Of a stretch of 46,871 bases of DNA, positions 1 through 46,871 are shown in pieces. The stretch is from positions 1-46,871 of the forward strand of contig NZ_WRPM01000077.1 in assembly GCF_009758175.1 (NCBI RefSeq), in the 5' to 3' direction. A program made the position numbers and the translations under genes. Position 1 is the stretch's first letter. Every line of letters begins with the position of its first letter. The notes under the pieces were generated by a model. The model was given only the letters and a program-made list of their open reading frames with translations. It made no database searches and had not been told where the DNA came from. This DNA comes from Nesterenkonia alkaliphila (lineage in GTDB: Bacteria; Actinomycetota; Actinomycetes; Actinomycetales; Micrococcaceae).

Positions 1-1523
1 ATCCACAGGCCTATCACCAGAACCACCCTGAGCAGGGGCATTGGCAGGGCCAGCCGCCTGCCGGCACCCCGCAGGGCGGGACACGGCGGAGATCCCGACT
101 GAAGCTGTGGATCGCTGCTGCGGTGGGCGTCGTCGTTCTGGGGGCCGCTGCTGCCCTGCTGCTGCCCCGCCTGCTGGAGGATTCCGCCGGGGCCCCGGAG
201 AACGGCTATGCCATCGCTGACCTGCCTGAGCGCCCGGTGACCGGCTGGCGGATCAGCTACGACTTCGGGGCCACTGGTGCCGACTACTACTCGCAGATGA
301 CTTACCTCGGCGGCGGTGAGGCCCTGCTGTTCTCCTACGCCCCAGGCTCCGCCGAGGAGCCGGACTTCTACGTGGAGCAGCCCATGACCACCTCCCTGAC
401 CCGGATCGACCTGGCCACCGGGGACCAGCTGTGGCAGGTGGACCTCGTGGAAGCCGTCGGGTGGCTGGAGAGCGCCCAGGACAGCGTGGGGGTCTTCGCC
501 GGTGAGGACTCCGAGGTCATCGGTGTGACCAGAACCGACTACGGCTGGGGCGAGGAGCGCAGTGCGACCTATATCGCCACCCTGAACCCCGGGACCGGTG
601 AGGTCCTCTCCGAACGTGAATGGGACCGGGAGCAGGAGGGGGCGTATCTGCCTCTCTTCGACGGTGACTCGGTGCACCTGCTGCTGCAGACCTATGAGGA
701 CACCGGCTCCTATCCGCTGGCGGTCAGCCTGGATGCCCGCAGCCTCGAACATCAGAACTGGGCCTCCGAGGTCTCCGCAACCATGGGAAGCGACTATCCC
801 CAGCTTCTGGAGCTGGGCCCCTACGGCACCGTGCTCCAGCACAGCGGGCAGGCCTCCGACTCCGGGCAGTACCAGACCTACTACCTGGACCCGGAGACGG
901 GGGAGAGCATCGAGGCGCTGTCCGAGCAGGATTCGGTGTACTACTCAGCCGTGGGCTCCGTGGTCCTGGAGCAGCGCTACCGATCCAGTGGGGGAGCCAC
1001 CGAGCTGCGCGCCTACGACGGCGAGCAGGAGTCCCAGTGGGACCGGCCGCGCAGCGCCGACCAGATCTGGACGCCCCAGGGCACGCTGCTGGTGGCCGAT
1101 GTCTCGGAGCGCAGCATGAGCCTGATGCGGGTCGACCCGGCAGACGGGCAGGACATGTGGGACCAGCCGCTGCGCACCCCAGCGGCTGAGGTGGCCCCGG
1201 CCAGCGATGACCAGCACATCTACCTGATCGATGCCGACGGACGCTTCGCCGTGCACGACGCCGCCACCGGCGATGAGCTGCTCTACGGCCAGTTGGACCG
1301 GGACCAGCACTACCACTTCGAGCATGGCTCACCGGTGGGCTTCCACCCGGGAGAGGAGAACCTGTACATCCGCGGGATCGAGGAGGTGCTCGCCTTCGAC
1401 TGGGAGGACGGCTCCGAGATCTGGCGCTGGAGCTACAGCAGCGACAGCGAGCATGTGTTCCGCATCGGCGAGAAGCTGCTGCTGGAGGACCGCCGTGCCC
1501 ACACCTGGACCGCCTTAGAATGA
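1..1523 (+). CDS. Membrane-anchored PQQ-like beta-propeller protein (5' end outside window)
   Basis: The reading frame is open from base 3 with no stop, so the gene starts before the window; the GTG at 123 is internal. The visible N-terminus is a Pro/Gln/Gly-rich cytoplasmic stretch, a basic cluster (RRRSRLK) and one transmembrane helix encoded at about 105-175. The extracytoplasmic part carries repeated blades of the PQQ/Trp-docking type: NPGTGEVLSEREW, DPETGESIEAL, DPADGQDMWDQPL, DAATGDELLYGQL and DWEDGSEIWRW. Such propellers usually bind proteins or ligands outside the membrane; nothing visible shows an enzymatic site. The stop overlaps the start of the next gene (ATGA), so the two are translationally coupled. 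Fold confident, function unknown. Confidence 0.8.
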   Translation, partial: PQAYHQNHPEQGHWQGQPPAGTPQGGTRRRSRLKLWIAAAVGVVVLGAAAALLLPRLLEDSAGAPENGYAIADLPERPVTGWRISYDFGATGADYYSQMTYLGGGEALLFSYAPGSAEEPDFYVEQPMTTSLTRIDLATGDQLWQVDLVEAVGWLESAQDSVGVFAGEDSEVIGVTRTDYGWGEERSATYIATLNPGTGEVLSEREWDREQEGAYLPLFDGDSVHLLLQTYEDTGSYPLAVSLDARSLEHQNWASEVSATMGSDYPQLLELGPYGTVLQHSGQASDSGQYQTYYLDPETGESIEALSEQDSVYYSAVGSVVLEQRYRSSGGATELRAYDGEQESQWDRPRSADQIWTPQGTLLVADVSERSMSLMRVDPADGQDMWDQPLRTPAAEVAPASDDQHIYLIDADGRFAVHDAATGDELLYGQLDRDQHYHFEHGSPVGFHPGEENLYIRGIEEVLAFDWEDGSEIWRWSYSSDSEHVFRIGEKLLLEDRRAHTWTALE

Positions 1524-2368
1524 GGGCAGTGACACGCACCAGGGGAATGCAGCACGGACCGGTCGCCGGCCTCGCCGTCACGGGGCTTCTGCTGGTGCCG
1601 GGGTGTGCACAGGATGAGCCGGTGCGGCCCGCACCGCCGCCGGAGAACCTCACACGATATCCGGACCATCAGCTCAGCGCCGGGGAGCTCTCCGCCCTCA
1701 TCCCGGGGGAGAGCGACCTCTCGATGCCGTTGGTGGTCGAGGAGGAAGGGCGGCCGGAGAGCATCGAGCTGGAGTATGAGGATGTGGGGCTCGGCGATGC
1801 CAGCTTCGAGCACTTTGAGGAGGAGCTCGAACAGGCGCGGATTGCTGTGGGGACCGTGGAGGGTGCGCAGGAGTGCGCCGCGGCCTGGGAACAGTGGACC
1901 GAGGATCTCACCGCGATGGCGCAGGAGCGGGAATCGCTCTGGGAGGAGGGGATGCGCAGCAATGACGTCCTGGTCGCCTATTCGCTGCCCGGAGCTCAGG
2001 GCAACGACGTCATCATCGACTTCTGGGCAGAGTCTGGCGGCCCCTGGGCTGCCGGTTACCAGAGTGTGGACAACACGGAGGCCTGGAACTCCTGGGCGTT
2101 GGCCTGCTATCCGTTCCAAGCAGCACTGGAGGGCAACACCAGCACCATTGAGGTGACCCAGGACGGTCCGGTCTCAGGCCTGACTGAGGTTGTTGATGAC
2201 GGAGCCGAGGGCACGGCGCTGGTGATGCTGTACATGCCCCTGCCCGGGGTTCCGACTCATGTGGAGATCTTCGCCACCTCGGACCACGCCGATGACCTGG
2301 ACCTGCTGATGGAGGCGGCCACGGAGATGATCCAGCATGCCGAGGCCGCGCTGCGCGAGGCAGGCTGA
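1520..2368 (+). CDS. Putative lipoprotein, 282 aa
   Basis: I do not recognise a family. The N-terminus has basic residues, a hydrophobic stretch (VAGLAVTGLLLV) and Cys in the context VPGC, which fits a lipoprotein signal with Pro at an unusual position of the lipobox. The mature part is acidic, begins with a Pro-rich linker and has no repeats or catalytic motifs that I can identify. The ATG at 1520 overlaps the stop of the propeller gene by 4 nt; an internal ATG at 1547 with a nearby AGGGG is an alternative start. The coupling suggests a cell-surface partner of the propeller protein. The gene ends 33 nt before the convergent pdxT stop. Confidence 0.65.
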   Translation: MRAVTRTRGMQHGPVAGLAVTGLLLVPGCAQDEPVRPAPPPENLTRYPDHQLSAGELSALIPGESDLSMPLVVEEEGRPESIELEYEDVGLGDASFEHFEEELEQARIAVGTVEGAQECAAAWEQWTEDLTAMAQERESLWEEGMRSNDVLVAYSLPGAQGNDVIIDFWAESGGPWAAGYQSVDNTEAWNSWALACYPFQAALEGNTSTIEVTQDGPVSGLTEVVDDGAEGTALVMLYMPLPGVPTHVEIFATSDHADDLDLLMEAATEMIQHAEAALREAG

Positions 2369-2401
2369 TCCCCAGCGCTGAGCAGCTCGTGCGCGGCGCC
2401 C

Positions 2402-3004
2402 CTAGCCGGCGGCCAGCTGCACGAAATGCTCATGCAGCCGGTGGTCGCCGGTGAGCTCGGGGTGGAAGCTGGCGGCCAATAGGCGGCCCTGACGGACCAC
2501 CACCGGGTGGCCTGCCGCCTCGGCGAGCACCTCGACCTCGCTGCCGGTGATCTCCTCGATGATCGGGGCGCGGATGAACACCGCAGGCAGTCTGCGCTCA
2601 GACTCCGGAATGCTGCTGACCTCAAGCTCGGTCTCAAAAGAGGCCAGCTGATTGCCGTAGGCGTTGCGGCGTACCACCACGTCCAATCCGCCGATCCGCT
2701 CGAAGCCGGTCAGCGCCTCGGCATCGGCCACGGCATCGGCGGTGAGAATCAGTCCTGCGCAGGTGCCGAAGACGGCCATGCCTTCCTCGTGGCGCTGCCG
2801 GATGGCGGGCATCAGACGCACCGGGGCGGCGAGCCGGGCCATGGCTGTGGACTCTCCACCGGGGACCACCAGGCCGTCAAGACCCTCCAGCTCGGCCGGC
2901 CGGCGTACCTTGCGCACCTGTGCGCCGGCAGCGCTGAGGGCTTGCTCATGTTCAGCTACGGCACCCTGCAGGGCCAGGACACCGATCTGCGGGGTGCGGC
3001 TCAC
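2402..3004 (-). CDS. pdxT: Pyridoxal 5'-phosphate synthase glutaminase subunit PdxT
   Basis: Class I glutamine amidotransferase that hydrolyses glutamine and passes ammonia to PdxS in the DXP-independent vitamin B6 route. The 200-aa protein has the family length and landmarks: N-terminal IGVLALQGAVAEHEQAL, the glycine-rich VPGGEST, the nucleophile elbow GTCAGL with catalytic Cys, and the C-terminal FHPELTGDHRLHEHF carrying the His-Glu of the triad. The start is GTG, 11 nt after the pdxS stop, with AGGG near the pdxS stop codon, so the two form one operon and are made together for the 12+12 complex. Confidence 0.95.
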   Translation of the reverse strand: MSRTPQIGVLALQGAVAEHEQALSAAGAQVRKVRRPAELEGLDGLVVPGGESTAMARLAAPVRLMPAIRQRHEEGMAVFGTCAGLILTADAVADAEALTGFERIGGLDVVVRRNAYGNQLASFETELEVSSIPESERRLPAVFIRAPIIEEITGSEVEVLAEAAGHPVVVRQGRLLAASFHPELTGDHRLHEHFVQLAAG

Positions 3005-3015
3005 CAGCGCAGGCC

Positions 3016-3927
3016 CTACCAGCCCCGCTCGGCCAGGCGGTGCGGGGCAGCGATCTCGGAGACAGACTTGCCCACCATGGCCTCACCCAGACCGCGGGAG
3101 ACCTCGGCGATCACGGCGGGATCGTCATAGTAGGTGGTGGCCTTGACGATGGCTTTGGCGCGGGCTTCAGGGTCACCGGACTTGAAGATGCCCGAGCCCA
3201 CGAACACGCCCTCGGCGCCCATCTGCATCATCATCGCCGCATCGGCCGGGGTGGCGATTCCGCCGGCTACGAACAGCACCACCGGCAGCCGGCCCGCTGC
3301 CGCCACCTGCTTGACCAGTTCGTAGGGGGCGCGCAGTTCCTTGGCTGCGGCGTAGAGCTCCACCTCGTCGAGTGCGGCCAGCCGGGCGATCTCGCCTTTG
3401 ATGGTCCGCAGGTGGCGCACGGCCTCGATCACATCACCGGTGCCGGCCTCGCCCTTGGAACGGATCATCGAGGCGCCCTCGGCGATTCGGCGCAGCGCCT
3501 CGCCCAGATTGGTGGCCCCACAGACGAAAGGCACCTTGAACTTGGTCTTATCGATGTGATGGGCCTCATCGGCAGGTGAGAGGACCTCGGACTCGTCGAT
3601 GTAGTCCACCTTCAGGTGTTCCAGGACCTGAGCCTCCACAAAGTGGCCGATCCGGGCCTTGGCCATCACCGGAATGGACACAGCATCCACGATCGAGCTG
3701 ATCAGATCCGGGTCGCTCATCCGGGCCAGGCCGCCCTGAGCGCGGATGTCGGCGGGCACCCGCTCCAGGGCCATGACGGCAACAGCTCCGGCCTCCTCGG
3801 CGATCCTGGCCTGCTCGGGGGTGACCACGTCCATGATCACTCCGCCCTTGAGCATCTGCGCCAGGCCAGTGTTCACAGTAGTGGCGCCGGTGCCGGGGGT
3901 TCCGTTGGACTGGGTGGTGGTGGTCAT
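3016..3927 (-). CDS. pdxS: Pyridoxal 5'-phosphate synthase lyase subunit PdxS
   Basis: Builds pyridoxal 5'-phosphate from ribose 5-phosphate, glyceraldehyde 3-phosphate and ammonia delivered by PdxT. Signatures are GGVIMDVV near the N-terminus, [14 protein letters not shown] with the lysine that binds the pentose, and [13 protein letters not shown] with the second catalytic lysine; the C-terminus ends in the typical ERGW. I chose the ATG at 3927 (303 aa) because AAGGAGA lies just upstream and the protein then begins with a short Thr-rich tail before [11 protein letters not shown] longer open frame to 4068 runs through a hairpin leader and is not family-like. First gene of pdxS-pdxT. Confidence 0.96.
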
Positions 3928-3946
3928 CGCGAGTCTCCTTGAGGCA

Positions 3947-3985
3947 GAGAAATGGGGAGCTGATTCTTCAGCTCCCCATTGTCTC
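3947..3985 (-). promoter_or_regulatory. Strong stem-loop in the pdxS leader
   Basis: A perfect 13-bp inverted repeat (3951-3963 with 3968-3980, 4-nt loop) extends to 17 bp with one bulged base. It sits directly upstream of the pdxS ribosome site. No U-run follows in the minus direction. It is either the 5' end of the pdxS mRNA folded as a stabilising or regulatory hairpin, or a terminator for pspA. Confidence 0.6.
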
Positions 3986-4018
3986 AGATTAATGCGGGGT
4001 GAACAGCCGGGTTCACCC
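3986..4018 (-). promoter_or_regulatory. Candidate pdxST promoter with overlapping palindrome
   Basis: TAATCT (3986-3991, minus strand) fits an actinobacterial -10 and would start the transcript near 3979, at the foot of the leader hairpin. A second inverted repeat, GGGTGAAC-N6-GTTCACCC at 3997-4018, lies in the -20 to -40 region where a repressor could act. It is also close after the pspA stop and could instead help end that transcript. Confidence 0.4.
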
Positions 4019-4033
4019 TCAGATGAGCGGAGT

Positions 4034-4840
4034 TCAGGCCCTGTCCTTCTCCGTCTCCAGTGCGGCAAAGTCAGCCTCTGTCACCCCGGTGCCGGACTGG
4101 CTGCCGGTGCCGATCTCGGCCGGCGTGGAGGAACCGGACTTCAGAGCTGCCAGGCGGGCCTCGATCTCAGCCTGCTCGCCGAGGTCCTCCAGGGACTCGA
4201 ACTGGGCGTCCAGGCTGGAGGCGGCCAGTTCGTTCTGCCCGCGTACCCGGGCCTCCTCACGGCGGATCTTCTCCTCGAAGCGGCCCACCTCGGAGGTGGG
4301 GTCCATCACGTCGATGGCCTGCACTGCGTCATGGACCTGGGACTGGGCGTGGGCAGCCTTGGAACGGGCCACCAGCTCATCGCGCTTGGAGATCAGCTGC
4401 TGGCGCTTGGTCTTCATCTGCTCCAGACCGGTGCGCAGCCGCTCCACGATCTCCCGCTGGGACTGGATGGTCGGCTCCGCGCCCTTGGCCGAGCTCTCGG
4501 CGTCCAGCTGGCGCTGGATGGCCACCTTGGCCAGATTGTCGAACTTGGCAGCGTTGTCGTTATTGCCCTCGCTGCGGAACTCATCAGCTTTGCGGGAGGC
4601 GGCCAGTGCCTTCTGCCCCCACTCGCGGGCGGTGTCCAGGTCCTCCTTGTAGTCGTCCTCCATCATCCGCAGATTGCCGATGGTCTGGGCGACGGCCTCC
4701 TCGGCCTCGCGGATGTTATTGGTGAAGTCACGCACCATCTGATCCAGCATCTTCTCCGGATCCTCGGCGCGGTCCAGCATCGCGTTGACATTGGCGCGGA
4801 TCAGCTGGGACATCCGGCCGAAAATGGACTGCTTAGTCAC
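4034..4840 (-). CDS. pspA: PspA/IM30 family membrane-stress protein
   Basis: Peripheral membrane protein of the PspA/Vipp1 (ESCRT-III-like) family that supports membrane integrity. The 268-aa product is almost wholly alpha-helical and charged; the N-terminal amphipathic helix and following segment read [19 protein letters not shown] then [15 protein letters not shown], typical of the family. The start is taken as the GTG at 4840 (TKQSIFGRM), 8 nt after GGAAAGG; an upstream ATG at 4870 would add ten atypical residues. A TAGTAT hexamer at 4895-4900 (minus) may be its own -10. The gene lies 121 nt after the coiled-coil membrane protein on the same strand, so the pair may work together at the membrane. 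Confidence 0.9.
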
Positions 4841-4961
4841 TGTGATCACCTTTCCTAGGGGGACATTCAAGCGTTGAGAACGATCACCTTCCCGATACTA
4901 ACCCCTGTGCCGTGCCGGGCATCAGCCTCAGGGCGGATATTTCTTCAACGGGGAGTGAACG

Positions 4962-6494
4962 CTAGAAGAAACCACGACGACGCCGCCGGCCACCGTAGCC
5001 GAACCCGCCTCGGTAACCGAACCCACCGCCGTAGCCACGGCTATAACCACCGGTATAGCCGCCGCCGAATCCGCCGAATCCGCCGAATCCGCCACCGGTG
5101 CCGTAGCCAGTGCCGTAGCCGGTGCCCATCGTCTGCATCTGGGCGGTGGCGGCCTCACGTTCAGCGATCTGCGCGGCCTGAATGGCCAGTGTCTTGGCCT
5201 GCTGAGCCAGCTCCACCGCACGGGCGGGCTGGGAGTCTCCGATGGCCTGGGCCTCAGTGAGGCAGCGTTCGCTCTCGGCCATCCGGGTGCGGGCGGTTGA
5301 AGAGATGCCGTAGCGGCGCGAGCGCAGGAAGTCCAGGGAGGACTGCACCTGATTACGCGCTGTGAGCAGCTCATGCTGCAGCATTTCCCGGGCCCGCCGG
5401 TCCTTAGCCTGCCGGTCGCGCACGGAGTTCAGCGGAGCATCCAGCTCCCGGTGTGCCAGCTCAAGCTGCTGCAGCAGCTCCAGCGGATCGATCCGCTCGC
5501 CGGAGCTCAGCGACTGCTTGGCCCGGTTGACCGCGGTCTCAGCTGCCGCCACCGGGCCGGCAAGCTCCGGCGCCTGGCCAGCGTTCATAGTGGCTCGGGC
5601 CTGGGCTACATCCTGTTCGGTCTGGGCGATGCCCACATCCAGGTTCTTCCGGGCGCTCTTGAGCCGCTCCTCGGTCTCCTCCATCGACTCGATGAGCCGT
5701 TGGGCATCAGCAGCAGCCTGTTCCCCGGAGTGCAGGGCTACTACCGCCTGGGCGGTATCACCCGAGTGCACCGCCTGCTCCGCCTGGTTGCGGGAGGCCT
5801 CGGCGGCCTCCAGTGCTTGGGCAGACTGGGTGAGGTTGTCCCGGTACTGACGGAGGGCGTCGTCGTGGTATTTCTGCGACAGCTCCTGCACGGCGGACTC
5901 AGCCCGGGAGCGCCGGGCGGAAAGCGCGGAGAGCTGCTCGGCCAGTTTGTTCAGCGCCGGCCGGGGATCACGCTCCAGGCTGCGCAGCTCGGTGAACTGG
6001 TCCTGGTGGGACTGCAGGGTCTGATTCACCTGCTCGCAGCTGCGGATGATCCGTTTGTAGAGATCGCGGGCAGCACGTTCATCAGCGCCCTCGGAGGTGT
6101 CCACCTGCTGCTGCAGCCGAAATGACTCCCGGAGGTGCTCCTTGGCCTGCTCCAGGTCCTGCTGGAAGGGAGCCACTTTGGCATCCCCGTAGGAGGCGGA
6201 GGCGAAGAGCAGCTCCTGTTCGCTGGACTGCACGGCGTTATCCGCGGCCACCAGCAGCTCACCGGCCTGCAGCCGCAACTCCTCGCTGGACTTCTCATCC
6301 AGGGGATCACGCTGGCCCTGAGAGATCTGCTGCGGGCTGTGAACCCCTGCGATCCGGCGGCTCTGCTTCTTGCCGCCGGAGAGATAGACTGCTCCTACTC
6401 CGAGGAGCGCCAGGATCGCCGCCCCGATGATCAGCGGACCCACTAACACAGCGCCGGTTACCACGGGCAGGGCGAACAGATTCTCTGGCACCAT
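4962..6494 (-). CDS. Coiled-coil membrane protein related to TPM-domain proteins, TPM domain absent
   Basis: The 510-aa protein starts with one or two hydrophobic segments (NLFALPVVTGAVLVGPLI, then GAAILALLGVGAVYLS), a basic stop-transfer GGKKQSRR, and then about 400 residues of Ala/Gln/Glu-rich coiled coil. It ends in a low-complexity Gly/Phe/Tyr tail with GGFGGFGG repeats and a final RRRRRGFF. In related Micrococcaceae proteins, as I recall them, this architecture follows an N-terminal TPM phosphatase-like domain of about 150 residues. That domain is missing, and divergent htrA begins only 40 nt away. The ATG at 6494 is preceded by TAGACT-N7; an ATG at 6527 would add 11 residues. Upstream partner of pspA. 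Confidence 0.65.
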   Translation of the reverse strand: MVPENLFALPVVTGAVLVGPLIIGAAILALLGVGAVYLSGGKKQSRRIAGVHSPQQISQGQRDPLDEKSSEELRLQAGELLVAADNAVQSSEQELLFASASYGDAKVAPFQQDLEQAKEHLRESFRLQQQVDTSEGADERAARDLYKRIIRSCEQVNQTLQSHQDQFTELRSLERDPRPALNKLAEQLSALSARRSRAESAVQELSQKYHDDALRQYRDNLTQSAQALEAAEASRNQAEQAVHSGDTAQAVVALHSGEQAAADAQRLIESMEETEERLKSARKNLDVGIAQTEQDVAQARATMNAGQAPELAGPVAAAETAVNRAKQSLSSGERIDPLELLQQLELAHRELDAPLNSVRDRQAKDRRAREMLQHELLTARNQVQSSLDFLRSRRYGISSTARTRMAESERCLTEAQAIGDSQPARAVELAQQAKTLAIQAAQIAEREAATAQMQTMGTGYGTGYGTGGGFGGFGGFGGGYTGGYSRGYGGGFGYRGGFGYGGRRRRRGFF

Positions 6495-6501
6495 GGTCTG
6501 G

Positions 6502-6507
6502 AGTCTA
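6502..6507 (-). promoter_or_regulatory. -10 element, leaderless start of the coiled-coil protein gene
   Basis: TAGACT on the minus strand lies 7 nt before the ATG at 6494, so transcription is predicted to begin at the start codon. No ribosome site is visible between them. Confidence 0.5.
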
Positions 6508-6533
6508 TAAGAGATCAGGAGCATCACATATCG

Positions 6534-8105
6534 ATGTCACAGCCCCCATACGGTGAGAGCCCCGCAGAGCAGCCGGAGGCACCGGAGCCTGCTCAGCCTT
6601 CTGCCCAGCGGCCTATCTCCCCAGGACCCACTGCTCATATCCCGGCGCCCGGCCAGCCGATCTCACATCGGCAGTCCGAAGCGGCCTCGACCGAACTGCC
6701 CTATGGGGTCTACAGCGGCGCGCCCGCCGGGGAGCTCTCCGGCCACCAGCCCCCGCTGCAGCCCGAACCCCGGCCGCAGAGGACCAAACGCGGTATTGGA
6801 GCCGGAGCCTTCATCGTCGCGGTGCTGCTTGCCGGGCTGCTCGGCGGCGGCGCGGCCCTGGGCGGTCAGTACCTCTGGAACCAGTGGCAGAGCGAGGACC
6901 AGCAGACCATCGGCGCAGATACCAGCGGCGGGATCCAGATCAACACCCCGGAGGACGCCACTGCAGTGGCCGCGGCCGCAGACCGGGCCGCACCATCGGT
7001 GGTCACCCTGGCAGTAGGTGGAGAGTCTGGAGCGGGCTCAGGCTCCGGGATCGTGTTGGACAACGAGGGCCATGTGCTCACCAATACCCATGTGGTCACC
7101 CTGGGCGGCGCGGAGCCGGACCCGGAGATTCACGTCCAGCTCAATGACGGCCGCTCCACCACGGCCGAACTGATCGGCACCGATCCGCTCAGCGACTTGG
7201 CGGTCATCCAGCTGGCGGACACCGAGAACTTGGTCCCCGCCGAACTGGGCAGCTCCTCCGGGCTCAATGTGGGGGACCAGACCATCGCCATCGGCTCGCC
7301 GCTGCAGCTGGACGGTACGGTGACCACCGGCATCGTCTCCACCCTGGACCGCACCATCTCTGTGGCAGCCTCCGGCGCCGAGGGTGACGGCCTGGGGATT
7401 CCCGAGGACGGCCGCTACCAGGAGTTCTTCGGCCAGACCGAGGAGCCGGAGGGTGAGGATGAGGAAGACGGCCCGGAGTTCCAGCTGCCTGGTCAGGAGG
7501 GGGGCGAGAGCATCTACCTCAACGTGATCCAGACCGACGCCGCCATCAACCAGGGCAACTCCGGCGGCGCCCTGGTGGACATCAACGGTGAGGTCATCGG
7601 CGTTAACGTGGCCATCGCCACCACCGGCGGCGGGCTCATGGGCTCCGAGGGAGCCGGCTCCATCGGTGTGGGCTTCGCGATCCCGATCGACTATGCCGCC
7701 CGGGTGGCCCAGGACATCATCGATCACGGTGAGGCCTCTCACGGGGTCCTCGGCGTACATGTCGCAGAGGCGGACGCCGACCCCGCAGTCAACGACTTCC
7801 GGGTGGAGATCTTCGGCCTTGAGGGTGAGGAGCTCGAGCAGCGTCTGGAAGGTCAGGACGTGCCCCAGCCCAGCAGCCCGTTCTCCCTGGGCGGGCTGGT
7901 GGTTCACGCCGTGCCGGGCTCCCCAGCCGAGCAGGGCGGGGTTCAGGAGGGCGACATCATCCAGGAGGTGGAAGGCCGCAGAATCGACGACAGCGTCAAT
8001 CTCACCGCAATCGTGCGTGAGTACGCGGCCGGTGACACCATCACCCTGACCGTGCTGCGGGATGGGGAACAGCTGGAGATCGATGTCACTCTGGACCCGA
8101 TGTGA
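6534..8105 (+). CDS. HtrA/DegP-type serine protease, membrane anchored, one PDZ domain
   Basis: Envelope quality-control protease. The order is a Pro/Gln-rich cytoplasmic tail (1-85), one transmembrane helix (about 91-114), a trypsin-like domain and a C-terminal PDZ domain (about 450-523, GSPAEQGGVQEGDIIQ). The catalytic triad is visible as His186 (LTNTHVV), Asp221 (DPLSDLAVI) and Ser343 (QGNSGGAL). Between Asp and Ser there is an acidic insertion (about 280-326, with EGEDEEDGPE) not typical of minimal HtrA. The start ATG lies 12 nt after AGGAG; TATAAG at 6506-6511 is a weak -10 candidate. The stop overlaps the next start (GTGA), coupling it to the PIG-L gene. Which htrA paralogue it is cannot be told from sequence alone. 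Confidence 0.93.
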   Translation: MSQPPYGESPAEQPEAPEPAQPSAQRPISPGPTAHIPAPGQPISHRQSEAASTELPYGVYSGAPAGELSGHQPPLQPEPRPQRTKRGIGAGAFIVAVLLAGLLGGGAALGGQYLWNQWQSEDQQTIGADTSGGIQINTPEDATAVAAAADRAAPSVVTLAVGGESGAGSGSGIVLDNEGHVLTNTHVVTLGGAEPDPEIHVQLNDGRSTTAELIGTDPLSDLAVIQLADTENLVPAELGSSSGLNVGDQTIAIGSPLQLDGTVTTGIVSTLDRTISVAASGAEGDGLGIPEDGRYQEFFGQTEEPEGEDEEDGPEFQLPGQEGGESIYLNVIQTDAAINQGNSGGALVDINGEVIGVNVAIATTGGGLMGSEGAGSIGVGFAIPIDYAARVAQDIIDHGEASHGVLGVHVAEADADPAVNDFRVEIFGLEGEELEQRLEGQDVPQPSSPFSLGGLVVHAVPGSPAEQGGVQEGDIIQEVEGRRIDDSVNLTAIVREYAAGDTITLTVLRDGEQLEIDVTLDPM

Positions 8106-8860
8106 GCCGTCTGCACACACCTGATGAGCTGGTCGAGGAGCTGGGACTGCACACTGTGCTGGCCGTGGCCGCCCACCCCGATGACATCGACTTCGGCGCC
8201 TCCGGCACCATCGCCGCCCTGACCAGCCGCGGGGTGCAGGTGCAGCTGTGCCTGCTCACCGCCGGGGACGCCGGGGGGTTTGATGCACAGCGGAGCCCTG
8301 AGGAGACCGCGCGTCTGCGGCGCACTGAGCAGGAGGCTGCCGCAGCAGTGGTCGGCATCTCCGAGGTCACCCTGCTCCAGGAGCGTGACGGGTTCGTGGC
8401 CCCCAGCTACGAGCTCATCGGCCACCTGGTGCGGCTGATGCGCCAGCTGCGGCCCGAGGCTGTGCTGAGCTTCCACCCGGAGCGCGCCTGGGACCGGCTG
8501 CAGAAGTCCCACCCGGACCACCTGGCCACCGGTGAGGCGGTGGTGCGTGCAGCCTACCCCTATGTCGAGAACCCCTTCGCCTATCCGGAGCTCGAGGCCG
8601 AGGGTCTGAAGGCGTTCAAGATCCAGCACCTGCTGCTGATGGGAGCCCCGCAGGAGCGGGTGAACCTACGGGTGGACATCACCGGGTTCCAGGACCGCAA
8701 GCTGACCGCCCTGGATCGGCACCTCAGCCAGCACCGGGATGCTCAGCGGATGCGCGAGTTCGTCATGGAGCAGCTGCGGGCAAGTCACGGCGCCGGCGGC
8801 TATGCCGAGGAGTTCCACCACGTGCTGGTCAACGACCCGCAGACAATCTCCGGTTTTTAG
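8102..8860 (+). CDS. PIG-L (LmbE) family Zn-dependent N-deacetylase
   Basis: The 252-aa protein carries the family zinc motif AHPDD at residues 24-28 and a second metal/catalytic segment HPDH in a KSHPDHLATG context. Relatives remove acetyl groups from GlcNAc-type substrates or hydrolyse amides, for example in mycothiol metabolism (MshB, Mca). I cannot assign the substrate. The GTG start overlaps the htrA stop by 4 nt, so expression is coupled to the protease. Its stop codon overlaps the stop of the convergent sigma/anti-sigma gene by 4 nt, leaving no space for a terminator. Confidence 0.88.
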   Translation: MSRLHTPDELVEELGLHTVLAVAAHPDDIDFGASGTIAALTSRGVQVQLCLLTAGDAGGFDAQRSPEETARLRRTEQEAAAAVVGISEVTLLQERDGFVAPSYELIGHLVRLMRQLRPEAVLSFHPERAWDRLQKSHPDHLATGEAVVRAAYPYVENPFAYPELEAEGLKAFKIQHLLLMGAPQERVNLRVDITGFQDRKLTALDRHLSQHRDAQRMREFVMEQLRASHGAGGYAEEFHHVLVNDPQTISGF

Positions 8861-10533
8861 TCAAGGGGCAATTGGGCCACAGTCTCGCCCTGGGGGCGCT
8901 CCACACCGCGGACACTCTCCACTGTGACCAGCAGCGTCTGGTGGCTGGCCAGATTGCTGATGGTGACCACCTCGCCCTCCAGCTCTGCGGGGGTGAAGTT
9001 GCCCAGGGATGAAGGCTCTCCAGCGCCTGCGGGCAACAGCCACAGCTGGTAGGTCTGCTCACCCTCCAGGGCGGGCAGATCGCTGAACTGGGCGTAGCCG
9101 ACGTCCTCATTGGGGGAGAGCACGGCATCCACTGTTCCGCCCTGCTCCATCTGGTAGCCCTCGACCTGCTCGGCCTCCGGATCGGCATCAGCCAAAGCCT
9201 GGATGTCCCGGGGGATGCTGACCTGCCAGATGATCACCGCACCGATGAGTACGATGAGCAGGAAGCCGGCCACAAACATCCACCTCTTAATCACCGGTGT
9301 GCGGCGATCAGCCTCACCGGTGTGGTTGGAGATGTTCTCCACCAGGCCCACTCCGACCTCCTGCCCGCCCAGGCCGGCCAGCAGCTCGTCGAGCAGGGTG
9401 GAGGGCGGTGCCACCGGATCGGCGGCGAAGATCTCTGCCAGGGTGCGCCGGGCGGCGAGGACCCGGGTCTCCCACTGCTGCACCTCAGGCTCTGAGGCGG
9501 TGAGCGCCTTCTCATCCAGCAGAGCGCGTTCGGCGTCATCCACTGCGTCCAGCGCATACAGCTCAGCGAGCTCCACCAGCAGGCCCTTATCCAGGTCGGC
9601 GGCGATCTGGTTGGAGAAGTTCCGGTTGACCCCGCCGGAGCGCTCCACATCCTTCTTGGTCACTGCTGCGCGCAGGATCGGGTCGGGGTCGGTGTCCCGG
9701 GCCTGACGCTGGGAGTGCAGGCGAGTCATCGCATCGCGCAGCCGCGATTTCACTGAGGGGACCGCTGCCTCCACCTTCTGCGCCACCTGCTGATGGGTGG
9801 CCCCGGCCAGGTAGGTCAGGGCCAACGCCTGTGCCTGGGAGTCGGAGAGCGCCAGCAGATCCTCCAGCACCTCCTCGGGCAGACCGGCCACGCCGCCGCC
9901 CTCACTCTGGGGCACTGGGGTCAGCGGGATCGGCGTGGTGATGCCCTCACGGAACCGTTCTACAAAGATCCGGTGGGCCAGCGGGATCAGCCATTCGAGC
10001 ACCAGTTCGTACTCATTGGGCCGGTAGCTGCTGGTCCCGTCCTCCGGCTCACTGCCGGTGAACTCCTCGGTCAGCAACTGGGAGGCCTGGGTCTGCAGCC
10101 GCAGGTCCCGGGCGCGGGCATCTGCCTGGTCCCAGAGGTGGCGGTACACCGCAACAGTGGATGCGTGGGCGTCGTCGTACTCTGCGTGCATGATCAGCGA
10201 GAGCCCGTAGACAACATCCGAGGTGGCCTCGAAGAAGGCAGAGAAGGCCGCCTGGTCACCCTGGGCGGTCTGGGTGAGCAGGTCGGTGAGGGTGGGGGCG
10301 GTGCCGATCACCCTGACCTCACCGGTGGCCGGGTCCACAGCGGAGATCTCCCCGGTCTCCGGGTTGACCACCGCATCCTCCGGATACTCCTCGTAGGAGT
10401 CCTGATGCTCAGTCTCGGCATCCTCCCGGTAGTGGATCTCCTGGTACTCCTGCCCGGCTTCCGCTCCAGTGGCAGCCGCAGGAGCAGGCTCCTGCTCTGG
10501 GTTCTGCTCATCGCGGCGGGGAGTCTGGCTCAT
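8857..10533 (-). CDS. ECF sigma factor fused to RskA-type membrane anti-sigma factor
   Basis: A single uninterrupted 558-aa frame. Residues 1-78 are acidic with two PxTGE units. Residues 82-140 resemble ECF sigma region 2 (QGDQAAFSAFFEATSDVVYG, then YDDAHASTVAVYRHLWDQA, where the usual Q-E pair is V-A). Residues 220-275 are a clear region 4 helix-turn-helix: LALTYLAGATHQQVAQK then VPSVKSRLRDAM. Residues 315-390 match the N-terminal part of SigK-type anti-sigma factors (AELYALDAVDDAERALLDE). One transmembrane helix follows (418-437) and then an RskA C-terminal domain (455-550: TYQLWLLPAGAGEPSSLG). The topology puts both sigma and inhibitor domains in the cytoplasm. In most relatives these are two genes (sigK, rskA). 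A membrane-tethered sigma released by proteolysis is inference; a degenerate sigma acting only as a sensor scaffold is the alternative. No frameshift is needed to explain the fusion. Confidence 0.82.
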   Translation of the reverse strand: MSQTPRRDEQNPEQEPAPAAATGAEAGQEYQEIHYREDAETEHQDSYEEYPEDAVVNPETGEISAVDPATGEVRVIGTAPTLTDLLTQTAQGDQAAFSAFFEATSDVVYGLSLIMHAEYDDAHASTVAVYRHLWDQADARARDLRLQTQASQLLTEEFTGSEPEDGTSSYRPNEYELVLEWLIPLAHRIFVERFREGITTPIPLTPVPQSEGGGVAGLPEEVLEDLLALSDSQAQALALTYLAGATHQQVAQKVEAAVPSVKSRLRDAMTRLHSQRQARDTDPDPILRAAVTKKDVERSGGVNRNFSNQIAADLDKGLLVELAELYALDAVDDAERALLDEKALTASEPEVQQWETRVLAARRTLAEIFAADPVAPPSTLLDELLAGLGGQEVGVGLVENISNHTGEADRRTPVIKRWMFVAGFLLIVLIGAVIIWQVSIPRDIQALADADPEAEQVEGYQMEQGGTVDAVLSPNEDVGYAQFSDLPALEGEQTYQLWLLPAGAGEPSSLGNFTPAELEGEVVTISNLASHQTLLVTVESVRGVERPQGETVAQLPLD

Positions 10534-10540
10534 GCCCCCG

Positions 10541-10546
10541 AGTCTA
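10541..10546 (-). promoter_or_regulatory. -10 element, leaderless start of the sigma/anti-sigma fusion gene
   Basis: TAGACT on the minus strand is separated by 7 nt from the ATG at 10533. The same hexamer and spacing precede the gene at 6494. The sequence resembles a housekeeping -10, so self-activation by the fused sigma is not evident. Confidence 0.55.
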
Positions 10547-10581
10547 GTCAGCTCAGTCCAGCCGGGCGGCGACCAACACCC

Positions 10582-11058
10582 TCATACCGCCCCGGAGAAG
10601 CCGCGCTGGCGCCAGGCCTCGTAGACCGCGATCGAGACAGAGTTGGCCAGGTTAAGGCTGCGCCGGCCGGGCAGCATCGGGATGCGAACCAGGGCGGTAA
10701 TGCGCGGATCCTGCTTGACATGAGCATCCAGTCCGGTGGATTCACGGCCGAAGAGCAGGGTGTCCCCGGGCCGGTAGTCGATCTTGGTGTGGTGGGTGGT
10801 GCCCTCTCCGGTGAAGGCGAAGATCCGTTCCGGCTGCACTGCCGCATAGGCGGCCTGGAGGTTCTCATGCTGGGTCATCACGGCCAGATCGTGATAGTCC
10901 AGTCCGGCGCGCTTGAGCCGGGCGTCGGAGAAGTCAAAGCGGGTGGGCCCGGCGATATGCAGCTCGAATCCGGTCACGGCGGCCAGCCGGATGATATTGC
11001 CGGTGTTGCCCGGGATCTCGGGCTGGTCCAGCACGATGCGCAGCCCGGTGCCGCTCAT
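10582..11058 (-). CDS. trmL: tRNA (cytidine/uridine-2'-O-)-methyltransferase TrmL
   Basis: SPOUT-class methyltransferase that modifies the wobble base 34 of certain leucine tRNAs. The 158-aa length and knot motifs match TrmL: PEIPGNTGNIIRLAAVTG near the N-terminus, LLFGRESTGLD in the middle, and IPMLPGRRSLNLANSVSIAV with YEAWRQRGF at the C-terminus forming the trefoil knot and SAM site. The ATG overlaps the stop of the J-domain gene by 4 nt (ATGA), so it depends on that gene's transcript. It ends 48 nt before the ATG of the sigma/anti-sigma gene, which has its own promoter. Confidence 0.94.
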   Translation of the reverse strand: MSGTGLRIVLDQPEIPGNTGNIIRLAAVTGFELHIAGPTRFDFSDARLKRAGLDYHDLAVMTQHENLQAAYAAVQPERIFAFTGEGTTHHTKIDYRPGDTLLFGRESTGLDAHVKQDPRITALVRIPMLPGRRSLNLANSVSIAVYEAWRQRGFSGAV

Positions 11059-12080
11059 GAATCCTCCGGAGCGGCCAGCCGGCTGCGCAGCGCTGCCATC
11101 AGGCGCCGCTCCACCAGATTGGCCCGCTCCGAGGCGGCCAGCACATTGACCAGATGCCCAATCGCCCGCCCAGCGGCCAGCGGCACCGGGCCGCTGCGGC
11201 CCGCCCCCTGGGGCTCCACTACCGGGTGGAAGAGATCACCATCGGCGGCCAGCAGCACATGCTGCCAGTCGGTCTCCACAGCCGGTGCTGCCCCGTGCTC
11301 CTGCTGCAGCTGTTGGGTCAGGCTGGTCCGCAGCTGCCGGGCGGAGGCTGCCAGATCCGGCAGCGGCAGGCTCTTTCCGGAAGTGCGCAGGGACGCCCCG
11401 TCCCAGGAGGCGGTGCCGCCGGGGACTTCTAGTGCGCTGACCAGCAGCAGGATGGGCCCGCAGACCAGCACATGGTCCACCGCTGCGGCTTTCCCGGAAC
11501 GACGACGCCCCTTCCCCGGGTTGGCTGCCGGGGCCAGGGAGACACTGTTGAACAGCCTGGCAGCGGGCAGGGCAGAGAGCACGTGCTTCTCCAGCAGCTC
11601 TGCAGTGCGCTGCTGGCGGCGCTGGGAGCGGCCGCCGAACAGGCCCTTGGCGGGGAATCCGCCGTGGACCTTCTGGCTGGTCAGGGTCAGATTCAGCGGC
11701 TCAGGGCTGGACAGCGGCGGCTCGTAGGCCACCGGTTTATCCGCACTGGGACTGCGCCGGGCCTGCCTCTGGCTGGTCCGGGTCCGGGTGCCTCTGGGCT
11801 GAGCGGAACGGGAGTAGGTGAACCCGGCGCCCTCCCCGGCCGGCACAGGGGTCTCTGCTGAGGCAGCCGAGCCTGGGTGGCGGCGTCCTCGGTCATACTC
11901 GGCCCGGGACTCCGGGGAACCCAGCACCTCCCAGGCGGATTGGACCTGGTGGAACTTCTCCGCACTGCCCCCGCGGTCAGGGTGGTGCTGCCGGGCAGCG
12001 CGGCGGTAGGCGGCACGGATCGCCTGAGGCTCAGCATCGGGGCTGACCCCCAGCACGGCATAGAAATCCGGATCGCTCAC
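11055..12080 (-). CDS. J-domain protein with NERD-like C-terminal region
   Basis: Residues 1-70 are a DnaJ J domain with the invariant HPD loop (ARQHHPDRGGS) and EYDRGRR at its end; it should stimulate an Hsp70 ATPase. There is no Gly/Phe region or zinc domain, so it is not canonical DnaJ. After a Pro/Ser/Arg-rich linker, residues about 135-320 contain VDHVLVCGPILLLVSALEV and a Trp-Asp-Gly segment that resembles a NERD (nuclease-related) domain; this second assignment is tentative. The start is GTG with TAGAGT-N7 upstream, predicting a leaderless mRNA. It is divergent from the cysteine desulfurase gene and coupled to trmL. Confidence 0.8.
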   Translation of the reverse strand: MSDPDFYAVLGVSPDAEPQAIRAAYRRAARQHHPDRGGSAEKFHQVQSAWEVLGSPESRAEYDRGRRHPGSAASAETPVPAGEGAGFTYSRSAQPRGTRTRTSQRQARRSPSADKPVAYEPPLSSPEPLNLTLTSQKVHGGFPAKGLFGGRSQRRQQRTAELLEKHVLSALPAARLFNSVSLAPAANPGKGRRRSGKAAAVDHVLVCGPILLLVSALEVPGGTASWDGASLRTSGKSLPLPDLAASARQLRTSLTQQLQQEHGAAPAVETDWQHVLLAADGDLFHPVVEPQGAGRSGPVPLAAGRAIGHLVNVLAASERANLVERRLMAALRSRLAAPEDS

Positions 12081-12087
12081 CCGCTTA

Positions 12088-12093
12088 ACTCTA
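12088..12093 (-). promoter_or_regulatory. -10 element, leaderless start of the J-domain gene
   Basis: TAGAGT on the minus strand, 7 nt before the GTG at 12080. It lies back to back with the -10 of the cysteine desulfurase gene, with only 28 bp between the two hexamers, so their upstream elements must overlap. Confidence 0.5.
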
Positions 12094-12121
12094 TCCGCAG
12101 CTGATGCCCGGCTGTGCGGAC

Positions 12122-12127
12122 GTAGAA
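12122..12127 (+). promoter_or_regulatory. -10 element of the cysteine desulfurase gene
   Basis: TAGAAT is followed by 6 nt and then GTG-ATG in frame at 12134 and 12137. Transcription is predicted to begin at or within 3 nt of the start codon. Confidence 0.5.
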
Positions 12128-12136
12128 TCGGCGGTG

Positions 12137-13339
12137 ATGTCCCGATACTTCGACCATGCTGCCACCACTCCGGTCAAGCCGGCGGCAGTACGTGTGCTCA
12201 CCGAGCTGCTGCCCGCCTTGGCCAATCCATCCTCCCTGCACGGCTCAGGCCGCCGGGCGCGGCTGGCAGTGGATTCCGCGCGCGCCCAGCTGGCTGCAGC
12301 AGTGGGCGCAGACCCCTCCGAGGTGATCTTCACCTCCGGCGGCACCGAGGCGGACAACCTGGGGCTCAAGGGCCTCTACTGGCAGCGGAGCGCTGAGGAT
12401 GCGCGCCGCCGCCGGGTGCTGCTGCCCGGCATCGAACACCATGCTGTGCTGGAGACCGCCGAATGGTTGGAGTCCCATGAGCAGGCCGAGCTGGTGATGA
12501 TCCCGGTGGATGGCGAGGGGGTGGTGGATCTTCCTAGCCTGAGCGCCCTGTTGGCTGATGAGCCCGAGACCATTGCCCTGGCCACGGTGATGTGGGCCAA
12601 TAACGAGGTCGGTGCGGTGCAGCCGGTGGCTGAGATCGGCCGGCTCTGCGCGCAGGCCGGGGTCCCGCTGCACACAGATGCGGTGCAGGCCTTCGGCTCG
12701 GTGCCGGTCAGCTTCCGGGACTCGGGGGCCGCCACGATGGCGATCAGCGGGCATAAACTCGGAGCGCCCGTGGGGGTGGGCGCTCTGCTGGTGCGCCGGG
12801 AGGTGAAGCTGACCCCGGTGCTGCACGGTGGCGGCCAGGAGCGCGATATCCGGTCCGGCACCCTGGACGCCCCGGGGGTCTGCGCCTTCGCCGCGGTGGC
12901 GGAGGAAGTCGCTGCGGGGCGGCAGACGGAGGCGGTTCGGCTGGCTGGGCTGCGCGATCAGCTGCTGGAGGCGGTGACTGGCCTTGACGGCGTTACCCTG
13001 CGCGGTCCGGATCCCCGCGAGCACCCAGAGCTGCGGCTGCCGAACAACCTGCACATCACCGTGGAGGGCGCGGAGGGGGACTCGCTGCTGTTCATGCTGG
13101 ATATGGCTGGGTTCGACACTGCTACCGGATCTGCCTGCACCGCCGGGGTGCCCCGGCCCTCCCATGTGCTGATGGCAATGGGACTGAGCGAGGCAGCGGC
13201 CCGGGGCGCCCAGCGCTTCACCCTGGGTTGGACCACTACGGAGGAGGATGTGGCTGCGCTGGCGGATGCCCTGCCGGGGATCATCGCTCAGTCGCGGCAG
13301 GCCGGTTTGGCCGCCCAGCGGCGGGCTGATGCGGGCTGA
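12137..13339 (+). CDS. iscS: Cysteine desulfurase (IscS/NifS family)
   Basis: PLP enzyme that takes sulfur from cysteine as a persulfide for tRNA thiolation or Fe-S cluster assembly. The product is 400 aa. Visible landmarks are YFDHAATTP at the N-terminus, GGTEADNLGLKG, HTDAVQAFG, the Schiff-base Lys207 in SGHKLGAPVG, and the persulfide Cys334 in GSACTAGVPRPSHVL. The start is the ATG at 12137, or the in-frame GTG 3 nt earlier which fits the -10 spacing exactly; a further upstream ATG (12104) precedes the -10 and is unlikely. In M. tuberculosis the homologue (Rv3025c) is next to mnmA; here mnmA lies 4-6 kb away on the other strand. It probably supplies sulfur to MnmA. Confidence 0.93.
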   Translation: MSRYFDHAATTPVKPAAVRVLTELLPALANPSSLHGSGRRARLAVDSARAQLAAAVGADPSEVIFTSGGTEADNLGLKGLYWQRSAEDARRRRVLLPGIEHHAVLETAEWLESHEQAELVMIPVDGEGVVDLPSLSALLADEPETIALATVMWANNEVGAVQPVAEIGRLCAQAGVPLHTDAVQAFGSVPVSFRDSGAATMAISGHKLGAPVGVGALLVRREVKLTPVLHGGGQERDIRSGTLDAPGVCAFAAVAEEVAAGRQTEAVRLAGLRDQLLEAVTGLDGVTLRGPDPREHPELRLPNNLHITVEGAEGDSLLFMLDMAGFDTATGSACTAGVPRPSHVLMAMGLSEAAARGAQRFTLGWTTTEEDVAALADALPGIIAQSRQAGLAAQRRADAG

Positions 13340-13341
13340 AG

Positions 13342-13491
13342 CTACCGGTCTGCCTCCACGACTGCCACATCCTCAGTGTCTGCGGTCTCCGACTCGGGGC
13401 GGGCGTCGTCGTGCTCTCCGCCATCTCCAGAGCACGCTGCCAGCGCCAGCACAGCCGCTGCGGCCCCCACGCTGCCGATTACCCGTTCCAT
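13342..13491 (-). CDS. Small putative lipoprotein, 49 aa
   Basis: The short frame begins at ATG 13491 with a short N-terminus, a hydrophobic segment (GSVGAAAAVLA) and the lipobox LAAC at residues 17-20. The mature part is 29 residues and strongly acidic (SGDGGEHDDA, ESETADTED). TACGAT lies 6 nt before the ATG, predicting a leaderless mRNA. It ends 2 nt after the convergent desulfurase stop. I know no function. The combination of promoter and lipobox makes it more than a chance frame, although no homology supports it. Confidence 0.5.
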   Translation of the reverse strand: MERVIGSVGAAAAVLALAACSGDGGEHDDARPESETADTEDVAVVEADR

Positions 13492-13497
13492 AGGCCT

Positions 13498-13503
13498 ATC
13501 GTA
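13498..13503 (-). promoter_or_regulatory. -10 element of the small lipoprotein gene
   Basis: TACGAT on the minus strand, 6 nt before the ATG at 13491, back to back with the HAD gene promoter (33 bp apart). Confidence 0.45.
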
Positions 13504-13536
13504 GGCGGTCCACAAACGCGCGCGGTGGAACACGAA

Positions 13537-13542
13537 TAAGCT
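13537..13542 (+). promoter_or_regulatory. -10 element, leaderless start of the HAD hydrolase gene
   Basis: TAAGCT is followed by exactly 6 nt and the ATG at 13549; there is no ribosome site in between. Confidence 0.5.
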
Positions 13543-13548
13543 GGATGG

Positions 13549-14151
13549 ATGGTCTTTCACCGCACCTCTGAGATCCGTGCTGTCCTGTTCGATTTCGACG
13601 GAGTGATCCGTCACTTTGACGCACAGTTCACTCCTGAGCTGGAGCGCCGCTACGGATTGGCAGAAGGCAGCATCCACACAGCGGCATTCGCCGAGCCGCT
13701 GATCACCCAGCTGACTACAGGAAAGATCCCGCGCCGGGAATGGGTACGCCGAATCGGTGAGCAGATAGGGTCAGCTGAGGCCGCTGCCGAATGGTCACAG
13801 CCGCCTGCCTACGCCGATCAGCAGCTCCTCACTCTGGTTGATGAGCTGCGGACTGAGGCCTTTGTGACGGCCGTGCTGACCAACGGGACCGATGAGGTAC
13901 GCGCCGAGGCCGAGCAGCTGGGGGCGCTGCAGCACTTTGACGCCTTCTTCAATTCTGCAGAGATCGGCTGGATCAAACCAGACCCTCGGGTCTTTCACCA
14001 TGTGATGAACGAGCTGGGACTCCGGGGACCTGAGATTTTCTTCACGGATGATTCGCCGAACAAGCTCATTGGGGCGCAGCAGGTGGGCATGCATACGCAC
14101 CATTTCACTGCCGTGCGCGCACTGATCACTGCCCTTGAAACGGCTCTGTGA
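13549..14151 (+). CDS. HAD-superfamily hydrolase (subfamily IA)
   Basis: The 200-aa protein has all four HAD motifs: motif I FDFDGVIRHFD with the nucleophile and acid Asp pair, motif II LTNGTDE, motif III Lys in WIKPDPRVFHH, and motif IV FFTDDSPNKLIGA. A helical cap lies between motifs I and II (about 20-100). Such enzymes act on phosphate esters or 2-haloacids; the substrate is not evident. The gene looks less GC-rich than its neighbours and sits with the isochorismatase-like and methyltransferase genes in a stretch that separates the desulfurase from mnmA, so acquisition by transfer is possible. A leaderless start is predicted. Confidence 0.9.
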   Translation: MVFHRTSEIRAVLFDFDGVIRHFDAQFTPELERRYGLAEGSIHTAAFAEPLITQLTTGKIPRREWVRRIGEQIGSAEAAAEWSQPPAYADQQLLTLVDELRTEAFVTAVLTNGTDEVRAEAEQLGALQHFDAFFNSAEIGWIKPDPRVFHHVMNELGLRGPEIFFTDDSPNKLIGAQQVGMHTHHFTAVRALITALETAL

Positions 14152-14164
14152 CAGCTCAGGCCGC

Positions 14165-14728
14165 TCAGGCAGCTCTGATGAGGTCCCCGGTGGAGATGAC
14201 TGTGGCGAACTCCCCGTGCAGGTTGGTGGCGGTGACCTGGGCCAGAGTCTCGGCGGATATGGATTCGCCCTCTGGGGACCTGCGGTCAAAGGTGTGGGTT
14301 GCGTCGATGGCGAAGTACACCTGGTAGCCGAGGTTGCCGCCGACCCGGGCCGTAGTCTCACAGCAGTGGTTCGTGGTGACCCCGCAGACCACCAGGCTCT
14401 GAATGTCATTGGTCTGCAGCCAGGCGTGCAGGTCCGGGGTTCCATGGAAGCTGGAGTTCACGCTCTTGACCACCAGCAGATCCGGAGCGCCGGTGAGGAT
14501 GCCTTGGAGCGCGTTCCCTGGGTTGTCCGGGTGAAGCGGGGAGTCCTGGTCAGTGGAGTCGTGGCGGACAAAGACCACCGTGCGCCCAGTGGCGCGCCAG
14601 TGATCAAGCAGGGCTGCGATATTGGTTTCGCACTCCGGGTTGTTCCGCTCACCCCAGTACTCGGCGCGTTCAAAGCCCTGCTGTACATCCACCAGCAGCA
14701 GGGCGGTCCGGTCATCTAATCGGCTCAT
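14165..14728 (-). CDS. Isochorismatase-like cysteine hydrolase
   Basis: Cysteine-hydrolase fold of the nicotinamidase/isochorismatase superfamily. The 187-aa product shows the N-terminal ALLLVDVQQGF with catalytic Asp, a Lys in LLVVKSVNSSFHGT, and the cis-peptide/Cys motif VVCGVTTNHCCETTAR, where the second Cys-containing segment gives the nucleophile. The lack of the nicotinamidase metal triad in an obvious form leaves the substrate open. The ATG at 14728 is chosen because MSRLDDRTALLLVD matches the family start and TACTCT lies 6 nt before it; a longer frame to 14944 has no family character. It converges on the HAD gene and is divergent from the methyltransferase. Confidence 0.9.
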   Translation of the reverse strand: MSRLDDRTALLLVDVQQGFERAEYWGERNNPECETNIAALLDHWRATGRTVVFVRHDSTDQDSPLHPDNPGNALQGILTGAPDLLVVKSVNSSFHGTPDLHAWLQTNDIQSLVVCGVTTNHCCETTARVGGNLGYQVYFAIDATHTFDRRSPEGESISAETLAQVTATNLHGEFATVISTGDLIRAA

Positions 14729-14734
14729 GGAACA

Positions 14735-14740
14735 AGAGTA
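14735..14740 (-). promoter_or_regulatory. -10 element, leaderless start of the isochorismatase-like gene
   Basis: TACTCT on the minus strand, 6 nt before the ATG at 14728. Confidence 0.5.
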
Positions 14741-14901
14741 AGTCCGGGGATGCAGTGCCGGTGCCGGCCCCGGGAGGACGTAGCTGCAGTGCGTCTTTTG
14801 GGAGCATGCTTGGTTTTTGCGGAATCGGCAAATCTGATTGCCGCCGCCAGGTAGAGCCCCCATCCTGAAGGTTGAGATCGCGATCGGTAGAAGGGCAGAG
14901 C

Positions 14902-15534
14902 ATGCACCAGTTCGACAAGACCTACTGGGAGAACCACTGGGCACCTGCGGGGGAGCGGGAGGCGCTGCCGGTGAACCCCTACCTGCCGGCGGAGCTCACC
15001 CAGCTGCCGCCGGGCACTGCGCTTGATGCCGGATGCGGCACCGGCACTGAGGCCATCTGGCTGGCCGAGCAGGGCTGGCAGGTCACCGGGGCCGATATCT
15101 CAGCCACTGCCCTGGCAGCGGCCGCGGCCCGGGCGGCGGCTCCCGGAACGGCTGAGCAGCTCCAATGGGTCGAGACCGATCTCACCACCTGGGAGCCGGA
15201 CCGCCGCTGGGATCTGGTGGTCACCAGCTACGCCCACCCGGAGACCGGACAGCTTGCCTTCTACCGGCGGATCAGCTCCTGGGTTGCCCCCGGAGGGACC
15301 CTGCTGATCGTGGGACACCTGCACCAGCCCGCCCACGGCCACCCCCGCAGCCATCCCCACCCGGAGACCGCGACTGCCACCCTAGAGGACATCACCGAGC
15401 TGTTCGCCGGGCCCGCATGGCATATTGAGGCCGGCTACGAGAACACCCGCACCGTCCAGGTTGCTGGACGATCAGTGCCGCTGCGCGATGCCATCCTCCG
15501 CGCCCGCAGGCTCAGGCCGCAGCCTGCTCCGTGA
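14902..15534 (+). CDS. Class I SAM-dependent methyltransferase
   Basis: The 210-aa protein begins FDKTYWENHW and has motif I LDAGCGTGTEAIWLAEQGW, motif II VTGADIS, and a post-II segment RWDLVVTSYAHPE, followed by a core strand TLLIVGHLH. This is the small Methyltransf_11/25 class seen near metabolite or thiol-detoxification enzymes; the substrate is unknown. The ATG at 14902 has AAGGG 6 nt upstream; an in-frame TTG at 14872 would add ten residues. The last 23 nt overlap the 3' end of the convergent MetE-like gene. Confidence 0.88.
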   Translation: MHQFDKTYWENHWAPAGEREALPVNPYLPAELTQLPPGTALDAGCGTGTEAIWLAEQGWQVTGADISATALAAAAARAAAPGTAEQLQWVETDLTTWEPDRRWDLVVTSYAHPETGQLAFYRRISSWVAPGGTLLIVGHLHQPAHGHPRSHPHPETATATLEDITELFAGPAWHIEAGYENTRTVQVAGRSVPLRDAILRARRLRPQPAP

Positions 15535-16570
15535 GTGCCTCGGCAGTATCGCGCAGTCGGCTGAGGGCGCGCATTGCCTCGGCCTCACCGAGTCCCGCCA
15601 TCAGCTGCCGGTGCCGCACTCCATAGGGCGTAAGGACAAAGGCAGCCAACGACGACGCCGGCATCCCCAGTTCCTGCCAGGGTCCGGTAAGGCGGTCGGC
15701 CAGCTGGGAAACCTCCGGCAAGGAGCGCGCGCCCGGCTCATCAGGGCGCAGCAGAGAGGCCAGGACCTGGGCACCGGACTCGACCAACTCCGCGGTGCGT
15801 TCCCAGTCCGCAGCCTGTGCCCGGTGCACCGGCAGGGCGAAGCCGTTGACGGTATTCCCACTGCCGGCGTGGAAGTCCTCGATATGCTCCGGCTCTGCAG
15901 GCTGCCCCAGGTCCAGGATCACCGCATCGGCGCCGGAGGCTCGGAGAGCTGAGATGAGGGTGCCCAGCAGCTGCCAGGTCTCCTCCCGGGGCAGCGACCG
16001 GATGGTCTGGTATCCGCTGACCGTGGGCACGCTGCCGGTGCGCACCCGCTGGTACTGCGGCTCCAGGATCGTCACCGTTAGAGCCCGGGGCCGTACTGAG
16101 CGCAGCACATGCTGCAGATGACTGGTGGCCCCGAGCGCTAGTGACTCCGCCAGATCCCGGCGCGCCCCGTGGTCGATGAGGACCTTCTCCCCGCCGGGCA
16201 GGTGCAGCTGGGCCGCCAGGCTCACCGGGCCGAGCAGCTCCAGGCTCAGCGGACCGGCAGCGGCACCCTGCTCGGCCCGCTCCCCACGCACCTCGGCCAG
16301 GGTGTCCACATCGGAACCCAGCAGCGCAGATGACCGCTGATGGTCCGCCCCGGGCCGGGGGACCAACCGCCAGCCGTAGGAGGTCAGCTCCGCATACAGC
16401 TCACTCAGCTGCGCCACCGCGCGGCCCAACAGGGAGCCATGGTGTCCGCGGGCCGGAAGTTCGGGCAGGCAGCCCAGATGCGGCGTCGTAATTTCTGATT
16501 CCATCAGTGCGCTCGCATGCCGGAAATCGGCACCGGGCAGCACTGCCGGTGCAGCGGACCGGACCGTCAC
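15512..16570 (-). CDS. MetE-like (cobalamin-independent methionine synthase C-domain-like) protein without zinc ligands
   Basis: The protein resembles actinobacterial Rv3015c-type proteins: an N-terminal VLPGADFRHA segment and then PHLGCLPELPARGHHGSLLGR, followed by a TIM-barrel-like pattern (ALTVTILEPQYQ, ADAVILDLGQPAEPEH). The zinc-binding His-x-Cys and C-terminal Cys of true MetE are not present; I see only one Cys in the whole protein. It is therefore unlikely to be a methionine synthase. The GTG start overlaps the chorismate mutase stop by 4 nt, so the two are translationally coupled. Function unknown; a link to aromatic or one-carbon metabolism is only suggested by context. Confidence 0.75.
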   Translation of the reverse strand: MTVRSAAPAVLPGADFRHASALMESEITTPHLGCLPELPARGHHGSLLGRAVAQLSELYAELTSYGWRLVPRPGADHQRSSALLGSDVDTLAEVRGERAEQGAAAGPLSLELLGPVSLAAQLHLPGGEKVLIDHGARRDLAESLALGATSHLQHVLRSVRPRALTVTILEPQYQRVRTGSVPTVSGYQTIRSLPREETWQLLGTLISALRASGADAVILDLGQPAEPEHIEDFHAGSGNTVNGFALPVHRAQAADWERTAELVESGAQVLASLLRPDEPGARSLPEVSQLADRLTGPWQELGMPASSLAAFVLTPYGVRHRQLMAGLGEAEAMRALSRLRDTAEALTEQAAA

Positions 16571-16965
16571 TTCGCTGAGGCCCAGTCAAAGGGCGCCTGG
16601 GCGTCAGGGGAGTCGCCGTCTGCATCACCGGAGAGCGCCTGATGGTGGCGGATGACCTCTTCGATGATGAAGTTCAGGAACTTCTCCGCGAACTCGGGGT
16701 CCAGATGGGCATCGGCGGCCAACCGCTTGAGCCGGGCGATCTGAGCCTTCTCCCGCCCCGGGTCTGCCGGGGGCAGCTTGTGCTTGGCCTTGAGCACGCC
16801 CACCCGCTGGGTGGCTTTGAACCGTTCGGCCAGCAGGTGCACCAGTGCGGCGTCGATATTGTCGATCGAGCCGCGCATGGACAGCAGCTCGTTCATGATC
16901 TCCGGATCGACGTACTTGGCGGCGTCCCCCGCCCGCGGGTCTGATGAAGCGTGCTCGGTGCTCAT
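16567..16965 (-). CDS. Chorismate mutase (AroQ-type)
   Basis: Converts chorismate to prephenate, the first step to Phe and Tyr. The 132-aa cytoplasmic protein is all helical with the CM_2 pattern: MRGSIDNIDAALVHLLAERF, then RVGVLKAKHKLPPADPGRE, then a C-terminal helix FLNFIIEEVIRHHQAL. The ATG at 16965 is chosen because TAGAGT lies 7 nt upstream and the protein then begins in the usual place; the frame continues to 17058 but that part covers operator-like sequence. First gene of an operon with the MetE-like gene. Two palindromes upstream suggest regulation. Confidence 0.9.
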   Translation of the reverse strand: MSTEHASSDPRAGDAAKYVDPEIMNELLSMRGSIDNIDAALVHLLAERFKATQRVGVLKAKHKLPPADPGREKAQIARLKRLAADAHLDPEFAEKFLNFIIEEVIRHHQALSGDADGDSPDAQAPFDWASAK

Positions 16966-16972
16966 GGGCACT

Positions 16973-16978
16973 ACTCTA
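16973..16978 (-). promoter_or_regulatory. -10 element, leaderless start of the chorismate mutase gene
   Basis: TAGAGT on the minus strand, 7 nt before the ATG at 16965, identical in hexamer and spacing to the J-domain gene promoter. Confidence 0.55.
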
Positions 16979-16996
16979 CGTACCTCCACACGTTCG

Positions 16997-17014
16997 GTGG
17001 GCACAGATGCCCAC
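16997..17014. promoter_or_regulatory. Palindrome 1 upstream of chorismate mutase
   Basis: TGGGCA-N4-TGCCCA with one extra pair on each side (18 bp in all). Its centre is at about -40.5 from the predicted leaderless start, so it overlaps the -35 region. This is a typical place for a repressor or a class II activator. It could also form an RNA hairpin after mnmA. Confidence 0.5.
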
Positions 17015-17041
17015 AGTTGACCCAGTTTCGCCCCGGATTTA

Positions 17042-17057
17042 TGGGCATTGGTGCCCA
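17042..17057. promoter_or_regulatory. Palindrome 2 upstream of chorismate mutase
   Basis: A second copy of TGGGCA-N4-TGCCCA, identical in both half-sites and different only in the 4-nt centre, 44 bp centre to centre from palindrome 1 (about four helical turns). Two matched copies argue for a protein-binding site. A terminator role for mnmA, which stops at 17101, is the alternative. Confidence 0.5.
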
Positions 17058-17100
17058 CCGCCGAGAGGAGCAGGTTCTTGAGGTGGGGTGGACGGCCCTA

Positions 17101-18219
17101 TCATGCCGGCTGGTAGTGGCGGGACCTGGCGGTATCGATAGTGGCCTGGCCCAGCACTCGGGTGTCCTGGTACATCACCGCGGTCTGCCCCGGGGCCACT
17201 CCTTTGAGCGGCTGATGAAGCTCCACCAGCAGGGGGGTCTCTTGATCCTGCTGTACTTTGGCCCGGGCGGGAACCGGGTCGGCATGGGCGCGGATCTGCA
17301 GCTGAATCTCGAACCACTCGCCGGTAGCCGCCTCAGCCACCGGGGCCCCGGCCCAGGAGTGCCTGATCCCGGTGATGATATCGACCTCCAGCAGTTCGGC
17401 GGGCCCGGCCACCACGGTGTTCTCCTTGGGCCGGATCTCCAGCACGAACCGGGGCTTGCCGTCAGGGGCCGGGCGCCCCAGCTTCATCCCGCGGCGCTGT
17501 CCCACGGTGAAGGCCTGGGCGCCCTCATGCTCACCCAACTGTTCACCCTCGGGGTTCACGATGGGCCCGGGCTGCAGGTCTATCTGCTCCGCCAGCCAGC
17601 CGCGGGTGTCCCCATCGGGGATGAAGCAGATGTCATGGGAGTCCGGCTTGCTGGCCACCGAGAGACCGCGTTCGGCGGCCTCGGCGCGCACCAAGTCCTT
17701 GGAGGGCGTATCGCCCAGGGGGAAGTAGCAGTGCGCCAGCTGCTGCTCATTGAGCACCCCGAGCACATAGGACTGATCCTTGGTCCAGGTGGCCGCCCGG
17801 TGCAGTTCACGGCCCGCCGGGCCCTCCACAATCTTGGCGTAGTGACCGGTGGCCACAGCGTCGAAGCCCAGTGCCACCGCCTTGTCCAGCAGAGCCTCGA
17901 ACTTGATCTTCTCATTGCAGCGCATGCACGGGTTGGGGGTGCGGCCGGCGGCGTACTCGGCGATGAAGTCATCCACCACATCGGCCTTGAACCGCTCGGA
18001 GAAGTCCCACACGTAGAAGGGGATGCCGAGCACCTCGCAGGCCCGCCAAGCGTCCGAGGAGTCCTCAATGGTGCAGCAGCCCCGGGAGCCGGTGCGCAGG
18101 GTGCCAGGCATGCGGCTCAGCGCCAGATGCACTCCCACCACCTCATGGCCGGCGTCTACTGCGCGGGCTGCGGCCACGGCGGAGTCCACCCCGCCGGACA
18201 TTGCTGCAAGGACCTTCAT
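17101..18219 (-). CDS. mnmA: tRNA-specific 2-thiouridylase MnmA
   Basis: Adds sulfur to uridine 34 of Lys, Glu and Gln tRNAs using ATP and sulfur from a desulfurase. The 372-aa protein has the PP-loop SGGVDS at residues 8-13, the first catalytic Cys within [14 protein letters not shown], the second in [15 protein letters not shown], and the C-terminal barrel ending [17 protein letters not shown]. The ATG at 18219 places [12 protein letters not shown] as usual at the N-terminus and has TACCGT 7 nt upstream; a longer frame to 18258 would cover the promoter. It lies downstream of the MoxR/DUF58 operon but has its own promoter. Works with the cysteine desulfurase at 12137. Confidence 0.96.
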
Positions 18220-18226
18220 ACCTTCC

Positions 18227-18232
18227 ACGGTA
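18227..18232 (-). promoter_or_regulatory. -10 element, leaderless start of mnmA
   Basis: TACCGT on the minus strand, 7 nt before the ATG at 18219. A GGAAGG lies directly against the start codon, too close to serve as a normal ribosome site. Confidence 0.5.
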
Positions 18233-18271
18233 GCGGATACCGGCACTAGGTGCGGCAACGATGCGCGGGGA

Positions 18272-19570
18272 CTAGAGCTTTCCCGTTGCTTTCAACCGAA
18301 TGTAGGTATCGGCCAGGGCCGCAGGCAGTGCCTCGGGCGGGGCCTGGACCACCTCCACCCCCATAGCTCCCAGCTCAGCGGCCACCGCCTCAGCCTCAAT
18401 CATGGCCCGTTCGGCAGCTGCGGCAGCATAGACATCGCTGACCGTCTCACGGGCTGCGGCCCGTTCCACCAGCTCCGGATTCTGCACTGAGGCCACCACC
18501 ACACGGTGCTTCTTGGTCAGGGCCGGCAGCACCGGCAGCAGGCCCTCATGCAGAGCCGGGGAGTCCACCGCGGTGAGGATCACCACCAGTGATTTGTGCC
18601 GGCTGACCGCCGCAATCTCGCCCGGCAGCTGAGAGAAATCAGCCTCCACCAGCCCCGGCTGCACCTGGGAGGCCGCCGAGCTGAGCAGACTGAGAAAATC
18701 CCCCCGCTGTGAGGACGAGGCCGTGGCCAGCACCTCCCGGGCAAAGGCCAGGAAATCGACCCGGTCACCAGCACGGGCGGCCAGAGTGCCCACCAGCAGG
18801 GCGGCTTCCAGCCCGCCATCGAGCCGGGGCTCATCTTTGATCCGGGCCGCGGAGGTGCGTGAGGCGTCCAGGCAGAGGATCACCCGGCGGTCGCGCTCCG
18901 GCCGCCAGGTGCGCACCACCAGGTGCTGACCGGCCGCATCCTGACGGCGGGCTGTGGCCCGCCAGTCGATGGATCGCACATCGTCGCCGCGGACATAGTC
19001 GCGCAGCGAGTCGAACTCCGTGCCCGCCCCGCGGATCTGGACCGCTGTGGCCCCGTCCAGTTCACGCAGCCGGCGCAGTTTGGAGGGCAGATGTTTGCGG
19101 GAGGCGAACTCGGGCAGCACCTGCACCGTCTGCGGCACCCGGTGCACCACCTGCCGCCCGGCAAGCCCCAGCGGACCCAGCGAGCGGATGGTGAGATGCT
19201 GGCTGCTCAGCCTGCCGCGCCGGGCCGGAGTCAGCTGCACCTGCACCCGGGTGCTGCCCCCGGCGGCAACCCGGATCTTTTGCAGCGGGTTGGCTGCCCC
19301 CGCCGAGGGCTGCCAACCGTCCTTGGCCCAGCCGCGCAGGGATCGAGCCCCGTGATTCTCCAGCCGGGTGGTCACTGTGGTGTGCTCACCGGCGCGCACC
19401 GGCCGGGGCTCTTCCCGGACCACCCGGATCCTGCGCGGGGAGGCGCAGGTGAGCAGGTCTGCTGCGGCCAGTCCCAGCAGCAGCACCAGCCACAGCCAAA
19501 TCCACTGGGGCATCAGCAGCACCAGAGCAGAGGCGCCCAGCGCTGCCCAGAGGAACCGGAAGGTGATCAC
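18272..19570 (-). CDS. DUF58 domain protein with vWA-like fold
   Basis: The 432-aa protein begins with two hydrophobic segments ([14 protein letters not shown], then [16 protein letters not shown]), has a beta-rich extracytoplasmic-type region with CARDB-like strands, then the DUF58 core [20 protein letters not shown] and a vWA-like strand [14 protein letters not shown], where DASRTS resembles a MIDAS metal site. Last gene of a five-gene operon; GTG start 18 nt after the MoxR stop. Proteins of this type work with MoxR ATPases in assembling or activating envelope or metal-enzyme complexes; the client here is unknown. It ends 52 nt before the mnmA start. Confidence 0.9.
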
Positions 19571-19588
19571 AACAGGTACCGCTTCCGG

Positions 19589-20556
<968 letters not shown>

Positions 20557-20560
<4 letters not shown>

Positions 20561-21771
20561 TCGTGACTCCTTCTCATCCGTACTGCTGCGGTGACCTGTG
20601 CCTGAAGCCCGGTCAGGGCCTGAGCATAGGACACTAGGTCTTCATTGCTGCGCACTGCGGGCCGTTCCAACAGTGCGCCTACCTCACCGGCGTCACGGCC
20701 GGCCGCCCGGGCCGCCGCCTCGGCAATGGTCTGCGGCACGGCATGCCGGCCCAGCCGCAGCAGCCGGGCCAGCCGCAGCAGATGGGCGCTGCGCAGCACC
20801 TGCGCGGTCTCAGCCACAGCATTGGCCCGCTGGTACATCCGGCCGCGCCCCTCAGCGGACTCCCCGGCGGGCACGCTGACCGGCATCGGTTCGCTCACCA
20901 CCGGCCCGTACCGGCGGCCGGCGGCGAACAGGGCGATCCCAGCGCAGAGCAGCAGCCACCAGACCAGCGGCCAGAACCAGCCGGGCAGATAGGTCAGCGG
21001 GGAGCCCCATTCATCGGCACCCACCGTATCGGCACCCGAGGGGGTGTACCAGATCAGGGTGGCGGGGGCGTCGTCCTGCCCGCCGAGGAGCCCCAGCGCC
21101 AGGGCGGCGTTGCCGGCATCTGTGATCCGCTGGTTGGTGAATGCCTCAGGCGCGGTGAACGCCAGTCCCGAGGGGGTCTCTGCCAGCAGGAACGACTCGC
21201 CGTTGCCCAGTGGGAAGCAGCCGGTCTGGGCAGTCAGGGAGCCACCCGGGGTCTGCACGGACTCCGCAGCACCGGCCGCCGGATGCGTGCACTGCCCGCC
21301 GGCGGCCAGCTCCTGCGGTGTTCCGGCCGCCCCGGTGGGTACCGCCGGACCGGGCTGGACCTCGGGGCCCAGCAGCTGGCTCAGCAGCACGGTGTCAGCA
21401 CTGAGCCAGAGCACCTCCCGGCCGCTCTCCCACTCAGCCTGCAGTTCCTGGAGGAACTGCTGCTCCGGCTCGAAGCCCCGGACCAGTACGACGACGCCCG
21501 CATCTGGCTCCTCAGCCAGTGCCTCCCGGGTGATCTCGGCTGAGTAGGTCCGGCGGATCTCCACTCCGGCATGATCGGCCAGCACATTGGCCAGGGCCGC
21601 ATAGCCGTCCAGATCAGTGTTCTCAGTGCCGTAGGTCTCAGTGTCGGAGGTCTCCAGCAGCTGGCTGAGCAGCCCTAGCAGCAGCACCCCCACCAGGAGA
21701 AATATCCAGAATTTCCAACGGGCGGCGGCTGAGCGGGCTGCGGAGCCGGCTGAGGCGGCGGTGGCGGTCAC
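20557..21771 (-). CDS. DUF4350 domain membrane protein
   Basis: The 404-aa protein has an N-terminal transmembrane helix (WIFLLVGVLLLGLLSQLL), then a DUF4350 domain with the pattern NTDLDGYAALANVLADHAGVEI and VVLVRGFEP. A second helix pair lies near residues 275-300 (FWPLVWWLLLCAGIALFAAG), and the cytoplasmic tail is Arg/Ala-rich. The extracytoplasmic domain has two Cys (GGQCTHP, TGCFPLG) that could pair. GTG start overlapping the DUF4129 stop by 4 nt. DUF4350 is regularly found with MoxR, DUF58 and DUF4129 genes; the role is not known. Confidence 0.85.
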
Positions 21772-22412
21772 TGCGGAGCCACCAGCCTCGGCCCGGAGAT
21801 GCTGGTCTGGGACTGGGGCTGCTCGCCCTGCAGCTGGATCTCCAACTCACGCAGGAAGCCGTAGTCCTGACTGCCCAGCCGAGCAGAGCTGTAGGCGGAG
21901 CGGTTGAAGAGTTCGGCGGCGCTCTGCACACCTGCCGAGTGGGCCGGATAGGAGGCTGCGATGCGCTGGGCGATCTCTGTGGCGGTGCGCCCCTTTTGTT
22001 CCGGCACTGCACCACGCTCCTCGGCGGCCCGGACCAGGGCGCGGAAGATCTCTTGGACCGCGGCACTGTAGTCCCCGCTGCGGGCATGGCCCTCAGCTCG
22101 GGCACGGAGCTCAGCGGCGGGGACGGCCGGATCGATCCGCAGCGCCTGTTCGGCAACACTGGAGCGCTGCAGGCGGGGCCGGACCAGCGCCAAGATCAGC
22201 ACTGCCGCGGCGAGTACAGCAGCCAGCACCAGCAGCGGGCCGTAGGGAACGCTGACCCCGCCGAAGTTCACTGTGCTCTCGTTGAGCCAAGCGATGAAGT
22301 CATCCACCGCCTGGCGCAGCGGGCCGGTGAACTCGCGCTGATAGGAGCCCGAGGCCAGCTCCTCCTCAAGCAGCCGGCGGGCCTGATCCCGGTCGTGGAG
22401 TTCGGTGCTCAC
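21768..22412 (-). CDS. DUF4129 domain membrane protein
   Basis: The 214-aa protein has one central transmembrane helix (YGPLLVLAAVLAAAVLILALV) and a C-terminal cytoplasmic helical domain with GDYSAAVQEIFRALVRAAEERG and TATEIAQRIA, typical of DUF4129, a region often linked to transglutaminase-like proteins. No catalytic residues are seen. The GTG start overlaps the upstream stop (GTGA) and its stop overlaps the DUF4350 start. Second gene of the operon. Confidence 0.82.
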   Translation of the reverse strand: MSTELHDRDQARRLLEEELASGSYQREFTGPLRQAVDDFIAWLNESTVNFGGVSVPYGPLLVLAAVLAAAVLILALVRPRLQRSSVAEQALRIDPAVPAAELRARAEGHARSGDYSAAVQEIFRALVRAAEERGAVPEQKGRTATEIAQRIAASYPAHSAGVQSAAELFNRSAYSSARLGSQDYGFLRELEIQLQGEQPQSQTSISGPRLVAPQ

Positions 22413-23476
22413 CGCCGGGCACCGCCCAGGGGTGCCATGTGGGCAGCGGTATGCTCCGGTGAGCCGGGCAGCTCGACCGCAGTGCTGGCGGCGTCGATGA
22501 GCAGCACATCCAGGGCTTCCCGGCGGAACCGGGAGTTCAGGTACATCAGGGCCAGAACTGTGCCCACCAGGGCTGCCAGCAGGGTGGTGAGCACCACGTC
22601 ATAGGCGTGGCTCAGTCCCAGGATCAGCAGCACCAGCAGATCATCCTGCCCCTGGGCGGAGACCCAGGCCAGTTCTGCGCCTACGCCGGCCACCAGGCCC
22701 GCCGGCAGCGAGGTGATCACCAGCACCACACCCAGCATCAGGTAGAGCAGCGCCACTGTTCCGATATGCCGCCACCACAGCCCGCGGTTGAGCTGGAAGG
22801 AGCGGGTGATCGCGCTGAAGGCGTTGCGCCGTTCCACTACGATCGCCGCCGGGCCGAACATGAAGGCTGCGGTGAGCCAGCACAGCAGCAGGAAGAGCCC
22901 CGGCAGGACCAGCAGCAGACCCAGCCCGAATGTCACCAGGACCAGCAGGAACGACAGGACCACTATGATCGCCGCGGCGACCCCGAGCAGCACCATCAGC
23001 ACCAGGATGTGCAGCACCAGCCAACCCAGCCGACCCGCCCGCAGGGTGAGGGTCTGACCCAGGGTGGTGGGCAGGCCATATGCCGCCCGCAGGGCCGGAA
23101 TGGCCAGCAGCCCGATGGACAGGGCCAGGATGAGGTTGCCCACCAGGGTGATCACAGTGGTCAGCAGCACCAGCCCGCCCTCGCTCAATGCGGCCAGGGC
23201 GACCTCCTGGTTCTCGAAGGCCAGCGGGTCGGTGAGCCACCGGATATAGGCCTCGGATGGCATCAGCACCATCATCAGCACTGAGACCACAAAGTTCAGC
23301 AGTCCCGCCAGGAAGGGTAGGCCCAGAACAGCCCGGGGATTGCGGCGAATCACGGAGAAGGCGCCCAGGAAGACCTCGTCCTGGGCCAGTGGGCGCAGCG
23401 GATAGACCGCACCGGGGTGCGGCGCCGCTGGGTCAGCGGCGGCACCTGCCGGAGAGGGCGTCCTCGTGCTGCTCAT
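22409..23476 (-). CDS. Polytopic membrane protein, first gene of the MoxR operon
   Basis: The 355-aa protein begins with a Pro/Ala-rich cytoplasmic tail followed by about six long hydrophobic segments (for example VLGLPFLAGLLNFVVSVLMM and ILVLMVLLGVAAAIIVVLSF). The sequence style (EVFLGAFSVIRRNPRAVLG, then ERRNAFSAITRSFQLNRG) matches proteins annotated as having a glycerophosphoryl diester phosphodiesterase membrane domain, a label for the membrane part only; no phosphodiesterase domain is present. The ATG is preceded by GGGGTGGA. All five genes of the operon overlap or lie within 18 nt of each other. Confidence 0.78.
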   Translation of the reverse strand: MSSTRTPSPAGAAADPAAPHPGAVYPLRPLAQDEVFLGAFSVIRRNPRAVLGLPFLAGLLNFVVSVLMMVLMPSEAYIRWLTDPLAFENQEVALAALSEGGLVLLTTVITLVGNLILALSIGLLAIPALRAAYGLPTTLGQTLTLRAGRLGWLVLHILVLMVLLGVAAAIIVVLSFLLVLVTFGLGLLLVLPGLFLLLCWLTAAFMFGPAAIVVERRNAFSAITRSFQLNRGLWWRHIGTVALLYLMLGVVLVITSLPAGLVAGVGAELAWVSAQGQDDLLVLLILGLSHAYDVVLTTLLAALVGTVLALMYLNSRFRREALDVLLIDAASTAVELPGSPEHTAAHMAPLGGARR

Positions 23477-23611
23477 TCCACCCCGTCCACGCTGAAGCAG
23501 TCTGCCAGTTCCGGGTTCAACTCTATCCCCTCATATATCCTGGGGTGTCAGCGGGTGCGCGTGCTGGGTCGGTGCACCGTAATGGGCAATATGTGAGGAA
23601 GGACAGCAGCC

Positions 23612-24298
23612 ATGAAGGCCAAGATTCTGGTGGTCGATGACGACGAGGCGCTCTCCGAGATGATCGGGATCGTGCTGCGCAACGACGGCTTCGAACCCAC
23701 CTTCTGCGCCACCGGGGACGGAGCACTGGAAGCCTTCCGTGCCGCAGATCCTGACCTGGTGCTGCTGGACCTGATGCTGCCCGGCAAGGACGGGATTGAG
23801 GTGTGCCGGGAGATTCGTGAGGAGGCCGATACTCCCGTGGTGATGCTCACCGCCAAATCCGATACTGCTGATGTGGTGCGCGGGCTGGAGGCCGGAGCCG
23901 ATGACTATGTGCCCAAACCGTTCAAACCCGCTGAGCTGGTGGCTCGGGTGCGCGCACGGCTGCGCACCCCGGAACCGGCGGCCCGTCCGGACGGCGAGAC
24001 GCTCACCATCGGCGACCTGACCATCGACGTGGCCGGCCATGAGGTCCGCCGCGGCGACACCAAGATCTCGCTGACCCCCCTGGAGTTCGACCTGCTGACC
24101 ACCCTGGCGAAGAAGCCCTGGCAGGTGTGGAACCGGGAGATGCTCCTGGAGGAGGTCTGGGGCTACCGCCACCAGGCGGACACTCGTCTGGTCAACGTGC
24201 ATGTCCAGCGGCTGCGCTCCAAGGTGGAGAAGGACCCGGAGAACCCAGAGATCGTCCAGACGGTGCGCGGCATCGGGTACAAGGCCGGCGGTGGCTGA
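23612..24298 (+). CDS. mtrA: Response regulator MtrA
   Basis: OmpR/PhoB-class response regulator that controls cell-wall and division genes in actinobacteria. The 228-aa protein has a receiver with acidic pocket DDDE near residue 10, phospho-acceptor Asp53 in LLDLMLPG, and the conserved Lys in VPKPFKP. The C-terminal winged helix has WNREMLLEEVWGYRHQADTRLVNVHVQRLRSK split over its recognition helix. The ATG has GAGGAAGGA 8 nt upstream. It overlaps mtrB by 8 nt. The 135-nt divergent region with the MoxR operon contains a TATCCT hexamer near 23536 as a weak -10 candidate. Confidence 0.96.
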   Translation: MKAKILVVDDDEALSEMIGIVLRNDGFEPTFCATGDGALEAFRAADPDLVLLDLMLPGKDGIEVCREIREEADTPVVMLTAKSDTADVVRGLEAGADDYVPKPFKPAELVARVRARLRTPEPAARPDGETLTIGDLTIDVAGHEVRRGDTKISLTPLEFDLLTTLAKKPWQVWNREMLLEEVWGYRHQADTRLVNVHVQRLRSKVEKDPENPEIVQTVRGIGYKAGGG

Positions 24299-25982
24299 GA
24301 CACCTAAGGTTTCACTCGGCCGCAGAGTGGGGAGGGTCTCCAAGTTCTGGGCCCGCTCGCTCATGGTGCGGGCCGTCTTCTTCACTGGTGTGCTCACTCT
24401 GGTGGGTTCCGGGCTGATCGCCTACTTCCTGGTGGAGCAGGTCACCGGTGGTCTCTACCAGGAGCGGATGGATCAGGTCCAGGCCGAGGCGATGGCCGGG
24501 CTGGCCAATGAGCGCAGCTCCTATGACGCGATCCAAATCTCAGCTCCGGAGAGCGTCCAGGTCCAGGCCAATGACATCTTCGAAGCCCAGGGCGGCTCCT
24601 CGGCACTGCACCGGCACGCACTGCTGATGCCCCTGGAGGAGGCCGATGTGCTGCCGGTCCCGGTGCTGAGGACCTCTTCTGATATCGAGCCGGACATCAC
24701 CAGCCAGGAGCTCAATGAGGCCATCCAGGTCAGTCAGGGCGACCAGGTGCACTGGCAGCCGCTGGCCATGGAGGACCAGGACGGCCAGACCGTGCCCGCA
24801 GTGGCTTTCGGCATCAATATCCAGTTCCCCACCGGCCCGCCCTACGGGCTGTTCTTCATCTATGACTTCTCCTCAGTCCAGGAGAACGTGAACTTCGTGT
24901 TCCAGGTCTTCCTCATCGCGGTGGCTGTGATCCTGGTGATGAACGTGCTGATCGCCGCCTGGGTGTCCCACTCGGTGGTCAAACCGGTCTCCCAGGCTGC
25001 CGAGGTCTCCGAACGGATCGCCGAGGGGCAGCTGGACCAGCGGCTGGCCGTGGTGGGCGAAGACGAGATCGCCCGGCTCGGGGTGTCCTTCAACCGCATG
25101 GCCTCCACCCTGCAGGAGCAGATCACCCAGCTGGCCAACCTCTCCCAGATGCAGCAGCGCTTCGTCTCCGATGTCTCCCATGAGTTGCGCACCCCGCTGA
25201 CCACCGTCAGTATGGCCGCCAGTATGCTCTACGAGTCACGCGATGAGTTCGACCCGATCAGTCAGCGCTCCACGGAGCTGCTGCACCACCAGGTGGAGCG
25301 GTTCCAGGCCCTGCTTGCCGATCTGCTGGAGATGAGCCGGTTTGACGCTGGGGCCGCCGAGCTCGCCCTCTCCGAGGTGGACCTCTGGGCGCTCTCCGAG
25401 GATGTGCTCACCGCCGCCGCCCCGCTGGCCGAGCAGGCCGGCACCGATCTGCACATGGTGGTGCTGGAGGGCAGCGGCAGCTTCATCGCCGAGGTGGACA
25501 GGCGCCGGATCGACCGGATCCTGCGCAACCTGGTCAACAACGCCATCGAACACTCTGAGGGCCAGCCGGTTGACCTGGTGCTGCAGTCCAGTGACACCGC
25601 AGTGGCTGTGGCGGTGCGCGACTACGGGGTCGGTATGACCCCGGAGCAGGTAGCCCATGTCTTTGACCGGTTCTGGCGGGCTGACCCGGCCCGAGCACGC
25701 ACCACCGGCGGTTCCGGGCTGGGACTGTCCATCGCCACGGAGGACACCCGGCTGCACCAGGGAAGCCTGGACGCCTGGGGACAGTCAGGCCAGGGCTCCT
25801 GCTTCCGTCTGGTGCTGCCACGGCGGCAGGACACACCCTACGGGGCCTCCCCGATGACGCTTCCGCCGAGCTACGCAGTTCACCAGCGCAACCGGATCAG
25901 CGCCGAGGCTGAGCTGATCACCGGTGAGGTGGCCTATGACCGGGTCAGCGAGCAGGCACTGTACAAGAAGGACGGTGCCTGA
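24291..25982 (+). CDS. mtrB: Sensor histidine kinase MtrB
   Basis: Membrane kinase partner of MtrA. The 563-aa protein has two transmembrane helices (AVFFTGVLTLVGSGLIAYF, and FQVFLIAVAVILVMNVLIAA), an extracytoplasmic sensor of about 160 residues between them, a HAMP linker (VVKPVSQAAEVSERIAEG), the phospho-acceptor His297 in VSDVSHELRTPLTTV, an N box LRNLVNNAIEHSEG, and G boxes YGVGMTPEQV and GGSGLGLSIA. The start is the GTG at 24291, inside the mtrA 3' end; the long upstream frame is antisense-like coding of mtrA and is not used. The stop overlaps the lpqB ATG (TGATG). Confidence 0.96.
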   Translation: MAETPKVSLGRRVGRVSKFWARSLMVRAVFFTGVLTLVGSGLIAYFLVEQVTGGLYQERMDQVQAEAMAGLANERSSYDAIQISAPESVQVQANDIFEAQGGSSALHRHALLMPLEEADVLPVPVLRTSSDIEPDITSQELNEAIQVSQGDQVHWQPLAMEDQDGQTVPAVAFGINIQFPTGPPYGLFFIYDFSSVQENVNFVFQVFLIAVAVILVMNVLIAAWVSHSVVKPVSQAAEVSERIAEGQLDQRLAVVGEDEIARLGVSFNRMASTLQEQITQLANLSQMQQRFVSDVSHELRTPLTTVSMAASMLYESRDEFDPISQRSTELLHHQVERFQALLADLLEMSRFDAGAAELALSEVDLWALSEDVLTAAAPLAEQAGTDLHMVVLEGSGSFIAEVDRRRIDRILRNLVNNAIEHSEGQPVDLVLQSSDTAVAVAVRDYGVGMTPEQVAHVFDRFWRADPARARTTGGSGLGLSIATEDTRLHQGSLDAWGQSGQGSCFRLVLPRRQDTPYGASPMTLPPSYAVHQRNRISAEAELITGEVAYDRVSEQALYKKDGA

Positions 25983-27748
25983 TGGCGAACGGGCACAGCA
26001 CCGGAGGACGTCTGGCTGCAGTTCTGGCGGCAGCTGCCTTGCTGCTCACCGGCTGCGCGCCCACCCTGCCCACCAGCGGTGAGGTGCGCTCAGCTCAGGT
26101 GCCGGTAGGTGAAGAGTACGACTATGGCCGGGTCGCACAGCCTCCGCAGCCCGGTGCCAGCCCGGAGGAGATCATCGAGGGTTTCCTGGATGCCGGGGCC
26201 AATGCCGAGAACGACCATGAGGTGGCCCGGGAGTATCTCACCCCGGACATGGCGGAGCGGTGGAACCCCTGGACCCAGACCTTGGTCTACTTTGAGGACA
26301 ACATCAGCATCGACGCCGCAGATGAGGACGTCTACCGAGTGCAGCTGACGGTGGACTCGAGGGTGGACAGCACTGGAGCGCGCACCTATCCCGGGGACCC
26401 CAACCAGGAGACCTTCGAAGTTGAGCAGGTCGACGGCGAGTGGCGGATCAGTGAAGCACCGGACGGCAAGATCCTGGAGGACGGAGACTTCAACACCTCC
26501 TATGACGACTACACCCTGTATTTCTTTGACGTGCAGCAGCGCTACGCGGTTCCTGATGTCCGCTGGCTGATCCGTCAGCCGGGACAGGCCACTGAGCTGG
26601 CCAACCGGGTCTTGGAGGGTCCGGTGCCCTGGCTGGCCCCCGGGGTGGTCTCGGCCTTTGGGGAAGGGGACTCCATGGGGTCCCCCACAGTGCCGGTCAA
26701 CAACGGTGTCGCTACTGTGGATCTGGACCCTTCGGTGATTGTCGGTGCCTCTGACCGGGACATCGCTCTGATGCACTACCAGCTTTCCATGACGCTGCAT
26801 ACTCTGCGGCCAGTGACCAGAGTGGAGCTGACCGTGGGCGGCAGTCCTTTGGAAGTGCCGGATCCTAACGAACTGCCGGAGGGCGAGCGGCTCAACATCG
26901 AGCGGAACCCCAGCGCCCTGGAGCGGCAGATCGGCGTCCAAGGCGACCAGCTCATCTGGCAGCTGGGGGAACAGACCTCGCCTGTGGCGAGTATGCCCGA
27001 TCTCAGCGAGATCGAGCCCCGGTTCCCCGCCGTCTCCACAGTCGCAGAGGGGGACGTTGTCGCAGTGATGGACGGAGAGCTCAACGCGCTCTACCATGCC
27101 CGCGCAGATTCCCAGGAGCCGGAACTGCTGGTGGAGGCGGAGTCGCTCACCAGACCCTCCATGGACAACTACGGATGGACCTGGACAGCCACCACTGAGG
27201 ACGGCGAATCCACTATTCGGGCCTTCAACTATGAAGACCCTGACGCATCCTCAGTAGCTGTGGCCGCTGACTTCATCGAGGGCAGGGAGGTCACCTCACT
27301 GCGGATATCCCAGGACGGGACCCGGGCCGCTCTGGTGGTCGACGACGCCGGGGTGCGCAGCCTCTACATCGCAGCAGTGGTGCGGGAGGCCGGCAGCGGA
27401 GCGCCGTGGAACCTGGGTCAGTCCAACCGTCTGCACCCCGAGGAGCACGTGGAGATCGAGGAGGTTCGCTGGTCGGGGAACGACGAGGTGGTGGTCTGGC
27501 AGCCCTATGACCCGACGGACCCAGAGGCGGATCCTGCGGATCTGACCTATGTCCAGAGCATCCAAATATCCGGGGATGCTGATGCGCCTTCCCCTGCCCT
27601 GGCGGCGGTGCTCAACGTCTCAGTGGGGGAGGGACGCGACACCGTGCTCTTCGAACAGCAGGGTGAAGGGGTGTATCAGATTGTGGGCAGTGATATACAT
27701 CCGCAGGAGATCGACGAGGCCGTCAAAGACCTGAGCTTCAGCGGTTAG
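25982..27748 (+). CDS. lpqB: Lipoprotein LpqB
   Basis: Extracytoplasmic lipoprotein that modulates MtrB signalling in mycobacteria. The 588-aa product has a signal peptide with lipobox LTGC (AALLLTGCAPTLPTSG), a GerMN domain (VNNGVATVDLDPSVIVGAS), and a C-terminal beta-propeller-like region with blades such as TSLRISQDGTRAALVVDD. It starts one base inside the mtrB stop, so mtrA-mtrB-lpqB is one coupled unit, the order known across actinobacteria. Confidence 0.94.
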   Translation: MANGHSTGGRLAAVLAAAALLLTGCAPTLPTSGEVRSAQVPVGEEYDYGRVAQPPQPGASPEEIIEGFLDAGANAENDHEVAREYLTPDMAERWNPWTQTLVYFEDNISIDAADEDVYRVQLTVDSRVDSTGARTYPGDPNQETFEVEQVDGEWRISEAPDGKILEDGDFNTSYDDYTLYFFDVQQRYAVPDVRWLIRQPGQATELANRVLEGPVPWLAPGVVSAFGEGDSMGSPTVPVNNGVATVDLDPSVIVGASDRDIALMHYQLSMTLHTLRPVTRVELTVGGSPLEVPDPNELPEGERLNIERNPSALERQIGVQGDQLIWQLGEQTSPVASMPDLSEIEPRFPAVSTVAEGDVVAVMDGELNALYHARADSQEPELLVEAESLTRPSMDNYGWTWTATTEDGESTIRAFNYEDPDASSVAVAADFIEGREVTSLRISQDGTRAALVVDDAGVRSLYIAAVVREAGSGAPWNLGQSNRLHPEEHVEIEEVRWSGNDEVVVWQPYDPTDPEADPADLTYVQSIQISGDADAPSPALAAVLNVSVGEGRDTVLFEQQGEGVYQIVGSDIHPQEIDEAVKDLSFSG

Positions 27749-27814
27749 GGGAGTTTTCCACAGGCTGGGTCCCAGCCGCTGGCAGCAGTGTCGGTTCCTG
27801 GGCATTCTGGGGTT

Positions 27815-28624
27815 ATGGCTCAGCACAGGCAACGGCTGCTCCAGGCCGCGGACCGGCTGTGGTTCTCTGCCTCCGGGACAGCACTGCGCGGGCTGGCCAG
27901 GCAGAGCGCGGACCTGCTGGCCCCGGTGTGGTGCCTAGGCTGCCGAGCCCCGGAGACCGGGCTGTGTCAGGAGTGCGCCGAGGATCTCCGGCTGCTCACC
28001 GCCGAGCCCTTCCGCGCGGAGGCCGCTGCGCAGGCGCTGCCGGTGGTGGAGGTCTCGGACCGGGGCCTCACCGTTCTGCCGGTGATCAGCGCCGGCCATT
28101 ACCAGGGCCTGGCGGCCCAAGCCGTGGTTGCCTTCAAAGACCATGAGCGCACAGCCCTGGCCCAAGTGCTGGCTCCAGCCCTGGGCCGAGCCCTGCGCGC
28201 CGCCTCAGAAGCCTTGTTGGATGGCCGGACTGCGCTGCTGGTCTGGCCTCCGGCCTCACCGCGTTCTCACCTGAAGCGGGGCCGGGTGCCTCTGACGGAG
28301 CTCATCAATGCCGCCGTGCTGCCGGATTCTCTCCGCAGGGCCGGCGGGTTGGTCCAGCACACCGGCAGGGTATGGCGGAGTCTCGGCGGCAAAGGTCAGA
28401 AGGGGCGTTCTGGGCGGGACCGCAGGCAGGCCTCAGGGACCTTCCGACTGGCTCCGCAGGCCGCCGCCGGGATCCGTGGGGCAGACATTCTGCTGGTGGA
28501 TGATGTGCTCACCACGGGGGCGACTCTCCAGGAGCTCTACCGGCTGCTCAGTAGCGCCGGAGCGCGGGTGCAGGGGGCAGCCGTGCTGGTGGCCACGCCC
28601 CGAGCCAGCAGGGCTGGTGAATAG
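27815..28624 (+). CDS. ComF family phosphoribosyltransferase-like protein
   Basis: The 269-aa protein has a two-Cys-pair zinc motif near the N-terminus (WCLGCRAPETGLCQECAEDL) and a C-terminal type I phosphoribosyltransferase PRPP loop ILLVDDVLTTGATLQEL. ComF homologues are linked to DNA uptake in naturally competent bacteria; their role in other actinobacteria is unclear. I use the ATG at 27815, which follows CATTCT-N6, an off-consensus leaderless arrangement; a GTG at 27788 would add nine residues. It lies between lpqB and hpf as in M. tuberculosis (Rv3242c). Confidence 0.88.
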   Translation: MAQHRQRLLQAADRLWFSASGTALRGLARQSADLLAPVWCLGCRAPETGLCQECAEDLRLLTAEPFRAEAAAQALPVVEVSDRGLTVLPVISAGHYQGLAAQAVVAFKDHERTALAQVLAPALGRALRAASEALLDGRTALLVWPPASPRSHLKRGRVPLTELINAAVLPDSLRRAGGLVQHTGRVWRSLGGKGQKGRSGRDRRQASGTFRLAPQAAAGIRGADILLVDDVLTTGATLQELYRLLSSAGARVQGAAVLVATPRASRAGE

Positions 28625-28656
28625 CTCCAGCTCAGCAGTGAATTTTGTGTGAACAC

Positions 28657-28685
28657 TTCTCAAATGGGCGGTCAGCGCCTACGGT
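28657..28685 (+). promoter_or_regulatory. Candidate hpf promoter
   Basis: TTCTCA (28657-28662) and TACGGT (28680-28685) are separated by 17 bp, which fits a sigma-A type promoter with a weak -35. The transcript would have a leader of about 100 nt. The leader can form weak hairpins (GTCCT with AGGAC). Only a guess from spacing. Confidence 0.3.
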
Positions 28686-28793
28686 GAAGTATGGGTGATT
28701 AACCGATAGAGACCCATCGCAGTGGCGGTGGGCTCGAGCAGAGTCCTCCCGCCGCTGCGCCACGCAGGACGAGCGCCAAGGAGGACCATCACA

Positions 28794-29522
28794 ATGGCTC
28801 TGCAGACCACCTACACCGGCCGCAACATCACCATCCCAGCCGCGTTCAAGGAACACGTCGAGTCCAAGCTCGGCAAGGTTGACCAGCTCGCCGACAAGGG
28901 CCAACGCCTGGAGGTCAAAGTAGCCTCGGAGAACTCCCACCGCCGCGCTGACACCACGATCACCGTGGAGCTGACTGTTGTGGGACGCGGCAAGGTCATC
29001 CGCTCAGAAGCTCAGTCCGAGGAGAAGTTCGCAGCCTTCGAGATTGCCTGGGACAAGCTCTGTGAGCGGCTGCGCAGGGTCCGGGACAAGAAGAAGGCCA
29101 AGGCGCGCAGCAATGGCACTCTGGGTCACCCCGCCCAGTCAGTGGGCGAGGCTCTGGCCGGTCTGACCCCGGTGGATCCGGACCGCCCCCTCTACGAACA
29201 GGTGCTCGATGCCGAGCAGGCAGACGATCTGCCCCCGGAGCAGGACGACTGGGACGAGCCGATCCGAATCCGGCGCAAAGTCTTCGCCGCCGAGCCGATG
29301 AGCGTTGACGCCGCGGTGGACGCTATGGAACTGCTGGGCCACGACTTCTACCTGTACCTGGACGCTGAGACCGGCCAGCCCTCCGCGGTCTACCGGCGCC
29401 GCGGTTGGACCTACGGAGTCATCTCGCTGGACCAGAACAAGCGCGCTGATGAGCCTGAGACCGAGGAGCTGGCCTACCGCCCCGCCAACGGCACCACCCG
29501 TTCCCACGTCAAAGCAGCTTAG
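28794..29522 (+). CDS. hpf: Ribosome hibernation promoting factor, long form
   Basis: Binds the 30S subunit and dimerises ribosomes in stationary phase or hypoxia. The 242-aa protein has an N-terminal S30AE domain (GRNITIPAAFKEHVESKLGK, then TTITVELTVVGRGKVIRSEA) and a C-terminal dimerisation domain (RIRRKVFAAEPMSVDAAV, then LLGHDFYLYLDAETGQPSAV, YRRRGWTYGVISL). The ATG at 28794 has AAGGAGGA 9 nt upstream; an upstream in-frame ATG at 28722 precedes the ribosome site and is not used. Followed by a strong hairpin terminator and secA. Confidence 0.95.
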   Translation: MALQTTYTGRNITIPAAFKEHVESKLGKVDQLADKGQRLEVKVASENSHRRADTTITVELTVVGRGKVIRSEAQSEEKFAAFEIAWDKLCERLRRVRDKKKAKARSNGTLGHPAQSVGEALAGLTPVDPDRPLYEQVLDAEQADDLPPEQDDWDEPIRIRRKVFAAEPMSVDAAVDAMELLGHDFYLYLDAETGQPSAVYRRRGWTYGVISLDQNKRADEPETEELAYRPANGTTRSHVKAA

Positions 29523-29538
29523 AAAGGGCCTTCCCGCT

Positions 29539-29564
29539 CAGCCGGTGGCGCGAGCCACCGGCTG
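29539..29564 (+). terminator. Hairpin terminator after hpf
   Basis: A perfect 10-bp inverted repeat (29540-29549 with 29554-29563) closed by a GCGA tetraloop, extended by one more pair. It lies 17 nt after the hpf stop. No U-run follows, as is common in GC-rich actinobacteria. It separates hpf from secA. Confidence 0.7.
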
Positions 29565-29599
29565 GACGCGGGCAGTTAGCCGTGCGGCGTCGTCGGGCA

Positions 29600-29628
29600 T
29601 ACACTGACTTGTTGACGCTGATTAACCT
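29600..29628 (+). promoter_or_regulatory. Candidate secA promoter region
   Basis: Two TANNNT hexamers, TACACT (29600-29605) and TAACCT (29623-29628), lie between the hpf terminator and secA. Either could be a -10; no clear -35 is seen. A GGAG lies 12 nt before the secA start. Confidence 0.3.
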
Positions 29629-29649
29629 CTGACGGAGACGTACGCCCCT

Positions 29650-32256
<2,607 letters not shown>

Positions 32257-32263
32257 GACCGGC

Positions 32264-32878
32264 TCAGCCCAGCTCCATAGCGGTCACTCGCCAGCGGCCG
32301 CGGTGAGCCTGGATGCGCAGTGCACAGGCACGGGTTCGCAGTTCCTCACTGAACACCACGGCGATCTCCCACACTCCGGTGCGCAGATGTACTGCCCGTT
32401 CAGCGCGGAAACGCAGAGCCTGCGGGCGCACCGCACTATGGCTGGGACGCTGCCGCGCAGTGATAGCTGCCCGCTGACGCACTTTGCTGTGCACCTCAGG
32501 CTCCAACCACCGGTCCAGCTGGGCTGCCGAACGCACCCCGGCCAGGACCTCCGCGGTGGCTTGGCACACCACCCGGGCAATAGCGAGTATCTGCCGGCGC
32601 TCCTGCCGCTGCCCCGCCAGCGGATCGGGCCGCTGGCCGTCACTGCTGGCGCTGGACTCCGCGGAGACGCTCTCTGCGGCACCCATCGCCGCCAGTAGCC
32701 GGGGCAGCTCGGATTCGCGCTGAAGTCTGAACCGGGGGCGCTGTGCGCACCGCTGCTGAAACTGCTGCCACCCCTCCTGGGCGAACCAGCGCTGTTCTGC
32801 TCGCAGCGGTGCGGGCTGGGCAGGGATATCAGCAGGTAGCTGTTGAACTGGCGGTGAAGATTCGGCCAGGGTGGTCAT
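32264..32878 (-). CDS. Rv3235-like conserved actinobacterial protein
   Basis: The 204-aa protein has a Pro/Gln-rich N-terminal half and a conserved C-terminal half: ILAIARVVCQATAEVLAGVR, AAQLDRWLEPEV, then strands of a small domain (VWEIAVVFSEELRTRACALR, RWRVTAMELG). The pattern matches the family named after Rv3235, found close to secA in actinobacteria. No enzymatic motif. The ATG has AAAGGAG upstream, 45 nt after the LysM gene on the same strand, so both are probably one operon. Function unknown. Confidence 0.75.
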   Translation of the reverse strand: MTTLAESSPPVQQLPADIPAQPAPLRAEQRWFAQEGWQQFQQRCAQRPRFRLQRESELPRLLAAMGAAESVSAESSASSDGQRPDPLAGQRQERRQILAIARVVCQATAEVLAGVRSAAQLDRWLEPEVHSKVRQRAAITARQRPSHSAVRPQALRFRAERAVHLRTGVWEIAVVFSEELRTRACALRIQAHRGRWRVTAMELG

Positions 32879-32923
32879 TGGGTGCTCCTTTACACGGTTC
32901 TGTGGTTGAAAAACGACTGGGGC

Positions 32924-33193
32924 TCATCGTGGGGTCGGCGGCGGTATGTGCAGAACTGTGCCTGGGCGCAGCTGGCCCGGCTCTGCTCCGATCCGGCTGA
33001 GATTGTGCTGGTGCCAGCGCGGCCACTCCCGGGCGATCTCCCAGTCGGTGGCGGCACTGCCCAGGTGGGCTGCCACGAGGTGCCACAGCGTCTCACCAGG
33101 TCCCGCTGTGACGGTGCCCCGGTCGGGACGGGTCGGCGTGCCCATATGGCGCGGCGACAACATCGAGGGCTGATTGGGAACAAAAGATGACAT
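32924..33193 (-). CDS. Small LysM domain protein
   Basis: The 89-aa protein consists of a short polar N-terminus and one LysM domain: VTAGPGETLWHLVAAHLG, DWEIAREWPRWHQHNLSRIG, and the final LRPGTVLHIPPP. LysM binds glycans such as peptidoglycan, but no signal peptide or membrane helix is visible, so export is uncertain. The ATG has GAGG 5 nt upstream. It starts the minus-strand unit with the Rv3235-like gene. A direct-repeat element is present 26 nt upstream and is shared with the small HTH gene. Confidence 0.78.
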   Translation of the reverse strand: MSSFVPNQPSMLSPRHMGTPTRPDRGTVTAGPGETLWHLVAAHLGSAATDWEIAREWPRWHQHNLSRIGAEPGQLRPGTVLHIPPPTPR

Positions 33194-33219
33194 TACTACC
33201 TCGCAAGTGCTGCACAGTT

Positions 33220-33238
33220 CGTTTGTTGCCGTTTGATG
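33220..33238. promoter_or_regulatory. TTTGTTG direct-repeat element upstream of the LysM gene
   Basis: On the plus strand CGTTTGTTG-N3-TTTGATG, two TTTG(T/A)TG units 10 bp apart, 26 nt before the LysM start codon. A 13-of-16 match of the same layout lies before the HTH gene at 34078. Candidate binding site or leader element. Confidence 0.4.
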
Positions 33239-33283
33239 ACATCAGATAATACACGAGGAGGAGAGCTGCGCAACAGAGTGGGA

Positions 33284-33289
33284 TAACCT
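33284..33289 (+). promoter_or_regulatory. -10 element, leaderless start of the 172-aa protein gene
   Basis: TAACCT, 7 nt before the ATG at 33297. Confidence 0.55.
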
Positions 33290-33296
33290 TGCCGCT

Positions 33297-33815
33297 ATGC
33301 GCTGGGAATCGTTGTTCGAGGATCTGGAGGCCCAGGCGGCGGCGGAGCGGCAGTCGGAGTTTGAGGCTGAGGTGGCCGCCACTCTGACCCTGGAGTGGTC
33401 CAGAGTGGCGCTGATGGATCGGCTGCGAGCCCACCTGGGTGCAGAAGCGGCGCTGCGGCTGCGTGGGGGCATCGACGTGACGCTAAGGCTCAGCACCGTG
33501 GGAGCCAACTGGCTGGCCGGTACTGCCGGGGTGCAGGACTGGCTGGTTCAGGGCGGGGCCGTGCTGACCGTGCGGGGCCTGCAGCGTAAAGCGCAGGCTG
33601 AACCGAGTCAGGCCCGGCGGAACCTGGGTATCGCCTCACCGCTGCGCGCTCTGGCGGCCAGCCGGGAGGCGGTGTCTGTGCTCGGCGAACAGGGCCGGCT
33701 TGCCGAGGGCCTGCTCACCGGAGTGGGGCTGGACTTCATTGATCTGCGGACCCCTGGGGGCCTGTGCACAGTTCCGCTGGCAGCAGTGCTGGCAGTGCGC
33801 AGTTCAGCGCTCTAA
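33297..33815 (+). CDS. Conserved actinobacterial protein, 172 aa, function unknown
   Basis: The protein begins MRWESLFEDLEAQAAA and has a charged helical N-terminal part (EFEAEVAATLTLEWSRVALMDRLRAHLG) followed by a beta-rich, Gly/Leu-rich part (GIDVTLRLSTVGANWLAG, WLVQGGAVLTVRGL, LLTGVGLDFIDLRTPGG). I recall similar proteins as conserved hypotheticals in many actinobacterial genomes, in which the second half looks like a small barrel. No catalytic motif. Leaderless start predicted; stops 17 nt before the convergent HTH gene. Confidence 0.7.
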   Translation: MRWESLFEDLEAQAAAERQSEFEAEVAATLTLEWSRVALMDRLRAHLGAEAALRLRGGIDVTLRLSTVGANWLAGTAGVQDWLVQGGAVLTVRGLQRKAQAEPSQARRNLGIASPLRALAASREAVSVLGEQGRLAEGLLTGVGLDFIDLRTPGGLCTVPLAAVLAVRSSAL

Positions 33816-33832
33816 AGGGGCAGTGATGCCGT

Positions 33833-34048
33833 TCAGGCGTTCTGCTGAGCCTTCTGTTCCCGGGACTGGCGCTGCTCAGCGTAGAGCCGGTCGATGTACT
33901 CATCGAGCTTGGCCTGCTCCACCCGCCACTGGCCCCTTCCGCCGATCTGGATGCCTTCCAAATCGCCCCGGTTGATCAGGGCGCGGGTCTGAGACATGGA
34001 GATGTTCAGGGCCTCTGCGACATCAGGAAGAGTGAGGAACTGGCGCAT
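33833..34048 (-). CDS. Small excisionase/MerR-like helix-turn-helix protein
   Basis: The 71-aa protein is almost one winged-helix DNA-binding domain: FLTLPDVAEALNISMSQTRALI (helix-turn-helix), NRGDLEGIQIGGRGQWRVE (wing), then a charged C-terminal helix. It resembles the AlpA/Xis/BldC group; no phage genes are near, so it is more likely a chromosomal regulator than an excisionase. The ATG has AAGGAG 5 nt upstream. The upstream region carries a TTTGTTG direct repeat also found before the LysM gene, which suggests autoregulation and a small regulon. Confidence 0.88.
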   Translation of the reverse strand: MRQFLTLPDVAEALNISMSQTRALINRGDLEGIQIGGRGQWRVEQAKLDEYIDRLYAEQRQSREQKAQQNA

Positions 34049-34077
34049 GACTGCTCCTTAGGTGGCACCTTCGGTGA

Positions 34078-34096
34078 CGTTTGTTGATATTTGTTT
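34078..34096. promoter_or_regulatory. TTTGTTG direct-repeat element upstream of the HTH gene
   Basis: On the plus strand CGTTTGTTG-N3-TTTGTTT, two units 10 bp apart, 29 nt before the HTH start codon. Orientation and distance to the start codon are almost the same as at the LysM gene. Confidence 0.4.
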
Positions 34097-34170
34097 CTAT
34101 TGTGGCATGGTCTCCCGCAGTATCAAACAGTTGAGCCCCCGCGGGTCTGGTTTCGGCTCTGCCCATCAGC

Positions 34171-34176
34171 TAGCAT
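34171..34176 (+). promoter_or_regulatory. Candidate -10 of the SAF/CpaE-like operon
   Basis: TAGCAT, about 37 nt before the GTG start of the SAF gene. No convincing -35. Confidence 0.3.
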
Positions 34177-34213
34177 CTGAACACCCATGTGATCTGGATC
34201 TCAGGAGTCGACA

Positions 34214-34912
34214 GTGCCCGTGCCGCATCCAGCAGAGCAGAGCTCGTCCAGCGGGGCCGTGCCTGGCGCCACGACCATTCAGGCACCGGTGGCCGCCCGG
34301 CTGCGCCGCCCCTCCTGGCGGGATCCCCGGCTGATTGCCGGGGCGCTGCTGGTACTGGCCTCCGTGGTGGGCACTGTGCTGCTGGTCAACGCACAGGACC
34401 GCACCGTCCCGGTCTATGCTGCGGACCGGGTGCTGAGCACCGGCACGGCACTGGCCCAGGAGGACCTGCGCATCGTCCATGTTCAGCTGGAGGATTCGGC
34501 CGCTGCCTACCTCTCCGCGGAGGCCGAGCTGCCGGAGAACGCACAGCTGATCCGGGCCGTCGGCGAGGGAGAGCTGATCCCTGCCGCCGCCCTGGCCCAG
34601 AGCGACCCGGACCAGCGGCAGCCGGTCACCGTGGAGGTCCACCATGAGCTAGCCCGGGCAGTTGAGCCGGGGCGGCAGGTGGATGTCTGGGCTGCAGGCG
34701 GCTTCTCCGGCCCGGAGAGCCAGGCCGAGGTCACCCTGCTGGCCGCCGGCTCGGAGGTGGCCGAGATCCGTGAGTCCAGCTCCGGGTTTGGGGCCTCGGG
34801 CACGCTCACCATAGAGCTGCTGGTGGACCCGGCAGAGCTGACCGGACTGCTCACCGCTCTGGGCAGCGGGGACACCATCACCGTGCTCCCGGCGGGACTG
34901 TGGGATCAGTGA
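34214..34912 (+). CDS. SAF domain membrane protein (RcpC/CpaB-like)
   Basis: The 232-aa protein has a cytoplasmic N-terminus, one transmembrane helix (LIAGALLVLASVVGTVLLV) and a SAF domain outside: VPVYAADRVLSTGTALAQEDLRIVHVQL with ENAQLIRAVGEGELIPAAAL, followed by a C-terminal region (VDVWAAGGFSG). This is the architecture of RcpC/CpaB proteins of Tad pilus systems. GTG start with AGGAG 6 nt upstream. Its TGA overlaps the next ATG (TGATG). No other Tad gene (CpaF, TadB, TadC or pilin) is in the window. Confidence 0.8.
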   Translation: MPVPHPAEQSSSSGAVPGATTIQAPVAARLRRPSWRDPRLIAGALLVLASVVGTVLLVNAQDRTVPVYAADRVLSTGTALAQEDLRIVHVQLEDSAAAYLSAEAELPENAQLIRAVGEGELIPAAALAQSDPDQRQPVTVEVHHELARAVEPGRQVDVWAAGGFSGPESQAEVTLLAAGSEVAEIRESSSGFGASGTLTIELLVDPAELTGLLTALGSGDTITVLPAGLWDQ

Positions 34913-36228
34913 TGCAGCAATGTGCCGTGATCACCACCGGTAGGCTGAGCACTGACCATATCGCCGCATTGGAGGCACTGCACAGCCCGGTCACCATCCA
35001 GCGCCGATGCGCGGACCTGGCAGAACTCATCGCAGCCGCTCGCACCGGACGGGCAGATGCTGCACTGATCATCGGCAGCACCGAGCAGCTGACCAGCTCC
35101 ACCATCACCCAGCTGCACGAAGTGCTGCCCGCAGTAGTGGCGGTCTCGGACTCTCCGGCAGAACGGAGTCGGCTGACTGCCCTGGGGCTGAGCACATTCG
35201 ACGACGACGCCCCGGCAGCCCAGATTGCCCAGGCCCTGAGCAGTCCGGCGGCGCCGGGCTCGGCGCCTGAGGGCACCGGGGCCCCTGAGGCTGCGGCTGA
35301 GTTCGCGGCACTGAGCGATTCGGCCGGTCCGGATGGCGCTTCAGCCGCCGGGTCCAGCACTGTTGTCTGGGGTTCCTCCGGGGCGCCGGGGCGCACCACG
35401 GTGGCAGTCAACCTGGCAGCGGAGTTGGCCCTCAGCGGGCGCTCGGTCCTGCTGATCGATGCGGATACCTATGCCGCCTCAGCCGCCATTCATCTGGGGC
35501 TGCTGGAGGAATCTGCCGGAATCGCCCAGGCGGTGCGTGCCGCAGAGTACGGAAGCCTCGACTCCGATGTGCTGCTGCGCTCAGCCGTCTCCGTGGAGAT
35601 CGGCCCGGTGCGGCTCGAGGTGCTCACGGGGCTGCCCCGGGCGGACCGGTGGGCAGAGCTGCGCCCAGGGGCCCTGGATCGGGTGCTCAGCTTGGCGATC
35701 TGCCGGTATGACGAGGTGGTGGTGGATGCTGCAGCTGAGATCGCCCCGGACCAGGACTTAGGGTTTGACGCCCCGGCGGTTCAGCGCAATAGTGCCGCTC
35801 GTACGGTGCTCAGCGCCGCAGATCGGGTGATCGCCGTGGGCGCCCCCGATTCGGTGGGGTTTGCTCGGCTGGTCAAAGCCGTGCAGGGCTATGCAGAGCT
35901 GCTCCCCGAAGCCGCTGTCCCGGAGGTGGTCATCAATAAGCTGCGCAAGCAGGCGGTGGGCCGCTCTCCCAGGCGCCAGCTCACCGAGACCTGGCGGCAG
36001 CTGGGGCCAAGCACCGCCCCGCTGCAGTTCCTGCCCTGGGACCCGGAGGCCTGCGATGCGGCACTGCGCGCCGGCCAGGTGCTGGCCGAGGCAGCTGCCG
36101 AATCACCGCTGCGCAGGCAGATTGCCGCCCTGGCCGGAATCCAGGTGGGCAGGCGTCGTCGTCCATTCTCCAGGACCCGCGGCGGCACCCGTTCCGGCGG
36201 GCGCGGAACCCCGGCCGAGCGGCGTTAA
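34912..36228 (+). CDS. CpaE-like MinD/ParA-family ATPase with altered P-loop
   Basis: The 438-aa protein has an N-terminal receiver-like domain without phosphorylation motifs (1-110), an Ala/Pro/Ser linker, and a MinD/ParA-type domain: the P-loop position reads WGSSGAPGRTTVAVNLA, where both signature lysines of the deviant Walker A motif are replaced (Ser and Arg). Then LLIDADTYAASAAIHLG, and VINKLRKQAVG. The C-terminus is a basic tail (RRRRPFSRTRGG). TadZ/CpaE proteins often have altered P-loops, so localisation rather than ATP hydrolysis may be its job. ATG overlapping the SAF stop by one base; the two form an operon. Confidence 0.8.
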   Translation: MQQCAVITTGRLSTDHIAALEALHSPVTIQRRCADLAELIAAARTGRADAALIIGSTEQLTSSTITQLHEVLPAVVAVSDSPAERSRLTALGLSTFDDDAPAAQIAQALSSPAAPGSAPEGTGAPEAAAEFAALSDSAGPDGASAAGSSTVVWGSSGAPGRTTVAVNLAAELALSGRSVLLIDADTYAASAAIHLGLLEESAGIAQAVRAAEYGSLDSDVLLRSAVSVEIGPVRLEVLTGLPRADRWAELRPGALDRVLSLAICRYDEVVVDAAAEIAPDQDLGFDAPAVQRNSAARTVLSAADRVIAVGAPDSVGFARLVKAVQGYAELLPEAAVPEVVINKLRKQAVGRSPRRQLTETWRQLGPSTAPLQFLPWDPEACDAALRAGQVLAEAAAESPLRRQIAALAGIQVGRRRRPFSRTRGGTRSGGRGTPAERR

Positions 36229-36297
36229 TCTGCTGTTTGCCCCCATGGGCTTCCAGGCCCGGCTCTGGGAGGATATGGTGACAAGTGCTTCTAAGGC

Positions 36298-36303
36298 TAC
36301 ATT
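36298..36303 (+). promoter_or_regulatory. Candidate -10 of the glutamate dehydrogenase gene
   Basis: TACATT, 23 nt before the ATG at 36327; the transcript would have a leader of about 17 nt with a weak ribosome site. Confidence 0.3.
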
Positions 36304-36326
36304 CAAGGGAGAAAACAGGCTTAGCG

Positions 36327-39300
36327 ATGGCAGAGCAGCCCAGCACACTCTGGAGACGTGAGGACGAGCAGTACCAGGCGCTGACCGAGGCCTACTTCGC
36401 GCATATCGCTGAGGAGGATCTCGCCAAGCTCAGTGCCGCAGCTCGCCAACAGCGGGTCAGCGCCCATGTGGAGACGGCCGATTCACGCACCAGCACCGAG
36501 CCGGCCGTGCGGGTGGTGGAGGTGGAGCACCGCAGTATTGTGCAGGTAGTTACCGATGACATGCCCTATCTGGTGGACTCGGTCACCAGCGAGGTCACCC
36601 GTTGCGGGCACGCCATCACCTTGGTGGTCCACCCGATCCTGCTGGCCAAACGCAGCAGCTCCGGGGCCCGGCTCAAGGCCGTGCAGTCGGTGCCCACCTC
36701 CGGGCGCTCGCTGTCCTCAGGAGATACCCAGGCGCTGCCCACAGTGGCCGCCTTCATCGAGGAGCAGGACCGGACCCAGGTGGAGTCCTGGATCGCGGTG
36801 GAGTTGGACCGGGTCATCGACCATGAGGCAGCACAGAGCCTGGTCACCGGGCTGAACCGGGTGCTCGAGGACGTCCGCAGCAGCCACCGGGACCAGGCCC
36901 GGATGATCCAGGAGGTCTCCCGTGCCGCCACCGAGTTCCGCCAGCTCTCCGGCGTGGAGGACCGGGATGAGTCGGCTGAGCTGCTGGAGTGGATGGGCAC
37001 CGGGAACTTCCTGTTCCTGGGCTACCGGCAGTACCGGGCCGTGGGTGAGGGGCTGGAGCCGATCCCCGGCACCGGGCTCGGCGTGCTCTCCGATGTGGAC
37101 GGAAAGCCCCGCACCGGCTACACCAGTGAGCTCACCGCAGAGGCTGCCGGCCAGGCCGCGGACAAGCCGCTGGTCATCACCAAGGCCGATGCTCGCTCCA
37201 CCGTACGCCGGCGCACCTATGTGGACTATGTGGCGGTGAAGACCTATGAGTACGACGGCACCGTGCTCAACCTCACCGGCGAGCGGCGCTTCCTGGGTCT
37301 GTTCAGCCAGCGGGCCTACACCCAGTCGATTGTGACCATCCCGCTGCTGCGTTCTCGGGCCAAGCAGCTGCTGGCCCGCTCCGGATTCAGCCCCGACTCT
37401 CACTCCGGGACCGATCTGATGCAGATCCTGGAGACCTATCCGCGCAATGAGCTCATGCAGATGGACATTGCCGAGATCGAGGATGTGGCCTGGCAGATCC
37501 TGCAGCTGCAGGAGCGGCGCCGGATCAAGCTCTTTCTGCGCCGGGACCACTACGGCCGGTTCATGACCGCACTGCTCTACATGCCCCGGGACCGGTACAA
37601 CACCGACACCCGGCGGCGGGCTGAGGAGCAGCTGCTGGCGCATATCGATGCCGAGTCCATCGACTTCAATGTGCGGCTCTCGGATTCCGTGCTGGCCCGG
37701 GTCTTCTTCCGGATCCGGCTGAAGCCAGATGCTGAGCCGATGCAGATCTCGGTCGCCGAGCTGGAGGCCAGACTTGGCCGCGCGGTGCGCTCCTGGGGCG
37801 AGGGAATCACACAGGAGGCCGCCGAACGCTATTCCACAGCCCATGCGGAACGGATCTCCGCCCGCTGGGCCGAGGCCTTCCCGCCGGAGTACCGGGTGGT
37901 CTACGAGGTGGCCGATGCCCTCCACGACGCCGCCGAGTTCGAAACCTTGGAGGCTGAGACTGAGGCCGGTCCGCGGCTTTCGTTCTACCCCCCGGGAGCA
38001 GACGATCCGGCGCATATGCGGCTGAAGCTCTACCTGACCGACTCCAAGACGCTCACCGATACCCTGCCGATCATCGATGACTTCGGCCTGGCCCTGCTGG
38101 ATGAGCGCGCCTACACCATCAGCACCCCAGACGGAGCGGTCTTCTACCTCTATGACCTGGGCATCTGTTATCCGGCGGAGGTGGACCCCTACGCCACCAC
38201 GGAGGTCTTCAAAGAGGCCTACCACCAGGTGCTCACCCAGCGGGTGGAGTCCGATGAGTTCTCCAGGCTGGTGCTGCATCTGCAGATGGACGTCCGCCGG
38301 ATCACCGTGCTGCGCGCCTATGCCAAGTACATGCGCCAGTTGGGCATGCCGCACTCCTACGACTTCCTCTCCGAGGCGCTGCTGGCCAACCCGGATGTGA
38401 CCCGGGCACTGGTCGCCTACTTCACCGCCAAATTCGATCCCGCTTTGGACTCCGGGCGCAATGAGGCTGTCCAGGCCTGCCGGGCCCGGGTGGTGGAGGC
38501 CCTGGAGACGGTCAAGACCCTGGACGCCGATCGGGTGCTCTCCACGTTCCTGAACCTCATCGACGCCACCGACCGCACCAACCTCTACCAGGGCCACGAG
38601 TGGCTCTCACTGAAGCTGCGCCCGCAGGACATCGATGCAGCCCCTGCCCCCCGGCCGGCCCATGAGATCTGGGTCTACTCCCCGGTGGTGGAGGGCTCCC
38701 ACCTGCGTTACGAGCGGATTGCCCGCGGCGGGCTGCGCTGGTCCGACCGCTCTGAGGACTTCCGCACCGAGGTGCTGGGCCTGGTCAAAGCGCAGATGGC
38801 CAAGAACGCGGTCATCGTCCCCTCCGGGGCCAAGGGCGCCTTCTTCCCCAAACGGCTGCCCGACCCCCGAGCTGACCGCGGCGCCTGGTTCGAAGCGGGC
38901 CGTGCGGCTTACCAGACCTTCATCCGTGGCCTGCTCGACGTCACAGACAACCAGCAGACTCAGGAGGACGGGACCATCAGCATCGTGGCCCCGGAATGCG
39001 TGGTCCGTCACGACGGCGACGACGCCTACCTGGTGGTGGCAGCGGATAAGGGCACTGCCACCTTCTCTGACACAGCCAATGAGATCAGCGCAGAGTACGG
39101 GCACTGGCTCGGCGACGCCTTCGCTTCGGGCGGCTCGGTGGGCTATGACCACAAGGCCATGGGAATCACTGCCCGCGGTGCCTGGGAGTCGGTGAAGTCG
39201 CATTTCAAGACGCTGGGCCATGACACCCAGTCCCAGGACTTCACCGTGGTGGGAATCGGGGACATGGGCGGCGATGTCTTTGGCAACGGCATGCTGCTCT

Positions 39301-41135
39301 CCGAGCACATCCAGCTGGTGGCCGCGTTCAACCACCTGCATATCTTCATCGACCCCAACCCGGACGCGGCGGTCTCCTACCAGGAGCGGCAGCGTCTCTT
39401 CACCGCCGAGAAGTCCGGCTGGGATGCCTATGACACGGACCTGATCTCGGAGGGGGGCGGGGTGTTCTCCCGGGAGTCCCGCAGCATAGAGATCAGTCCG
39501 CAGATGCGTGAGCGATTCGGCATCGACGCCGAAGAGATGACCCCGCCGGAGCTGATCACCGCACTGCTGAAGGCCCCCGCCGACCTGCTCTACAACGGCG
39601 GGATCGGCACCTACGTCAAGGCCAGCCACGAATCCCATGAGGAGGTCGGCGACCGGGCCAATACCGGCATCCGGATCAACGGAGCTGAGCTTCAGGTCAA
39701 AGTGGTGGCTGAGGGAGGCAACCTGGGCCTTACCCAGGCCGGCCGCATCGAGGCGGCCCAGCACGGCGTGCTGCTGAACACCGACGCCATCGACAACTCT
39801 GCCGGTGTGGATTGCTCCGACCACGAGGTCAACATCAAGATCCTGCTGGACTCCCTGGTCAGTTCCGGGCATCTGGAGGCCCAGGACCGCAGTCAGCTGC
39901 TGGAGGAGATGACCGAGGAGGTCGCCCAGCTGGTGCTGCGCACCAATGAGGACCAGAATGTGCTGCTGCTGGCAGAACGGCACCGGCTCACTGAATGGTC
40001 GCCCAGCTTCGGTCGGCTGATCACCTGGCTGGAGAACAACGCCGGGCTGGACCGTGAACTGGAGGTGCTGCCCACCGACCAGGACATGCTGGAGCGGCTG
40101 GAGAACCAGGTGCCCCCGCTGACCGTCCCGGAGCTCTCGGTGCTGGCGGCCTATGCCAAGATCCACCTCAAAGGGGCCATCGCGGACTCCGACCTGCCCG
40201 GCGACCCTTGGCTGGGCAGCACCCTGGAGGACTACTTCCCGGAGCAGCTGAGCAGCCGGTTCGCCGAGCAGCTGCCCCGGCATCCCCTGGCTGAACGCAT
40301 AATCGCCAACGAGCTGGCCAATGACGTGATCAATATGGCCGGAGCCACCTTCGTCTTCCGCACCGTTGAGGAGACTTTCGCCTCCCCGGCCCAGGTGACC
40401 CGTGCCTTCATCATTGCCCGCGAGCTCTTCCAGCTGCAGGAGTTCGATTCCGCGCTGCGGTCACTGCCGGTGGACTTCCCCACCAGCGACTGGGCGGAGA
40501 CATATGTGAATATGCGCCGTCTGCTGGACCGTGCGGTGCGCTGGTTGGTCAATAATGGCGTGGAGGGCGACTCCCTGGAGGCAGATATCGCTGCTTACCA
40601 GGAACATATCGCCCCGCTCTACCGCAATCTGCGTCCGCTGCTGGCCGGGCAGGATGCTGATCGGGCGGCCGCCCGCCACCAGGAGGTCCGTGAGCTCGGC
40701 ATGGATGAGGAGCTCGCCGGCTGGTATGCGGAGCTGTTCGAGTCCTTCTCGCTGTTGGACATTGCGGCACTGGCGCGCAGCCACGGCCTGGACTCCCAGA
40801 CCGTGGCGGAGGTCTACTTTGCGGTCTACGCAGAGTTCAACGCTGATGAGCTCCTCAACCACATCACCAGGCTGCCCCGGAAGGACAAATGGCAGGCGCT
40901 GGCCCGTGGCGCGCAGCGCGATGAGCTGTACTTCGCGCTGCGTGAGATCACCGAATCGGTGCTGACCAGCACCTCAGCGGAGACTACCGCAGGGCGGTTG
41001 GAGGAGTGGAAGCAGGCCAACAGTTCTGCTCTGGAACGCTCAGCACGGCTGGCCGAGGAGATCCGGAACCGTGAGCACTCGATGGCCTCTATTACCGTGC
41101 TGCTGCGCCACCTGCGCGGCCTGATCGGCGCCTAG
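36327..41135 (+). CDS. gdh: NAD-specific glutamate dehydrogenase, large (180-kDa) type
   Basis: Oxidative deamination of glutamate to 2-oxoglutarate and ammonia with NAD. The 1602-aa length is typical of the L_180 class. N-terminal ACT-like regulatory domains (about 1-600) include MPYLVDSVTSEVTRCGH and FLGLFSQRAYTQS. The catalytic core has RGGLRWSDRSEDFRTEVLGL, then VKAQMAKNAVIVPSGAKGA with the catalytic lysine region, and the nucleotide site VVGIGDMGGDVFGNGML. The C-terminal helical region has LAAYAKIHLKGAI. I chose the ATG at 36327 (AEQPSTLW); a GTG at 36285 would precede the candidate -10. Eleven nt separate it from pdtaS, so they may be cotranscribed. Confidence 0.96.
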   Translation: MAEQPSTLWRREDEQYQALTEAYFAHIAEEDLAKLSAAARQQRVSAHVETADSRTSTEPAVRVVEVEHRSIVQVVTDDMPYLVDSVTSEVTRCGHAITLVVHPILLAKRSSSGARLKAVQSVPTSGRSLSSGDTQALPTVAAFIEEQDRTQVESWIAVELDRVIDHEAAQSLVTGLNRVLEDVRSSHRDQARMIQEVSRAATEFRQLSGVEDRDESAELLEWMGTGNFLFLGYRQYRAVGEGLEPIPGTGLGVLSDVDGKPRTGYTSELTAEAAGQAADKPLVITKADARSTVRRRTYVDYVAVKTYEYDGTVLNLTGERRFLGLFSQRAYTQSIVTIPLLRSRAKQLLARSGFSPDSHSGTDLMQILETYPRNELMQMDIAEIEDVAWQILQLQERRRIKLFLRRDHYGRFMTALLYMPRDRYNTDTRRRAEEQLLAHIDAESIDFNVRLSDSVLARVFFRIRLKPDAEPMQISVAELEARLGRAVRSWGEGITQEAAERYSTAHAERISARWAEAFPPEYRVVYEVADALHDAAEFETLEAETEAGPRLSFYPPGADDPAHMRLKLYLTDSKTLTDTLPIIDDFGLALLDERAYTISTPDGAVFYLYDLGICYPAEVDPYATTEVFKEAYHQVLTQRVESDEFSRLVLHLQMDVRRITVLRAYAKYMRQLGMPHSYDFLSEALLANPDVTRALVAYFTAKFDPALDSGRNEAVQACRARVVEALETVKTLDADRVLSTFLNLIDATDRTNLYQGHEWLSLKLRPQDIDAAPAPRPAHEIWVYSPVVEGSHLRYERIARGGLRWSDRSEDFRTEVLGLVKAQMAKNAVIVPSGAKGAFFPKRLPDPRADRGAWFEAGRAAYQTFIRGLLDVTDNQQTQEDGTISIVAPECVVRHDGDDAYLVVAADKGTATFSDTANEISAEYGHWLGDAFASGGSVGYDHKAMGITARGAWESVKSHFKTLGHDTQSQDFTVVGIGDMGGDVFGNGMLLSEHIQLVAAFNHLHIFIDPNPDAAVSYQERQRLFTAEKSGWDAYDTDLISEGGGVFSRESRSIEISPQMRERFGIDAEEMTPPELITALLKAPADLLYNGGIGTYVKASHESHEEVGDRANTGIRINGAELQVKVVAEGGNLGLTQAGRIEAAQHGVLLNTDAIDNSAGVDCSDHEVNIKILLDSLVSSGHLEAQDRSQLLEEMTEEVAQLVLRTNEDQNVLLLAERHRLTEWSPSFGRLITWLENNAGLDRELEVLPTDQDMLERLENQVPPLTVPELSVLAAYAKIHLKGAIADSDLPGDPWLGSTLEDYFPEQLSSRFAEQLPRHPLAERIIANELANDVINMAGATFVFRTVEETFASPAQVTRAFIIARELFQLQEFDSALRSLPVDFPTSDWAETYVNMRRLLDRAVRWLVNNGVEGDSLEADIAAYQEHIAPLYRNLRPLLAGQDADRAAARHQEVRELGMDEELAGWYAELFESFSLLDIAALARSHGLDSQTVAEVYFAVYAEFNADELLNHITRLPRKDKWQALARGAQRDELYFALREITESVLTSTSAETTAGRLEEWKQANSSALERSARLAEEIRNREHSMASITVLLRHLRGLIGA

Positions 41136-41146
41136 CTCTGGGGGCT

Positions 41147-42667
41147 GTGGCGGTGCTGAGCGAGAGGCTGCGGGACTCAGAGCACCTCAGCTCTCAGGAT
41201 GCTGAATGGCTGCATGCCCTGGTCAGTGATTGGCAGCTGCTCTCAGACCTTGCCTTTTCCGATCTGGTGCTCTGGTTCCCTGACACTGACCGGGGGCTGG
41301 TGGACCCCCACCGGGGGTCTTTCATCGCCCTGGCCCAGGCCAGGCCCTCCACCACTCAGACGCTCATTCACCGCGATGTGGTCGGTGACCGGATCCGGGC
41401 AGACCTGCGCCGTATGGTCGAGCGGGCCTGGATCAACCAGGTGGAGACCAACTCCTCAGACCAGGGTCAGCCCTCCCCGGCGCGGATGCGGGTCACCGCC
41501 ATTCCGCTGGTTCGGGAGGGAAGGACGGTGGCTGTCATCACCCTGCACTTCTCCGTCGCGGCCCTGCGCACTCCCTCCCGGATGGAACTGACCTACCGGC
41601 GCTGCGCGGCTGATCTGCTGGCCATGGCGGGGGAGGGGGTCTGGCCGGACACCAGCCAGGAGTTCACGGGGTATTCGGGCGCGCCCAGGGTGGGGGACGG
41701 GCTGCTGCGGCTTGATACTGAGGGCAAGATCAGCTTTGCAAGCCCCAATGCTGTCTCGGCCCTGCTGCGCCTGGGGGTCCAGGAGACCCTGGAGGGCCGG
41801 TCCCTGGCCGGGATCGGAGCTGAGCTGCAGCGAGCCACCGGCGTGGCAGTGGATGAGTCCCAGCCGCTGATGCTCACCGGCCGCAGAGCCATGCGCGCTG
41901 AGCTGGAGGCCCATGGGGCGGCGGTGACTCTGCGCTCGATCCCGCTGCGCCGTGGGGGTGAGCGCTTCGCCGCACTGGTGCTCTGCCGGGATGTCACCGA
42001 GCTGCGCCGCCGGGAGAAGCAGCTGATGAGCAAGGACGCCACTATCAAGGAGATCCACCACCGGGTGAAGAACAACCTGCAGACGGTCTCCGCGCTGCTG
42101 CGCATGCAGTCTCGCCGGATGGACTCGGAGGAGGGGCGCTCCGGACTGCGCCGGGCCATGCGCCGGGTGGAGACCATCGCAATGGTCCATGACTCGCTCT
42201 CCCAGGGCTTGGAGGAGAGTGTGGACGTCGATGAACTGATGCGCCGGCAGCTGCGGCTGGCCGCTGAGATGGCCCAGTCCGAGCGCAGCGCCCATACCGA
42301 GCTGCAGGGCAGTTTCGGCCAGCTGCCCCCGGATATGGTCACCCCGCTGGTGCTGGTGATCACCGAGATCGTGGCCAATGCGGTGGAGCATGGGCTGACC
42401 GGGATGCCGGCACAGGAGAGTCTGAATGTGATACTGGCAGTGCACCGGCACACAGATGCCGCAGGCCGCCAGCGGCTTGAAATAGAGCTGCAGGATGACG
42501 GGGTGGGCATCCCGGAGCAGGACTGGGAACCCGGGCTGGGCCTGCAGATCGTGAAGACACTGGTCCGCGGGGAGCTCTCCGGCTCCATCCAGTGGCTCCC
42601 TGGCGAGGGTCAGAGCCCGGGGCGTCCCGGCACCAAGGTGGTGCTGCGAGCTCCCATCCTCGGGTGA
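41147..42667 (+). CDS. pdtaS: Sensor histidine kinase PdtaS
   Basis: Soluble HisKA_2-type kinase that in mycobacteria phosphorylates the ANTAR regulator PdtaR. The 506-aa protein has an N-terminal GAF domain (WLHALVSDWQLLSDLAFSDL), a PAS-like domain (about 185-290), and the kinase core: phospho-acceptor His304 in KEIHHRVKNNLQTVSALLRM, N box VITEIVANAVEHGL and G boxes QDDGVGIPEQDW and GLGLQIVKTLVRGELSG. No transmembrane segment. The GTG start gives MAVLSERL, the position seen in relatives, with GGGGG nearby. pdtaR is not in the window, as is usual. Confidence 0.93.
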   Translation: MAVLSERLRDSEHLSSQDAEWLHALVSDWQLLSDLAFSDLVLWFPDTDRGLVDPHRGSFIALAQARPSTTQTLIHRDVVGDRIRADLRRMVERAWINQVETNSSDQGQPSPARMRVTAIPLVREGRTVAVITLHFSVAALRTPSRMELTYRRCAADLLAMAGEGVWPDTSQEFTGYSGAPRVGDGLLRLDTEGKISFASPNAVSALLRLGVQETLEGRSLAGIGAELQRATGVAVDESQPLMLTGRRAMRAELEAHGAAVTLRSIPLRRGGERFAALVLCRDVTELRRREKQLMSKDATIKEIHHRVKNNLQTVSALLRMQSRRMDSEEGRSGLRRAMRRVETIAMVHDSLSQGLEESVDVDELMRRQLRLAAEMAQSERSAHTELQGSFGQLPPDMVTPLVLVITEIVANAVEHGLTGMPAQESLNVILAVHRHTDAAGRQRLEIELQDDGVGIPEQDWEPGLGLQIVKTLVRGELSGSIQWLPGEGQSPGRPGTKVVLRAPILG

Positions 42668-42693
42668 TGCACGCGCAGCCCCCGTAGAGGGGA

Positions 42694-42784
42694 CCGGCGG
42701 GACCAGCTTCAGGTGTGAAGGCCGGCAAGGCTTTGCCGGCCGAGAGCCGAGCGGGGTTTCCCCGCCGGCGGGACCAGCTTCAGG
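42694..42784. repeat. Repeat-hairpin module between pdtaS and the response regulator
   Basis: An exact 20-bp direct repeat (42694-42713 and 42765-42784, beginning CCGGCGGGACC) flanks two hairpins: 9-bp stem at 42720-42741 (GGCCGGCAA with TTGCCGGCC) and 6-bp stem at 42751-42765 (GCGGGG-TTT-CCCCGC). The flanking genes converge, so the hairpins may stop transcription from both sides. The direct repeat is not explained by that and may be a small repetitive element. Confidence 0.6.
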
Positions 42785-42791
42785 GACCAAC

Positions 42792-43451
42792 TCAGACGTC
42801 CAAGCGGTAGCCGACGCCGCGGACGGTCTTTATGGACTCCGAGCCGATCTTGGCCCGCAGGTAGCGCACGTAGACGTCCACCAGATTGGAACCGGGGTCA
42901 AAGCTGTAGCCCCAGACCATCTCCAGCAGCTGCTCACGGGAGAGCACCTGCCCGGGATGGCGCATGAAGGTCTCTGCCAGGGTGAACTCCCGGGAGGAGA
43001 GCTCATGCTCGGCATCACCGACCCGCACCTTGCGTGAGTGCAGGTCCAGGGTCAGCGCCCCGGCGCTGAGGGTGGTGGGCTCATCGGCGGAGCCGCCGCG
43101 CAGGCGCAGCCGGATCCGGGCCAGCAGCTCATCGATGCTGAACGGCTTGGCCATATAGTCGTCCGCCCCGGACTCCAGCCCCTTGACGGTATCGGCGGGA
43201 GTGTCGCGGGCGGTGAGGATGATCACCGGGGCTGCGAACTTCTTGGCCCGCAGCCGGGAGAGCAGCCGCAGCCCGTCCTCATCGGGCAGGCCCAGGTCCA
43301 GCACGGCGAGGTCCACGGAGGTGTTCAGCGCGAACTCGAAGCCCTCCCCGGCGGTGGCGGCGCGGACTGTGGCATAGCCTGCCGAGCGCAGGCCCTTCTC
43401 CACGAATGAGGCGATGCGGTCCTCATCCTCGATGATCAGAATATTCGTCAC
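42792..43451 (-). CDS. OmpR-family response regulator
   Basis: The 219-aa protein has a receiver with acidic pocket IEDEDR, phospho-acceptor Asp52 in AVLDLGLPDEDG, Lys in YMAKPFSIDE, and a C-terminal winged helix (SREFTLAETFMRHPGQVLSR, DVYVRYLRAKIG, VRGVGYRLDV). GTG start that overlaps the stop of the histidine kinase by 4 nt, so the kinase gene is upstream and both are made from one message. Its target is not evident; the phosphotransferase gene beyond the kinase is a candidate. Confidence 0.93.
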   Translation of the reverse strand: MTNILIIEDEDRIASFVEKGLRSAGYATVRAATAGEGFEFALNTSVDLAVLDLGLPDEDGLRLLSRLRAKKFAAPVIILTARDTPADTVKGLESGADDYMAKPFSIDELLARIRLRLRGGSADEPTTLSAGALTLDLHSRKVRVGDAEHELSSREFTLAETFMRHPGQVLSREQLLEMVWGYSFDPGSNLVDVYVRYLRAKIGSESIKTVRGVGYRLDV

Positions 43452-45001
43452 GGGCGTCTCTCCTCTGCGGGAATCTCGAGGGTGTGGGCATCGGCGCTCA
43501 GGGTCGGAACCGGGCTGGGGTCCTGCTCAAGGCTGGCGCCGGGCAGAATGAGGCTAATCGTGGTTCCTGCACCCACCTGGGACTCCACCTTCACGGAACC
43601 CGAGTGGGCAGCGGCAATGGCTTTGACAATCGGCAGGCCCAGCCCGGAGCCGGGCTTGGAGGTGTCGCTGCGCTGGAACCGGTCGAAGATGCGTTCCTGA
43701 TCCTGCTCCGGTATCCCCGCCCCCTGGTCGCGCAGGGAGAGAACGACGTCGTCCCCAGCCACCCGGGTGCCCAGGGAGATCACAGAGCCTGGCGGGGAGA
43801 ACTTGACCGCATTGGCGGCCAGCTGCAGCAGGGCTTGGGTGATCCGCTCCCGGTCCAGTACGGCGGGACCCTCGGCGCGTTCGGCGATCAGCCAGCGCCG
43901 CTCACCCAGGGCGATGATCTTGTCGTAGACCTCATCAGTGAGAGTGCCCAGCTCCACCACTGTCGGCTGAACGAAGTCGGGCCGGTCGGCCTGGGCCAGA
44001 GTGGTCAGATCGTCCACCACCCGGTTCATCCGCTTCAGCTCGTCCAGGGTGAGTTCCCGAGTGGCCACCACATCTTCCCGGTCTCCGGCATCCAGCACTT
44101 CCAGATGGCCGCGCAGAATGGTCAGCGGGGTGCGCAGCTCGTGGGAGACATCATGGATCAGCTGCTCCTGTGCGGTGAAGGCGCCCTCCAGGCGGTCCAG
44201 CATTTCGTTGACTGAGCGTGTCATCGCTGCCACATCATCATGTCCGGTGACCTCGATCCGTTCGGTGAGATCCTCCCGGGTGATCCGACGGGAGGCCTCA
44301 GCCAGCAGCCGGATCGGGTGTAACAGCCTTCCGGCCACCAGATAGCCCACCAGGGCCACCACGAGTAGGGAGAACACTGCCACGCCTGCATAGGTCAGGA
44401 AGATGCCCGAGAACACCGCCTTCTCCGCGGTCAGGTCATAGGCCATCACAAAGGCAGCGACCTCGTGGGTGGTCCCCCGGGCATCCTCAACCTGGGAGCC
44501 GGCATGCACCGGCACCACCACTGCACGGTAGGTGGTCTGCGCTGTGGTGATGGTGGTGAACTGCGCGCGCTCGGCCACGGCATAGTCCCTCAGCGCCCGC
44601 AGCAGCTCAGGGTCCTCCTCCAGGTCGATATCGGTGACCGGGGAGGTCCAGGCGATCTCGCCGTCCACCATGCCGATAGCACCCTCATTGCGGGTTGGGA
44701 TAATCCGGGCCATGGCGGTGCGCACCAGATCCGCGGGGGTTGCGAAGCTCTCACCGGTCTCCGGATCGATGCCCGCAATGCTGAGTTCCACGAATTCCTG
44801 GGCATCGGCCTCCAGCTCAGCGTTGATCCGGTCCTCCACCTGCAGCTGCTGCAGGTAGTAGACCGTGTATCCGGACACCGTCAATGCCAGCGCAGTCAGA
44901 CCCACCACTGCGGCGAGGATGCGTGAGCGGGCCGAGAGGGCGGAGAAGGCGCGTCGGGGCCCGCTCCGCCTCGGCTTTGCCGAAGCATCTCTAGTGGTCA
45001 C
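43448..45001 (-). CDS. Membrane sensor histidine kinase
   Basis: The 517-aa protein has two transmembrane helices (ILAAVVGLTALALTVSGYTV, and FLTYAGVAVFSLLVVALVGY), an extracytoplasmic sensor of about 150 residues rich in acidic residues, a HAMP domain (LLHPIRLLAEASRRITREDL), phospho-acceptor His287 in LIHDVSHELRTPLTILRG, N box LLQLAANAVKFSPPG and G boxes DQGAGIPEQDQERIF and GSGLGLPIVKAIA. The signal is unknown. GTG start without a clear ribosome site; GAAACT lies 7 nt upstream as a poor -10 candidate. Kinase-first order is less common than regulator-first. Confidence 0.92.
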   Translation of the reverse strand: MTTRDASAKPRRSGPRRAFSALSARSRILAAVVGLTALALTVSGYTVYYLQQLQVEDRINAELEADAQEFVELSIAGIDPETGESFATPADLVRTAMARIIPTRNEGAIGMVDGEIAWTSPVTDIDLEEDPELLRALRDYAVAERAQFTTITTAQTTYRAVVVPVHAGSQVEDARGTTHEVAAFVMAYDLTAEKAVFSGIFLTYAGVAVFSLLVVALVGYLVAGRLLHPIRLLAEASRRITREDLTERIEVTGHDDVAAMTRSVNEMLDRLEGAFTAQEQLIHDVSHELRTPLTILRGHLEVLDAGDREDVVATRELTLDELKRMNRVVDDLTTLAQADRPDFVQPTVVELGTLTDEVYDKIIALGERRWLIAERAEGPAVLDRERITQALLQLAANAVKFSPPGSVISLGTRVAGDDVVLSLRDQGAGIPEQDQERIFDRFQRSDTSKPGSGLGLPIVKAIAAAHSGSVKVESQVGAGTTISLILPGASLEQDPSPVPTLSADAHTLEIPAEERRP

Positions 45002-45010
45002 GCAGCTCAG

Positions 45011-45063
45011 TTTCTCATTAGTTCAGGGCTCATAGGGGCGAAAAGCCATGAGACTTTTCTCAT
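45011..45063. promoter_or_regulatory. CTCAT repeats between kinase and phosphotransferase genes
   Basis: CTCAT occurs at 45014, 45029 and 45059, and inverted (ATGAG) at 45048; TTTCTCAT is repeated exactly at 45011-45018 and 45056-45063. Spacings of 15, 30 and 45 bp resemble binding sites of OmpR-type regulators. The 3' pair can form a small hairpin (ATGAGA-N4-TCTCAT). Confidence 0.4.
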
Positions 45064-45100
45064 CCCAGGAATCTGCTGATTCATTGTCACAATAGGGACT

Positions 45101-46321
45101 ATGAACTGGGAGGTTGAGCGGCTGCTGCGCAGTCCGCAGATCGAGGTGCTGCTGCAGACTGCCCTGCGCTCCTCGGGACTTGAGTTGGAGCATTGGGCAT
45201 TGGACCGGGTCTACTCCCGGCCGCACGCTGAATCCTCCGCCCGATTTCAGGTCCAGGCCTCCGGCCACCAGCTAACCCTGGTGGCCAGCACCCGGCAGCT
45301 TACCGAGGGGCAGCGTGACCAGCTCGGTGCAGTGCGCTGTGAGTCTGAGGCAGGCAGTCTGCATATATGGGCCCATCCCACTGATCCGGAGCTTCCGGGC
45401 CTGCGGGTGGTGGAGGACCATGCCCAGCTGGCTGAGCGGTTGACCCCGCTGCTGCAGCGGCAGCTGCGGATTGAACAGGTCGAGCTGGTGGTGCTGCGCC
45501 CACTGCGGCGGGCGGTCTACCGAGTAGTGGCGGCCTCGGACCTGGGGTACCGCACACTGTTTCTGAAAGTGGTGCGTCCGCATAAGCTTCCGGAGCTGCT
45601 TGCCCGTCATCTGGCCTGCTCACTCATACCCTCCACTGCTGACTTGGGTGACGGGATTCTGGCGGTGGATCAAGCCCCGGGTCTCGCACTGACTGATCTG
45701 CTCTATCTGCCCAGTTCACCGATGCCCGGTGTCAGGATCGATCCCCAGGTGATTCTGCGCGCCCTGGACTCTCTGCTGCCCCAAGCGCTGCAGCTGCCCG
45801 CCCGGACCGCACCCCCACAGCGGTTCGCGAGCTTTGAGCCGGCGCTGATCGCTGGTGGCGCCCATCCGCAGCGGGTCCAGGTGCTGGTGCAGCGGATTCA
45901 GGCTCAGCTGCACCGGCACAGCCGGCCCTTGGTGCCCACTCACGGGGACTTCCACCCGGCCAATCTGTTCCTCACTGAGGATGCCGCGCATCCGGCGGCA
46001 CTCATCGACGGGGACACTGTGGGCCCCGGCCACCGGGTCGACGATCTCTCCATGATGTTCGCCCATCTGCTGGCGCTGCCCAGCTACGACGCCGCGGGCT
46101 ATCAGACAGTGCCCCAGCTGGTCCAGGATCTCTGGTACGCAGTGGGTGGTATGGCCTACGAGCCGGCTGATCTGGTGGCACGGACCGCGGCCTCGATGAT
46201 CGCCCTGGCGCCGGGCGCCCGCGGGCCGGAGCAGCTGGACTATTACCTCGGGGCCACTGAGTACATCCTGGATTCAGGGAGCATAGCTGTAGCCCAGCAC
46301 ACGCATTTCGGAGAAATGTGA
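45101..46321 (+). CDS. Phosphotransferase family protein (APH/choline-kinase fold)
   Basis: The 406-aa protein has an N-terminal region of about 130 residues and then a kinase-like fold: a lysine in FLKVVRPHK, Brenner motif VPTHGDFHPANLFL with catalytic Asp, and the metal-binding LIDGDTVGPGHRVDDLSMM. Substrates in this superfamily include aminoglycosides, sugars such as maltose, and choline; none can be chosen here. The ATG at 45101 follows CACAAT-N7, close to a leaderless start. Divergent from the two-component genes, with repeated CTCAT motifs between them, so it may be under their control. Its stop lies inside a CRP-like site. Confidence 0.82.
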   Translation: MNWEVERLLRSPQIEVLLQTALRSSGLELEHWALDRVYSRPHAESSARFQVQASGHQLTLVASTRQLTEGQRDQLGAVRCESEAGSLHIWAHPTDPELPGLRVVEDHAQLAERLTPLLQRQLRIEQVELVVLRPLRRAVYRVVAASDLGYRTLFLKVVRPHKLPELLARHLACSLIPSTADLGDGILAVDQAPGLALTDLLYLPSSPMPGVRIDPQVILRALDSLLPQALQLPARTAPPQRFASFEPALIAGGAHPQRVQVLVQRIQAQLHRHSRPLVPTHGDFHPANLFLTEDAAHPAALIDGDTVGPGHRVDDLSMMFAHLLALPSYDAAGYQTVPQLVQDLWYAVGGMAYEPADLVARTAASMIALAPGARGPEQLDYYLGATEYILDSGSIAVAQHTHFGEM

Positions 46322-46332
46322 TCAATCGCACA
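46317..46332. promoter_or_regulatory. CRP-like site upstream of whiB1
   Basis: TGTGA-N6-GCACA, one mismatch from the CRP consensus TGTGA-N6-TCACA. It overlaps the stop codon of the phosphotransferase gene and lies about 67 bp before the predicted whiB1 start site. The M. tuberculosis whiB1 promoter is known to be CRP-controlled. Confidence 0.4.
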
Positions 46333-46354
46333 GCTTTTTGTCAAAATTAATTCA

Positions 46355-46385
46355 TTGAGAGGTCTTGTTTGCCTGGCCGTAACAT
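46355..46385 (+). promoter_or_regulatory. Candidate whiB1 promoter
   Basis: TTGAGA (46355-46360) and TAACAT (46380-46385) with a 19-bp spacer; start near 46392, giving a leader of about 70 nt. Confidence 0.35.
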
Positions 46386-46461
46386 GTCAGCCTTGATTAC
46401 TGAACATCCCAGACGTATTGCCTGATTGCCCCTGAGATCAGGTCAAGGAGTAGTGATCGCC

Positions 46462-46710
46462 ATGGATTGGCGCAGCCGAGCAGCTTGTTTAGACAAGGAT
46501 CCTGAGCTCTTCTTCCCCGTCGGCAATACCGGCCCCGCTCTGCTTCAGATTGAAGAGGCCAAGAGCGTCTGCCGGCGCTGCCCCGTGATGGACACCTGCC
46601 TGCAGTGGGCGCTGGACACCGGGCAGGACTCCGGTGTGTGGGGCGGTATGAGCGAGGACGAGCGCCGCGCACTCAAGCGCCGTGCCGCCCGCGCCCGTCG
46701 CGCAGGTTAG
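46462..46710 (+). CDS. whiB1: WhiB1-type Fe-S transcription regulator
   Basis: Small DNA-binding protein with a nitric-oxide-sensitive [4Fe-4S] cluster. The 82-aa protein has the four ligands Cys9, Cys37, Cys40 and Cys46 (AACL, VCRRCPVMDTC), the turn GVWGGMSEDERRALKRR and a basic tail, and is very close in sequence to M. tuberculosis WhiB1 (DPELFFPVGN, ALDTGQDSGVWGG). The ATG at 46462 gives MDWRSRAACL, the family start; AAGGAG lies 11 nt upstream. An upstream in-frame start at 46426 is not family-like. Followed by a very strong terminator. Confidence 0.96.
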   Translation: MDWRSRAACLDKDPELFFPVGNTGPALLQIEEAKSVCRRCPVMDTCLQWALDTGQDSGVWGGMSEDERRALKRRAARARRAG

Positions 46711-46733
46711 GAAGCCTCAGAACTGCAAGAAGC

Positions 46734-46773
46734 ACTGATGCCCCGAGTTCCAGCTGGAGCTCGGGGCATCAGT
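46734..46773 (+). terminator. Strong hairpin terminator after whiB1
   Basis: A 19-bp stem (46734-46752 with 46755-46773) with a single G-U pair and a 2-nt centre, 23 nt after the whiB1 stop. No U-run follows. The near-perfect symmetry means it could stop transcription from either side. Confidence 0.75.
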
Positions 46774-46871
46774 CTGTGCGAGCCACGTCGTGGCGCTGGC
46801 GGGGTTTCCCGGCCATTCGCGGTTAAGCGTGGAGGTGTCGTGGGTCAAGGGGCTCGCGCCCTTGTTGGATG
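46774..46871. other. Right edge, no gene seen
   Basis: About 100 nt after the terminator. No frame with a start, ribosome site or recognisable protein on either strand; it may belong to a gene that lies mostly outside the window. Confidence 0.4.

Follow-up and report, generated by a model that had tools for sequence, protein, structure and literature searches.

A SigK-like and an RskA-like part share one open reading frame

The window, a 46,871-nucleotide stretch of Nesterenkonia alkaliphila DNA, carries at positions 8857..10533 of its minus strand one intact open frame of 558 codons, in which a pseudo-sigma part precedes an RskA anti-sigma part (all parts of the gene given below lie on the same strand). 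The frame opens with a poorly conserved N-terminal extension (residues 1-78, 10300..10533), for which the mean pairwise identity over 31 Nesterenkonia rows is 22% and dN/dS is 0.55. It is followed by residues 79-138 (10120..10299), which resemble regions 2.1-2.2 of sigma2, with V127-A128 (10150..10155) aligned at the Q-E position of region 2.2; by residues 139-171 (10021..10119), which by alignment lie where region 2.3 would be and are longer than in separate SigK proteins; and by a region 2.4-like helix (residues 172-198, 9940..10020), the best conserved part within the genus, with a mean identity of 83%. The sigma4 part (residues 220-275, 9709..9876), in which KSRLRD is retained, is connected by a linker (residues 276-301, 9631..9708, delimited by aligning fused and separate proteins) to the start of the RskA half, a class I anti-sigma domain (RskA_N, ELAELYALDAV; residues 302-385, 9379..9630). 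A single hydrophobic helix at residues ~417-440 (9214..9285), read by eye from the sequence, extends into the RskA_C match, and residues 441-558 (8860..9213) form the extracytoplasmic RskA_C domain, modelled confidently from about residue 456.

Pfam RskA_C matches residues 426-548 (E 8.8e-16, 58.8 bits against a cut-off of 29.4) and RskA_N residues 319-366 (E 8.4e-9, 35.9 bits against 27); Sigma70_r4_2 (residues 226-272, E 1.6e-5) and Sigma70_r4 (E 5e-5) fall slightly under their cut-offs, and the Pfam search of the fused protein gave no match to a region 2 model. The NCBIfam SigK model PRK09646 aligns with two segments of the protein at E 1.1e-22, its 80.6 bits falling well short of the required 226; for the antisigma model NF052375 the score is 87 bits against a cut-off of 100. 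SigK of PDB entry 4nqw matches residues 81-137 and 179-273 (E 1.6e-11 with the single sequence; E 2.2e-28 with a profile built from 13 fused rows), and RskA of the same entry matches residues 319-384. The sequence-only reading had placed sigma2- and sigma4-like parts, an anti-sigma part, one helix and RskA_C in this 558-residue frame, had named SigK and RskA as the relatives of its two halves and had read V-A for the Q-E of region 2; the profile matches, 4nqw and the alignment bear out all of this. No zinc finger is present among the five Pfam families matching the fused protein, and no receiver domain among the Pfam families or the best 25 of the 27 NCBIfam families listed; PADLOC has no family for the locus, and the plasmid collection gave no match. 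In two AlphaFold runs, both with five sequences (mean pLDDT 43.9 and 36.9), confidence was low across the sigma and anti-sigma parts, RskA_C being the only well-modelled part, and a PDB fold search with the first model (mean pLDDT 43.9) found no match at E <= 0.001. As both predictions are of low confidence, the sigma fold is assigned from sequence profiles.

Upstream lies a conserved trmL-like gene (10582..11058, minus strand; SpoU_methylase above its cut-off, TrmL models below theirs). Downstream, and convergent, is a gene for a PIG-L family deacetylase (8102..8860, plus strand), and the neighbourhood also holds an HtrA/DegP-like serine protease (6534..8105, plus strand); synteny and profile matches underlie all three assignments. 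Across the genome, S2P-family matches occur at two places and region 4 matches at 23, 12 of them above the cut-off (fused gene included), and no RskA_C protein besides the fusion was found. The separate sigK that had been suggested did not turn up either: among the 23 region-4 places the fusion itself is closest to separate SigK.

The fusion is shared by six genera and probably arose once, in place

The gene is fused as a single frame in all 30 Nesterenkonia genomes searched (own genome included), and fused frames occur in six Micrococcaceae genera, namely Nesterenkonia and five more. A sequencing error joining two genes, which the sequence-only reading had named as a possible refutation, is thereby excluded, as are assembly and frameshift errors. 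Our set comprises 58 fused rows, including one duplicate, as L054 and L104 are identical over the part used for the tree; L011 contains a run of X, and G208 (L060) was left out as an assembly N interrupts its frame. The fused rows form one side of a branch with support 100/99. Fused loci adjoin trmL, with the PIG-L gene alongside in 53 of 55, and four of the five separate sigK-rskA loci tested in sister genera occupy the same trmL/PIG-L place. Given the shared fusion, the single branch of the tree and the shared place, a SigK-RskA operon was probably fused in place, in one event.

Other members of the family look different. RskA_C frames from eight further genomes, picked among the matches listed, measure 404-517 residues, and in all eight genomes the SigK-like match sits in frames other than the RskA_C one (in L109 it is divided between two frames). 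No stop-free match spanning both parts was seen outside Micrococcaceae, either among the matches listed for a draw of 396 genomes of the order (E <= 1e-15) or in a draw of 394 genomes of the class (E <= 1e-30) that overlaps with it. G434, G697 and G931 align over both parts, with stops separating two genes.

The sigma half has lost sigma2 motifs and mostly keeps the sigma4 motif

We compared motifs between the 58 fused and 18 separate proteins, in the light of the known roles of region 2.2 (core-binding), regions 2.3 and 2.4 and the sigma4 helix. The region 2.2 QE is found in 0/58 fused as against 18/18 separate proteins, and the same holds for the region 2.4 motif HRRA[VI]D[RK]VR (0/58 versus 18/18), where the N. 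alkaliphila protein has HRIFVERFR. Within region 2.4, R188 persists in 66% of the fused rows and R195 in 83%. The short region 2.3 of separate SigK proteins is replaced in the alignment by approximately 33 residues (139-171). The sigma4 recognition helix K[ST]R[LI]RD, by contrast, is retained in 49/58 fused as compared to 18/18 separate proteins; it is missing from all nine rows of one genus, g14, and present in all examined rows of the other five. Polar positions with a conservation of 90% or more among separate SigK proteins tell the same story, 20% being kept in sigma2 (14 positions) and 76% in sigma4 (11 positions; p 2e-4), although this split was chosen after the motif counts were known. 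With sigma2 and sigma4 pooled, the difference between conserved hydrophobic positions (55% kept) and polar ones (41%) is not significant (p 0.19). Region 2.2 is named clamp-binding in PMC7406223.

The sequence-only reading had offered two branches upon the fusion: a tethered sigma factor that proteolysis would set free, or a sigma half that has stopped transcribing. The fusion stands, and the uniform loss of QE and of the region 2.4 motif, together with the long 139-171 stretch, favours the non-transcribing branch, even though the loss of these motifs is not proof of lost RNA polymerase binding. In the released-sigma branch, the protein would behave like IutY of Pseudomonas putida, with proteolysis freeing the sigma part to serve a SigK-like regulon. 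The order of the parts is that of IutY, which is processed by Prc and RseP to release an active sigma domain (PMC5411451), and ECF48, ECF52 and ECF53 are expected to act likewise (PMC8999054); an S2P-family protease is encoded in the genome, and most fused proteins retain the sigma4 motif. Set against the motifs missing from every fused protein and the replaced region 2.3, this makes a working single-chain sigma factor rather improbable.

Anti-sigma contacts are largely kept and the sigma parts are constrained

Sigma/ASD contact positions were placed on the fused rows by RpoE residue numbering. By this placement, the contacts F22, V26, F54, Y58, I135, E150 and S35 are hydrophobic or small in all 58 fused rows, as are L151 in 57, R178 in 53 and V131 in 45; V27, H31, P47 and R149 are of altered character. 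The positions themselves are those published in PMC7406223. Judged by dN/dS in 10 disjoint close pairs (a wider set of pairs with dS <1 was saturated), purifying selection on the sigma parts is strong: the values are 0.075 for residues 79-138, 0.036 for residues 172-198, 0.058 for sigma4 and 0.060 for the anti-sigma domain, compared to 0.13 for RskA_C, so that sigma2 and sigma4 tolerate less change than the outer domain does.

The preservation of hydrophobic contacts while QE is lost would also suit a role as sensor or scaffold, with the sigma half serving purely as a structural plug: it would maintain the fold of the anti-sigma domain and take no part in transcription. Genus g14 speaks for such a plug, since the gene persists there without the sigma4 motif, in 10 of the 11 genomes among the matches listed; for this same reason, binding to DNA cannot account for all that the protein does in g14. 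We nevertheless consider a mere plug the least probable of the readings weighed here, since the five genera other than g14 have the sigma4 motif in every row examined and the sigma parts are constrained beyond RskA_C.

Retained contacts would likewise serve an anti-sigma factor that acts in trans and carries its own decoy: a signal would detach the pseudo-sigma and the anti-sigma domain would then capture another ECF sigma factor, or the pseudo-sigma would capture another anti-sigma factor, as in PhyR/NepR. PhyR demonstrates that an ECF-like domain can act as a mimic and not as a sigma factor (PMC4598750); the 23 region-4 places offer potential partners, and further RskA_C proteins were found in 12 of the 16 Nesterenkonia genomes of one draw (among the matches listed). 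N. alkaliphila itself, however, has neither another RskA_C protein nor a closer SigK, and among the matches listed the fusion is the only RskA_C protein in the genomes of g16 (one) and g21 (eight) and in 10 of the 11 of g14, the eleventh having none. Hence no RskA_C- or SigK-type partner is common to all carriers, and we regard the decoy as unlikely. Partners among other ECF sigma factors are possible.

A conserved box precedes the fused gene

Comparison of the genus rows revealed a conserved upstream box, GTGTTGGT (10572..10579, minus strand), followed after 25 bases by the -10-like hexamer TAGACT (10541..10546, minus strand), itself 7 bases before the ATG. The distance from box to hexamer is exactly 25 bases in 27 of 31 Nesterenkonia rows, with 20-28 allowed. 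A strict pattern, which was derived from the same sequences on which it was counted, is present in 17/30 Nesterenkonia genomes, and 17 of its 18 places are the fused gene, as compared to one match for the reversed control. Of the 17 genomes containing this strict composite promoter pattern, 16 have a single copy, so that the pattern gives no sign of a regulon, which further counts against the release of a working sigma factor. The box is absent from 4/31 Nesterenkonia rows in which the sigma4 motif is still present; in g14 both are absent, which counts as one event only.

A proposed sigma mimic held by the anti-sigma domain of the same chain

Our preferred explanation, to which we give roughly even chances, is that the protein has become a sigma mimic, anchored in the membrane and bound to the anti-sigma domain of its own chain, and is no longer a subunit of RNA polymerase. 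The two genes of a SigK-RskA operon would have joined where they stood, probably in one event, to encode one membrane protein, the sigma half of which then seemingly ceased to act with RNA polymerase. The sigma-like module most likely retains its fold and sits on the anti-sigma domain that follows it, where it would constitute a built-in ligand on the cytoplasmic side of the membrane. RskA_C may sense a change outside the cell or may itself be cleaved, with the adjoining HtrA-like protease and the S2P protease as candidates, and either event would free or expose the module. Once freed, it would not start transcription as a sigma factor and would act as a sigma mimic, either through protein contacts or through the sigma4 helix-turn-helix on DNA, the most likely target being its own promoter. 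The more specific proposal of a one-gene regulator, in which the pseudo-sigma is off RNA polymerase, sigma4 recognizes the GYGTYGGT / GCGTGGC box in the promoter of the fused gene itself and the RskA half controls access to it, is one that we put forward tentatively; if true, a sigma factor would have turned into an ordinary DNA-binding regulator through fusion with its own inhibitor, gated from outside the cell.

Among known systems, the SigK/RskA pair (ECF18/ECF19; PDB 4nqw) resembles the fusion in the sequence of both halves, gene order, the outside location of RskA_C and the chromosomal place of four of the five sister-genus pairs tested; it differs in that the fusion is one polypeptide with altered region 2.2 QE, 2.4 motif and region 2.3. 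IutY (ECF243) also has ECF, membrane and outer anti-sigma parts in one chain (PMC5411451, PMC8999054), yet is an active sigma factor after proteolysis, while the fusion is devoid of QE and of the region 2.4 motif and has an anti-sigma part of the RskA type. The actinobacterial ECF48, ECF52 (SCO4117) and ECF53 share a C-terminal anti-sigma-like part with membrane helices; they are described with a zinc-finger domain (PMC8999054), as opposed to RskA_N/RskA_C and a degenerate sigma2. PhyR of Alphaproteobacteria similarly has a sigma2/sigma4-like non-sigma module that binds an anti-sigma protein, but it carries a receiver domain and its partner NepR is a separate protein (PMC4598750), whereas the candidate partner in the fusion is in cis and membrane-anchored. 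Sigma/anti-sigma fusions are already known, and the RskA-type one with degenerate sigma2 seems to be new; the literature searched, to which the 2021 ECF reclassification did not belong, held no account of this fusion.

As the sigma half has apparently let go of RNA polymerase, the protein probably signals in some new way. The locus offers a natural experiment on how a sigma factor and its anti-sigma factor can merge into one signalling protein that is probably not a sigma factor, while sister genera still carry the two genes separately at the corresponding place. It also suggests that Micrococcaceae proteins annotated as anti-sigma-K may be neither ordinary anti-sigma factors nor sigma factors. 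One such case may be strain Act20, which we take to be a Nesterenkonia, the genus name occurring 21 times in the report on its UV response. In that report (PMC8965627), a fall of 'RskA' was taken as a sign that SigK coordinates the response, an interpretation on which the fusion bears.

Architecture and distribution of the fused gene

The frame at window 8857–10533 (minus strand) is open throughout its 558 codons, as the sequence-only reading had claimed. On this strand it encodes a variable N-terminal extension (residues 1–78), a sigma2-like part (79–198) that includes a lengthened stretch (139–171), sigma4 (220–275), a linker (276–301), an RskA-type anti-sigma domain (302–385), a hydrophobic helix read off the sequence (~417–440) and RskA_C (441–558). 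While RskA_N and RskA_C score above the Pfam cut-offs, the region 4 models fall slightly below, and no Pfam model of region 2 matched this protein. The earlier assignment of the parts to the SigK/RskA type holds: a single-sequence PDB search (E <= 1) matched solely SigK and RskA of structure 4nqw, and a profile built from 13 fused relatives matched 4nqw SigK at E 2.2e-28.

The fused gene is a single frame in 30/30 Nesterenkonia genomes searched, this one included. Among 245 Micrococcaceae genomes drawn there were 54 matches at E <= 1e-20, 44 of them in six genera (Nesterenkonia, g1, 16; g2, 1; g4, 8; g14, 10; g16, 1; g21, 8), and fused frames were read in the fetched loci for 43 of these 44, that of genome G208 being broken by N. 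The search of actinobacterial genomes that the sequence-only reading had suggested recovered the same fusion in six Micrococcaceae genera. The other 10 matches belong to four genera (g5, g10, g25 and g31), with separate sigK and rskA genes in all ten fetched loci. A joining or assembly artefact is rejected, given the single frame in all 30 genus genomes and the fused frames in further genera. Beyond the family, no stop-free match spanning both parts was among the matches listed in an order draw (396 genomes) or a class draw (394 genomes, E <= 1e-30). In three genomes of other families (G434, G697 and G931; loci L089, L113 and L114), the alignment spans both genes of separate sigK-rskA-like pairs, which have nothing but stop codons between them. 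The fused gene has apparently been lost from G162, a 99% complete g14 genome in which RskA_C has no match. At L109 (genome G052), next to an RskA_C frame, a SigK-like match is divided over two overlapping frames; the sigma gene may be broken or the sequence in error.

Origin of the fusion

We compared gene order in 55 fused loci (L001–L054 and L061, with L099–L104 left out; L031, L032 and L034 repeat L002, L006 and L005, respectively). The fused gene adjoins trmL in 55/55 and a PIG-L gene in 53/55, L017 and L024 having no PIG-L gene inside their 1.5-kb flanks. Separate pairs lie between the same trmL and PIG-L genes in four of the five loci tested (L055, L056, L057 and L059); the g5 pair (L058) is not at this place. 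L055–L057 carry an extra frame after trmL, methyltransferase-like by eye. A tree of the anti-sigma part puts 57 fused rows, after removal of one duplicate, on one side of a branch and 18 separate rows on the other (support 100/99; the program issued a long-branch warning for four outgroup rows). An adjacent sigK-rskA pair that fused once, in place, would explain this most simply.

The sigma half is constrained and has lost its region 2 motifs

In 10 disjoint close pairs within the genus, dN/dS was 0.075 for residues 79–138, 0.036 for 172–198, 0.058 for sigma4 and 0.060 for the anti-sigma domain, and reached 0.13 in RskA_C, 0.23 in 139–171 and the helix, and 0.55 in the N-terminal extension. 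Mean identity over 31 rows was 83% (172–198), 74% (anti-sigma domain), 72% (sigma4), 69% (79–138) and 55% (RskA_C). The sigma half is not decaying; constraint is strongest there and in the anti-sigma domain.

We compared 58 fused proteins (43 fused frames of the family draw, 14 additional genus genomes and L033) with 18 separate ones (13 of g10, g25 and g31, one of g5 and four from other loci). Q-E of region 2.2, which the sequence-only reading saw replaced by V-A, is kept in 0/58 fused versus 18/18 separate proteins, and the same split is seen for the region 2.4 motif HRRA[VI]D[RK]VR (0/58 versus 18/18). The helix-turn-helix of region 4, described as preserved, bears this out at motif level: K[ST]R[LI]RD is present in 49/58 fused and 18/18 separate proteins, all nine losses being the nine g14 rows. 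At positions conserved in >= 90% of separate SigK proteins, polar residues were retained at 20% in sigma2 (14 positions) versus 76% in sigma4 (11; p 2e-4), with the split into sigma2 and sigma4 chosen after seeing the list and two gap-column positions omitted; hydrophobic residues were retained at 66% and 52%, respectively. With both domains pooled, hydrophobic and polar retention did not differ significantly (55% versus 41%, p 0.19). The motif losses in region 2 speak against a rival reading, an active IutY-like sigma factor, and the retained sigma4 motif speaks for it.

Anti-sigma contact positions were placed on the fused proteins by RpoE numbering. On this numbering, F22, V26, F54, Y58, I135 and E150 are hydrophobic in 58/58 fused proteins, L151 in 57/58, R178 in 53/58 and V131 in 45/58; Q51 and E52 are substituted in nearly all, and V27, H31, P47 and R149 are altered in character or variable. 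The positions come from PMC7406223, which lists the contacts that class I anti-sigma domains make with ECF sigma factors and describes the beta' clamp helices as binding the surface that also makes the sigma2 anti-sigma contacts.

A promoter-like box precedes the fused gene

Upstream (window 10541–10579, minus strand) lie a conserved GTGTTGGT box and, exactly 25 bases downstream of it, a -10-like TAGACT; with the ATG 7 bases after it, this is a predicted leaderless-type start. With spacings of 20–28 allowed, a GYGTYGRT box stands exactly 25 bases 5' of a -10-like TANAMT in 27/31 genus rows, the ATG following 7–8 bases past TANAMT in 25 of these 27; L013, L020, L025 and L030 have no such box upstream. 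A wider pattern, descriptive only since it was fitted to g1, g4 and their relatives, was found at spacing 24–26 in g1 (27/31), g2 (1/1), g4 (8/8), g16 (1/1), more weakly g21 (4/8), g14 (0/9) and separate pairs (1/14), where mononucleotide shuffles predict <= 0.34 boxes in any group. The strict pattern, GTGTTGGT-N24-26-TANACT, is present in 17/30 genus genomes, 17 of its 18 places being at the fused gene by coordinates (reversed control, 1 match); this genome has it once and the control not at all. The joint absence of box and sigma4 motif from g14 would fit sigma4 binding the box, but this happened only once, and in four genus rows the motif is kept without the box.

A possible membrane-tethered sigma mimic

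The domain make-up fits a membrane-tethered sigma mimic, as judged from sequence. In this view the module keeps its core and most anti-sigma contacts, lacks the motifs that engage RNA polymerase and the -10 element, and would be gated by RskA_C. There are two further rival readings: an anti-sigma factor that acts in trans and has its own decoy built in, and a sigma half that is no more than a structural plug. An HtrA-like protease gene occurs in 25/25 fused loci with long flanks (L031–L054 and L061) and S2P-family proteases are encoded in this genome; either may act on the fused protein. Window 4034–8860 has an envelope-stress flavour: a PspA-like protein, a 521-aa protein without family match, an HtrA-like protease and a PIG-L deacetylase.

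Single-chain sigma/anti-sigma proteins are already known: IutY (PMC5411451) is one, and ECF48, 52, 53 and some ECF36 (PMC8999054) combine both in one chain by domain structure. PhyR (PMC4598750) has a sigma-like domain that does not serve as a sigma factor, a precedent for the role proposed here. In the literature searched we found no description of an RskA-type fusion with a degenerate sigma2. A UV study of strain Act20 could bear on the fusion, given the fused form in 30/30 genus genomes; in it (PMC8965627) a protein called RskA, which may be the fused one, drops under UV and recovers later.

The separate sigK that had been proposed as a check did not emerge here: among the 23 region-4 places of this genome the fusion is the nearest to separate SigK proteins, the other ECF proteins being farther, and the fusion is also its one RskA_C match. 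In one family draw (E <= 1e-5; listed genomes only, with 11 genomes without a match outside the listing), a single RskA_C protein was found in 4/16 Nesterenkonia, 10/11 g14 (none in the remaining one), 1/1 g16 and 8/8 g21. Three Nesterenkonia genomes checked carry a second, separate sigma/RskA-like pair (L062–L064) whose sigma factor has Q-E intact. On contig C24 of this genome, frame 1096–2403 of locus L066 encodes a 436-aa ECF sigma-like protein with a long C-terminal extension, possibly a further one-chain regulator.
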